Shown piece by piece: positions 1 to 37,697 of a DNA stretch of 37,697 bases. Position numbers and translations under genes: made by a program. A model generated the notes under the pieces. The model was not told the origin of the DNA. It saw only the letters and a list, made by a program, of their open reading frames with translations, and searched no databases. The first letter of the stretch is position 1. Each line of letters begins with the position of its first letter. The stretch covers positions 1 to 37,697 of the forward strand of contig JABFXN010000083.1 of assembly GCA_013361705.1 (NCBI GenBank), read 5' to 3'. Origin of the DNA: Acidobacteriaceae bacterium. Lineage in GTDB: Bacteria > Acidobacteriota > Terriglobia > Terriglobales > Acidobacteriaceae.

Positions 1-16
1 GGTATTCACAAAACAA

Positions 17-32
17 CTACAATAGATTGTAT
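17..32. promoter_or_regulatory. Candidate NrdR box upstream of nrdJ
   Basis: Bases 18-31 form a perfect inverted repeat, TACAAT-AG-ATTGTA. The 16-bp site at 17-32 matches the classical NrdR-box consensus ACACWATATATWGTGT at about 12 of 16 positions. NrdR is the ATP/dATP-sensing repressor of ribonucleotide reductase genes, and the next gene is a ribonucleotide reductase, which makes the match meaningful. NrdR boxes usually occur in pairs about three helical turns apart; I see no second good box downstream, so a partner may lie left of the window. The assignment is inferred from sequence match and context. Confidence 0.45.
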
Positions 33-179
33 AAGCCGGTTGACATGCCCTACAGACAGCGTTACTTTCACAACTGCTTCCTTTTGAGGGGCCCGGCAAG
101 TCGCTAAGAAATAACGGAAGCGCGTAAGTCCGAAGATCCGTACAAGACCATCTAAAAACGTTCCTTAGGAGTTTCCCCT

Positions 180-3100
180 ATGGCTGAAAATCGTAAGGCC
201 GCTGCTGTCGCTGACTCTGTCGCCGCCTCGGCTCCTGTTGCTACCAAATCCACCAAGTCCGCCCCCGGGCTGACCTGGCAGCGGTATTTCTCCAAGCCTG
301 GCGTCAGCCCCTATGACGAGGTCGTCTGGGCCAGACGATCTTCGAGCAGAAAGACGTCGAAGTGCCCGCTGACTGGTCCATGACCGCGACCAACATCGTC
401 GCCAGCAAATATCTGCATGGCCAGCTCGGAACCCCGGAACGTGAGACGGGCGTGCGCCAACTGGTAAGCCGCGTGGCAGAGACGATCCGCGACTGGGGCA
501 AGAAGGACGGCTACTTTGCGAGCGATGAAGATGCGGCTGTCTTCCATGACGACCTGGCGCACCTGCTCATTCAGCAGAAGGCTGCGTTCAACTCCCCGGT
601 ATGGTTCAACGTCGGTTGCGACCGCCTGGAGCCGAACTCCGACGCGCAGAACTGGCACTGGAACGCGCATTCCTGCGCCATTGAATTCTCGGTGACCGGC
701 TACCGTAAGCCGCAGTGCTCGGCCTGCTTTATCAACGCCGTGAATGACTCGCTGGACTCCATTCTGACGCTGGCCAAAACCGAAGGCATGCTCTTCAAGT
801 GGGGATCGGGCACAGGATCGAACCTGTCGGCCATCCGCGGCTCCATGGAGACCCTGTCGGGCGGTGGCACCGCCTCCGGCCCGCTGAGCTTCATGCGCGG
901 CTTTGACGCCTTTGCCGGCGTGATCAAATCCGGCGGCAAGACCCGCCGCGCGGCCAAGATGGTAATCCTGAACGTGGAGCACCCGGACATCGTTGACTTC
1001 ATCGAGTGCAAGCAGAAGGAAGAGGCCAAGGCCTGGACTCTGGTGCAGGCCGGCTATGACGGCTCCGGCCCCGACTCCGAGGCGTACTCCTCGATCTTCT
1101 TCCAGAACGCGAACAACTCCGTGCGCGTGACCGATGAATTCATGCATGCGGTGGAGCGCGATGGACAGTTCTCCACACTTACGGTGAAGGATCGCAAGCC
1201 GGTCAAGGAGTATCGTGCCCGCGACATCATGAACAAGATCGCCGAGGCGACCTGGCAGTGCGGCGACCCGGGCATGCAATACGACACCACCATCAACCGG
1301 TGGCACACCAGCAAGAACACGGCGCGCATCAATGCGTCGAACCCCTGCTCGGAGTACATGTTCCTGGATGACTCGGCCTGCAACCTGGCCAGCTTCAACC
1401 TGTTGAAGTTCCTCACTCCGGGCGGCCAGTTCGATATTCCGGCCTACCGCGCGGCTATCCGCACGGTGATTACGGCGATGGAGATCCTGGTCGACAACTC
1501 CGGTTATCCGACTGAGGCGATCGCGAAGAACTCGCACGACTATCGTCCTCTGGGGCTTGGCTATGCCAACCTGGGCGCTCTGTTGATGGCCTTCGGTCTG
1601 CCGTATGACTCCGACGCCGGCCGCGACTTTGCAGCGACGCTTACCGCCATCATGTGCGGCGATGCCTACTGGCAGTCGTCCCGCGTGGCCGAGCAGTGCC
1701 AGCCTCTGGCTGCCGCGACTCCGCTGACGCAGTCCGCCACCCGTGAGGGAGGCGCTTGCCCCGGCTTCTACGTCAATCGCGAGCCGTTCCTGGATGTAAT
1801 CCGTCTGCACCGCGCCAGCGTGAACGAGATCGGTAAATCGAAGACCTCAGCAGAAGGCTTCGTTGCTCCGCAGCTCGATGAACTGATCGCGGCCAGCAAG
1901 GACTCGTGGGATGGCGCTCTGACCCACGGCGAGAAGTTCGGCTACCGCAACTCGCAGGTCACGGTGCTTGCCCCGACCGGAACCATCGGCTTCATGATGG
2001 ATTGCGACACCACCGGCATTGAGCCCGACCTCGCTCTTGTGAAGTACAAGAAGCTGGTCGGCGGCGGCATGATCAAGATTGTGAACAACACGGTGCCGTC
2101 GGCTCTGTTCAAGCTGGGCTACGACAACGACCAGGTGAACTCGATCGTCAGCTATATCGACTCGACCGGCACCATCGAAGGCGCGCCGGGCATCAAGCCG
2201 GAGCATCTGGCGGTGTTCGACTGCTCGTTCAAGCCCGCCAAGGGCACGCGCTCCATTCACTACATGGGCCACATCAAGATGATGTCGGCGACGCAGCCCT
2301 TCCTTTCGGGAGCGATCTCGAAGACGGTGAACCTGCCGCACGATGCCACGGTGGACGATATCGCCGAGGCCTACATCGAGAGCTGGCGTCAGGGCCTGAA
2401 GGCCGTGGCCATCTATCGCGACGGCTCGAAGGGAGCGCAGCCGCTGAACGTCTCTGCCTCCGACGGCAAGGCGAAGAAGGAGGGTATCGCCGACAAGGCG
2501 ACGGCCGCCATCAATGCCACTGCTGAGCCGGTTGTCGACCCAGCCGTTGTTGCGGCGAAGGAAGCCCGCATCGCGACGCTGGAGACACAGGTGGCGCAGC
2601 TCATTGCGCAGTCGAACCAGAACACAGACGCGACCGACGCCACGGCTCCGCCGCGCGCTGTACGTCACCGTCTGCCGGCTGAGCGTGCTTCGGTGACACA
2701 CAAGTTCGCCATCGCCGGCCACGAGGGCTACATCACGGTCGGTCTGTATCCGAATGGAGCCCCGGGCGAGATCTTCATCCGCATGGCGAAGGAAGGCTCG
2801 ACAGTTTCGGGCCTGATGGATTCCTTCGCGACGGCGATCTCGTTGGCGCTGCAGCACGGCGTACCGCTGAAGGTGCTGAGCGAGAAGTTCGCTCACACCC
2901 GCTTCGAGCCCTCGGGTTGGACGGGCAACGAGCAGATCGGCTACGCGAAGTCGATCATGGACTACCTCTTCCGCTGGATGCAGCTTCGCTTCCTCAGCGG
3001 TCAGCAGCTTGACCTCTTCCAGGGCCTGGCTCCGGCGAAGGCTGTACCGGTGGCGGGATCGATCGAGGGCGAGCAGGCAACAGTGGTTCCGAGCCTGTCG

Positions 3101-3358
3101 GCTGAGGTCTACGGTCCGCGCACCACGCCTCCGGTTGAGGGCATTGCTCCCGATCCGACGGCGACGGGCGCCGCTCCGGTAGCGAGCTATGGCGTGGAAG
3201 ACCGCGGCATTGCGAAGACCGTTCACGCGGCCGATGCGATGAAGAGCATGTACGACATGGGCGATGCCCCGTCGTGCTCCACCTGCGGAGCGATCATGGT
3301 CCGGAACGGTAGCTGCTATCGCTGCATGAGCTGCGGTTCCACGAGCGGCTGCTCATAA
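180..3358 (+). pseudogene. nrdJ: Adenosylcobalamin-dependent (class II) ribonucleotide reductase, frameshifted near the 5' end
   Basis: Class II ribonucleotide reductases use adenosylcobalamin to generate the radical that makes deoxyribonucleotides, independent of oxygen. The ATG at 180 follows a TAGGAG ribosome site. The first frame encodes the usual N-terminus up to PYDEVVW (codon 327-329) and then runs to a TGA at 381-383. The matching continuation, GQTIFEQKDVEVPADWS, lies in another frame from about 329 and stays open to 3358. The segment normally between VVW and QTIFEQ is missing, so a deletion of about 35 bp that is not a multiple of three is the simplest explanation. The rest, about 1010 residues, looks intact: a substrate-site Cys region (CSACFINAVNDS), FKWGSGTGSNLS, the active-site NPCSEY, the loop PTGTIGFMMDCDTTGIEPD, and a Cys-rich C-terminal tail (CSTC, CYRCMSC) of the kind that re-reduces the active site. 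A GTG at 362 could start a shortened protein. A sequencing or assembly error is possible because this enzyme is usually essential. Confidence 0.85.
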
Positions 3359-3397
3359 GGACTGATTGTCCAGGTAAATGCGCTTCGCGCAAAACAG

Positions 3398-3430
3398 AAA
3401 GCCCCGCCGTCAGGCGGGGCTTTGCTTTAA
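3398..3430. terminator. Bidirectional intrinsic terminator between nrdJ and cytochrome c
   Basis: A perfect 11-bp stem (3398-3408 with 3413-3423, AAAGCCCCGCC / GGCGGGGCTTT) encloses a GTCA tetraloop. On the plus strand it is followed by TTTGCTTTAA and on the minus strand by a T-rich run, so it can end nrdJ transcription as well as transcription of the cytochrome gene arriving from the other side. Confidence 0.85.
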
Positions 3431-3431
3431 T

Positions 3432-3506
3432 GTATTTTCCTTGTAGGTAATGAAAACGTCGCTGCACACCCCTTCCGGGATACCCAGTAACACGGAAATG
3501 CTCTAG
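3432..3506 (+). repeat. Family 1 palindromic intergenic repeat, copy 1 (internally deleted)
   Basis: This stretch begins GTATTTTCCTTGTAG and ends ACGGAAATGCTCTAG. Its middle, GAAAACGTCGCTGCAC followed by GGGATACCCAG, matches the copies at 9678-9796, 21761-21874 and 24445-24563. It lacks the left half of the internal hairpin and is therefore shorter, about 75 bp against about 115 bp. It lies about 75 bp after the nrdJ stop, beyond the terminator, and ends about 55 bp from the 3' end of the convergent cytochrome gene. Confidence 0.75.
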
Positions 3507-3561
3507 AGCGATGAAAAGCTATTCATGCTTCACGCAGACGAAGCAGAGCGGGCAATCCTAT

Positions 3562-3948
3562 TCACTTCTTCGCCAGCGACCGCACGTAGATCACCATGTT
3601 CCAAAGCTCGTCGTCCTTTAGCCGGTCGCCGTCACCGGGCATCTGGCCCTTGCCCGTTTTGATGATGGCGTAGAGATCGGCATCGGACATGTCTTTGAGA
3701 GACGAGGAGTCGGTAAGGTCTTTCGGCGCCGGCTTCATGGCGATGTCGCCTTTGCCGTCCCCGGTTGGGCCATGGCACATGGAGCAGTCATAGCCGTACA
3801 TCTTCTTGGCTTTGGCTTGAGACTCGGCTGTGGGCTTAACGGGGTTAGTCATGTTTCCGGTTGCAGGCGCGGGAGTTGCGGGTACGGGTTGCTGTGGTGG
3901 AAACGCTAGAGCCACCAAGGCAGGTAGAACAAATAAAGGCTTCAGCAT
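3562..3948 (-). CDS. Small exported c-type cytochrome
   Basis: This 128-residue protein has an N-terminal hydrophobic export signal (LFVLPALVALAF) followed by a Pro/Ala/Thr-rich linker. A single cytochrome c domain follows, with one CXXCH haem-binding site (CSMCH near residue 57) and a likely axial methionine in GKGQMPGDGD near residue 103. Single-haem proteins of this kind carry electrons in the periplasm, often to or from a terminal oxidase or dehydrogenase; nothing nearby identifies the partner. The ATG at 3948 is preceded by AGGAGG at good spacing. It converges on nrdJ and shares the terminator at 3398-3423. The family call is secure; the specific role is unknown. Confidence 0.9.
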   Translation of the reverse strand: MLKPLFVLPALVALAFPPQQPVPATPAPATGNMTNPVKPTAESQAKAKKMYGYDCSMCHGPTGDGKGDIAMKPAPKDLTDSSSLKDMSDADLYAIIKTGKGQMPGDGDRLKDDELWNMVIYVRSLAKK

Positions 3949-4044
3949 TCGAGCCTCCTAATTAGGCGGCAGAATCCTACGCCGGGTTGTGGTTTAGAGG
4001 GAAGAAGATTTTTGGAGTGGTGTGGGGAAGGTAACTGGGTACGC

Positions 4045-4175
4045 TTTTTGTTTGTCATCCCGTAGGGATCTGCTTTCACAACCTTGGGGCTGAGAAGCAG
4101 ATTTCTCCACTACTCTTCACCCCAGCCAGCAAAGCTGGCCGGGGACCCCGACGCTGCGAAATGACAAACCAAAAA
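4045..4175. repeat. Family 2 intergenic inverted-repeat element, copy a
   Basis: This 131-bp stretch is bounded by inverted arms TTTTTGTTTGTCAT (4045-4058) and ATGACAAACCAAAAA (4161-4175). Inside is the core TGAGAAGCAGATTTCTCC (4091-4108), also found at 12728-12745, 18143-18160 and 18339-18356. A second internal inverted pair is ATCTGCTT (4068-4075) with AAGCAGAT (4095-4102). It occupies most of the gene-free stretch 3949-4198 and contains no coding potential I can support. Confidence 0.7.
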
Positions 4176-4198
4176 ACGTGGCTGTTCAGCGATGCCGG

Positions 4199-4873
4199 CT
4201 AACCCAGAAGTTCGGCGTAGACGAAGCCGTCGCGTTCGACTCGTTCGCCGGGTTCGACCAGGATCTCTTTGTGCAGCATGGGACCGGCGGTAACGAAGGT
4301 GTGGAACTCGCCGTTTTCTCCGCAGGGGTCTACGCCCGGCGGGAGTGAGGCGATGAGATCGCGATCCCAGCTTCGGCCTGCAAACTCCACCGGAAGCTTA
4401 CGTGGGTCCAGGCAGGTGAGGCGAGCTTTGACACCGGCGGAGAGCATCTCTTCCGCAAGTTGGTCGGTAGGGATTCCCCAGACGGGAAAGAGCGGCTGCA
4501 AGCCGGTGCCGGAGAGCATACGTTCGCGGTAGGCGCGGATCTCTTCCAGGAAGAGGTCGCCAAAGGCCACAGCGGTAAAACCCTCGGCGACGGCGCGTTC
4601 GCAGACGGCTGCCATGCGGCGCTCGTACTCGTCGTTGGGACATGGCCAGGGAAGGGGAACCTTCCATAAAGGCAGCCCTGCGGCCTCTGCCTGACTGTCG
4701 AGCAGGTCCTCGCGGACTCCGTGAATGGCGATACGGCGGAAATGTTCGTTGACCGTTGTAAGAAGAGCGCCGACCTGCCAGTCGCCCTGTTCGTGCAGAA
4801 GCTTCAATGCCCAGGCGGAGTCCTTGCCTCCGCTCCAACTGAGAATGCATTTTTTCGCCGACATGACTGTCAT
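4199..4873 (-). CDS. Dph6/DUF71-type PP-loop ATP-binding protein (diphthine-ammonia ligase family)
   Basis: The protein opens with ILSWSGGKDSAWAL, the PP-loop (SGGKDS) of N-type ATP pyrophosphatases, which activate a substrate carbonyl by adenylation for amide or thiol transfer. Later motifs GVREDLLDSQAEAAGLPLW, FGDLFLEEIRAYRERML and DPCGENGEFHTFV are typical of the DUF71/Dph6 family. In eukaryotes and archaea Dph6 amidates diphthine on elongation factor 2; bacteria lack diphthamide, so the bacterial substrate is unknown and the enzymatic name should not be taken literally. The frame is open to an ATG at 4945, but family proteins begin shortly before the PP-loop, so I prefer 4873 or 4864. No clear ribosome-binding site decides among them. 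It is a single minus-strand gene, divergent from the receptor at 4993. Confidence 0.8.
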   Translation of the reverse strand: MTVMSAKKCILSWSGGKDSAWALKLLHEQGDWQVGALLTTVNEHFRRIAIHGVREDLLDSQAEAAGLPLWKVPLPWPCPNDEYERRMAAVCERAVAEGFTAVAFGDLFLEEIRAYRERMLSGTGLQPLFPVWGIPTDQLAEEMLSAGVKARLTCLDPRKLPVEFAGRSWDRDLIASLPPGVDPCGENGEFHTFVTAGPMLHKEILVEPGERVERDGFVYAELLG

Positions 4874-4928
4874 CGAGCTTACACAATGGCTTCGGGCAAG
4901 CCCTGGATTTTCCAATGTTTTCGCGGTT

Positions 4929-4962
4929 GTTAACGGAACATTCACGATTTCGTTAACGGGAC
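4929..4962. promoter_or_regulatory. Direct repeat GTTAACGGRAC upstream of the first TonB receptor
   Basis: GTTAACGGAAC (4929-4939) and GTTAACGGGAC (4952-4962) are 23 bp apart, close to two helical turns. They lie 31-64 bp before the receptor start, and the left copy is also near the start of the divergent DUF71 gene. Each contains the palindrome GTTAAC. This could be a tandem operator, but no specific regulator can be named. Confidence 0.3.
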
Positions 4963-4992
4963 GTAACCCTGGCTGGCGAAGCTCGAAGGTAT

Positions 4993-7900
4993 ATGAAACT
5001 CATCAGGCTTGCCCTTCTGCTTGCCATCTTCTGCATCCCGTCATTTGGCCAGATGACGACCGCCCGTCTTGTCGGCACCGTGACCGACCAGAGCGGCGCT
5101 GTGATTCCCAACGCAACCGTAGTCGTGAAGAACATCCGTACCGGTGAGAGCCGTACGGTGACGACCAACGATTCGGGTCTCTATATCATTCCGTCGCTCG
5201 TGCCCTCGGAGTATGAGGTGAAGGTTACGGCGAGCGGCTTCTCTGACGCCGAGTCCAAGGGTGTCGTGCTTGCCGTCGGCCAGGAGCTGGTGAAGGACAT
5301 CGGCCTGCCGGTTGCCGGCAGCGCAACCTCGGTGCTGGTCGATGCCGGTCAGCTCGTCGCTCTGGATACCTCTTCGGCGCGTATCGGCGCCAATGTCGCC
5401 AGCCGCGAGATCGAAGACCTCCCGATCAATGGACGCCAGGTTTCGCAGCTTTACCTGCTGGCTCCGGGCGCGACCAACGTCGGCTCTGGCAACTTCGGTG
5501 AGATCCGCTTCTCCGGCCGCGCCGTAGAGCAGAACATCCTTCGCCTGGATGGCGTGGAAGCTACTGCCATTATCGACGCCGCCCCCGGAAACCTGAACGG
5601 TGAAGCCAACTCGATCTTCCGTCTGCAGCAGTCGCTGGAAGCTATCCAGGAGTTCCGTGTCGACTCCAACAGCTACCCCGCCGAGATGGGTACCGGAACC
5701 GGTGGTCAGATCAGTTTCGTGACGAAGTCGGGTTCGAACGCATTCCACGGATCGGTCTTCGAGTATCTGCGTAACGACTTCTTCGATGCTCGTAACACCT
5801 TCAATGCGGTAAACGTCGCCAACAACTCGCCGAAGTTCCGTCTGAATCAGTTCGGTGGCTCGGTGGGCGGTCCACTCATCAAGGACAAGCTCTTCTTCTT
5901 CGGTGTGTATGAAGGTCTGCGTCAGTACTGGGACGTCGCGTCGACCGGCAACACGATCTCGAATTACACCATCTCCCGCATTCCCGCCAACTCACCCATC
6001 CGTAATCTTGTGGGCGCCTATCCTGTGGATCGGAATCCGATCGCGATCGAGCAGCCGGGCGCAACCTTCACGGACGGTACGGTCAATGGAGCCACCGGAC
6101 GCGAGCTGGTTTCGGTCAGCCGCGCGGTGCCCTTCTCGCTGACGGAGAACTTCGCGGCCGTTCGTTTTGATTACCACTTCAATGAGAAGTATTCCTCCTA
6201 CGTTCGTTTCAATCGGGACCAGGGTACGGCGAACCAGACGCAGGATCCGGCGCTGGGTCTGACGCAAAACAAGTATGTTCCGCAGAACGGCGTGATCGCG
6301 CTGAACCAGGTGCTCTCGGCTTCGATGTTCAACGAGACCAAGGTGGGCTTCAACTATGCCAAGACGCGCGTGAACGGCGTCAGCGGACCGAGCCCCAATG
6401 CTGACCTGAGCTCCAGCCTGTTCAGCATCGCCAATGCCGTCAAGCCGGGTGGTCTGGTTACGACCTCTTCGAGCTTTACCGGCCGTGGCGCGCCGTATAC
6501 CGCGTGGAGTATCTCGCCGATCGACAACTTCTCGATCATCAAGGGCAACCACAATCTGAAGTTTGGTTTTGAGTCGCGCATCATCAAGATCTTCAATGAC
6601 CAGCTCGGTGGAACGCAGTACACCTTCAACAGTGTCAGCAACTTTGTGAACAACTCGCCCGATACGACGGCTTTCAATGGCGACCTCAGCGCGCTGAGCC
6701 CGTTCAGCGGTCTGTCCGGTGTTGCACAGATGCGCCAGAACTACTACATCGGTTACGGTCAGGATGAGTGGAAGCTCCGTCCTACGCTGACCCTGGCTTA
6801 TGGTCTGCGCTATGAGTACTTCCAGCCGCTGCATGAAGTAAACGACAAGTACGTCTTCTTCGACATGTCGACGGCTACCCTGTACTCCAGCGGCCGCGTC
6901 GCAGCCTTCCCCAAGTACAACAAGAGCTGGTTTGGCAGCTCGACGAAGAACTTCGGACCGCGTGTGGGCCTGACCTGGGCTCCTGCCGGTCTGCATAACA
7001 ACACGGTGGTCCGTCTCGGCGTCGGTATGTTCTTCGGCCCCGGCCAGACGGAAGACCAGGTGCAGCCTGAGGCAAACGACCGCGTAGGCCGCAGCTTCTC
7101 CAACGGTGCACAGCCTTATCCGGTGAACACGTCGGCGCTGCTGTCGAGCTTCGATGCGACCAATCTGTCGGGCTTCCAGCCACGTGCGTATGCTCCGAAC
7201 TATCACCTGCCGGAGCGTGTGGCGACCTACACCTTCTCGATCCAGCAGCAGCTTCCGGGACAGATGCAGCTGATGTTGGGCTACGTCGGATCGCAGGGAC
7301 GTAACCTCTTCCTCCGTTCGATCACCAACCGCATCGCCAGCGTGACGACCAATGCCTCGACCGGCGCGGGTACGGCCGTACGCGAGTTCGGCAGCCGCTA
7401 TGGCGAAATTGACTACAAGACCTCGGGCGGTACGAACCACTACCACTCTTTGCAGTCGACGCTGCAGCGCCGCTTCCGTCAGGGCCTCTCGCTGGGTGCG
7501 CAGTACACCTGGTCGTAGGAGCTTGGCACGACCAGCGGATCGAACGAAGCCAGCACGGCGCAGAATCCTTTCGACTTCAATACGGAGTACGGCCGTGGCA
7601 ACTTCGATATCCGTCATAGCCTGAACGCGACGGTTCTATATGACCTGCCGATCGGCCATGGCAAGTCGATGGACTTCGGCAGCATCGGTAATGCGCTGCT
7701 CGGTGGCTGGCAGGCCGGCGGTATCGTGAACTTCCGTTCGGGCCTCCCGGTCGATGTTCTGATCACCCGTCCTGACATCGCCTACGTCGGTACGCCGACT
7801 TCCGGTACCTACGCTGGCAAGGTCTACTCCTCGCCTGTGCTCTCCTCCTCGTGCCCGGCTTACTCCAGCGGTACCACCAGCGTGAATGCGGGCGTCTGCA

Positions 7901-8397
7901 CCACGGCCGTGGTCAACGTTCCGGGCGGCGGCAACACCCGTAACATTCGCCGCGTGAACCTGGTGCCTGGCGTCAATCCGTATATCAACGCCGGCAAGCA
8001 GTTGTTGAATCCTGCTGCATTCACCATTCCGTCGCCCGGAACCTTCGGTTCACTGCGCCGCAATGCTCTGAATGGAGCCTCGCTGGCCCAGCTCGACATG
8101 ACCCTGGAGAAGACCTTCGCCATCACCGAGCGTGTGAAGGTTGACTTCAAGGCGGAGGGCTTCAACATCCTCAACCACCCGAACTACGCTGTTCCGGGCG
8201 CTATCCGCCTGGCACAGGGAATTCCCACGGGCGGTAATGCGGCCAACACGACCATTAGCAACGGCGTACAGCCGGGCCAGGCATACTCCACCGGCACGGC
8301 AGGTTCGAACTTCGGAACCTTCACTTCGACCGTGGGTAACCAGGTTGGTCAGGGTGCAAACCGCCAGCTCCAGCTTTCGGGCCGGATCAACTTCTAA
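4993..8397 (+). pseudogene. Oar-like TonB-dependent receptor interrupted by an in-frame TAG
   Basis: This is an outer-membrane TonB-dependent receptor of about 1134 codons. A signal peptide (LIRLALLLAIFCIPSFGQ) precedes a carboxypeptidase-regulatory-like beta-sandwich at about residues 22-105 (LVGTVTDQSGAVIPNATVVV). A plug domain with DLPINGRQVSQLYLLAPG and GGQISFVTKSGSNAFHGSVF follows, then a long beta-barrel. The reading frame stops at TAG 7516-7518 after LSLGAQYTWS, then continues in the same frame with ELGTTSGSNEAS, the family's usual continuation, to TAA at 8395-8397. The last part contains the barrel end (KVDFKAEGFNILNHPNYAVPG, LQLSGRINF). A CAG- or AAG-to-TAG change explains the break. 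Without readthrough the 841-residue product lacks the final strands and could not fold normally. In this clade such receptors are thought to import plant or microbial glycans; the ligand is unknown. A sequencing error cannot be excluded. Confidence 0.85.
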
Positions 8398-8419
8398 CCT
8401 GACGAAAACACAACTCCCC

Positions 8420-8455
8420 GCGGCGTGCCCCAACCAGGGCACGCCGCATTTTTTT
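8420..8455 (+). terminator. Intrinsic terminator after the first TonB receptor
   Basis: A perfect 11-bp GC-rich stem (GCGGCGTGCCC 8420-8430 with GGGCACGCCGC 8437-8447), a 6-nt loop and an uninterrupted T tract at 8449-8455 make a textbook rho-independent terminator 22 bp after the receptor stop. Confidence 0.92.
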
Positions 8456-8469
8456 CCCGGCTTTTTCGC

Positions 8470-8498
8470 TTGACTCCTGTTTTTACGGGGGTTAATCT
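8470..8498 (+). promoter_or_regulatory. Candidate sigma-70 promoter for the phoH-era cluster
   Basis: TTGACT (8470-8475) and TAATCT (8493-8498) are separated by exactly 17 bp, just after the receptor terminator and about 148 bp before phoH. It is the best promoter-like pair in the 8456-8645 gap. The leader it implies would be about 140 nt long. Confidence 0.4.
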
Positions 8499-8645
8499 TT
8501 GCGCAACTTCATTGGCAGCTCTCGCCAACCCGGTCCGGCTCCCGTTAGCGCTAAGCGCAGCGCGGCGGCTGGATGCGGCATCTAATTCCCAGAGTCAATC
8601 AACCTTCACCGCCGTACCTGCTGACGGAGGCCAGCAAACTGCTTG

Positions 8646-9680
8646 ATGAAAAAAGCGCTTGAAATTACGCCAAACATCGAGCCCCTGTTCGGGACCCGCG
8701 ACGAAAACCTTCACCTGATGGAAAAGGCCCTGCGTGTTGCCATTGATCTGCGATCGGATGCGGTGATGGTGACGGGCGATCCGGAGAGCATTGACCGGAT
8801 TGAGAAGATCTTCACGGACTACGACCAACTCTGCAATCAGGGCATTGTCCTGCAGAACGGCGAATTGCATGGCATGTTGAAGCTGGTTGTCTCAGACCCG
8901 CGCATTACCCTGCGCGGATTGGTCGAAAGCGGACGGCAACGCTCCACCGGCGTAAAGCGCATGGTGCAGCCGCGCTCGCCCAATCAGCGTAAGTACATTG
9001 AAACCATCGAAGAGAACGATATGTCGTTCGGCATTGGACCGGCCGGTACCGGCAAGACTTATCTTGCCGTGGCTATGGCCGTCTCCGCGCTGATGGCGAA
9101 GAGGATCAGCCGTATCATCCTGGTTCGACCGGCGGTTGAAGCCGGCGAGCGCCTGGGCTTCCTGCCCGGGTCGCTGCAGGAGAAGGTAGATCCGTACATG
9201 CGTCCGCTGTACGACGCTCTGTACGATCTGCTGGATCCGCCGCGCGTGGACAAGATGCTGGAGACCAACGTCATCGAAATTGCACCGCTGGCCTTTATGC
9301 GCGGCCGTACGCTGAATGACGCCTTCATCATCATGGATGAGGCGCAGAACACCACCAACGAGCAGATGAAGATGTTCCTCACCCGTCTTGGCGCCAATTC
9401 CAAGGCGATCATCACCGGCGACCTGTCGCAGATCGATCTTCCGAATCCTAAGAAGAGCGGCCTGCTGGAAGCGTTGCGGGTGCTGGATGGCGTGGAAGGC
9501 ATTGGTTTTGTTCACTTTGAAGACGCGGACGTCGTACGCCACCATCTGGTGCAGCGTATTGTGCGTGCCTATGACAGCTACAGCCGGGAGCAGCGGGAGC
9601 TTCCGCTGGGACTGGAATCTCCGCTGGGAGAGCCGATGCCGACGGCCGCTCCAGTCAAACGAATCGCAAAGCCGCAGTAG
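8646..9680 (+). CDS. phoH: PhoH-family ATPase (YbeZ type)
   Basis: This is a cytoplasmic PhoH-like P-loop ATPase/helicase-like protein of about 344 residues, the usual length. An N-terminal KH-like region (about residues 10-105) precedes the ATPase core with Walker A GPAGTGKTYLA (near 130), the family motif RPAVEAGERLGFLPG and Walker B IIMDEAQNTT. In bacteria the YbeZ type is genetically and physically linked to the endoribonuclease YbeY in ribosome and RNA maturation, and ybeY is the next gene here. GGAGG at 8626-8630 lies 15 nt before ATG 8646; a TTG directly before it (8643) is the alternative start. The TAG stop at 9678-9680 coincides with the first bases of a family 1 repeat. Confidence 0.93.
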   Translation: MKKALEITPNIEPLFGTRDENLHLMEKALRVAIDLRSDAVMVTGDPESIDRIEKIFTDYDQLCNQGIVLQNGELHGMLKLVVSDPRITLRGLVESGRQRSTGVKRMVQPRSPNQRKYIETIEENDMSFGIGPAGTGKTYLAVAMAVSALMAKRISRIILVRPAVEAGERLGFLPGSLQEKVDPYMRPLYDALYDLLDPPRVDKMLETNVIEIAPLAFMRGRTLNDAFIIMDEAQNTTNEQMKMFLTRLGANSKAIITGDLSQIDLPNPKKSGLLEALRVLDGVEGIGFVHFEDADVVRHHLVQRIVRAYDSYSREQRELPLGLESPLGEPMPTAAPVKRIAKPQ

Positions 9681-9796
9681 AGCATTTTTACTGTAGGTGT
9701 AGTGCAGGGCTTTCGAATCTATGGGGCGTTTTCCGCAATGAAAACGCCGCTGCACTCCTCTCGCGGGATGCCCAGCAACAGTGAAAAGGCTCTAGA
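9678..9796 (+). repeat. Family 1 palindromic intergenic repeat, copy 2
   Basis: The element starts TAGAGCATTTTTACTGTAG inside the phoH stop codon and ends CAGTGAAAAGGCTCTAGA, so its ends are inverted repeats (TAGAGC at 9678-9683, GCTCTA at 9789-9794). The centre is a perfect 9-bp hairpin, GGCGTTTTC (9725-9733) with GAAAACGCC (9740-9748). It shares the order of blocks with the copies at 21761 and 24445. Confidence 0.85.
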
Positions 9797-9821
9797 CGGT
9801 ATCGAATCGGGTAACATCATG

Positions 9822-9846
9822 GAAAGAGGGCGTTACGCCCTCTTTC
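9822..9846. terminator. Perfect 11-bp hairpin directly upstream of ybeY
   Basis: GAAAGAGGGCG (9822-9832) pairs perfectly with CGCCCTCTTTC (9836-9846) around a TTA loop. The downstream bases CTGTTTCTGC are moderately T-rich, so it might terminate phoH or repeat transcripts. It also ends 10 nt before the ybeY ATG, in the place where a ribosome-binding site would be expected, so a translational role is possible. Which of the two applies cannot be told from sequence. Confidence 0.5.
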
Positions 9847-9856
9847 CTGTTTCTGC

Positions 9857-10309
9857 ATGATTCGCATCGAACCACAAGAGATGCCTGCCGCCGCGGAGAT
9901 CAGTCGAGTCCGCCTGTCGCGCTACCTGCTGCGCGCACGCCGCGCCGTCTGCCTGGAAGGCCAGGTAGATGTGCTGCTTACGGACGATAAGACGGTGAAG
10001 CGGCTGAACCGTGACTTCCGCGGCAAGAACAAGGCGACGGACGTGTTGTCATTTCCCGCCGGCGATTTTGCTGAAGGAATAGTGGGCGATCTGGCCGTCT
10101 CGCTCGATACCGCATCAAAGCAGGCAAAGCGCTTCGGCCTCACCCTGGAGGAGGAGATTAAGACGCTATTGCTGCATGGCCTGCTTCACCTGGCCGGCTA
10201 TGACCATGAGACCGACAACGGCGAGATGGCCGCTGAGGAGACCCGCTTGCGGTCGAAGCTGCGGTTGCCCAGCAGTCTGATTGCGCGCGTGGAGGGCGGT
10301 CGGCGATGA
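9857..10309 (+). CDS. ybeY: Endoribonuclease YbeY (rRNA maturation factor)
   Basis: YbeY is a zinc-dependent single-strand endoribonuclease involved in 16S rRNA 3'-end processing and ribosome quality control. This 150-residue protein has the invariant zinc motif with three histidines, HGLLHLAGYDH, followed by DNGEM, near residues 111-126, and the conserved NKATDVLSFP near residue 60. The length is normal. It follows phoH and overlaps the next gene by 4 bp (ATGA), so these genes are probably translated in series. No Shine-Dalgarno sequence is visible before the ATG at 9857; a strong hairpin sits there instead. Confidence 0.95.
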   Translation: MIRIEPQEMPAAAEISRVRLSRYLLRARRAVCLEGQVDVLLTDDKTVKRLNRDFRGKNKATDVLSFPAGDFAEGIVGDLAVSLDTASKQAKRFGLTLEEEIKTLLLHGLLHLAGYDHETDNGEMAAEETRLRSKLRLPSSLIARVEGGRR

Positions 10310-11637
10310 GCTACTGGACCCTCGGGTCGCTGCTTCTGTTGCTGATCGTACAGACGCTCGCCTCCTACATCGACCGTGTGTACTCGGAGATGGGCAAGTT
10401 TCTCTCTCGCGACTTCCAGGAGAATGTCGATGCCTGGACGCGTGCGGTTGAGCCGAAGATGATTCTCGGCCGGGATACGCTGGCGCTTTCGGCCTCGGTA
10501 CTGCGCCAGATCACGCTGACGGCGATTGCCGTACTGTTCGGCGCCAAACTTTACAGCTCGCTGACGCTATTGCCGATCCTGCGACATGGCCCGCGTCTTC
10601 CCGACTTTGCGATGACGGCAGTCGAGCTGGTGTGCATCGTCATCCTCTTTGACCGCCTGGTCCCGTATCTGCTTTTTGTCCGGACGAAGGGACTGTGGAT
10701 CGCAAAGCTGCGCCTGCCGCTGGTACTGATCTTTCTGGCGCTGTTGCCCATCACGGGTCTGCTGAGCCTCCTGATCTCGATCATTGCGCTGGCGGAGCCC
10801 GAGGAGCAGGAAGAGGAAGAGAACTCCTCGGAGGGCGTGGACGCGCTGCTGGATGCCGGCAAGGAAGAGGGCATCCTGGAGGAGAGCGACCGCGAGCTGG
10901 TGCGCAGCGTTGTTGAGTTCGGCGATAAGGTTGCGCGTGCGGTGATGACTCCGCGTCCGGAGATGTTTTGTGTCCCTGGAACCATGACGCTCGAGGAGTT
11001 CACAAGCCTGATGGCGAAAGAGGCGTATTCGCGGGTGCCGGTCTATGGGGAATCCATCGACATCATTACCGGCATTGCGTTTGCGCGCGATCTGCTGGGC
11101 GTGGCTGATTCAGAGGCAGCCCGCCAGACGGTGGCCAGCATTCAGAAGCCGGTCGCATTTGTTCCCGAGACCAAAAAGGTGAACGAGCTGCTGAAGGAGA
11201 TGCAGCGGGCCAAGCAGCACATGCGCATCGTGGTCGATGAGTACGGCGCAGTGGCCGGTCTTATCACGATTGAAGACCTGCTGGAGGCGATTGTCGGCGA
11301 CATCGAAGATGAGCACGATGTCGAAGAAGAGACCAACGAGCCGGTCGGCAATCCTCAAGAGGGATGGTCGGTTCCCGGACGTTTCGAGGTTTCGCGTCTG
11401 CGGGAGCTCTTTGAGAGTCAGCACGATGAGTTACCGGTCGATCTGGAGCTCCCTTCCGATATGGAGGCGACGACGGTCGGTGGTCTGGTAAGCGAATTGG
11501 CCGGCCATATCCCGCACTCCGGAGAGGTAGTGGATGCCGGTCGCCTGCGCCTGGAGATCCTGTCGTCGACCGACCGGCGGGTGCAGCGCGTGAAGGTGCA
11601 GATGGCCGCTTCGCCCGAGACGGCGGATAATCAATAA
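10306..11637 (+). CDS. CNNM/CorC-type membrane protein with CBS pair (hemolysin family)
   Basis: This 443-residue inner-membrane protein belongs to the HlyC/CorC (CNNM, DUF21) family linked to magnesium or divalent cation efflux and resistance. An N-terminal hydrophobic helix is followed by further membrane segments at about 65-165 (including LVLIFLALLPITGLLSLLI). An acidic stretch (EPEEQEEEENSSE) leads into the family signature VARAVMTPRPEMFCVPG, which opens the first CBS domain. The second CBS domain carries MRIVVDEYGAVAGLITIEDLLEAIVGDIEDEHD, and a C-terminal CorC_HlyC domain follows (WSVPGRFEVSRL, TVGGLVSELAGHIP). GGAGGG lies 10 nt before the ATG. The gene is embedded between ybeY and era, a common bacterial arrangement. 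The transported ion is inferred from the family only. Confidence 0.9.
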   Translation: MSYWTLGSLLLLLIVQTLASYIDRVYSEMGKFLSRDFQENVDAWTRAVEPKMILGRDTLALSASVLRQITLTAIAVLFGAKLYSSLTLLPILRHGPRLPDFAMTAVELVCIVILFDRLVPYLLFVRTKGLWIAKLRLPLVLIFLALLPITGLLSLLISIIALAEPEEQEEEENSSEGVDALLDAGKEEGILEESDRELVRSVVEFGDKVARAVMTPRPEMFCVPGTMTLEEFTSLMAKEAYSRVPVYGESIDIITGIAFARDLLGVADSEAARQTVASIQKPVAFVPETKKVNELLKEMQRAKQHMRIVVDEYGAVAGLITIEDLLEAIVGDIEDEHDVEEETNEPVGNPQEGWSVPGRFEVSRLRELFESQHDELPVDLELPSDMEATTVGGLVSELAGHIPHSGEVVDAGRLRLEILSSTDRRVQRVKVQMAASPETADNQ

Positions 11638-11639
11638 CG

Positions 11640-12650
11640 ATGCCTATTCGTTCCGGATTCGTTTCCATCGTCGGCCGCCCCAATGCCGGCAAGTCGACGC
11701 TGGTGAACGCGCTGCTCGGCCAGAAGCTGGCCATTGTGACGCACAAGCCACAGACCACACGCAACCGCATTCAGGCGGTGCTGGAGGTCCCTCTCAAGAA
11801 AAAGACGACACGCCAGCCAGGCCACCCGGCGGCGCAGATCATCCTGGTGGATACGCCGGGAATTCACAAGCCCTCCACGGAGCTTGACCGCCGCATGATG
11901 CAGGAGGTGCATGACGCCCTGGAGAGCCGCGACGCGGTGATCTTCATGGTGGACGTCACTCACCGGCTGCCGCAGGAGGGCGAAATAGTAACAGGTAAAG
12001 CGAAGCTGTCTCTGGACGAACACAACTTCACGCTGGGCCTGGTAAAGAAGCTGGACTGCCCGGTGATCCTGGCGCTGAACAAGATCGATGAGCTGCAGCG
12101 TGATCAATTGCTCCCTCAGATCGCTTATTGGCAAAAGCAACATGACTTCGCTGCCGTGATTCCCATCTCGGCAAAGAAGAAGGACGGTCTGGAGCGGTTG
12201 ATCGAGGCCATTATCGCCGTGTTGCCGCTTGGCGAGCGCTACTTCCCGAAGAACCAGATTACGGACCAGCCGGAGCGTTTCCTGGTCGCTGAGCTGATCC
12301 GCGAGAAGGTGCTGCTCTATACGGGGGAAGAGGTGCCGTATGCCGCTGCTGTTGTCGTCGAGCGCTTTGAGGAGCCCGTGAAGAAGGGTGCGGCGACGCG
12401 CATTGCCGCCGCGATCTACTGCGAGCGTGCCGGACAGAAGGCGATTCTGATCGGCAAAGGTGGCGCGATGCTGAAACAGATCGGCACTGCCGCGCGCAAG
12501 GAGATGGAATATCTGCTGGGCGGCAAGGTCTTTCTGGAGTTGTTTGTGAAGGTGCAGTCGGAGTGGAGATCGTCGCGTGGGTTTATCGACGATCTCGACT
12601 GGCGCAAGCAGCTTGAAGACCTGGCGATTAAGCAGTCAAACGAAGAGTAG
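11640..12650 (+). CDS. era: GTPase Era (30S ribosomal subunit biogenesis)
   Basis: Era binds the 3' end of 16S rRNA and acts as a GTP-dependent assembly factor for the small subunit. G1 is GRPNAGKSTLVNALLG (residues about 11-26), G3 is DTPGIHKP, G4 is NKID, G5 is SAKKKDG. The C-terminal KH domain includes AIYCERAGQKAILIGKGGAMLKQIGTAARK. At 336 residues it is about 35 longer than E. coli Era. The extra length is a Lys-rich insert between G2 and G3 (LKKKTTRQPGHPAAQ) and a second insert before G4 (TGKAKLSLDEHNFTL). It starts 2 bp after the CorC-type gene and no strong ribosome site is visible, which suggests coupling. Confidence 0.96.
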   Translation: MPIRSGFVSIVGRPNAGKSTLVNALLGQKLAIVTHKPQTTRNRIQAVLEVPLKKKTTRQPGHPAAQIILVDTPGIHKPSTELDRRMMQEVHDALESRDAVIFMVDVTHRLPQEGEIVTGKAKLSLDEHNFTLGLVKKLDCPVILALNKIDELQRDQLLPQIAYWQKQHDFAAVIPISAKKKDGLERLIEAIIAVLPLGERYFPKNQITDQPERFLVAELIREKVLLYTGEEVPYAAAVVVERFEEPVKKGAATRIAAAIYCERAGQKAILIGKGGAMLKQIGTAARKEMEYLLGGKVFLELFVKVQSEWRSSRGFIDDLDWRKQLEDLAIKQSNEE

Positions 12651-12670
12651 GGAAGGTATGCACCGGGTGC

Positions 12671-12710
12671 CCAGGTCCCTCGGGGACCTGGTATTCGCGC
12701 TCTGCGCGAA
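12671..12710 (+). terminator. Tandem hairpins after era
   Basis: Two adjacent perfect hairpins follow the era stop. CCAGGTCCC/GGGACCTGG (12671-12691) has a TCG loop, and TTCGCGC/GCGCGAA (12694-12710) has a TCT loop. There is no T tract, so they look more like an mRNA-protecting or factor-dependent end than a classic terminator. Confidence 0.5.
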
Positions 12711-12727
12711 CCGCATTTGGCGTTGAT

Positions 12728-12745
12728 AGAGAAATCCGCTTCTCT
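12728..12745 (+). repeat. Family 2 core repeat, copy d (isolated)
   Basis: AGAGAAATCCGCTTCTCT matches the family 2 core at 18339-18356 at 16 of 18 positions. It stands alone, without the CATTTCG/CGAAATG arm seen beside other copies, in the short gap between era and the convergent oxidase gene. Confidence 0.5.
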
Positions 12746-12774
12746 ACCAGTTCAACCAGGGTTCGTACAAAGTT

Positions 12775-14034
12775 CTAATAGATCGTGTTCTCTAAAAACT
12801 CATTCAGGAACTTGCCCTTCGGGTCGTAGTGATAGATCAGGTTCTTGAAGCGGGTAAGGTTTGGCAGGCGGCGCTGCAGGACTCGTGGGTCCATGGTGAA
12901 GAACTTGCCCCAGTGCGGAATGGCTCCGAAGGGTGAGAGGACGGCTTCAATCTGTGGAACCAGGCGTGCCACAGCTTCGGGCTCTGCCTTCCAGGTGAAG
13001 TGAATGCCAAGGGAGTCGCGGCGATAATTCGGGCTCATCCACAGATCGTCAGCGGCGACGGCGCGCAGCTCGGTGACGTGCAGGTGCGGTGTGATCTCAT
13101 CCTTCAGCGTCTCGACGGCGAGGATGGCGTCGTAACCCATATCGATTGGGACAAAGAGCTCGGTTTGAATCTCCGCGCCCGAACTGGGTGTGAACTCCAT
13201 GCGGAAGTGCGGCAGACGCTCATGCCACGGACCGGGGATGCCGAGTTGCTGCGTGCAGTTCACGGGGTCGTGTCCAGCGAGTGGATGTAGATTCGTGGTT
13301 GCTCGCGCCGCTCCATAAAACTCTGCCGGCGCAGCAACGCCGTCATCCACGCGCTGCTTCAGCCACACCTGCGTCGCGCGATGGTCCTGCCAGGTGGTGA
13401 AGAGAGACACAGAGTAGGCCGCGTCCATGATGGTACGCAGATTGTCTTTCAGGTGATCGAAGGAGAGGTTCTCGTAGACCGTCTGGGCCACTTCAAAGGC
13501 TGGTTCCACCTGCAGTGTGATCGAGATGACAATGCCGAGTGCGCCGAGAGAGACAACCGCTCCGGGGAAGGTATCGGGATTCGCATCACGCGTTAGGGTG
13601 ACCAGGTCACCGTTGGCGTTCAGGATCTCCAGACCGACGACCACGGCAGCGAGATTACGATTACGCAGTCCCGATCCGTGCGTCGCCGTCATCACACCGC
13701 CTACGACCGAAATATGCGGCAGCGAGGCGAGGTTATGAATGGCATAGCCGCGGCTGTGCAGCCACACGGCCAGATCGCCGTAGCGAACGCCCGCGCCCAG
13801 CGTGACGGTCCGGTCGGCTTCATTCAGTGTGATCGAGGTCAGCCGTTCCAGGGAGATCTGGACCCCATCACTATCGGCGATGCCGTGAAAGCAATGCCGC
13901 GTGCCCAGGGCGCGTAGCTGCGGTGTCTCTCGCACGAGCTCCTGTGCATCTTCCACAGAGGCAGGGACCAGCAGATCGCCGGCGTTGTAGGTATAGTTTC
14001 CGGCCCAGTTGGTACGAGGTGCTGCATTCGTCAT
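12775..14034 (-). CDS. Alditol/xylitol oxidase-like FAD-binding oxidoreductase
   Basis: This 419-residue protein of the VAO/ALO flavin family resembles bacterial alditol oxidase (AldO) and xylitol oxidase, which oxidise the terminal hydroxyl of sugar alcohols with oxygen and release hydrogen peroxide. The start NWAGNYTYNAG and the motif LRALGTRHCFHGIADSDG match that group; His47 in the RHCF motif is where AldO covalently binds FAD. A second FAD segment is SLPHISVVGGVMTATHGSG. The C-terminal ALO domain includes SPNYRRDSLGIHFTWK and HWGKFFTM. There is no signal peptide or membrane segment, so it is probably cytoplasmic. It starts 8 nt upstream of nothing else on its strand and ends 125 bp from era. 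The flavin family is secure; the substrate is inferred. The downstream minus-strand neighbour in transcription order is none, and the response regulator lies just upstream. Confidence 0.85.
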   Translation of the reverse strand: MTNAAPRTNWAGNYTYNAGDLLVPASVEDAQELVRETPQLRALGTRHCFHGIADSDGVQISLERLTSITLNEADRTVTLGAGVRYGDLAVWLHSRGYAIHNLASLPHISVVGGVMTATHGSGLRNRNLAAVVVGLEILNANGDLVTLTRDANPDTFPGAVVSLGALGIVISITLQVEPAFEVAQTVYENLSFDHLKDNLRTIMDAAYSVSLFTTWQDHRATQVWLKQRVDDGVAAPAEFYGAARATTNLHPLAGHDPVNCTQQLGIPGPWHERLPHFRMEFTPSSGAEIQTELFVPIDMGYDAILAVETLKDEITPHLHVTELRAVAADDLWMSPNYRRDSLGIHFTWKAEPEAVARLVPQIEAVLSPFGAIPHWGKFFTMDPRVLQRRLPNLTRFKNLIYHYDPKGKFLNEFLENTIY

Positions 14035-14042
14035 GGTCTTGC

Positions 14043-15392
14043 TTATTCCTTGATGTTGATGCTGAGGGCCTTCATCTTGCGGTAGAGGTGGGAGCGTTCC
14101 AAGCCAAGGAGCTCGGCCGCGCGGCTTACATTGCCGTGGACGTCGTCCAGCTTTTTCAGAATGTAATCGCGCTCATACGCCTCACGCGCCTGAAGCAGGG
14201 TCGGACAGTCTTCCGTCCGGCCCGGTTTGCCAGGCTCGCGGTAGACCAGCACGGGAAGGTGCTTGCGTTCGATGCGCTGCACACGCGGGTTCAAGATCAG
14301 CACGCGTTCGACGACGTTGCGCAGCTCACGCACGTTGCCCGGCCAATGATAGTGCTGCAGCGTGGCGATGGCGTCGTCGGCAATCTCCATACGCGGACGT
14401 CCGTACTGCCGGCCGAACTCCAAAAGAAATTCACGCACGAGCAAGGGGATGTCTTCCTTGCGGTCGCGCAGCGGCGGAACGAAAAATGGAATCACGTTCA
14501 GGCGATAAAACAGATCCTCACGAAAGTTGCCGCGGGCGATCTCTTCCTGCAGGTCTTTGTTCGTGGCGGCGATGACACGAACATCCACCGCGATGGGCGA
14601 AGTGGCGCCCACAGGTGTAAAACGCTGTTCATCCAGCGCGCGCAAGACCTTGGCCTGCGTCTTGAGGCTCATGTCGCCGACCTCATCGAGGAACAGCGTG
14701 CCCAGGTGAGCGCGCTCAAAGGTGCCGGGCTTATTCTGCGTTCCATCGCCTCGCTGGCCGAAGAGCTCGGCTTCGATGAAGTCCTCAGGGATGGCGGCAC
14801 AGTTGAGCTCGACAAAGGGATGTTCTTTGCGCAGCGATTCGCCGTGCATGGTGCGCGCAATTAGCTCCTTGCCTGCGCCGGACTCGCCGTAGATGAGGAC
14901 GCGGCCGTTGGTCGGAGCCATCAGTGCGATCTGCTGACGCAACGCCTTCAACGGGACGGACTGTCCGGTGAGTGTGGCGCTGGTCGCGAGCTGGCGCTTG
15001 AACTCCTGGTTCTCAAGTCGTAGCTGGCGTGCCTGGATCGCATTCCGCAGCACGAGCAGTGTGCGGTCGAGAGAGAGGGGCTTTTCGAGGAAGTCGAAGG
15101 CGCCCAGTTTCGTTGCGCGCACCGCTGACTCGATGGTGCCGTGACCGGAGATCATGATGACCTCGGGCGGCGAGGGGAGATTCAGGGCGCGAAACTGCGC
15201 CAGAAGATCAAGTCCGTCGGCATCCGGGAGCCAGATGTCGAGCAGAACGGCGTCCCATGTGCCGTCCTGCAGCAGCGCCAGGCCTTCGGCTCCAGTAGCG
15301 GAGCTGGCGACGTGATATTGCTCATCGCTGAGGATGCTTTCGAGTGAGGTGCGGATAGAGGCTTCGTCGTCGATGACGAGAATGTGATTCAT
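14043..15392 (-). CDS. NtrX-like response regulator with AAA+ domain but no GAFTGA loop
   Basis: This 449-residue protein has a receiver domain (residues about 2-120; phosphoacceptor Asp52 in VLLDIWLPD, Lys in FLEKPL), an AAA+ ATPase domain (Walker A GESGAGKE, Walker B LFLDEVGDMS) and a C-terminal Fis-type helix-turn-helix (VSRAAELLGLERSHLYRKM). The AAA+ loop 1 that contacts sigma-54 in NtrC should read GAFTGA, but here ELFG is followed by QRGDGTQNKPGTFERA, so the motif is absent. A degenerate loop also occurs in alphaproteobacterial NtrX proteins, and the D-I-W-L receiver motif fits NtrX too. I chose the ATG at 15392 because the receiver domain begins there; the frame is open 62 codons further. 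It follows the histidine kinase by 10 nt, forming a two-gene operon. It probably binds DNA, but sigma-54 activation is doubtful. Confidence 0.9.
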   Translation of the reverse strand: MNHILVIDDEASIRTSLESILSDEQYHVASSATGAEGLALLQDGTWDAVLLDIWLPDADGLDLLAQFRALNLPSPPEVIMISGHGTIESAVRATKLGAFDFLEKPLSLDRTLLVLRNAIQARQLRLENQEFKRQLATSATLTGQSVPLKALRQQIALMAPTNGRVLIYGESGAGKELIARTMHGESLRKEHPFVELNCAAIPEDFIEAELFGQRGDGTQNKPGTFERAHLGTLFLDEVGDMSLKTQAKVLRALDEQRFTPVGATSPIAVDVRVIAATNKDLQEEIARGNFREDLFYRLNVIPFFVPPLRDRKEDIPLLVREFLLEFGRQYGRPRMEIADDAIATLQHYHWPGNVRELRNVVERVLILNPRVQRIERKHLPVLVYREPGKPGRTEDCPTLLQAREAYERDYILKKLDDVHGNVSRAAELLGLERSHLYRKMKALSINIKE

Positions 15393-15402
15393 GGGGGAGG
15401 AC

Positions 15403-17673
15403 TCAGTTACTGGCTGTGAGTTGCTGGTTAGGTTGCGTGGCCTGGTTGTCTGATTCCGATGCCGAGGGCAGCTCGATGATGAAGCGTGCGCCGACCGGTG
15501 TGGCGTTCTCAGCCCGAATCGTGCCGTGGTGCTCCTGTACGATCTTAGCGGCGATGGCGAGGCCGAGTCCGGTTCCACGCTGTTTGGTGGAGAAGTAGGG
15601 AAGGAAGAGCCGTTCCCGCATCTCGTCGGTTACACCGGTGCCGGTGTCTTCCACTACCAGCTCTACCATGCCAGACGGCAAAAGCGATGTGCAGATGCGC
15701 AGTTCGCGCAGAAGCTGATTCTGCATGGCTTCGAGAGCGTTGTCGATCAGGTTAGAGAGCGCGCGCTTCAGCGCTTCGGGATCGGCAAGGACAAGAGGCA
15801 GAGACGGGGAGAGGTTTTGGCGAATGCGCACGTTCTGGGTGCGTCCGGCGAAGAGTGCCAGCGAGTTTTCGACGATTGTGTTCAGGTCCGCCGGACGCGG
15901 GCGCGCCATCGGGAACTCGGCGAGGGACGAGAACTGATCGACCAGCGTCCGCAGGCTCTCAACAGCAGACAGGATGGTGTCGGAGCTGCGGCGAATCACC
16001 GCGGGCGACGGCGACTCGAGGTGCGCCTCCTTGAGCTGGGTTTCAATGCGGCCAGCGTGGCGCTGGATCTGTTCGGCGGAAAGCGAGATCGGCGTGAGCG
16101 GATTTTTGATCTCGTGTGCGACGCGGCGGGCAACTTCCTTCCAGGCAGATTGGCGCTGGGCACGGAGCAACTCGGTGGCGTTCTCCAGCACGAGGACGTA
16201 GCCGCGATGGTGGCGCTCAGCGGACTCCAGCAGAGCGACCGTAATAGAGAGGTTCAGGCCCATCATCTCGATCTCAGTCGATGCCGAGCCCATGCGATGC
16301 GACCGCCGGAAGAGCCGCTCAAACTCCGGCATGTGTTCGGCGGGGATGACGGAGGAGAGGGCGAGACCGGTGAAGGCGCGCTGGCCGCCGGGATCAAGCA
16401 TCTCGCTGAAGGCACGGTTCGCCAGAACTGCACGCTGGTGAATATCGAGCATGACGACGCCGTTGGGGATGGTCTCAAGCATCGTCTCCAGCTCTTTACG
16501 GCGGGCTTCCAGAGCAGCATTGGCGAGAGAGAGCTGCTGGGTCGATTCGGTGATCTGCGCACGGGAGCTCTGCAGGTCAGTCGCCATGTGATTGAACGAC
16601 CGCACCAGCTCACCCAGCTCTTCGGTGGCGCTGGCCTCTACGCGCCGGGCATAGTTGCCGGCGGCGATGTCCTCCATTGCGTCGGCCAGAGTCTCTACCG
16701 GCCGGGTAACCTGCCGCGAGAGGTGCAGACCAAGCCAGACCGAGGCGAAGAGGGCCAGGCCGGTGATCATGAGCAGCAACAGCATGTACTGATTGCGGAT
16801 GGAGCGTCGCGTGCGGAAAAGGGTCCAGTAGGTATCGGCAGCGGTGCGGATGCGGCTGACCGTGTCGGACATGCCTGACGGCAGCGGAAGGCCGACCACA
16901 ACGATGTCTCCATTGGGTTTGACCCATGCCGTACCCAGAGCGAAGTCCTGGTTGCCTACAGAGTAGAGCGCGTCGTCAGAACGGAGCGCTGTCTGGAGCA
17001 GATCCGTGATCGATGCGGATGTCTCCGCCGTAGCGCTGCCTTCTGGAAGAAGCTGTTTGATGACGACGTGCCCATTCAGCTCCTGCGGCAGATGGATGGC
17101 GGCGACCAAAGTAATGTTGCGGTAAATGGCGACGAATCCACCCTGCAAGGTGATCTCGTGTTCCTGCAGCTTTTTGAGCAGGTCCTTGTTGTTGCCGGGG
17201 AGGGAGGTGGCGATGGCCTGGGCCTCGGCACGTGCGTTGGCAGCGGCATAGCGGGAGAGCTCCACGGCGAGGGAGTTGGAGTCATCGCGGAGCTGCGTCA
17301 CCGGCTGTGAGAACCAGCGCTCGACCGCGCGATTCATTAACAGGTAGCTGAAGGCGAACATGAAGGCGATGGGCAGCAGCGACAGAATGACGGCGCCCCA
17401 GACCATGCGTGCCCGAAGCCGGGAACCGAGAAGACGCGAACGGTGCTCCGCATAAAGCTTCAGCAGATTGCGCGTCAGCAGGATCAGGACCACTACGAAG
17501 AGCAGGAAGGCTATGGTGGACAGCGCCGTAAAGAGAAAGATCTGCGGCGTGGAAGATGGGTCCAGGAAGTCGAGTTTGAAGGCGTTAAGGGCCGCCAGGG
17601 TGAGAAACAAGACCAGCAGGCACACCCCGAGAACGATGGTGAGGGCCTTACGCGTTGGCGTGGCAGGGCTCAT
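15403..17673 (-). CDS. NtrY-like membrane sensor histidine kinase
   Basis: This 756-residue kinase partners the regulator at 14043-15392. The N-terminal region carries several membrane helices (LTIVLGVCLLVLFLTLAAL, IFLFTALSTIAFLLFVVVLI, GAVILSLLPIAFMFAFSYLL) and an extracytoplasmic sensor region of about 180 residues. A further helix (NQYMLLLLMITGLALFASVWLG) leads into HAMP, a PAS domain (MLETIPNGVVMLDIHQRAVLANRAFSEM), HisKA with phosphoacceptor His520 in RVAHEIKNPLTPISLSAEQI, and HATPase (NLIDNALEAMQ, DTGTGV, GTGLGLAIAAKIV). This order is that of NtrY, linked in other bacteria to nitrogen or redox and envelope signals; the signal here is unknown. I placed the start at ATG 17673, before the first helix; the frame is open for about 170 more codons of non-homologous sequence that would overlap the divergent gene. 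Confidence 0.9.
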   Translation of the reverse strand: MSPATPTRKALTIVLGVCLLVLFLTLAALNAFKLDFLDPSSTPQIFLFTALSTIAFLLFVVVLILLTRNLLKLYAEHRSRLLGSRLRARMVWGAVILSLLPIAFMFAFSYLLMNRAVERWFSQPVTQLRDDSNSLAVELSRYAAANARAEAQAIATSLPGNNKDLLKKLQEHEITLQGGFVAIYRNITLVAAIHLPQELNGHVVIKQLLPEGSATAETSASITDLLQTALRSDDALYSVGNQDFALGTAWVKPNGDIVVVGLPLPSGMSDTVSRIRTAADTYWTLFRTRRSIRNQYMLLLLMITGLALFASVWLGLHLSRQVTRPVETLADAMEDIAAGNYARRVEASATEELGELVRSFNHMATDLQSSRAQITESTQQLSLANAALEARRKELETMLETIPNGVVMLDIHQRAVLANRAFSEMLDPGGQRAFTGLALSSVIPAEHMPEFERLFRRSHRMGSASTEIEMMGLNLSITVALLESAERHHRGYVLVLENATELLRAQRQSAWKEVARRVAHEIKNPLTPISLSAEQIQRHAGRIETQLKEAHLESPSPAVIRRSSDTILSAVESLRTLVDQFSSLAEFPMARPRPADLNTIVENSLALFAGRTQNVRIRQNLSPSLPLVLADPEALKRALSNLIDNALEAMQNQLLRELRICTSLLPSGMVELVVEDTGTGVTDEMRERLFLPYFSTKQRGTGLGLAIAAKIVQEHHGTIRAENATPVGARFIIELPSASESDNQATQPNQQLTASN

Positions 17674-17706
17674 GCGGTCCGTGAAGATTATGGTACAGAA
17701 TGCTGT

Positions 17707-18120
17707 ATGGCGACGGTGGCAATGTTCAGTGCGCGGGAAGCGGCTCGGATGCTCGGCATCAGTTATCCGACGATCAAACAGTGGATTCTGAGCGGCAAGT
17801 TGAAGACGGTGACGACACCCGGAGGGCATCACCGGATTCCGGAGGCGGCGCTGAAACCATACCTTGCCGAGGACCGGAAACGGCCGCAAGAGGAGTCGCG
17901 TGAGCGGTACCGGCGCGTCTCGGGACGGAACCAGCTTGTCGGGAAGGTCGTCAGCGTCCGGATCGAGGGTCTGCTGGCGCAGGTGGTTCTGGCGATCGGC
18001 GAGCAGCGGATCTACAGCATTATTACCGCAGAGGCGGCACGCGAGCTCGGTCTGAAGAAGGGACAGACGGCGGCAGCCTTGGTGAAGTCGACCGATGTGA
18101 TGATCGAGCGGTTGGATTAG
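17707..18120 (+). CDS. Helix-turn-helix protein with C-terminal TOBE (molybdate/molybdopterin-binding) domain
   Basis: This 137-residue protein has an excisionase/MerR-like winged HTH at residues about 5-55 (FSAREAARMLGISYPTIKQW, TPGGHHRIPEAAL) and a single TOBE/Mop domain at about 75-135 (SGRNQLVGKVVSVRIEGLLA, YSIITAEAARELGLKKGQT, VKSTDVMIERL). Mop domains bind molybdate or related oxyanions, so the pairing suggests a small oxyanion-sensing regulator, a compact analogue of ModE. It is divergent from the NtrY-like kinase with only 33 bp between starts, so one regulator may control both. No molybdate transport or cofactor gene is in the window. The frame is open upstream to 17443, but that part overlaps the kinase and has no homology; ATG 17707 begins directly before the HTH. 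The ribosome site is weak. Confidence 0.85.
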   Translation: MATVAMFSAREAARMLGISYPTIKQWILSGKLKTVTTPGGHHRIPEAALKPYLAEDRKRPQEESRERYRRVSGRNQLVGKVVSVRIEGLLAQVVLAIGEQRIYSIITAEAARELGLKKGQTAAALVKSTDVMIERLD

Positions 18121-18142
18121 GGCTTTGGTAGAAAGTTTGGGT

Positions 18143-18356
18143 AGAGAAGCAGATTTCTCCGCTTTGCTACGAAATGACAAAAGGTTGGCGCACCATTCGA
18201 TTGGCGTCCCAATCTCTTGCGGTCAAACCGGCATGTCCATGCCCGAGGCTTCCTCGCCCAATTAGATACATTTATTGAGCGCGGGGCAGCGAGTTCTCGG
18301 GAGCGTTTGTTTGTCATTTCGCAACGACCCGAGGGAGCGGAGAAATCTGCTTCTCT
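18143..18356. repeat. Family 2 intergenic element with two perfect inverted-repeat pairs (copies b and c)
   Basis: The gene-free stretch 18121-18424 is largely this element. AGAGAAGCAGATTTCTCC (18143-18160) is the exact reverse complement of 18339-18356. CGAAATGACAAA (18170-18181) is the exact reverse complement of 18310-18321. The two pairs are nested in the same order, with about 128 bp of unique sequence between the inner arms. The core and the ATGACAAA arm also occur in the element at 4045-4175. It looks like a non-autonomous inverted-repeat element or a pair of oppositely inserted units; no gene lies inside. Confidence 0.75.
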
Positions 18357-18396
18357 GCCATACAAGCCGCTCTAATCTGCATATCGATTCGATCAA

Positions 18397-18416
18397 TACG
18401 ATTCAAATCGTATAAT
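18397..18416 (+). promoter_or_regulatory. Consensus -10 box overlapped by a 16-bp palindrome upstream of the second TonB receptor
   Basis: TATAAT at 18411-18416 is a perfect -10 hexamer. The -35 position (about 18388-18393) is poor. A perfect palindrome, TACGATT-CA-AATCGTA, covers 18397-18412 and overlaps the -10 box, as an operator for a repressor would. The -10 box ends 8 bp before the ATG at 18425, so transcription would start at or next to the start codon. No Shine-Dalgarno sequence is present, which fits a leaderless mRNA. Confidence 0.5.
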
Positions 18417-18424
18417 TTCGTCGT

Positions 18425-21400
18425 ATGTTCAGATTTCCCCGCACGTCTCTTCTGATCGCCTTCGCCTGCCTGCTTGTCCTTTTCAGCCGTGCAGACGGAC
18501 AAGTTCTTGGTGAACTGAAAGGACGTCTTGTGGATGCAAGCGGGGCCGCAGTGGCGGGGGCAAAGGTCACTCTCACGCAGACCGCGACCGCGATTGCACG
18601 GGAGACCGTGGCGGGATCATCGGGCGAGTTCTCGTTTACGCTACTCACCTCCGGGAGCTACAGCCTTGCTGTGGCGCAGACAGGATTCGCCCGCCTGGAG
18701 CGTAGCGGTGTCACGGTCACTACCGGACAGACCGTGACTTTGGAACTGCAGCTGAAGGCTGGTGGAGCAGGGGAATCGATCACGGTGAATGAGGACGCTC
18801 CGCTACTGCAGGCATCGACCAGCGATATCGCGACGACGATTCCCAGTCACGCCATTGTGGCTCTTCCTCTGAACTCACGGAACTTTATCCAGTTAACCCA
18901 GATGGCTCCCGGTGTGGAGCTGCCGCCGGGCACGGTGCTGCCGCGTATCAACGGCGGTCGGCCGCGTACGAATGAGTATCTGTACGACGGCGTCTCCGCC
19001 CTCCAGCCAGAGCCCGGACAGGTCGCCTTCTTCCCGATCCTCGACAGCATCGCCGAGTTTACGGTTGCGGCGAACAATGTTCCTGCTGAATTCGGCCGTT
19101 TTAACGGCGGTGTAGTGAACGTTGCCACACGCAGCGGCGCCAATGCCTTTCATGGCAGCATCTTCGAGTTCTTTCGTCATGAGGCGCTGAATGGGCGCAA
19201 CTATTTCGCCTCCTCTACGGCCCGCAAGCCGCAGTATCGCCGCAATCTCTTTGGCGCAACCCTCAGCGGACCGATCAGGCGTGACCGTCTCTTCTTTTTC
19301 ACGGACTACCAAGGGATCAAGCAGCGCATCGGTGTCACCCGTATCTCCACCGTGCCGACCGCGGCAATGCGGCAGGGCATCTTTACTGGCGTGGCGAAGA
19401 TCTATGACCCGTCGTCGACGACAATCGTGAACGGCCAGGTGCAGCGCAAGGAGTTTACAAACGACGTCATCACCTCGGCTTTCGATCCGGTGGCACAGCG
19501 GCTGGTCAGCCGTATTCCGACACCGACCAGCAGCGGCTCGGCGAACAACTACACTCGCACGGCTCCGGATGACGACCATCAAAACCAGTTCGACATCCGC
19601 CTGGATGGAGCTTTTAGCGCAAAGGACAGCGGTTTTGCGCGTTACACCTACTACCACGAGGTTGAGCGGCCTGTGACGCCCTTTGCAGATGGATCGGGTG
19701 CGATCTCAGGTTCGGTGCTTGGAACCGGGAATGTCTCCGGCCTCACGGATGTTCTGGGACAACAGGTGGTACTCAACGAGACCCATCTCTTCTCACCGCG
19801 GGTGCTGAATAACTTCCGGCTGGGATATACGCGCCGCGGCAACTCGCAGATCGGCGTATCGCTCGCAAATTCGCCATCGGCCGATCTGGGGATTCCCGGC
19901 ATTCCGGTCAATGCGGCTTTCAACAACACGCTGCCGCTCTTCACCTTCACGGGACTGCAACAGCTCGGAGCCAACGCCAGCACCTCGGCGCGGTATCAGA
20001 CCTCCGTTGGGGAGCTGGTCGACATGGCGGTGTGGACCCGCGGCGGCCACACTCTCAAGGCCGGTGGTGACCTGCGTCGATATGAGCTGAACGCGATCTC
20101 GCCGCCGAACCCGACGGGTTCCTTCGCCTTCACAACGACCGGCACGAACACCACCGGCACCAGCGGCGCCAGCGGAGGCAATGCCTTTGCCAGCTTCCTG
20201 CTGGGACAGGTGGACACCTTCTCCATCGACCTGCAGACGAAGACGATTCGCCCGCGCGATTACATCCACGAGTTCTTCCTGCAGGATGACTGGCGTGTCA
20301 CGCCTCGTCTGACGCTGAACCTGGGCGCGCGCTGGACACTGCACATGCCATCCACGGAGACGCATAACCAGGGAGCCGTCTTTAATCTGGCGACGCAGCA
20401 ACTCGACTATCTGGGCGTGAATGGCAACCTCCGCACTGCACGCCAGTTGCATTGGGCCAATGTCGCACCGCGTGTCGGTCTAGCCTATGCGGTCGATTCA
20501 AAGACCGTGCTGCGCAGCGGCTTCGGCATCGTCTTTATCGACCAGAGTGGCATTACGACGCCGTTTACGACACCGCAGTATCCCTTCATCCAGAACGTGC
20601 AACAGCGCACGCAGGATGGGTATGTGGCTCCATTCAAGCTGAGTAGCGGACCGACTGTTTCGTCGATTCCGCTGACGCCGGATGCCGGTCTGGGACAGAG
20701 CGTCTACACCGCAAACCGTAAAGCAGGATCGGGATACGTGGAACAGTGGAATCTCGCAGTCCAGCGCTCCATTACCAAGAACATGTCGTTCGAGCTGGCC
20801 TACGTTGGATCGCACATCGTGCACGTCGGCATTCCGGACTCAAACCTGAACCAGCTTACGGCTGCTCAGCTTGCGCAGGGAACGGCGCTGACCGCTCGTG
20901 TCACCACTCCCTATTACGGACAGTTGCCCTCCGGCTCAACGCTCAACACACCCACCATTGCCGCGGCCCAGTTGCTGAAGCCGTATCCCCGCTTCCAGAA
21001 TGTGGCGACGTATCGCAACAACTCCGGCACCAGCAACTACAACGCGTTGCAGGCACGACTGGAGCAGCGGCTCTCCAGTGGTTTGTATCTGCTGGTGAGC
21101 TATGCGCACTCCAAGCTGATCGATGATGCGTCTTCAGTGTTTTCGTCGACGGTGTTGTCTTCGCCTAACAGCTCGTCACTGATCGCGGCAGATACCTTCC
21201 GCCCTTATCTGGAGCGTGATTCATCGAGCGGCGATATGCCGAATGTGCTGACAGCCAGCGTGGTCTATGACCTGCCGAAGTTCCGTGGACATGGAGCAGC
21301 TACGGCTCTGCTGGGTGGATGGACGGTGAACATTATTGGCACGATGCAGAGCGGCATGCCGGTCACAGTCACGCAGGCGACGAATAACAACTCGTTTGCG

Positions 21401-21760
21401 GGCATCGTGCTGCAGCGGCCGAATATGGTGGCGTCGCCTTCGCTGCCTTCAGAGCAGCGTACGCCGCAACGCTTCTTCAATACCGCCGCATTCCAGACAG
21501 CGCCGCAGTTCACCTTTGGTAACGCCTCGCGGAACCCGGTGCGCGGACCGGCCTATCGCGATGCCGATCTGGCGCTGGTGAAACATACGGCCGTTGCAGA
21601 GCGGACGGATGTCGAGTTCCGGGCGGAGCTGTTCAATGTGACGAACACGCCTGCATTTTCGCAGCCGAGCGGATCGTTTGGATCGGCCGCCTTCGGCAGC
21701 ATTACCAGTACAACGACTGACCCGCGGGTTGCTCAATTTGCGGTAAGAATTCGGCGATAA
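18425..21760 (+). CDS. Oar-like TonB-dependent receptor (intact)
   Basis: This 1111-residue outer-membrane receptor is intact. A signal peptide (TSLLIAFACLLVLFSRADG) is followed by a carboxypeptidase-regulatory-like beta-sandwich at about 27-110 (LKGRLVDASGAAVAGAKVTL), a plug at about 120-240 (VALPLNSRNFIQLTQMAPG, NVATRSGANAFHGSIFEFF) and a 22-strand-type barrel to the end (FRAELFNVTNTPAFSQPSG, VAQFAVRIRR). Such receptors import large ligands, probably glycans or degradation products in soil acidobacteria, using the TonB-ExbBD system encoded elsewhere. No neighbouring glycoside hydrolase or regulator shows the ligand. The ATG at 18425 lies 8 bp after a perfect TATAAT, and no ribosome site precedes it. 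It is a paralogue of the receptor at 4993 with the same architecture but clearly diverged. The stop is followed at once by a family 1 repeat. Confidence 0.93.
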   Translation: MFRFPRTSLLIAFACLLVLFSRADGQVLGELKGRLVDASGAAVAGAKVTLTQTATAIARETVAGSSGEFSFTLLTSGSYSLAVAQTGFARLERSGVTVTTGQTVTLELQLKAGGAGESITVNEDAPLLQASTSDIATTIPSHAIVALPLNSRNFIQLTQMAPGVELPPGTVLPRINGGRPRTNEYLYDGVSALQPEPGQVAFFPILDSIAEFTVAANNVPAEFGRFNGGVVNVATRSGANAFHGSIFEFFRHEALNGRNYFASSTARKPQYRRNLFGATLSGPIRRDRLFFFTDYQGIKQRIGVTRISTVPTAAMRQGIFTGVAKIYDPSSTTIVNGQVQRKEFTNDVITSAFDPVAQRLVSRIPTPTSSGSANNYTRTAPDDDHQNQFDIRLDGAFSAKDSGFARYTYYHEVERPVTPFADGSGAISGSVLGTGNVSGLTDVLGQQVVLNETHLFSPRVLNNFRLGYTRRGNSQIGVSLANSPSADLGIPGIPVNAAFNNTLPLFTFTGLQQLGANASTSARYQTSVGELVDMAVWTRGGHTLKAGGDLRRYELNAISPPNPTGSFAFTTTGTNTTGTSGASGGNAFASFLLGQVDTFSIDLQTKTIRPRDYIHEFFLQDDWRVTPRLTLNLGARWTLHMPSTETHNQGAVFNLATQQLDYLGVNGNLRTARQLHWANVAPRVGLAYAVDSKTVLRSGFGIVFIDQSGITTPFTTPQYPFIQNVQQRTQDGYVAPFKLSSGPTVSSIPLTPDAGLGQSVYTANRKAGSGYVEQWNLAVQRSITKNMSFELAYVGSHIVHVGIPDSNLNQLTAAQLAQGTALTARVTTPYYGQLPSGSTLNTPTIAAAQLLKPYPRFQNVATYRNNSGTSNYNALQARLEQRLSSGLYLLVSYAHSKLIDDASSVFSSTVLSSPNSSSLIAADTFRPYLERDSSSGDMPNVLTASVVYDLPKFRGHGAATALLGGWTVNIIGTMQSGMPVTVTQATNNNSFAGIVLQRPNMVASPSLPSEQRTPQRFFNTAAFQTAPQFTFGNASRNPVRGPAYRDADLALVKHTAVAERTDVEFRAELFNVTNTPAFSQPSGSFGSAAFGSITSTTTDPRVAQFAVRIRR

Positions 21761-21874
21761 GCATTTTCCCTGTAGATGCAGAGCGGGGCTTGTGCATCTA
21801 TGGGCGTTTTCCTCAATGAAAACGCCGCTGCACGCCCTTTTTGGGCTACCCAGCAACAGGGAAAATGCTTCTAG
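21761..21874 (+). repeat. Family 1 palindromic intergenic repeat, copy 3 (most complete)
   Basis: The element begins at the first base after the receptor stop. Terminal inverted repeats are perfect over 12 bp: GCATTTTCCCTG (21761-21772) and CAGGGAAAATGC (21857-21868). Inside are two hairpins: GATGCA/TGCATC (21775-21798) and GGCGTTTTC/GAAAACGCC (21803-21826), the second with loop CTCAAT. It could fold as a cruciform or, in RNA, as a long branched structure. A short open frame beginning within it at 21841 is not supported as a gene. Confidence 0.85.
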
Positions 21875-22005
21875 CGATTGCCCTCATGAGCTGGAAACCC
21901 CTCTATATCGGGTGCCAGAGTCGATTTAAGTACTTTGTTATCAGTGACAAAGGCGATGCCTGGGTGGAAATCGAAGTGAAGGGATTGCCAGTGGTAGAAA
22001 CAGAA

Positions 22006-22035
22006 CGGCGCCGCGGGCAAAAGCACGCGGCGCCG
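22006..22035 (-). terminator. Intrinsic terminator for alanine dehydrogenase
   Basis: A perfect 10-bp GC stem, CGGCGCCGCG (22006-22015) with CGCGGCGCCG (22026-22035), has a 10-nt loop. Read on the minus strand, it is followed by TTCTGTTTCT. It lies 18 bp past the ald stop. The remaining bases between here and the family 1 repeat at 21874 show no feature I can support. Confidence 0.75.
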
Positions 22036-22052
22036 TATGTTCTTAACCGGAC

Positions 22053-23168
22053 CTACTGAATCAGCGAGGAGATCGGGGTGTAATCGCGGCTTTGATCCTT
22101 TGCGACCGCGCCGTAGGTGCAGTGGCCCCGGTAGGTGTTGACGCCCTCGGCGATGCCTTTGTCCTGGCGGATGGCGGCTTCGGCGCCGTTCTGCGCCAGG
22201 CGCATCACGTACGGGAAGGTCGCGTTGGTCAGGGCGAGCGTGCTGGTATTGGGAACGGCGGCAGGCATGTTGGTCACGCAGTAGTGCACCACGCCATTGA
22301 CCTCGTAGGAGGGATCGGAGTGCGTGGTCGGGTGCGCTGTTTCAATGCATCCGCCCTGATCGATCGCCACATCGACGATGACCGCGCCCTTCTTCATGGT
22401 GGCGACCATCTCTTTGGTGACCAGCTTGGGTGCGGCTGCGCCCGGAATGAGCACCCCGCCGACCAGCAGATCGGCCTCTGCGGCCGCGCGGGCGATGTTG
22501 TAGCTGTTGGAGGCGACGGTGGCTACGCGGCCGCCGAAGATGTCATCCAGCTCGCGCAGGCGCTGCAGCGAGAGATCGAGAATGGTGACCTTCGCTCCCA
22601 TGCCGACGGCGATCTTGGCGGCGTTGGTGCCGACGATGCCGCCGCCGTTGATGGCGACGTTCGCCGGGGTAACGCCCGGGACGCCGCCCAGCAGAAGACC
22701 GCGGCCGCCATGCGCCTTGGTCAGGTACTCGGCGCCCACCTGAACGGAGAGCCGTCCGGCGACCTCAGACATGGGGGTGAGCAGCGGAAGGGTGTTGAAG
22801 CGGTCGCGTACGGTCTCGTAGGCGATGCCGGTGACCTGCTTGTCCAGCAGCTTCTGGGTGAGGTCCTTGAGAGGAGCCAGGTGCAGATAGGTGAACAGCG
22901 TCAGGCCTTCGCGGAAGTGGCCGTACTCCTTTTCGACCGGCTCCTTCACCTTGACGACCATATCGGCGAGTCTCCAGGTGTCATAGGCGGAGCCAACGAT
23001 CTCGGCTCCGGCGTTCTGGTAGTCGTCGTCGGGGAAGGCGGAGAGCTCGCCGGCGTTGTGTTCCACAAGCACCTTGTGGCCGGCTTCGGTGAGGGCTCGT
23101 GCACCGGCGGGGGTAATGCCGACGCGCGTTTCGTGGTCCTTCACTTCTTTGGGGACGCCAATAATCAT
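22053..23168 (-). CDS. ald: Alanine dehydrogenase
   Basis: Ald catalyses the reversible NAD-dependent deamination of L-alanine to pyruvate and ammonia in the cytoplasm and links carbon and nitrogen balance. The 371-residue product has the normal length. The start, [20 protein letters not shown], is the family signature. The catalytic region includes DMVVKVKEP (Lys) and [14 protein letters not shown] (His). The NAD-binding Rossmann segment reads [20 protein letters not shown] with [11 protein letters not shown], and the second signature is [21 protein letters not shown] placed the start at ATG 23168; a TTG three codons upstream (23177) is possible. It is divergent from mreB with about 215 bp between start codons, which holds no recognisable operator. 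Confidence 0.96.
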
Positions 23169-23342
23169 GGTGTACAACTCACTTTCCGATTAAGGATATC
23201 AACCGGGCCACACCGTGCCGGTTTTGATGACACCTTGATGGTCGTTGTGCTTTCTTAAGCTTGTTCCCGGTATGGTGCAGATACGTTCGATCGGGCCGCG
23301 GTTTTCTTGTGTTCCTCAGGCCCAAAGCTGATTTTGTAGCCT

Positions 23343-23348
23343 TACAAT
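23343..23348 (+). promoter_or_regulatory. Possible -10 element upstream of mreB
   Basis: TACAAT lies 36 bp before the mreB start in the ald-mreB divergent region. No convincing -35 hexamer is found at 16-18 bp, so this is only a weak suggestion of a promoter for the rod-shape cluster. Confidence 0.25.
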
Positions 23349-23383
23349 GGAACTAACCTACGGATCAGGACTTCAGCTTCAAA

Positions 23384-24448
23384 ATGTCGTCAAACGGTTT
23401 CCAGCAGCGTACATCGCGGGGGCGAAGCCTCCGTTCTCTTTTCAGCCTATTTTCCAGCGATCTGGCAATCGATTTGGGCACCGCAAACACCCTGGTCTAT
23501 GCCCACGGGAAGGGAATCGTTGTCAACGAGCCCTCCATCGTCGCGATTAACAAGTCGACGGGCGAGGTCGAGGCTGTGGGAAAAGAGGCCAAGGAGATGC
23601 TTGGCCGTACTCCGGGCAACATTGTTGCCATCAAGCCGATGAAAGACGGCGTTATCGCCGATTTCAAGGTGACGGAGAAGATGCTGAACTACTTCATCCA
23701 GAAGGCGCATAACCGCAAGCGCATGGTGCATCCGCGCATCATCATCGGTGTGCCCTCTGAGATCACGCAGGTGGAAAAGCGTGCTGTTGAGGACTCCGCC
23801 TATCGCGCTAAGGCGAGCGAAGTCTACCTGGTCGAACAGGCGATGGTGGCCGCAATCGGTGCAGGTCTGCCGATTACGGAGCCAGGCGGCAACATGGTTG
23901 TGGATATTGGCGGAGGAACCACGGATATCGCGGTGATCTCGCTGGCCGGTATCGTCTACTCGCGCTCGGTCCGCATGGCCGGCAACCAGATGGACGAGTC
24001 GGTGATGAACTACCTCAAGCGCAAGTACAACCTGCTGATCGGCGAGCGTACCGCGGAGCAGATCAAGATGGAGATCGGCTCGGCATATCCGCTGGACAAG
24101 CCCCTGACGATGGAGATCAAGGGCCGCAACCTGATCGAAGGCGTTCCGAAGACCATTTCGATCGATGATTCGGAGATTCGCGAAGCGCTGGGCGAATCGA
24201 TCGCCACGATCATGAACGCTATCCGCGTGGCGCTGGAACGTACGCCGCCGGAGCTGTCCGCCGACATCAGCGACCGCGGTATCGTGCTGACCGGTGGTGG
24301 AGCATTGATCAAGAACCTGGACAAGCGGATCCGCGAGGAGACGGGCCTGCCCGTCTCGATCGCCGACGACCCGCTGGCGTCCGTGGTTCTGGGCACTGGA
24401 AAGATGCTCTCGGACTTCAAGCTGCTGCGTAAGATTTCTATCGACTAG
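23384..24448 (+). CDS. mreB: Rod shape-determining actin homologue MreB
   Basis: MreB forms membrane-bound filaments that guide lateral peptidoglycan synthesis in rod-shaped cells. The 354-residue protein has the actin-fold motifs SSDLAIDLGTANTLVY (phosphate 1), VVDIGGGTTDIAVISLAG (phosphate 2) and GIVLTGGGALIKNLD (adenosine), plus IIIGVPSEITQVEKRAV. The N-terminus carries a basic, amphipathic stretch (GRSLRSLFSLF), comparable to the membrane-anchoring helix of E. coli MreB, after about ten extra residues. The length is otherwise normal. It starts a cluster running mreB-mreC-mreD-mrdA-rodA-rng. A family 1 repeat begins at its stop codon, giving an unusually wide 157-bp gap before mreC. Confidence 0.97.
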   Translation: MSSNGFQQRTSRGRSLRSLFSLFSSDLAIDLGTANTLVYAHGKGIVVNEPSIVAINKSTGEVEAVGKEAKEMLGRTPGNIVAIKPMKDGVIADFKVTEKMLNYFIQKAHNRKRMVHPRIIIGVPSEITQVEKRAVEDSAYRAKASEVYLVEQAMVAAIGAGLPITEPGGNMVVDIGGGTTDIAVISLAGIVYSRSVRMAGNQMDESVMNYLKRKYNLLIGERTAEQIKMEIGSAYPLDKPLTMEIKGRNLIEGVPKTISIDDSEIREALGESIATIMNAIRVALERTPPELSADISDRGIVLTGGGALIKNLDKRIREETGLPVSIADDPLASVVLGTGKMLSDFKLLRKISID

Positions 24449-24563
24449 AAGGATTTTCCCTGTTGCTGGGTATCCCATGAGGGCGCGTGCAGCGGCGTTT
24501 TCATTGAGGAAACGCCCATAGATGCAGAAGCCCTACACTACACCTGCAGGAAAAATGCTTTAG
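24445..24563 (-). repeat. Family 1 palindromic intergenic repeat, copy 4 (inverted, between mreB and mreC)
   Basis: This copy is in the opposite orientation to copies 1-3. It opens CTAGAAGGATTTTCCCTG, overlapping the mreB TAG stop, continues TTGCTGGGTATCCC, and ends GCAGGAAAAATGCTTTAG. The internal hairpin is GGCGTTTTC (24494-24502) with GGAAACGCC (24508-24516), with one G-T wobble. Being palindromic, it can form the same fold in either orientation. It occupies most of the gap within an otherwise tight operon. Confidence 0.85.
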
Positions 24564-24605
24564 TCGAGCTCAAGAGGACGGCCCCTCGGGCTGGGATCTC
24601 ACGTC

Positions 24606-25706
24606 ATGGATGGATTCTTTGCCAGGTATAGAAATGCTCTCGTACTGATTGCCGTGCTGGTGGTGTTCACCATCGGTCTGGCAGTGCAGGTGCGGCGGCC
24701 AGACTATGGCTCGCGTGAGGATGGGAAGCACGTCCGTGTCTTCCGGTACTGGGCCGTGGCCCTGGTCTCTCCCTTCGAGCGTGTGTTCCGTGCGACCGGC
24801 CAGGGCATTCGTGGGATCTGGCACAACTACATCGACTTGCGGGATGTCCGCCGGCAAAACGAGCAATTAAAGAACGATCTAAACCGCATGCGGTTGTACC
24901 AGGCCGCCATGGCGGAGGATGCACGCCAGGGGCAGCGGCTGCAGGCATTACTCGAATTCAAGCAGCAGTACATCGCGAAGACCGTTGCGGCGCAGGTGAT
25001 CGGCACCAGCGGAAGCGAACAGTCGCGCGTGCTGTATATCGACAAGGGCATCGCAGACGGGCTGAAGCCGGATATGGCGGTAATTACGCCGGATGGAATT
25101 GTGGGCAAACTGCGTGACGTCTTTCAGCACTCGGCGCAGGTTCTGCTGATCAGCGATACAACCTCCGGCGCCGGTGTCGTGCTGGAGACCACACGAATCC
25201 GCGGCGTGCTTCGCGGTACGACCGATGGACGGCTCCGTATTCTGGATGTGCTGCCCGACAGCCGCATCAAGCCTGGTGAACCCGTGCTGACCAGCGGCGG
25301 CGACCAGGTCTTCCCCCGTGGCCTGAAGGCGGGCGTGGTGGAAAGCATTGGCCAGGATCGCAACTATGCACTGGTGACGGTGAAGCCCACGGCGAATCTC
25401 GCGCGGCTTGAAGAAGTCCTGGTCGTCATGGAGAAGGGTGCGGTCGCTCCGGAGCAGGTAGCTGCCACCGAGAATGAGCCGGAGACCGGAGCGCGCGGAG
25501 AGCATCTACCCCAGTTGAAGCCCGAGACTCCCGAAGAAGCGGCAAAGAATGCGAAGGAAGCTCCTCTGCCGCGGCCCACGCCGGCTGTCCGCCAGGACAC
25601 GTACAGTCCCGGTGCTACGCCGTCGGCAGCAACGCTGACCCCGGGTGCGCGTCATGACAATGCTGCCGCCGCTCCGTCTACAGAAGCAGGCGGTGATCAG
25701 CACTAA
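24606..25706 (+). CDS. mreC: Rod shape-determining protein MreC
   Basis: MreC is a bitopic inner-membrane protein whose periplasmic domain activates the PBP2-RodA peptidoglycan synthase. The 366-residue product has one N-terminal membrane helix (ALVLIAVLVVFTIGLAV, residues about 11-27), a coiled coil at about 75-120 (RRQNEQLKNDLNRMRLYQAA) and the beta-rich MreC core (VIGTSGSEQSRVLYIDKG, MAVITPDGIVGKL, DTTSGAGVVLE, VLTSGGDQVFPRGLKAGVV). A low-complexity Pro/Ala/Glu-rich tail of about 80 residues follows, longer than in most MreC proteins, and is probably disordered. The TAA stop overlaps the mreD ATG by one base (TAATG), indicating translational coupling. No clear ribosome site precedes ATG 24606. 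Confidence 0.94.
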   Translation: MDGFFARYRNALVLIAVLVVFTIGLAVQVRRPDYGSREDGKHVRVFRYWAVALVSPFERVFRATGQGIRGIWHNYIDLRDVRRQNEQLKNDLNRMRLYQAAMAEDARQGQRLQALLEFKQQYIAKTVAAQVIGTSGSEQSRVLYIDKGIADGLKPDMAVITPDGIVGKLRDVFQHSAQVLLISDTTSGAGVVLETTRIRGVLRGTTDGRLRILDVLPDSRIKPGEPVLTSGGDQVFPRGLKAGVVESIGQDRNYALVTVKPTANLARLEEVLVVMEKGAVAPEQVAATENEPETGARGEHLPQLKPETPEEAAKNAKEAPLPRPTPAVRQDTYSPGATPSAATLTPGARHDNAAAAPSTEAGGDQH

Positions 25707-26236
25707 TGACCGCCCTGGGTAGGATGTACAGCTCCCGACGGGAGATGGATGAGCACGTCTTCCATCCTGCGATCAGCCTTCTGGTGCCGCTGGTTGCCGT
25801 GTTTGCCGGGGCGTATCTGCCGAAGCTGGCGCCGTGGTTGATGATTCTGGACCTCCCGCTGGTGGTAGTGATCTTTTTCTCGGTAGCGCGCCGTAGCCCG
25901 ATCTCGGGCGTGATGACGGGGGCTCTGGTTGGCGTGTTGCAGGACCTGCTGCTGAACCAGCCGATCGGCATCAACGGCATGGTTAAGGCTGTTGTGGGAT
26001 ATGTGGCGGCGTCGATCAGCCTGCGGGTGGATGTGGATGCGCTGGCAACGCGCGTCGTGATGAACTTCAGCTTCTGCCTCTTGCAGAGCCTGATGTTGCT
26101 GGGCATCTATCAGTGGCTATTACGGGACGCGAATGTGCAGACGCGCTGGCTGCATGAGTTGTTGCGTGCCGGAGTGAATACGGTAGTGGCGATCCCGCTG
26201 TTTTTCCTTCTGGACTACGCGAAACAGCGCGCATAG
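25706..26236 (+). CDS. mreD: Rod shape-determining protein MreD
   Basis: This 176-residue inner-membrane protein is almost entirely hydrophobic, with five or six segments, for example ISLLVPLVAVFAGAYL, LMILDLPLVVVIFFSV, GVMTGALVGVLQDLLL and NTVVAIPLFFLLDYA. The sequence GALVGVLQDLLLNQPIGING fits the MreD family, and so do its size and position directly after mreC. MreD is part of the elongasome membrane complex; its exact activity is unknown. The start codon shares a base with the mreC stop. The family is poorly conserved, so the call rests on topology and context as much as on sequence. Confidence 0.9.
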   Translation: MTALGRMYSSRREMDEHVFHPAISLLVPLVAVFAGAYLPKLAPWLMILDLPLVVVIFFSVARRSPISGVMTGALVGVLQDLLLNQPIGINGMVKAVVGYVAASISLRVDVDALATRVVMNFSFCLLQSLMLLGIYQWLLRDANVQTRWLHELLRAGVNTVVAIPLFFLLDYAKQRA

Positions 26237-26267
26237 TAGGAAGAGATAGAGATCTGGAGCGGAAGCG

Positions 26268-28175
26268 ATGATAGAGGACGAGAAGCTAACAGCCCGCGAG
26301 GAGAAGGTCTCCCCGCTGAAGCTGAACTCGGTGCAGTATGTCGTTGCCCTGCTTCTGGTGGTGCTGCTCGCCGGGTTGTGGCGGCTGCAGGTCGTTAGTG
26401 CGGACAACTACCGCGTCCTGGCCGAGCAAAACCGCGTCCGCAAGGTTCCCATCATGGCGCCGCGGGGCAAGATCTTCGATCGCGAAGGCCGCCTGCTGGT
26501 GGACAACTATGCCTCCATCTCCTGCTACCTGCTGCGTGAACCAGCCCGCGACTGGGACGCCGACCTGCCCATGATCGCCCAGGGCCTGCACATGACTGTC
26601 GACCAGATCCAATATGTGCTGCGCCGTTATCAGTTTGCTCCGAAGTACCAGCCGATCCCGCTTAAGCAGGATCTCTCGCCAGATGAGGTCGCGTTTATTG
26701 AGGCGCACCGGAATGAGCTGCCGGAACTGGAGACTCTGGACGAGCAGCGCCGCCTCTATCCAAATGGAGGCTTTGCCGCGCACCTGATCGGGTATGTGGG
26801 TGAGATCAGCGAGAACGACCTGAACAAGGAAAAGTACGCCTTCTATCAGGCCGGCGACGTAGTCGGGAAGTCCGGTGTGGAAGCGACTTACGACGCGGTG
26901 CTGCGCGGCAGGGATGGATCGCGAGATGTGGTGGTCGACAGCCGTGGCCGCGAGGTTGGTCAGCTCGGCCAGGAGGATCCTGTCCCCGGCAAGGATCTCA
27001 GGCTGAGCATCGACCTGGACCTGCAGATGACGGCAGAGAAGGCGATGGAAGGCAAGACTGGAGCCATGGTCGCCATGGATCCTCATACGGGCGAGATTCT
27101 CGCCATGGTCTCCCGCCCCACTTATGATCCGAATCAGTTTGCAGTACGGCTGACGAAGGACTACTGGAACAAGATCCTGAACGATCCCGACCACCCGATG
27201 ATGAATAAGACCATCCAGGCGCAGCTCGCGCCGGGGTCTACGTTCAAGATCATCATGTCCTATGCCGGTCTTGAGGAGGGAGTCGCCCAGGATATGCATG
27301 TGAACTGTGCCGGCGGTGGAACCTTCTTCGGCCACTTCTTTGCCTGCGATAAGCATCACGGTGGTGTCGATATTCAGCACGCGATCCCGTGGAGCTGCGA
27401 TACCTTCTACTACACGCTGGCCGAGCGGCTGCAGATCGATACGATTGCGAAGTATGCCACCTCGGTCGGCATCAGCCAGAAGACGGGCATCGACCTTCCG
27501 GATGAGGCGACAGGCACCATGCCATCGACGGCATGGAAGCTGAAGAACTTTCACGACAAGTGGTATGCCGGTGAGGTGATCTCAGTTGGCATCGGGCAGG
27601 GAGCCGTGCAGGCGTCGCCGATTCAGCTTGCGCGGGCGTTGAGCGGCATTGCCTCAGGCGGAGCTCTCAAGCGCCCACACGTCATCCTGGACGGCCAGGT
27701 TCCACAGGAGTATCAGCAGGCGATTCTGGATACCTATCCCGGCAGCGGCAATAAGCAGATCAGTCTCAAGCCGGAGAACTGGCAGATCATCACTGACGCC
27801 ATGGCGGAGACCACCGTGACCGGAACCGCCGCCGCCGTACATCTTCAGGGGATCGACTTTGCAGGAAAAACCGGCACCGCGCAGGTTGTAAACCACAGTG
27901 CTGGAGCCACCAGCCTGGGTACCGGCAATGCGCGCGCGAATGCATGGTTTGTCGGCATGGCACCGCGTCGCAACCCTGATATCGTGGTGGCCGTTCTGGT
28001 GGAGCATGGCGGCTGGGGTGCCGAAGCTGCCGCTCCGCTTGGTGCGCGGGTTGTCAACGCCTTTGTCGAAAAGCAGCGGAAGAAGGCTGGAAACCTGATC
28101 AAGGTGGCCGAGACTCCGAAACCGGCCACCCCGCTGGAGACTGCCGCGAAGAAAGAAGAGTCTGTTACGAACTAG
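26268..28175 (+). CDS. mrdA: Penicillin-binding protein 2 (elongasome transpeptidase)
   Basis: PBP2 cross-links peptidoglycan during cell elongation together with RodA. The 635-residue protein has one N-terminal membrane helix (VQYVVALLLVVLLAGLW), a pedestal domain (IMAPRGKIFDREGRLLVDN; HLIGYVGEI) and a transpeptidase domain. Catalytic motifs are complete: Ser324 and Lys327 in PGSTFKI, Ser376-Cys-Asp (SCD, the SXN/D motif) and Lys534 in GKTGTAQ. The sequence GAMVAMDPHTGEILAMVSRP is typical of class B enzymes. It follows mreD by 31 bp and precedes rodA. The length is standard. The C-terminal Lys/Glu/Ala-rich tail is short and probably disordered. Confidence 0.96.
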   Translation: MIEDEKLTAREEKVSPLKLNSVQYVVALLLVVLLAGLWRLQVVSADNYRVLAEQNRVRKVPIMAPRGKIFDREGRLLVDNYASISCYLLREPARDWDADLPMIAQGLHMTVDQIQYVLRRYQFAPKYQPIPLKQDLSPDEVAFIEAHRNELPELETLDEQRRLYPNGGFAAHLIGYVGEISENDLNKEKYAFYQAGDVVGKSGVEATYDAVLRGRDGSRDVVVDSRGREVGQLGQEDPVPGKDLRLSIDLDLQMTAEKAMEGKTGAMVAMDPHTGEILAMVSRPTYDPNQFAVRLTKDYWNKILNDPDHPMMNKTIQAQLAPGSTFKIIMSYAGLEEGVAQDMHVNCAGGGTFFGHFFACDKHHGGVDIQHAIPWSCDTFYYTLAERLQIDTIAKYATSVGISQKTGIDLPDEATGTMPSTAWKLKNFHDKWYAGEVISVGIGQGAVQASPIQLARALSGIASGGALKRPHVILDGQVPQEYQQAILDTYPGSGNKQISLKPENWQIITDAMAETTVTGTAAAVHLQGIDFAGKTGTAQVVNHSAGATSLGTGNARANAWFVGMAPRRNPDIVVAVLVEHGGWGAEAAAPLGARVVNAFVEKQRKKAGNLIKVAETPKPATPLETAAKKEESVTN

Positions 28176-28237
28176 TGTGGAGGCTGTTCATTGCCTTCAT
28201 GCTGTCAGATACCCGTTACACTGAAATTGCCTGATCC

Positions 28238-29338
28238 ATGCGCCGTTTTTCTTCGTTCCGTGACTTTGACTGGGTTCTGCTCGGCTTCGTGTTGCTGCTG
28301 AGCGTGATCTCAGTCTTTGAGATCTATTCGGCGACGCTGCACACAAAATTCCATGGCTTTGAGAAGAAGCAGCTCGAGTACCTCGCCGTGGGCCTGGTGC
28401 TGATGTTTATCGTCTCGCTGATCGACTACCACCAGTTGCTGGAGATTGTTCCCTGGGCCTATGGCGCCAGTATTCTTGCGCTTATCGGTGTGGCGGCTGT
28501 GGGCACCAGAGTGCTGGGGGCGAAGCGATGGATCAAGTTCCCCGGCGGCATTCACTTTCAGCCGAGCGAATGGATCAAACTGGTGCTGGTTGTGGCCGTG
28601 GCGCGGTATTTCTGGAGCCTTGGCGGGCGAGATCTGACGTGGAAGGACATCGGCAAGGCCTTCCTCCTGGTGGGCATTCCCATGCTGATGGTGCTGAAGC
28701 AGCCTGATCTGGGAACGGCCCTCACTTACTCGCCGATCCTGATCTGCGGTCTGTTCCTGGGCGGCATCCGGTTCAAGCAGGCGGCCATCCTTATCCTCGG
28801 ATTTCTGCTGCTGGTCGGTGGTGTGTGGAGGACCGGAAAACTGCTGAAGCCCTACCAGAAAGCCCGCCTGACCAACTTCATCAATCCGGACAACGATCCG
28901 AAAGGCTCCGGCTACCAGATCCGCCAGTCTCTGATCGCTGTCGGATCGGGAGGCGTCTGGGGCAAAGGCGCGACGAAGGGGACGCAGACGCAGGGGGACT
29001 TCCTCCCTATTCCCTATACCGACTTCATCTTTGCCGCCTTTTGCGAAGAACATGGGTTTGTGGGCGCCCTGGGAGTACTGCTGCTCTACTTCCTGATCCT
29101 GATGCGCCTGATCCAGAACGCCCAGACGGCTCCGGATCCACCAGGTACGTTCATCGTGATGGGTATCGTGGCGATCATCATCTTCCAGATGGCGGTCAAT
29201 ATCGGCATGGTGATCGGATTCATGCCGGTGACGGGAATTCCGCTGCCGCTGATGAGCTATGGCGGATCGTCGGTGCTATTCACCTTCATGGCGCTGGGGA
29301 TCGTGATGAACGTGCGAATGCGGCGGTTTGTGAACTGA
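28238..29338 (+). CDS. rodA: Peptidoglycan glycosyltransferase RodA
   Basis: RodA is the SEDS-family polymerase that extends glycan strands from lipid II in partnership with PBP2. The 366-residue protein has about ten membrane segments and the family signatures LGAKRWIKFPGGIHFQPSEW (residues about 93-112), LKQPDLGTALTYSPIL with the conserved catalytic Asp, SGYQIRQSLIAVGSGGVWGKG, FIFAAFCEEHGFVG and MPVTGIPLPLMSYGGSSVLF near the C-terminus. The length is typical. It follows mrdA with a 62-bp gap, the usual pairing. No terminator is visible after it; the RNase E/G leader begins within about 60 bp. Confidence 0.96.
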   Translation: MRRFSSFRDFDWVLLGFVLLLSVISVFEIYSATLHTKFHGFEKKQLEYLAVGLVLMFIVSLIDYHQLLEIVPWAYGASILALIGVAAVGTRVLGAKRWIKFPGGIHFQPSEWIKLVLVVAVARYFWSLGGRDLTWKDIGKAFLLVGIPMLMVLKQPDLGTALTYSPILICGLFLGGIRFKQAAILILGFLLLVGGVWRTGKLLKPYQKARLTNFINPDNDPKGSGYQIRQSLIAVGSGGVWGKGATKGTQTQGDFLPIPYTDFIFAAFCEEHGFVGALGVLLLYFLILMRLIQNAQTAPDPPGTFIVMGIVAIIIFQMAVNIGMVIGFMPVTGIPLPLMSYGGSSVLFTFMALGIVMNVRMRRFVN

Positions 29339-29389
29339 AATCGCTGCAAGGTTAAAGGCCGGTTTAGACGCGGCACTCTGGATAGTGCA

Positions 29390-29770
29390 TACTATGGGCA
29401 GGACCTGCCCGAGGTGAGACCTCCGGCAGACGGCCTACAGTCGTCCTAGCGGCGCTACGTGAGCGCGGGCGACGAACCAAAGATTTTTATGTGATTCCGG
29501 CCAGGCGAAGACCATTCCGCCCGCTGGACAGGATTGAAGAAGAAGCGATGAACGTACACGGACCGCGAACGGCCGCACCTCCAAACGAGGCAGCACAGGT
29601 CACAAAATCCGTCTGCGTTTTCCCGGTTGTAATTCCCTCAATGTCAGTTTCAACACACTTCGGGGTGCCCCCAGGATGGGGCGCGCACGGGGCGAGGGTG
29701 TAGCACGGGTTTTTCTCCTTTTCTGTTCGGCAGGTAATTGATTCGCCTGGTCTTAGAAGAAAGAGACCAG
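29390..29770 (+). ncRNA. Long structured leader upstream of RNase E/G
   Basis: The 436-bp gap 29339-29774 has no convincing gene but contains consecutive hairpins. They are GGGCA/TGCCC (29396-29410), GAGGT/ACCTC (29411-29423) and a two-level stem with TCGTC (29441-29445)/GACGA (29471-29475) outside GCGCT/AGCGC (29452-29466). Further on are a GC hairpin near 29665-29685 and a T-rich run at 29709-29724. The last hairpin, CTGGTCT (29747-29753) with AGACCAG (29764-29770), leaves the purine-rich TAGAAGAAAG in its loop, 4 nt before the ATG. TACTAT at 29390-29395 could be a -10 box. E. coli rne autoregulates through cleavage of a structured leader; a similar role here is inference. I do not recognise a named RNA family. 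Confidence 0.4.
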
Positions 29771-29774
29771 ATAT

Positions 29775-32700
29775 ATGTCGAAAGAAATTTTTATCTCCTC
29801 AACGCCGCATGAAACGCGGCTGGCCATCGTGGAAAACGAGGCGCTTTCGGAGATCTACTACGAGCGCGAGAACGAATACACTCTCGCCGGCTCCATCTAC
29901 AAAGGCAAAGTGACCCGCGTTTTACCCGGTATGCAGTCGGCCTTTGTCGACATCGGGCTTGAGCGCGATGCCTTCCTCTACATCACCGATTTTCTGGAAG
30001 AGACTCCGGATTCAGAGGAGTTTGACACAGAAGGCAGCGCTACGCCCGTTGAGAATGGCGCCGGTTCCGGAGACCAAAGGGAGCGCGGAGGCCGCCGTCG
30101 TGGCCGTGGACGCCGTGGGCGCGACCGCGGAGAGCGCGGTGGTGAACAGCAGGGCGGGCAGGAGGCTGTTCCAACCGGTGAGACCCTGGTACTTGAGGGT
30201 GGTTTCGGCGAGGAAGAGACCGTTGAGTTTACCGGGTCCGCAGACCGGGGAGAGGGCGAGGAGCGTCCGGCCGAGGATCAGGGCGAAGGTGGCAGCCGCC
30301 GCTGGCGTGGACGTCGTGGCCGCCGCCGTGGCCGTGGCCGTCGTGAAGAGTCGCAGACACTCAGTGGAGAGCCACGCTCTGAGCACGAGTCCGATCCGGT
30401 AGAGTTTGAGCCCGAAGCGCATCCGGCAGCGCAGCCCGAGCCCACAGCCGAAGTAGCCGCCGATCTGGAAGCTCCGTTTATCCTTCCCGGCGAATCGCTC
30501 TCGAAGTATCGCCGCGGGGGGGAACCAGCCGCTGCCGCAGTCGAGGAGAAGTCCGCGTCGGCTGCCCCTGTACTCTCGGGTGTAGCGAAGCCCGCAACGC
30601 TGGTGGAGGTGATCGACACGACCGGCTGGGATGGTGGATTTGCGCTTCCTGGGGAGTCGTTGAGCCGCCGCCGTAGTGCCCCGCAGGCCAGTGCCCCGCA
30701 GGCCGCTGCTCCCGTTGTACCGGTTCCCTCGGTCGTTGAAGAGGTCCCGGTGGTTGCCGAGCAGCCTGCCGAGGTTCTGGGGACGTCGACGGATTTGGAG
30801 TTCGCTCCCGCCGCCGCCGCAGAGGCTCAGGAAGTGGCCCAGGCCAGCCCGGTTGAGGAAGCTGCAGCAGTGGATCAGAAGCCTGAGGAGCCGGTAACGC
30901 CTGCGGAGTATGAGCCCACCGAGGGTTCCGTGTCGTTTCGTGTGGATCCCGGCCAGAGCGAATTTCGTCAGAAGGCGGAGCCGGAGTTTGAAGAAGAGGT
31001 GATGGTTGAGGAGGCTGCGGCGGAGGAGAATTCCGCGGTTGAGCATGCCTTTACCACGCTGCAGCCGACCGGCGAGATGATCTCCGAAGTGGAGACGCCG
31101 GAGGTTCCATCCTCTCCTATCGAGCATGAGGCTGCCGTGCAGTCGGTGACTCTGGCGGAAGCCGAGCATCCGGTAACACCGGTGGAAGCAGCTACGGTCG
31201 AGTCGTCTGTCGTCGAGGCACTGCATGAGGGCGAGTTCGAGGAAGAACTGATCGACGAAGACGAGTACGAGTTCGAGCCTCTGGCAATGCATACGGCCGA
31301 CGAGGAATATCTCGAGGACGACCTGGAAGAGGAGACGCTGGAAGGCGCCGCGGATCTGGGGACGATGCTCCGCGATATGTCCATCGACGAAGCAACACAG
31401 ACTGAGGAAGAAGAAGGGGAAGAGGAGCAGGATGAGCCTCTGATAGAAGGCGAGTTCGAAGAGACGTCTGAGGATGAGGGTTCCCCGGAGGAAGAGACAG
31501 AAGAGGTAGTGGCTGAAGGTGAAGCACAGCCTCGCCGTGAGCGTGGAGGACGGCGCGACCGTCGTGGACGCCCCGGACGAGACCGTGACCGTGGCCGGGA
31601 TCGTGGGCGCGGCGGGCGTGGCCCAAGCCGGGCGTCGATGCAGACCACCAACCTGCCTGCGATCAGCGACCTGCTGAAGCCGGGACAGGAGATCCTGGTG
31701 CAGATTGCCAAGGAGCCGATTGCGAAGAAGGGTGCGCGCATCACCTCACACATCGCTCTTCCCGGCCGCTTCCTGGTCTTTATGCCCACGGTCAACCATG
31801 TGGGTGTTTCCCGCAAGATCTCGAGTGACGATGAGCGCCGCCGCCTCAAGCAGGTACTACTGAGCGAAAAGGCCGAGGCGACCGGCGGGTTTATCGTGCG
31901 TACGGCTGCGGACGGCGCCAGTGAGCAGGAGCTGCGTAGCGATCTCCGCTTCCTTATCAACCTCTGGAACGACATCAAGGGACGGTCGGATTCTTCGAAG
32001 TCGCCTGCACTGATCTATCACGACCTGAACCTGGTAGAGCGCATTTTGCGTGACCAGGTGACGGATAACTTCTCCCATATCTGGGTTGATAACGAGACCG
32101 AGTACGAGCGTGTGTTGCGCTTCCTGCAGCGCTTCGAGCCTTCGCTGATTCGCCGGGTGAAGCTCTACAGCAAGGAGACCCCGCTGTTTGAGCAGTTCGG
32201 TATCTCGGAGGAGATCAACAAGGCGCTGCGTTCGAAGGTATGGCTGAAGTCCGGCGGATCGATCGTGATCAACCAGACCGAGGCTTTGGTGGCCATCGAT
32301 ATCAACACCGGCAAGTACGTTGGTAAGACGGCCCGCCTGGAAGACACCATCGTGAAGACGAACCTCGATGCGATTCCGGAGATCGTGCGGCAGATCCGCC
32401 TGCGCGATCTTGGCGGCATCATCGTGATCGACTTTATCGACATGGATGAGCGTAAGAACCGGCAGAAGGTGCTGACCGCGCTCGAAGAGGAGTTGAAGAA
32501 CGATCGTGCTCCTTCCAAGGTGCTACAGTTCAATGATTTTGGCCTGGTGGCAATCACCCGTAAGCGTGTGAAGCAGTCGCTGGAGCGCACTCTGAGCACG
32601 CAGTGCTCCATCTGCACCGGCACGGGCATGGTGAAGTCACCGGTCACGGTCGCGAACGAGATCTACATCGAGATGCGCAAGATGTATCGCCATATCGAGA

Positions 32701-32855
32701 AGGGCGACATCATGTTGCGTGTGCATCCGGAGGTCGTCAAGCAGTTGAAGAGCAATAATGCAAGCTGGCTGCATGAGATGGAAGAGCTGACGGGCAAGAC
32801 CATCCTGGTGAAGAGCGATCCGAGCCTTCATCCGGAACAGTTCGACATCCACTAG
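29775..32855 (+). CDS. rng: Ribonuclease E/G with a large low-complexity insertion in the S1 domain
   Basis: This single-strand endoribonuclease for rRNA processing and mRNA decay has 1026 residues; RNase G is about 490 and E. coli RNase E about 1060 with its disordered part at the C-terminus. Here the S1 domain begins at about 35 (AGSIYKGKVTRVLPGMQSAF, FLYITDFLEE) and is cut at residue 72 by about 550 residues of acidic low-complexity sequence. This insert holds three Arg/Gly-rich patches (near 101-122, 174-193, 586-621). The S1 domain resumes at about 627 (LPAISDLLKPGQEILVQIAK). The catalytic core follows: VRTAADG, VAIDINTGKYVGK and GGIIVIDFIDMDERKN (the two metal-binding Asp), then the zinc-link CSICTGTG. 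The protein ends soon after the small domain, with no C-terminal scaffold. The first four Arg-rich blocks suggest RNA or ribosome contact. The gene is last in the mre/rod cluster. Confidence 0.95.
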   Translation: MSKEIFISSTPHETRLAIVENEALSEIYYERENEYTLAGSIYKGKVTRVLPGMQSAFVDIGLERDAFLYITDFLEETPDSEEFDTEGSATPVENGAGSGDQRERGGRRRGRGRRGRDRGERGGEQQGGQEAVPTGETLVLEGGFGEEETVEFTGSADRGEGEERPAEDQGEGGSRRWRGRRGRRRGRGRREESQTLSGEPRSEHESDPVEFEPEAHPAAQPEPTAEVAADLEAPFILPGESLSKYRRGGEPAAAAVEEKSASAAPVLSGVAKPATLVEVIDTTGWDGGFALPGESLSRRRSAPQASAPQAAAPVVPVPSVVEEVPVVAEQPAEVLGTSTDLEFAPAAAAEAQEVAQASPVEEAAAVDQKPEEPVTPAEYEPTEGSVSFRVDPGQSEFRQKAEPEFEEEVMVEEAAAEENSAVEHAFTTLQPTGEMISEVETPEVPSSPIEHEAAVQSVTLAEAEHPVTPVEAATVESSVVEALHEGEFEEELIDEDEYEFEPLAMHTADEEYLEDDLEEETLEGAADLGTMLRDMSIDEATQTEEEEGEEEQDEPLIEGEFEETSEDEGSPEEETEEVVAEGEAQPRRERGGRRDRRGRPGRDRDRGRDRGRGGRGPSRASMQTTNLPAISDLLKPGQEILVQIAKEPIAKKGARITSHIALPGRFLVFMPTVNHVGVSRKISSDDERRRLKQVLLSEKAEATGGFIVRTAADGASEQELRSDLRFLINLWNDIKGRSDSSKSPALIYHDLNLVERILRDQVTDNFSHIWVDNETEYERVLRFLQRFEPSLIRRVKLYSKETPLFEQFGISEEINKALRSKVWLKSGGSIVINQTEALVAIDINTGKYVGKTARLEDTIVKTNLDAIPEIVRQIRLRDLGGIIVIDFIDMDERKNRQKVLTALEEELKNDRAPSKVLQFNDFGLVAITRKRVKQSLERTLSTQCSICTGTGMVKSPVTVANEIYIEMRKMYRHIEKGDIMLRVHPEVVKQLKSNNASWLHEMEELTGKTILVKSDPSLHPEQFDIH

Positions 32856-32868
32856 TCATTAGGAAGAA

Positions 32869-32905
32869 GCGGGTCCTGTGTTAATGACACAGGGCCCGCT
32901 TTCCT
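32869..32905 (+). terminator. Intrinsic terminator after rng
   Basis: A 13-bp stem (32869-32881 with 32887-32899, one G-T pair) with loop TAATG is followed by TTTCCTTT. It lies 13 bp past the rng stop and closes the mreB-rng cluster. Confidence 0.88.
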
Positions 32906-33014
32906 TTGCAACGAATCCATTTGTCGTCAAAGAGCGTCCTACACAACAACCGGGAAAAACCGGTGTCTGAACAGGCTGAGGGCGGTACCCCCGTCCTTTT
33001 TGAACAAGGAGCGT

Positions 33015-33938
33015 ATGTACATGCTGATGAGCACTGAGTTTACCGGCCGGCGCATGGCGCGGATCATAGGTTTATTTGCCTTGGCGGCTGGTTCATTGGT
33101 TGCAAAGGCGCAAAGTGCGAGCGAACCGAAGCTGGATCTTACTCCGACTCTCCCTTCGCTCAATGAATACCTGCACGACACGACGCCGTCAGCGTCTTAC
33201 AGTTCGTCGGTCGTTGCTTCGGTAGAACCGGAGATGAACTTCTCCAGCGAGATGCAGCCACCACCGCGCCGCCAGTACGGCCGTCCGCGCTATAACGACC
33301 GGAATCATAATCCTGACGGATCGAACCGGTACACCTTTATGGTGGGCGGAGGTTTCGTTTCGCCTGTCGGTTCCACAAGCAACTATCAGACGTTGGGCTG
33401 GAAGATTGCTGTGGGCGGCGGAGTGAACTTCAACAAGTACTTCGGTGTGCTGCTGCAGTACGACTATGACCGGATGAATATCCCGAGCTACATCCTGCGG
33501 AAGATGATCTCGGATTATTCGGCGATCGGATTCGATGCCAGCGGTCTGGATGGCAATACGCATCTCTGGTCGATTACGCTGAACCCGATTCTTACCTTCA
33601 TGCAGAATGACTCTTCCAGTGCTTATGTTACGGGCGGTGGCGGTTTCTACCGGAAGGTTACGAACTTTACCTTGCCTCAGGTCGGCTATTACTGCGACTA
33701 TTTCTACGGTTGCTACCCAGTTCAATCCAACCAGACCTTCGATCACTACTCGAATAACGCTGGCGGTGTAAATATCGGTCTGGGCTTTACGCACAAGCTG
33801 TCTCACTACAACAGCCAGAAGCTGTTTGCCGAAGCGCGTTATACGTGGGTCGACAATCAGCCAAATAACAACATCTACTACACCCCGAACAACTACCGTA
33901 CGAGCTATATTCCGGTAACGTTTGGCTTGCGCTGGTAA
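33015..33938 (+). CDS. Outer-membrane beta-barrel protein, function unknown
   Basis: This 307-residue protein has a signal peptide (MARIIGLFALAAGSLVAKAQ, cleaved near AQS), a short Pro/Ser-rich linker and a C-terminal region of about 210 residues with alternating hydrophobic and aromatic residues typical of an 8-stranded barrel. Examples are RYTFMVGGGFVSPVG, WKIAVGGGVNFNKYFGVLLQ, SAYVTGGGGFYRKV and KLFAEARYTWVDN, with the terminal strand ending in an aromatic residue (SYIPVTFGLRW). It resembles the OmpA-barrel-like group common in acidobacteria; no specific activity can be assigned. AAGGAG at 33005-33010 decides the start at ATG 33015 over an upstream TTG at 33000. It has its own terminator and appears monocistronic. 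Confidence 0.85.
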   Translation: MYMLMSTEFTGRRMARIIGLFALAAGSLVAKAQSASEPKLDLTPTLPSLNEYLHDTTPSASYSSSVVASVEPEMNFSSEMQPPPRRQYGRPRYNDRNHNPDGSNRYTFMVGGGFVSPVGSTSNYQTLGWKIAVGGGVNFNKYFGVLLQYDYDRMNIPSYILRKMISDYSAIGFDASGLDGNTHLWSITLNPILTFMQNDSSSAYVTGGGGFYRKVTNFTLPQVGYYCDYFYGCYPVQSNQTFDHYSNNAGGVNIGLGFTHKLSHYNSQKLFAEARYTWVDNQPNNNIYYTPNNYRTSYIPVTFGLRW

Positions 33939-33956
33939 AGTATTGCCGGTTGCATG

Positions 33957-33990
33957 AAAGCCGTGAGCTTTCGCTCACGGCTTTTGGTTT
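33957..33990 (+). terminator. Intrinsic terminator after the beta-barrel gene
   Basis: A perfect 12-bp stem, AAAGCCGTGAGC (33957-33968) with GCTCACGGCTTT (33973-33984), and a TTTC loop are followed by TGGTTTT. The gene at 34053 converges on it, so it may serve both strands, although the minus-strand T run is short. Confidence 0.85.
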
Positions 33991-34052
33991 TAAGTGAGAT
34001 TTGTAGCGTGTGTAAGCGAACAGGACAAGAGCGTGTGATTCGCTGCTCCAAC

Positions 34053-34433
34053 CTAGAGGGCCAGGCAGAGAGCAGTGCCGCCGGCGATGCCGAGGGCTGC
34101 AAGCAAGGTCTGACCGACCTTCGAACGATTCATTTGTCCTGTGTTGGTGAAGACGACGTAGCTGACCGTTAGAAGCAGAATTCCCGCGGGCAGAAAGGTC
34201 TGGTAGCTCTTGTTGACGGGAGCCATGACGGTGGCGACATATCCTCCAGCGAAGCCGCATACCGCCCAGAGCAGCGCATGTAATGTCGTATAGGCGCTGG
34301 TGAAACGGCCTTTCTGCATCACGAAGGTCGGCATCACCGACGTGATGACGAACGTCACGACGAGATAGGCGAGAATAACGGCAAAGTATCCAGCCAGTAC
34401 CGCAACAGCCATGAAAAGTATGGACTTGGTCAT
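34053..34433 (-). CDS. Small hypothetical membrane protein
   Basis: This 126-residue protein has four predicted membrane helices, in order ILFMAVAVLAGYFAVILAYL, ALLWAVCGFAGGYVATVMA, FLPAGILLLTVSYVVF and VGQTLLAALGIAGGTALCLA. Between the first two is a short polar segment (MPTFVMQKGRFTSAYT). I do not recognise the family. It starts 11 bp after the stop of the exported aminopeptidase on the same strand, so the two are probably co-transcribed. No catalytic motif is visible. Its small size and Gly/Ala-rich helices fit an accessory or transporter-like protein, but that is only a description. Confidence 0.75.
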   Translation of the reverse strand: MTKSILFMAVAVLAGYFAVILAYLVVTFVITSVMPTFVMQKGRFTSAYTTLHALLWAVCGFAGGYVATVMAPVNKSYQTFLPAGILLLTVSYVVFTNTGQMNRSKVGQTLLAALGIAGGTALCLAL

Positions 34434-34444
34434 CGTTTTCGATC

Positions 34445-35812
34445 CTATCGCATTCCTGCTTCTACGCTGTTTGGTTCGACGGGGAGGTTCGTAATGAGAT
34501 TTACCAGTTTGCCGTCTGCATCGACGTAGTAGGTGTCTTCAATGCGAATACCGATCTTTTCTTCGGGGATATAGATACCCGGTTCGATGGTAAAAACATT
34601 TCCCTTCTCGAGCGGTTTGGCAGGGTCATAGGGATCATGTACGTTGATGCCGACGTGATGGCCCAGTCCATGCAGGAAGTACTTGCCGAGAGGTTCGCCG
34701 TGTAGATCTTTGCCATGGGTGTTGATGTAGTCGTAGGCGATCTTGTCGAGGGTGTCGGTGACTTCAGGGCCGCGCTGATTGACGTTGCCAAGACGCATCT
34801 TGCCGGCGACGAAGGCTGCGGCCGCAGCGCGGTGGGCTCCCAGCACAATCTCATAAAGCTCGCGCTGCCGTGGCGTGAACTTACCTCCAATGGGCATGGT
34901 GCGGGTGATATCGGAGGCGTACATCGAGTATTCACATGCGGCGTCGATAACAACGACATCGCCCTTCTCCATTGTGGCTTCATTGGAGGAGTAGTGCAGC
35001 GTCGTGGAGTTGATGCCGCTGCCGACGATGGGAGCATAGGAAGGGCGTTCGCATCCGCTCTCCAGCATCTTCGCAAGCTCCAGGCCGGCAATCGTGCGTT
35101 CGCGCACACCGGGTTTAATAGCTTTCATGCCGGCTTTTTGCGCCGCGGCAGAAGCTGCGGCAGCTTTGCGCAGCAGATCGATCTCGGCATCAGACTTGAC
35201 CATGCGCTGCGGAATAAGCAGCGGACGTACCTCTTTTGCCGAAAGTCCCGAGTTGCCGAGCGTAGTCCCTGTGAACTCCACGGCAGCATGGGCGGAAGGC
35301 ATATCGGTCTGGGTGAACAGACTGGAGGCACGGCGGCGATCTTCAGCGAGAAAACTACCCAGGACCTGGGGCAGCGAGGACATGGACATGACCTCCGCGA
35401 AGCCGGTCTTTTCGGTGACATCCTTGGTCGCAGCGTCCATCTTGATGCCGGTGTACTTCTCTGTCACCAGGTTGCGGGCAGGCAGAAAGAGAACTTCGCG
35501 ATAGCTGTGCTCGGGAATCTGCGTTCCGAGCCGGTCGACGGAACCCGGCCCCGCACTGATGATGAGGAGGGCTGCACCGGGCTCGTTCCAGCCGGAAAGG
35601 TAGTAGAAGTCCTCATCCTGCCGGTAGGGCATGAAGTCCAGTTGCGGTTCTTCGGCGGCGAAGAGCAGAGCGGCGCCGCCCTTCAGCTTCTCGGCGAGAG
35701 CGATGCGGCGCTGGCGATACTCGGACTGAGGAACGGAGTCCAGCGCGTGAGCGACGGTGGCGGCAAGCAGAAGGAACAGGGCAGCAAGATGCAGCTTACG
35801 CATAGGTCTCAT
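34445..35812 (-). CDS. Exported Xaa-Pro aminopeptidase (M24B family)
   Basis: The 455-residue protein has an N-terminal signal peptide (LHLAALFLLLAATVAHA), an AMP_N domain (RRIALAEKLKGGAALLFAAE, YRQDEDFYYLSGWNEPGAAL) and a C-terminal pita-bread peptidase domain. The five metal ligands are in place: Asp in VVIDAACEYSMYASDITRTM (two), His in FLHGLGHHVGINVHD, Glu in TIEPGIYIPEEK and Glu in GIRIEDTYYV. Enzymes of this family release the N-terminal residue before proline using two manganese or similar ions. Most bacterial PepP are cytoplasmic; the signal peptide puts this one in the periplasm, where it could help digest peptides. I chose ATG 35812; ATG 35803 or TTG 35818 are alternatives. It precedes the small membrane protein. 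Confidence 0.92.
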   Translation of the reverse strand: MRPMRKLHLAALFLLLAATVAHALDSVPQSEYRQRRIALAEKLKGGAALLFAAEEPQLDFMPYRQDEDFYYLSGWNEPGAALLIISAGPGSVDRLGTQIPEHSYREVLFLPARNLVTEKYTGIKMDAATKDVTEKTGFAEVMSMSSLPQVLGSFLAEDRRRASSLFTQTDMPSAHAAVEFTGTTLGNSGLSAKEVRPLLIPQRMVKSDAEIDLLRKAAAASAAAQKAGMKAIKPGVRERTIAGLELAKMLESGCERPSYAPIVGSGINSTTLHYSSNEATMEKGDVVVIDAACEYSMYASDITRTMPIGGKFTPRQRELYEIVLGAHRAAAAAFVAGKMRLGNVNQRGPEVTDTLDKIAYDYINTHGKDLHGEPLGKYFLHGLGHHVGINVHDPYDPAKPLEKGNVFTIEPGIYIPEEKIGIRIEDTYYVDADGKLVNLITNLPVEPNSVEAGMR

Positions 35813-35893
35813 AGGCAATCCATGAAGATTGAAGCGTCAGTGAGCGAGGTGGTAGAGCAACGTGCGTGAAAACAGCGATGGAGCGAAATTCTG

Positions 35894-37558
35894 CTAAATA
35901 CCCACTGGATACGGCTTTTCGTGGATCTCTGAGCCGCTGCCGGCTGCCAGCCTGTCGAAACGTCCTTGAAGCAGGCTGAGCAGACCCGTGTACCAGTAAC
36001 CCAGAACGAAGAGCAGGAGGAAGGGTACGGTGAAGTAGTTTTCGCTTTCAACGGCGTACCAGACGGTGCAGGCGAAGTAGCATCCGAGCGCTAGCTCGAT
36101 CCACGGAATAATGCCGAGGCGCTTGCGGTACTTCTGTGCCTTATTCTTCTCGCCCTTCTTCTGGACGCGGTACTTCGGGGTGCGGGCAAAGGCCGACTTC
36201 ATGCCGAAGAGCGCTTCCATCACTGCCTTGGTGTTGGTAATGGTGAGGCCGACGCCAAGCGCCATAAGGAAGGGCAGATAAAGGAAGGTGCGGTACCAGG
36301 TCTTGGGGAAGAGTTCCTTCTGGCTGACGAGATAGAAGCTGGAGATCGAGAAGGTGCTGGCCATGAACAGAGGGAAGTCGATGAGCAGCATCTGAATATA
36401 GCCTTGCCAGCTACGGATGATCATTGCGGGCATCAGCAGCGTGGACAGGATGATCATCAGCGGATAGCTGATATTGGCCGTCAGGTGATACCAGGCTTCC
36501 AGCTTGGTGTGGAAGGGCGCGTCTGACTTGAGAACGCGCGGAAGAATCTTCTTGCCGGTCTGGATGAGGCCTTTGGCCCAGCGTGCCTGCTGGGTCTTGA
36601 AGGCAGTCATCTCAATGGGGAGCTCGGCGGGGCACTCAACATCCTGCAGGTACTTGAAGTGCCAGCCCTTCAACTGGGCGCGGTAGCTGAGGTCGGTGTC
36701 TTCCGTAAGTGTGTCGTGCTGCCAGCCGCCCGCCTCGTCGATGGCAGTACGGCGCCACATGCCGGCGGTGCCGTTGAAGTTGAAGAAGACGTTGGCGCGA
36801 TGGCGGCCGCCGTGCTCCAGAACAAAGTGACCGTCGAGCAGAATGGCTTCCACCTGGGTGAGGAAGCTGTAGTTGCGGTTCAAGTGGGTCCAGCGGGTCT
36901 GCACCATGCCGACATTGGGTTCGGCGAAGTGGTGGATCACCTTTGTCAGCCAGTCGCTGGGAGGAACGAAGTCGGCGTCGAAGATGGCGATTAGTTCGCC
37001 CTTGGCGTTCTTCAGGCCGGCATCAAGCGCCCCGGCCTTGTAGCCATAGCGATTCTCGCGGTGATGGAAGCTGATGGGCTGCGGCGGCATGCCCGGGAAC
37101 CCCTCGGCGTAACGGCGGACGATCTGCTCGGCGACCTCTTTGGTCTCGTCGGTGGAGTCGTCCAGAAGCTGGATCTCGAAGCGATCCCGAGGGTAATCCA
37201 GCTTGCAGCAGGCGTCGATCAGCCGGTCAATGACGTACTGCTCATTGAAGGTGGGAAGCTGGATGGTGACGAATGGGAGTTCGTCCTCGGGGAACCGCGA
37301 TGGGGGCTCGCTCGATTTAGCAGCGTTCTTGCGGTGCTTGTAATAGAGGTAAACGAGCTGATAACGGTGGATGCCATAGAAGGCCAGGATCACCATGACG
37401 ATGAAGTAGGGCACCAGGAGCCAGGTATCGAAGGCGTTCCAGCGATAAAGGGTGCCGTACTGACGAAAGGTGTTGTCCAGGTAGTGAGACCGGACGTAGT
37501 GGCCGAGGCCCTTGGGGGCCAGAAGAAGGCTCGCAATCAGGTTGAGATAGGCGATCAA
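35894..37558 (-). CDS. Membrane GT2 processive glycosyltransferase (cellulose/mannan synthase-like)
   Basis: This 554-residue protein has an N-terminal helix (LLVPYFIVMVILAFYGIHRY), a GT-A catalytic domain and at least four C-terminal helices (for example SYPLMIILSTLLMPAMII, FLYLPFLMALGVGLTI, FTVPFLLLFVLGYWYTGLL). Catalytic elements are VTIQLPTFNEQYVIDRLIDA, LDDSTDETKE, the DXD in AIFDADFVPP, the TED in TEDTDLSYRAQLKGWHF and QQARWAKG, the QXXRW motif of processive synthases. That order is shared with plant CslA/CslC-like mannan and glucan synthases and many bacterial relatives. The product is unknown; an exported beta-glycan is possible. There is no PilZ domain or nearby bcsB-like partner. 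The start appears to be TTG 37558, since no ATG lies before the first helix. It is alone in its transcription unit as far as the window shows. Confidence 0.88.
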   Translation of the reverse strand: MIAYLNLIASLLLAPKGLGHYVRSHYLDNTFRQYGTLYRWNAFDTWLLVPYFIVMVILAFYGIHRYQLVYLYYKHRKNAAKSSEPPSRFPEDELPFVTIQLPTFNEQYVIDRLIDACCKLDYPRDRFEIQLLDDSTDETKEVAEQIVRRYAEGFPGMPPQPISFHHRENRYGYKAGALDAGLKNAKGELIAIFDADFVPPSDWLTKVIHHFAEPNVGMVQTRWTHLNRNYSFLTQVEAILLDGHFVLEHGGRHRANVFFNFNGTAGMWRRTAIDEAGGWQHDTLTEDTDLSYRAQLKGWHFKYLQDVECPAELPIEMTAFKTQQARWAKGLIQTGKKILPRVLKSDAPFHTKLEAWYHLTANISYPLMIILSTLLMPAMIIRSWQGYIQMLLIDFPLFMASTFSISSFYLVSQKELFPKTWYRTFLYLPFLMALGVGLTITNTKAVMEALFGMKSAFARTPKYRVQKKGEKNKAQKYRKRLGIIPWIELALGCYFACTVWYAVESENYFTVPFLLLFVLGYWYTGLLSLLQGRFDRLAAGSGSEIHEKPYPVGI

Positions 37559-37644
37559 GGGTCTGAAAACTCGAAGAAACTATTGTTTGATCTTACTTGA
37601 GCGCAGGCAGGGATGTCCGCAGCGGGATTGTTAGGATTTGGCGC

Positions 37645-37697
37645 ATGCTGGCATCCAGCCCTGTCCAGCTTCTGCCGGAAAGACTCTTTCGGCAGAA
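37645..37697 (+). CDS. Possible 5' end of a gene running off the window
   Basis: ATG 37645 follows AGGA (37633-37636) with an 8-nt spacer and opens a frame of 17 codons (MLASSPVQLLPERLFR and onward) to the window edge. It is divergent from the glycosyltransferase with 86 bp between starts. The fragment is too short to identify, and it could be a chance frame. Confidence 0.3.
   Translation, partial: MLASSPVQLLPERLFRQ

Follow-up and report, generated by a model that had tools for sequence, protein, structure and literature searches.

The 37,697-nucleotide stretch of Acidobacteriaceae DNA analysed here (the window) encodes a 1026-aa protein of the RNase E/G family in a forward-strand open reading frame with an ATG start (29775..32855; the features below are on this strand unless stated otherwise), with a mreB-mreC-mreD-PBP2-like-rodA cluster (23384..29338; Pfam matches and a count of rodA adjacency) in its upstream neighbourhood. 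The catalytic core matches PF10150 over residues 662–932 (31758..32570) with 342.8 bits against a cut-off of 25.5, and is followed by the RNase E/G thioredoxin-like C-terminal domain PF20833 (residues 943–1025; 32601..32849). The latter ends at residue 1025 of 1026, so that the long disordered C-terminal half that serves as scaffold in RNase E is missing, in agreement with the first-pass annotation, which had described a complete core without a tail. Of the five NCBIfam models listed the RNase G equivalog NF008689 scores highest (489 bits, under its cut-off of 594), and the RNaseEG subfamily model reaches 481.4 bits, over its cut-off of 325.95. The family label "RNase E/G" in that annotation holds, with the minor correction that by tree, copy number and neighbourhood the window enzyme is nearer to RNase G than to RNase E, and is here termed RNase G-type.

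The Pfam S1 model alone yields 13.2 bits, under its 22-bit cut-off; the S1 domain preceding the core is recognised from two separated halves, both of which match RNase E chains in the PDB and give S1 strands in an AlphaFold2 model. The first part, with the N-terminal strands, covers residues 1–74 (29775..29996; strands 41–50, 55–59, and 66–69) and in phmmer comparisons aligns with the RNase E of E. coli and of Caulobacter (4oxp) through residue 71–73. The match picks up again at residues 625–630 and continues into the catalytic core, the second part being residues 629–661 (31659..31757; strands 639–646 and 655–657). These strands lie in blocks with a mean pLDDT of at least 92 and make up a single S1 set, which bears out the proposals that the domain is interrupted at about residue 72 and resumes at about 627, that the interruption lies inside the S1 fold, and that the two halves form one domain.

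Between the same anchors the gap amounts to 556 residues in the window protein vs 16 and 19 in the E. coli enzymes RNase E and RNase G, respectively. This insert (residues 73–628; 29991..31658) is acidic (D+E 25%; 49 Arg and only 5 Lys) and contains the three expected Arg/Gly-rich patches, at residues 102–123 (30078..30143), 175–190 (30297..30344, including RRWRGRRGRR) and 587–616 (31533..31622), the last just ahead of the point where S1 resumes. Its charges are clustered (z 11.6, above 1000 of 1000 shuffles) into blocks of the kind found in BR-body scaffolds, and the earlier comparison of this low-complexity material to a degradosome scaffold is supported by the resemblance of composition and charge blocks to known scaffolds. 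Nearly all of residues 85–618 have a pLDDT below 50 in the AlphaFold2 model, a low confidence that points to disorder. In a codon comparison with L019, the nearest of six relatives that could be compared and one that contains part of the insert only, most differences are synonymous (insert, 41 synonymous vs 18 nonsynonymous; core, 26 vs 1), which shows that the insert is really translated; in more distant relatives nonsynonymous changes predominate within it. Two antisense open reading frames over the insert (30012-31292 and 30968-31978, reverse strand) are attributed to its codon bias.

An RNase E/G match occurs in 56 of 61 genomes, that of the window included, and 35 relatives were taken in full; among those set aside are six with short or broken frames of 210–659 aa (G004, G011, G015, G039, G042, G048) and two with cut or split matches (G020, G032). 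Membership of the class Terriglobia follows kinship labels, and for L031–L043 record titles and the tree. Every one of the 53 proteins measured from Terriglobia, those of 52 distinct loci and of the window, has the S1 insert, with a length of 307–874 residues in proteins of 777–1344 aa, and in 51 of the 52 other Terriglobia inserts charge clustering exceeds all 100 shuffles. L112, a duplicate of L037, was left out of the motif counts and kept in that of rodA adjacency; L044 is a fragment without S1 and L134 runs off its contig.

The search for conserved short motifs suggested by the first-pass annotation led to the stretch LPGES[LI]xKY, represented in the window protein by LPGESLSKY (residues 237–245; 30483..30509) and by a second, degenerate copy, LPGESLSRR (residues 291–299; 30645..30671). 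Its relaxed form (LPGE-S-[LI]-x-K-Y) occurs in 53/53 Terriglobia inserts and the strict form in 46/53, with no occurrence in any shuffled set or in the 29 inserts from other classes of Acidobacteriota, picked among the matches listed. Other blocks of the insert are less conserved (WRGR in 27/53 and GFPESK-type sequences in 16/53 Terriglobia inserts). The corresponding DNA pattern has a single match in the genome of the window and is found in 129 of 151 Terriglobia genomes, the strict pattern being missing from the other 22; one genome (G398) has a second match far away. In a further genome set it was found in 32 of 34 Terriglobia vs 1 of 263 other Acidobacteriota. Residues 236–245 are the only run of at least five residues within 85–618 outside the listed segments of pLDDT below 50, and in both models obtained (window protein and L139) predicted confidence rises at the motif and nowhere else in the interior of the insert; conservation of the motif in the alignment may be all that lies behind this rise.

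The other classes were represented by 59 loci hand-picked among the matches listed with a preference for longer frames, so that their proportions are not rates. In addition to loci with inserts, these lineages show two arrangements, a bare enzyme of RNase G type and a tailed RNase E accompanied by a bare second copy. Among the matches listed, the genomes of all 29 insert-bearing loci have one RNase E/G match, those of all 15 loci with a C-terminal tail have at least two, and no other RNase E/G is present in 12 of the 15 genomes that were sampled with a bare copy; none of the 59 loci combines an insert with a tail. Charge clustering exceeded all 100 shuffles in only 19 of the 29 inserts of this selection.

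In a first tree, calculated without L112, L093, and L134 (L044 had no measure), the proteins whose inserts reach 100 residues or more fall into a single clade across Acidobacteriota (78 rows, support 93/92). A second tree of a chosen subset, without the second copies L252-L254 (divergent, 25–40% identity) and L255 (no S1 match), places those with inserts of at least 50 residues in one clade of 23 rows (90/50); support for the insert clade is moderate. In this tree a 94/92 split separates E. coli RNase G from E. coli RNase E, with the insert clade on the RNase G side, and acidobacterial insert proteins, bare proteins and 11 second copies group together (100/99), as RNase G-type enzymes. Genes of the insert clade often lie beside rodA.

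The typing of RNase E enzymes is reportedly the subject of a review by Ait-Bara and Carpousis (2015). In E. coli RNase E the C-terminal scaffold is extensive and disordered, and includes Arg-rich stretches along with short motifs. Like that scaffold, the window insert is predicted to be disordered and is charge-clustered (z 5.0 for the E. coli tail vs 11.6), but the E. coli region is placed after the catalytic half, where the window protein has none. The 15 C-tailed RNase E loci from the same phylum (among the matches listed; e.g., L168, L174, L186) mostly carry tails of acidic material with Arg-rich blocks, and the tails are similar to the insert in composition and charge clustering; however, they extend 156–313 residues beyond the core of enzymes that have an ordinary S1 loop, a second copy in the genome and no RodA homologue in the locus (0/16, E. 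coli RNase E included in the count). E. coli RNase G (rng), like the window protein, is without a C-terminal tail but has an S1 gap of ordinary length. The idea that an RNase E tail was moved into the S1 loop does not hold as a simple relocation, since the insert enzymes group with bare RNase G-type copies and a separate C-tailed RNase E exists elsewhere in the phylum.

S1 inserts of about 50–150 residues occur in alpha-proteobacteria and plants according to excerpts of PMC4245959, and the insert as a kind is therefore already known. In Caulobacter RNase E (PDB 4OXP) it occupies the same site, with matches that end at residue 92 and resume at 167 (71 and 630 in the window protein), leaving 74 residues between the matched halves that the same excerpts describe as charged and predicted to be disordered; it differs in length (a reported 50–150 residues vs 556 in the window and up to 874 in relatives) and in the presence of a C-terminal scaffold as well. 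The excerpts further report that a Caulobacter fragment containing the insert binds RhlB and that deletion of the insert from plant RNase E lowers activity; the chloroplast enzyme is thus another RNase E/G protein in which an S1 insert is important, although by their description a much shorter one. The suggested acidobacterial rearrangement of degradosome architecture is consequently upheld as a lineage trait and not as a unique one. Among the matches listed in the open-access literature, none described an S1 insert from Terriglobia, and the insert length, the RNase G background and the motif appear new.

The explanation favoured here, with a probability of roughly 55%, is that the endoribonuclease encoded by the window gene is of RNase G type and carries a degradosome scaffold internally, as an expansion of its S1 domain. 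Judging from homology and the model, S1, the 5'-sensor, the DNase I-like domain and the thioredoxin-like domain are intact as folded units, and a long arm, predicted to be disordered, exits between S1 strands 3 and 4 (placed from the model and the Caulobacter homologue) beside the RNA entry site expected from homology. The Arg/Gly patches may keep RNA close to the channel, the alternation of acidic with basic blocks may support self-association or act as an electrostatic gate, and LPGES[LI]xKY may dock one partner of the decay machinery, for which PNPase, a DEAD-box helicase and RNase J are candidates present in the genome. A single enzyme in Terriglobia would therefore fill the role of the C-tailed RNase E of E. 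coli and of other acidobacterial lineages. RNase Y gave no match over its cut-off in the window's genome, which is 91% complete, so that such absences are not firm; the lack of RNase E alone does not demand an insert, since genomes with only a bare RNase G type exist.

An autoregulatory gate, whose acidic blocks would occupy the RNA channel or its surroundings as an RNA mimic until they are displaced, with the enzyme itself as the motif's binding target, is considered unlikely. The strongly acidic insert would suit it, as would the Caulobacter structure, where an insert helix with acidic side chains projects into the expected RNA site (PMC4245959, excerpts), and the L139 model, where a helix (residues 71–94) runs from S1 on into the insert. 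Yet the Arg/Gly patches would favour RNA binding, and in neither model does the motif attain the high pLDDT of a packed position, as judged without coordinates or PAE. An RNA-guiding or condensate-forming arm with no dedicated protein partner, comparable to the tail with which alpha-proteobacterial RNase E forms BR-bodies, seems improbable: it would account for the charge clustering of the window insert, and excerpts of PMC10412687 and PMC11964227 respectively propose the charged blocks of Caulobacter RNase E as drivers of phase separation and report RNA binding by Arg-rich motifs of the P. aeruginosa enzyme, but charge-driven condensation needs no strict sequence motif, whereas LPGES[LI]xKY is conserved beyond the other blocks. 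Least probable is neutral expansion of a tolerant surface loop by replication slippage, with no specific role, which fits the nearly threefold length range in the class with its many gaps, nonsynonymous change far above that of the core and the repetitive Arg/Gly and Glu tracts, but not the retention of the insert in every Terriglobia protein measured and of its charge clustering in nearly all, nor a nine-residue motif kept amid widely varying surroundings. Much of the insert may be spacer, given its fast evolution and low complexity.

For the internal scaffold on an RNase G, the class-conserved stretch of the arm hints at an RNA-decay complex of unusual build. It is possible, and proposed tentatively, that a class-wide degradosome is assembled on RNase G rather than RNase E through the S1 loop, with LPGES[LI]xKY docking a class-wide partner and the repeated FER[VI]xD in use in other acidobacterial lineages of the same architecture. 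If the motif docks a partner, degradosome scaffolds arose in a second position, on the other paralogue, and the nine-residue peptide would be a direct route to that partner in a soil lineage that is large and little studied. Terriglobia proteins of this size, with scaffold-like material elsewhere than in a tail, contrast with a 2011 survey that, in the excerpts of PMC3071783, lists an RNase E/G of 511 aa for Fibrobacteres/Acidobacteria and predicts no degradosome.

A class with an N-terminal scaffold, suggested by long frames upstream of S1 in L045, L046, L165, and L166, was dropped because these frames look like out-of-frame GC-rich sequence, a RodA homologue lies in each locus and a start codon adjoins S1. 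L175 may have a real N-terminal extension of about 100 residues.

The gene at 29775-32855 (+) is an open reading frame of 1026 residues whose S1 fold is split by a long insert. Residues 4-73, which take in the first S1 strands, match the N-terminal part of RNase E, and the S1 match resumes at residues 625-630 and leads into the catalytic core, much as the first-pass annotation had placed the break (near residue 72, with resumption at about 627). The insert, measured as the gap between S1 anchors, occupies residues 73-628 (556 residues; the same measure gives 16 for E. coli RNase E and 19 for E. coli RNase G). It had been described as an acidic interruption of about 550 residues with three Arg/Gly-rich patches, and it does contain 25% acidic residues, 49 Arg and 5 Lys, with patches at residues 102-123, 175-190 and 587-616; charge clustering exceeds that of 1000/1000 shuffles (z 11.6). 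A complete core without a C-terminal tail is likewise borne out by Pfam matches to PF10150 (residues 662-932) and to a thioredoxin-like domain (943-1025) that reaches residue 1025 of 1026. Two long antisense ORFs spanning the insert, 30012-31292 (-) and 30968-31978 (-), are probably by-products of its biased codons.

An AlphaFold2 model built with 79 aligned proteins contains high-confidence S1 strands at residues 41-50, 55-59, 66-69, 639-646 and 655-657, and nearly all of residues 85-618 have pLDDT <50. In a second model, of the relative L139 (307-residue insert), the same strands flank a low-confidence insert and a helix (71-94) leads from S1 into it. Foldseek matches the window model to E. 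coli RNase E (best E 1.2e-34) and to a Caulobacter S1/5'-sensor fragment; whole-model TM-scores are low (maximum 0.28 among 24 matches with E <0.001) because half of the model is disordered. By models and Foldseek the insert falls inside the S1 fold, as first proposed, and both halves supply strands to a single S1; secondary structure, model confidence and homology suggest that the halves pack together, and model confidence points to disorder in the insert.

Codon differences show that the insert is translated. Seven relatives were tried, of which six were comparable. Against the closest of these, L019, there are 41 synonymous and 18 nonsynonymous differences over 466 aligned insert codons, and 26 and 1 over 398 core codons; against L029 the figures are 107 and 47 (insert) and 83 and 7 (core). 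Nonsynonymous differences are in excess in the inserts of more distant relatives (synonymous/nonsynonymous 125/257 for L031 and 96/205 for L014), and the insert as a whole is therefore only loosely constrained.

An S1-site insert of 307-874 residues occurs in all 53 Terriglobia proteins measured (the window and 52 distinct loci), class names being inferred from named relatives and kinship labels. Among 59 loci of other acidobacterial families, hand-picked from the matches listed, 29 have inserts of 56-547 residues and the rest have an ordinary loop, 15 of them tail-less and 15 with a C-terminal tail of 156-313 residues; insert and tail were found together in none of the 59. The largest S1 gap is 62 among 63 scorable loci mostly from other phyla (L047-L110), which were picked by core similarity and are therefore no survey of those phyla. 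The insert-bearing RNase E/G of L043, a MAG labelled Rhodanobacteraceae, nests within Acidobacteriaceae in the tree; its contig is probably mis-binned.

Trees, copy number and the rodA neighbourhood together point to the RNase G-type copy as the most likely identity of the enzyme with the insert. A tree of 116 cores has one branch (93/92, moderate support) that sets apart all 78 rows with inserts of at least 100 residues; they adjoin a group made up of one bare row (ordinary loop, no tail) and three rows whose inserts measure 56-98 residues. Another branch (100/100) sets apart the 16 tailed rows, including E. coli RNase E. A second tree, of 75 chosen rows (16 from other phyla), unites the acidobacterial insert and bare rows with 11 second copies (100/99), with E. 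coli RNase G on the same side of a 94/92 split and E. coli RNase E and the other tailed rows across it. Every genome of a tailed locus (15/15) has a second RNase E/G; the 14 of these 15 that could be scored include no insert (gap -1 to 47) and no long tail (at most 52 residues), and three second copies are divergent. Among the matches listed, a single RNase E/G was found for 29/29 insert-bearing loci of other classes and for 33/34 Terriglobia of the phylum sample, the exception being G317, with two matches, of which the one fetched has the insert. A simple replacement story is disfavoured by the genomes of bare loci, 12/15 of which also have one match among those listed. Fetched loci include a RodA homologue in 44/53 Terriglobia (duplicate L112 included, window excluded), 18/29 other insert rows, 14/20 bare rows (including E. 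coli RNase G, which is without it), 5/15 second copies (short flanks) and 0/16 tailed rows (E. coli RNase E included), all lower bounds because flank lengths differ. The gene order in the window is mreB, mreC, mreD, a PBP2-like gene, rodA and the RNase E/G gene. Directly 3' lies a 312-aa ORF (33000-33938, +) with no Pfam match at E 1e-5, whose sequence looks like that of an outer-membrane beta-barrel. L175, a bare RNase G-type copy, has a possible N-terminal extension of about 100 residues, Arg-rich and then acidic.

The search for conserved short motifs suggested by the first-pass annotation yielded LPGES[LI]xKY (LPGESLSKY, residues 237-245 in the window). Repeated LPGES had been spotted by eye in the window before an unguided count, in which gapped four-letter patterns from LPGE...KY rank top across inserts of otherwise very variable sequence (52-53/53 Terriglobia inserts, about 0-1 in shuffles). 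The usual context is P-[IF]-[VIL]-L-P-G-E-S-[LI]-[SA]-K-Y-R, with LPGE in 53/53, K in 52/53 and Y in 50/53; the strict form occurs in 46/53 and the relaxed form in 53/53, and neither in 29 other-class inserts or the shuffled sets. From the start of the insert the first copy is 104-323 residues away, full copies number 66 in the 53 inserts, and a looser pattern occurs at least twice in 29/53. A degenerate DNA pattern for the motif matches once in the window's genome and in 129/151 Terriglobia genomes (one genome for a reversed control), and in the phylum sample in 32/34 Terriglobia versus 1/263 others; one of the 151, G398, has a second match elsewhere in its genome. In 41 genomes compared by eye, each match shares contig and strand with RNase E/G and precedes the catalytic domain by no more than about 2.5 kb. 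Since motif codons vary between species, the constraint acts on the peptide. In both models the motif region is also the longest interior run that rises above the lowest class of confidence (236-245 within 85-618; 177-192 within 98-369 in L139), perhaps simply because it is conserved. Weaker Terriglobia blocks are RRWRGRR (WRGR 27/53) and GFPESK[YF]-like sequences (16/53). Both RNase E/G genes of G317 (contigs C26 and C71, long frames of 1040 and 1251 aa) have a match to the DNA pattern 5' of the core.

A different motif, FER[VI]x[DE], occurs in 11/15 other-family inserts of at least 250 residues (19 copies; L161-L163, L176-L178, L191-L193, L198 and L210 are bearers), and in 0/14 shorter other-family inserts and 0/53 Terriglobia inserts. 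Of 16 C-terminal tails, five contain MPAA and six WW (L159, L168, L169, L190, L204, L206), the latter recalling GWW, described as the PNPase-binding motif of Caulobacter RNase E (PMC12489471).

S1 inserts are already known, and that of the window is therefore not a new kind: the Caulobacter structure 4OXP has a 74-residue gap at the same place, and a range of about 50-150 residues is reported (PMC4245959). As far as was found in the open-access literature searched, the new elements are the length (up to 874), the occurrence on an RNase G-type enzyme and without any C-terminal scaffold, the exclusion of insert and tail within Acidobacteriota and the class-wide Terriglobia motif. A 2011 table lists for the Fibrobacteres/Acidobacteria group an RNase E/G of 511 aa with no predicted degradosome (PMC3071783).

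The window protein keeps its RNase E/G core and S1 intact, and one S1 loop carries the insert, with clustered charge and one motif. Short motifs in disordered regions of RNase E are reported to bind PNPase or helicases (PMC12489471, PMC11964227), and Arg-rich stretches to bind RNA (PMC11964227). In Caulobacter, blocks of charge have been tied to condensates (PMC10412687), and an RNase E fragment containing the S1 insert binds RhlB (PMC4245959). By analogy, the window insert could bind partners and RNA and contribute to condensates. It would then be an arm beside the RNA channel carrying these functions. RNase Y gave no match over the cut-off in the window's genome (91% complete). The same genome encodes PNPase, RNase J (TIGR00649) and DEAD-domain proteins, the best of which, a 461-aa frame, is a putative RNA helicase.
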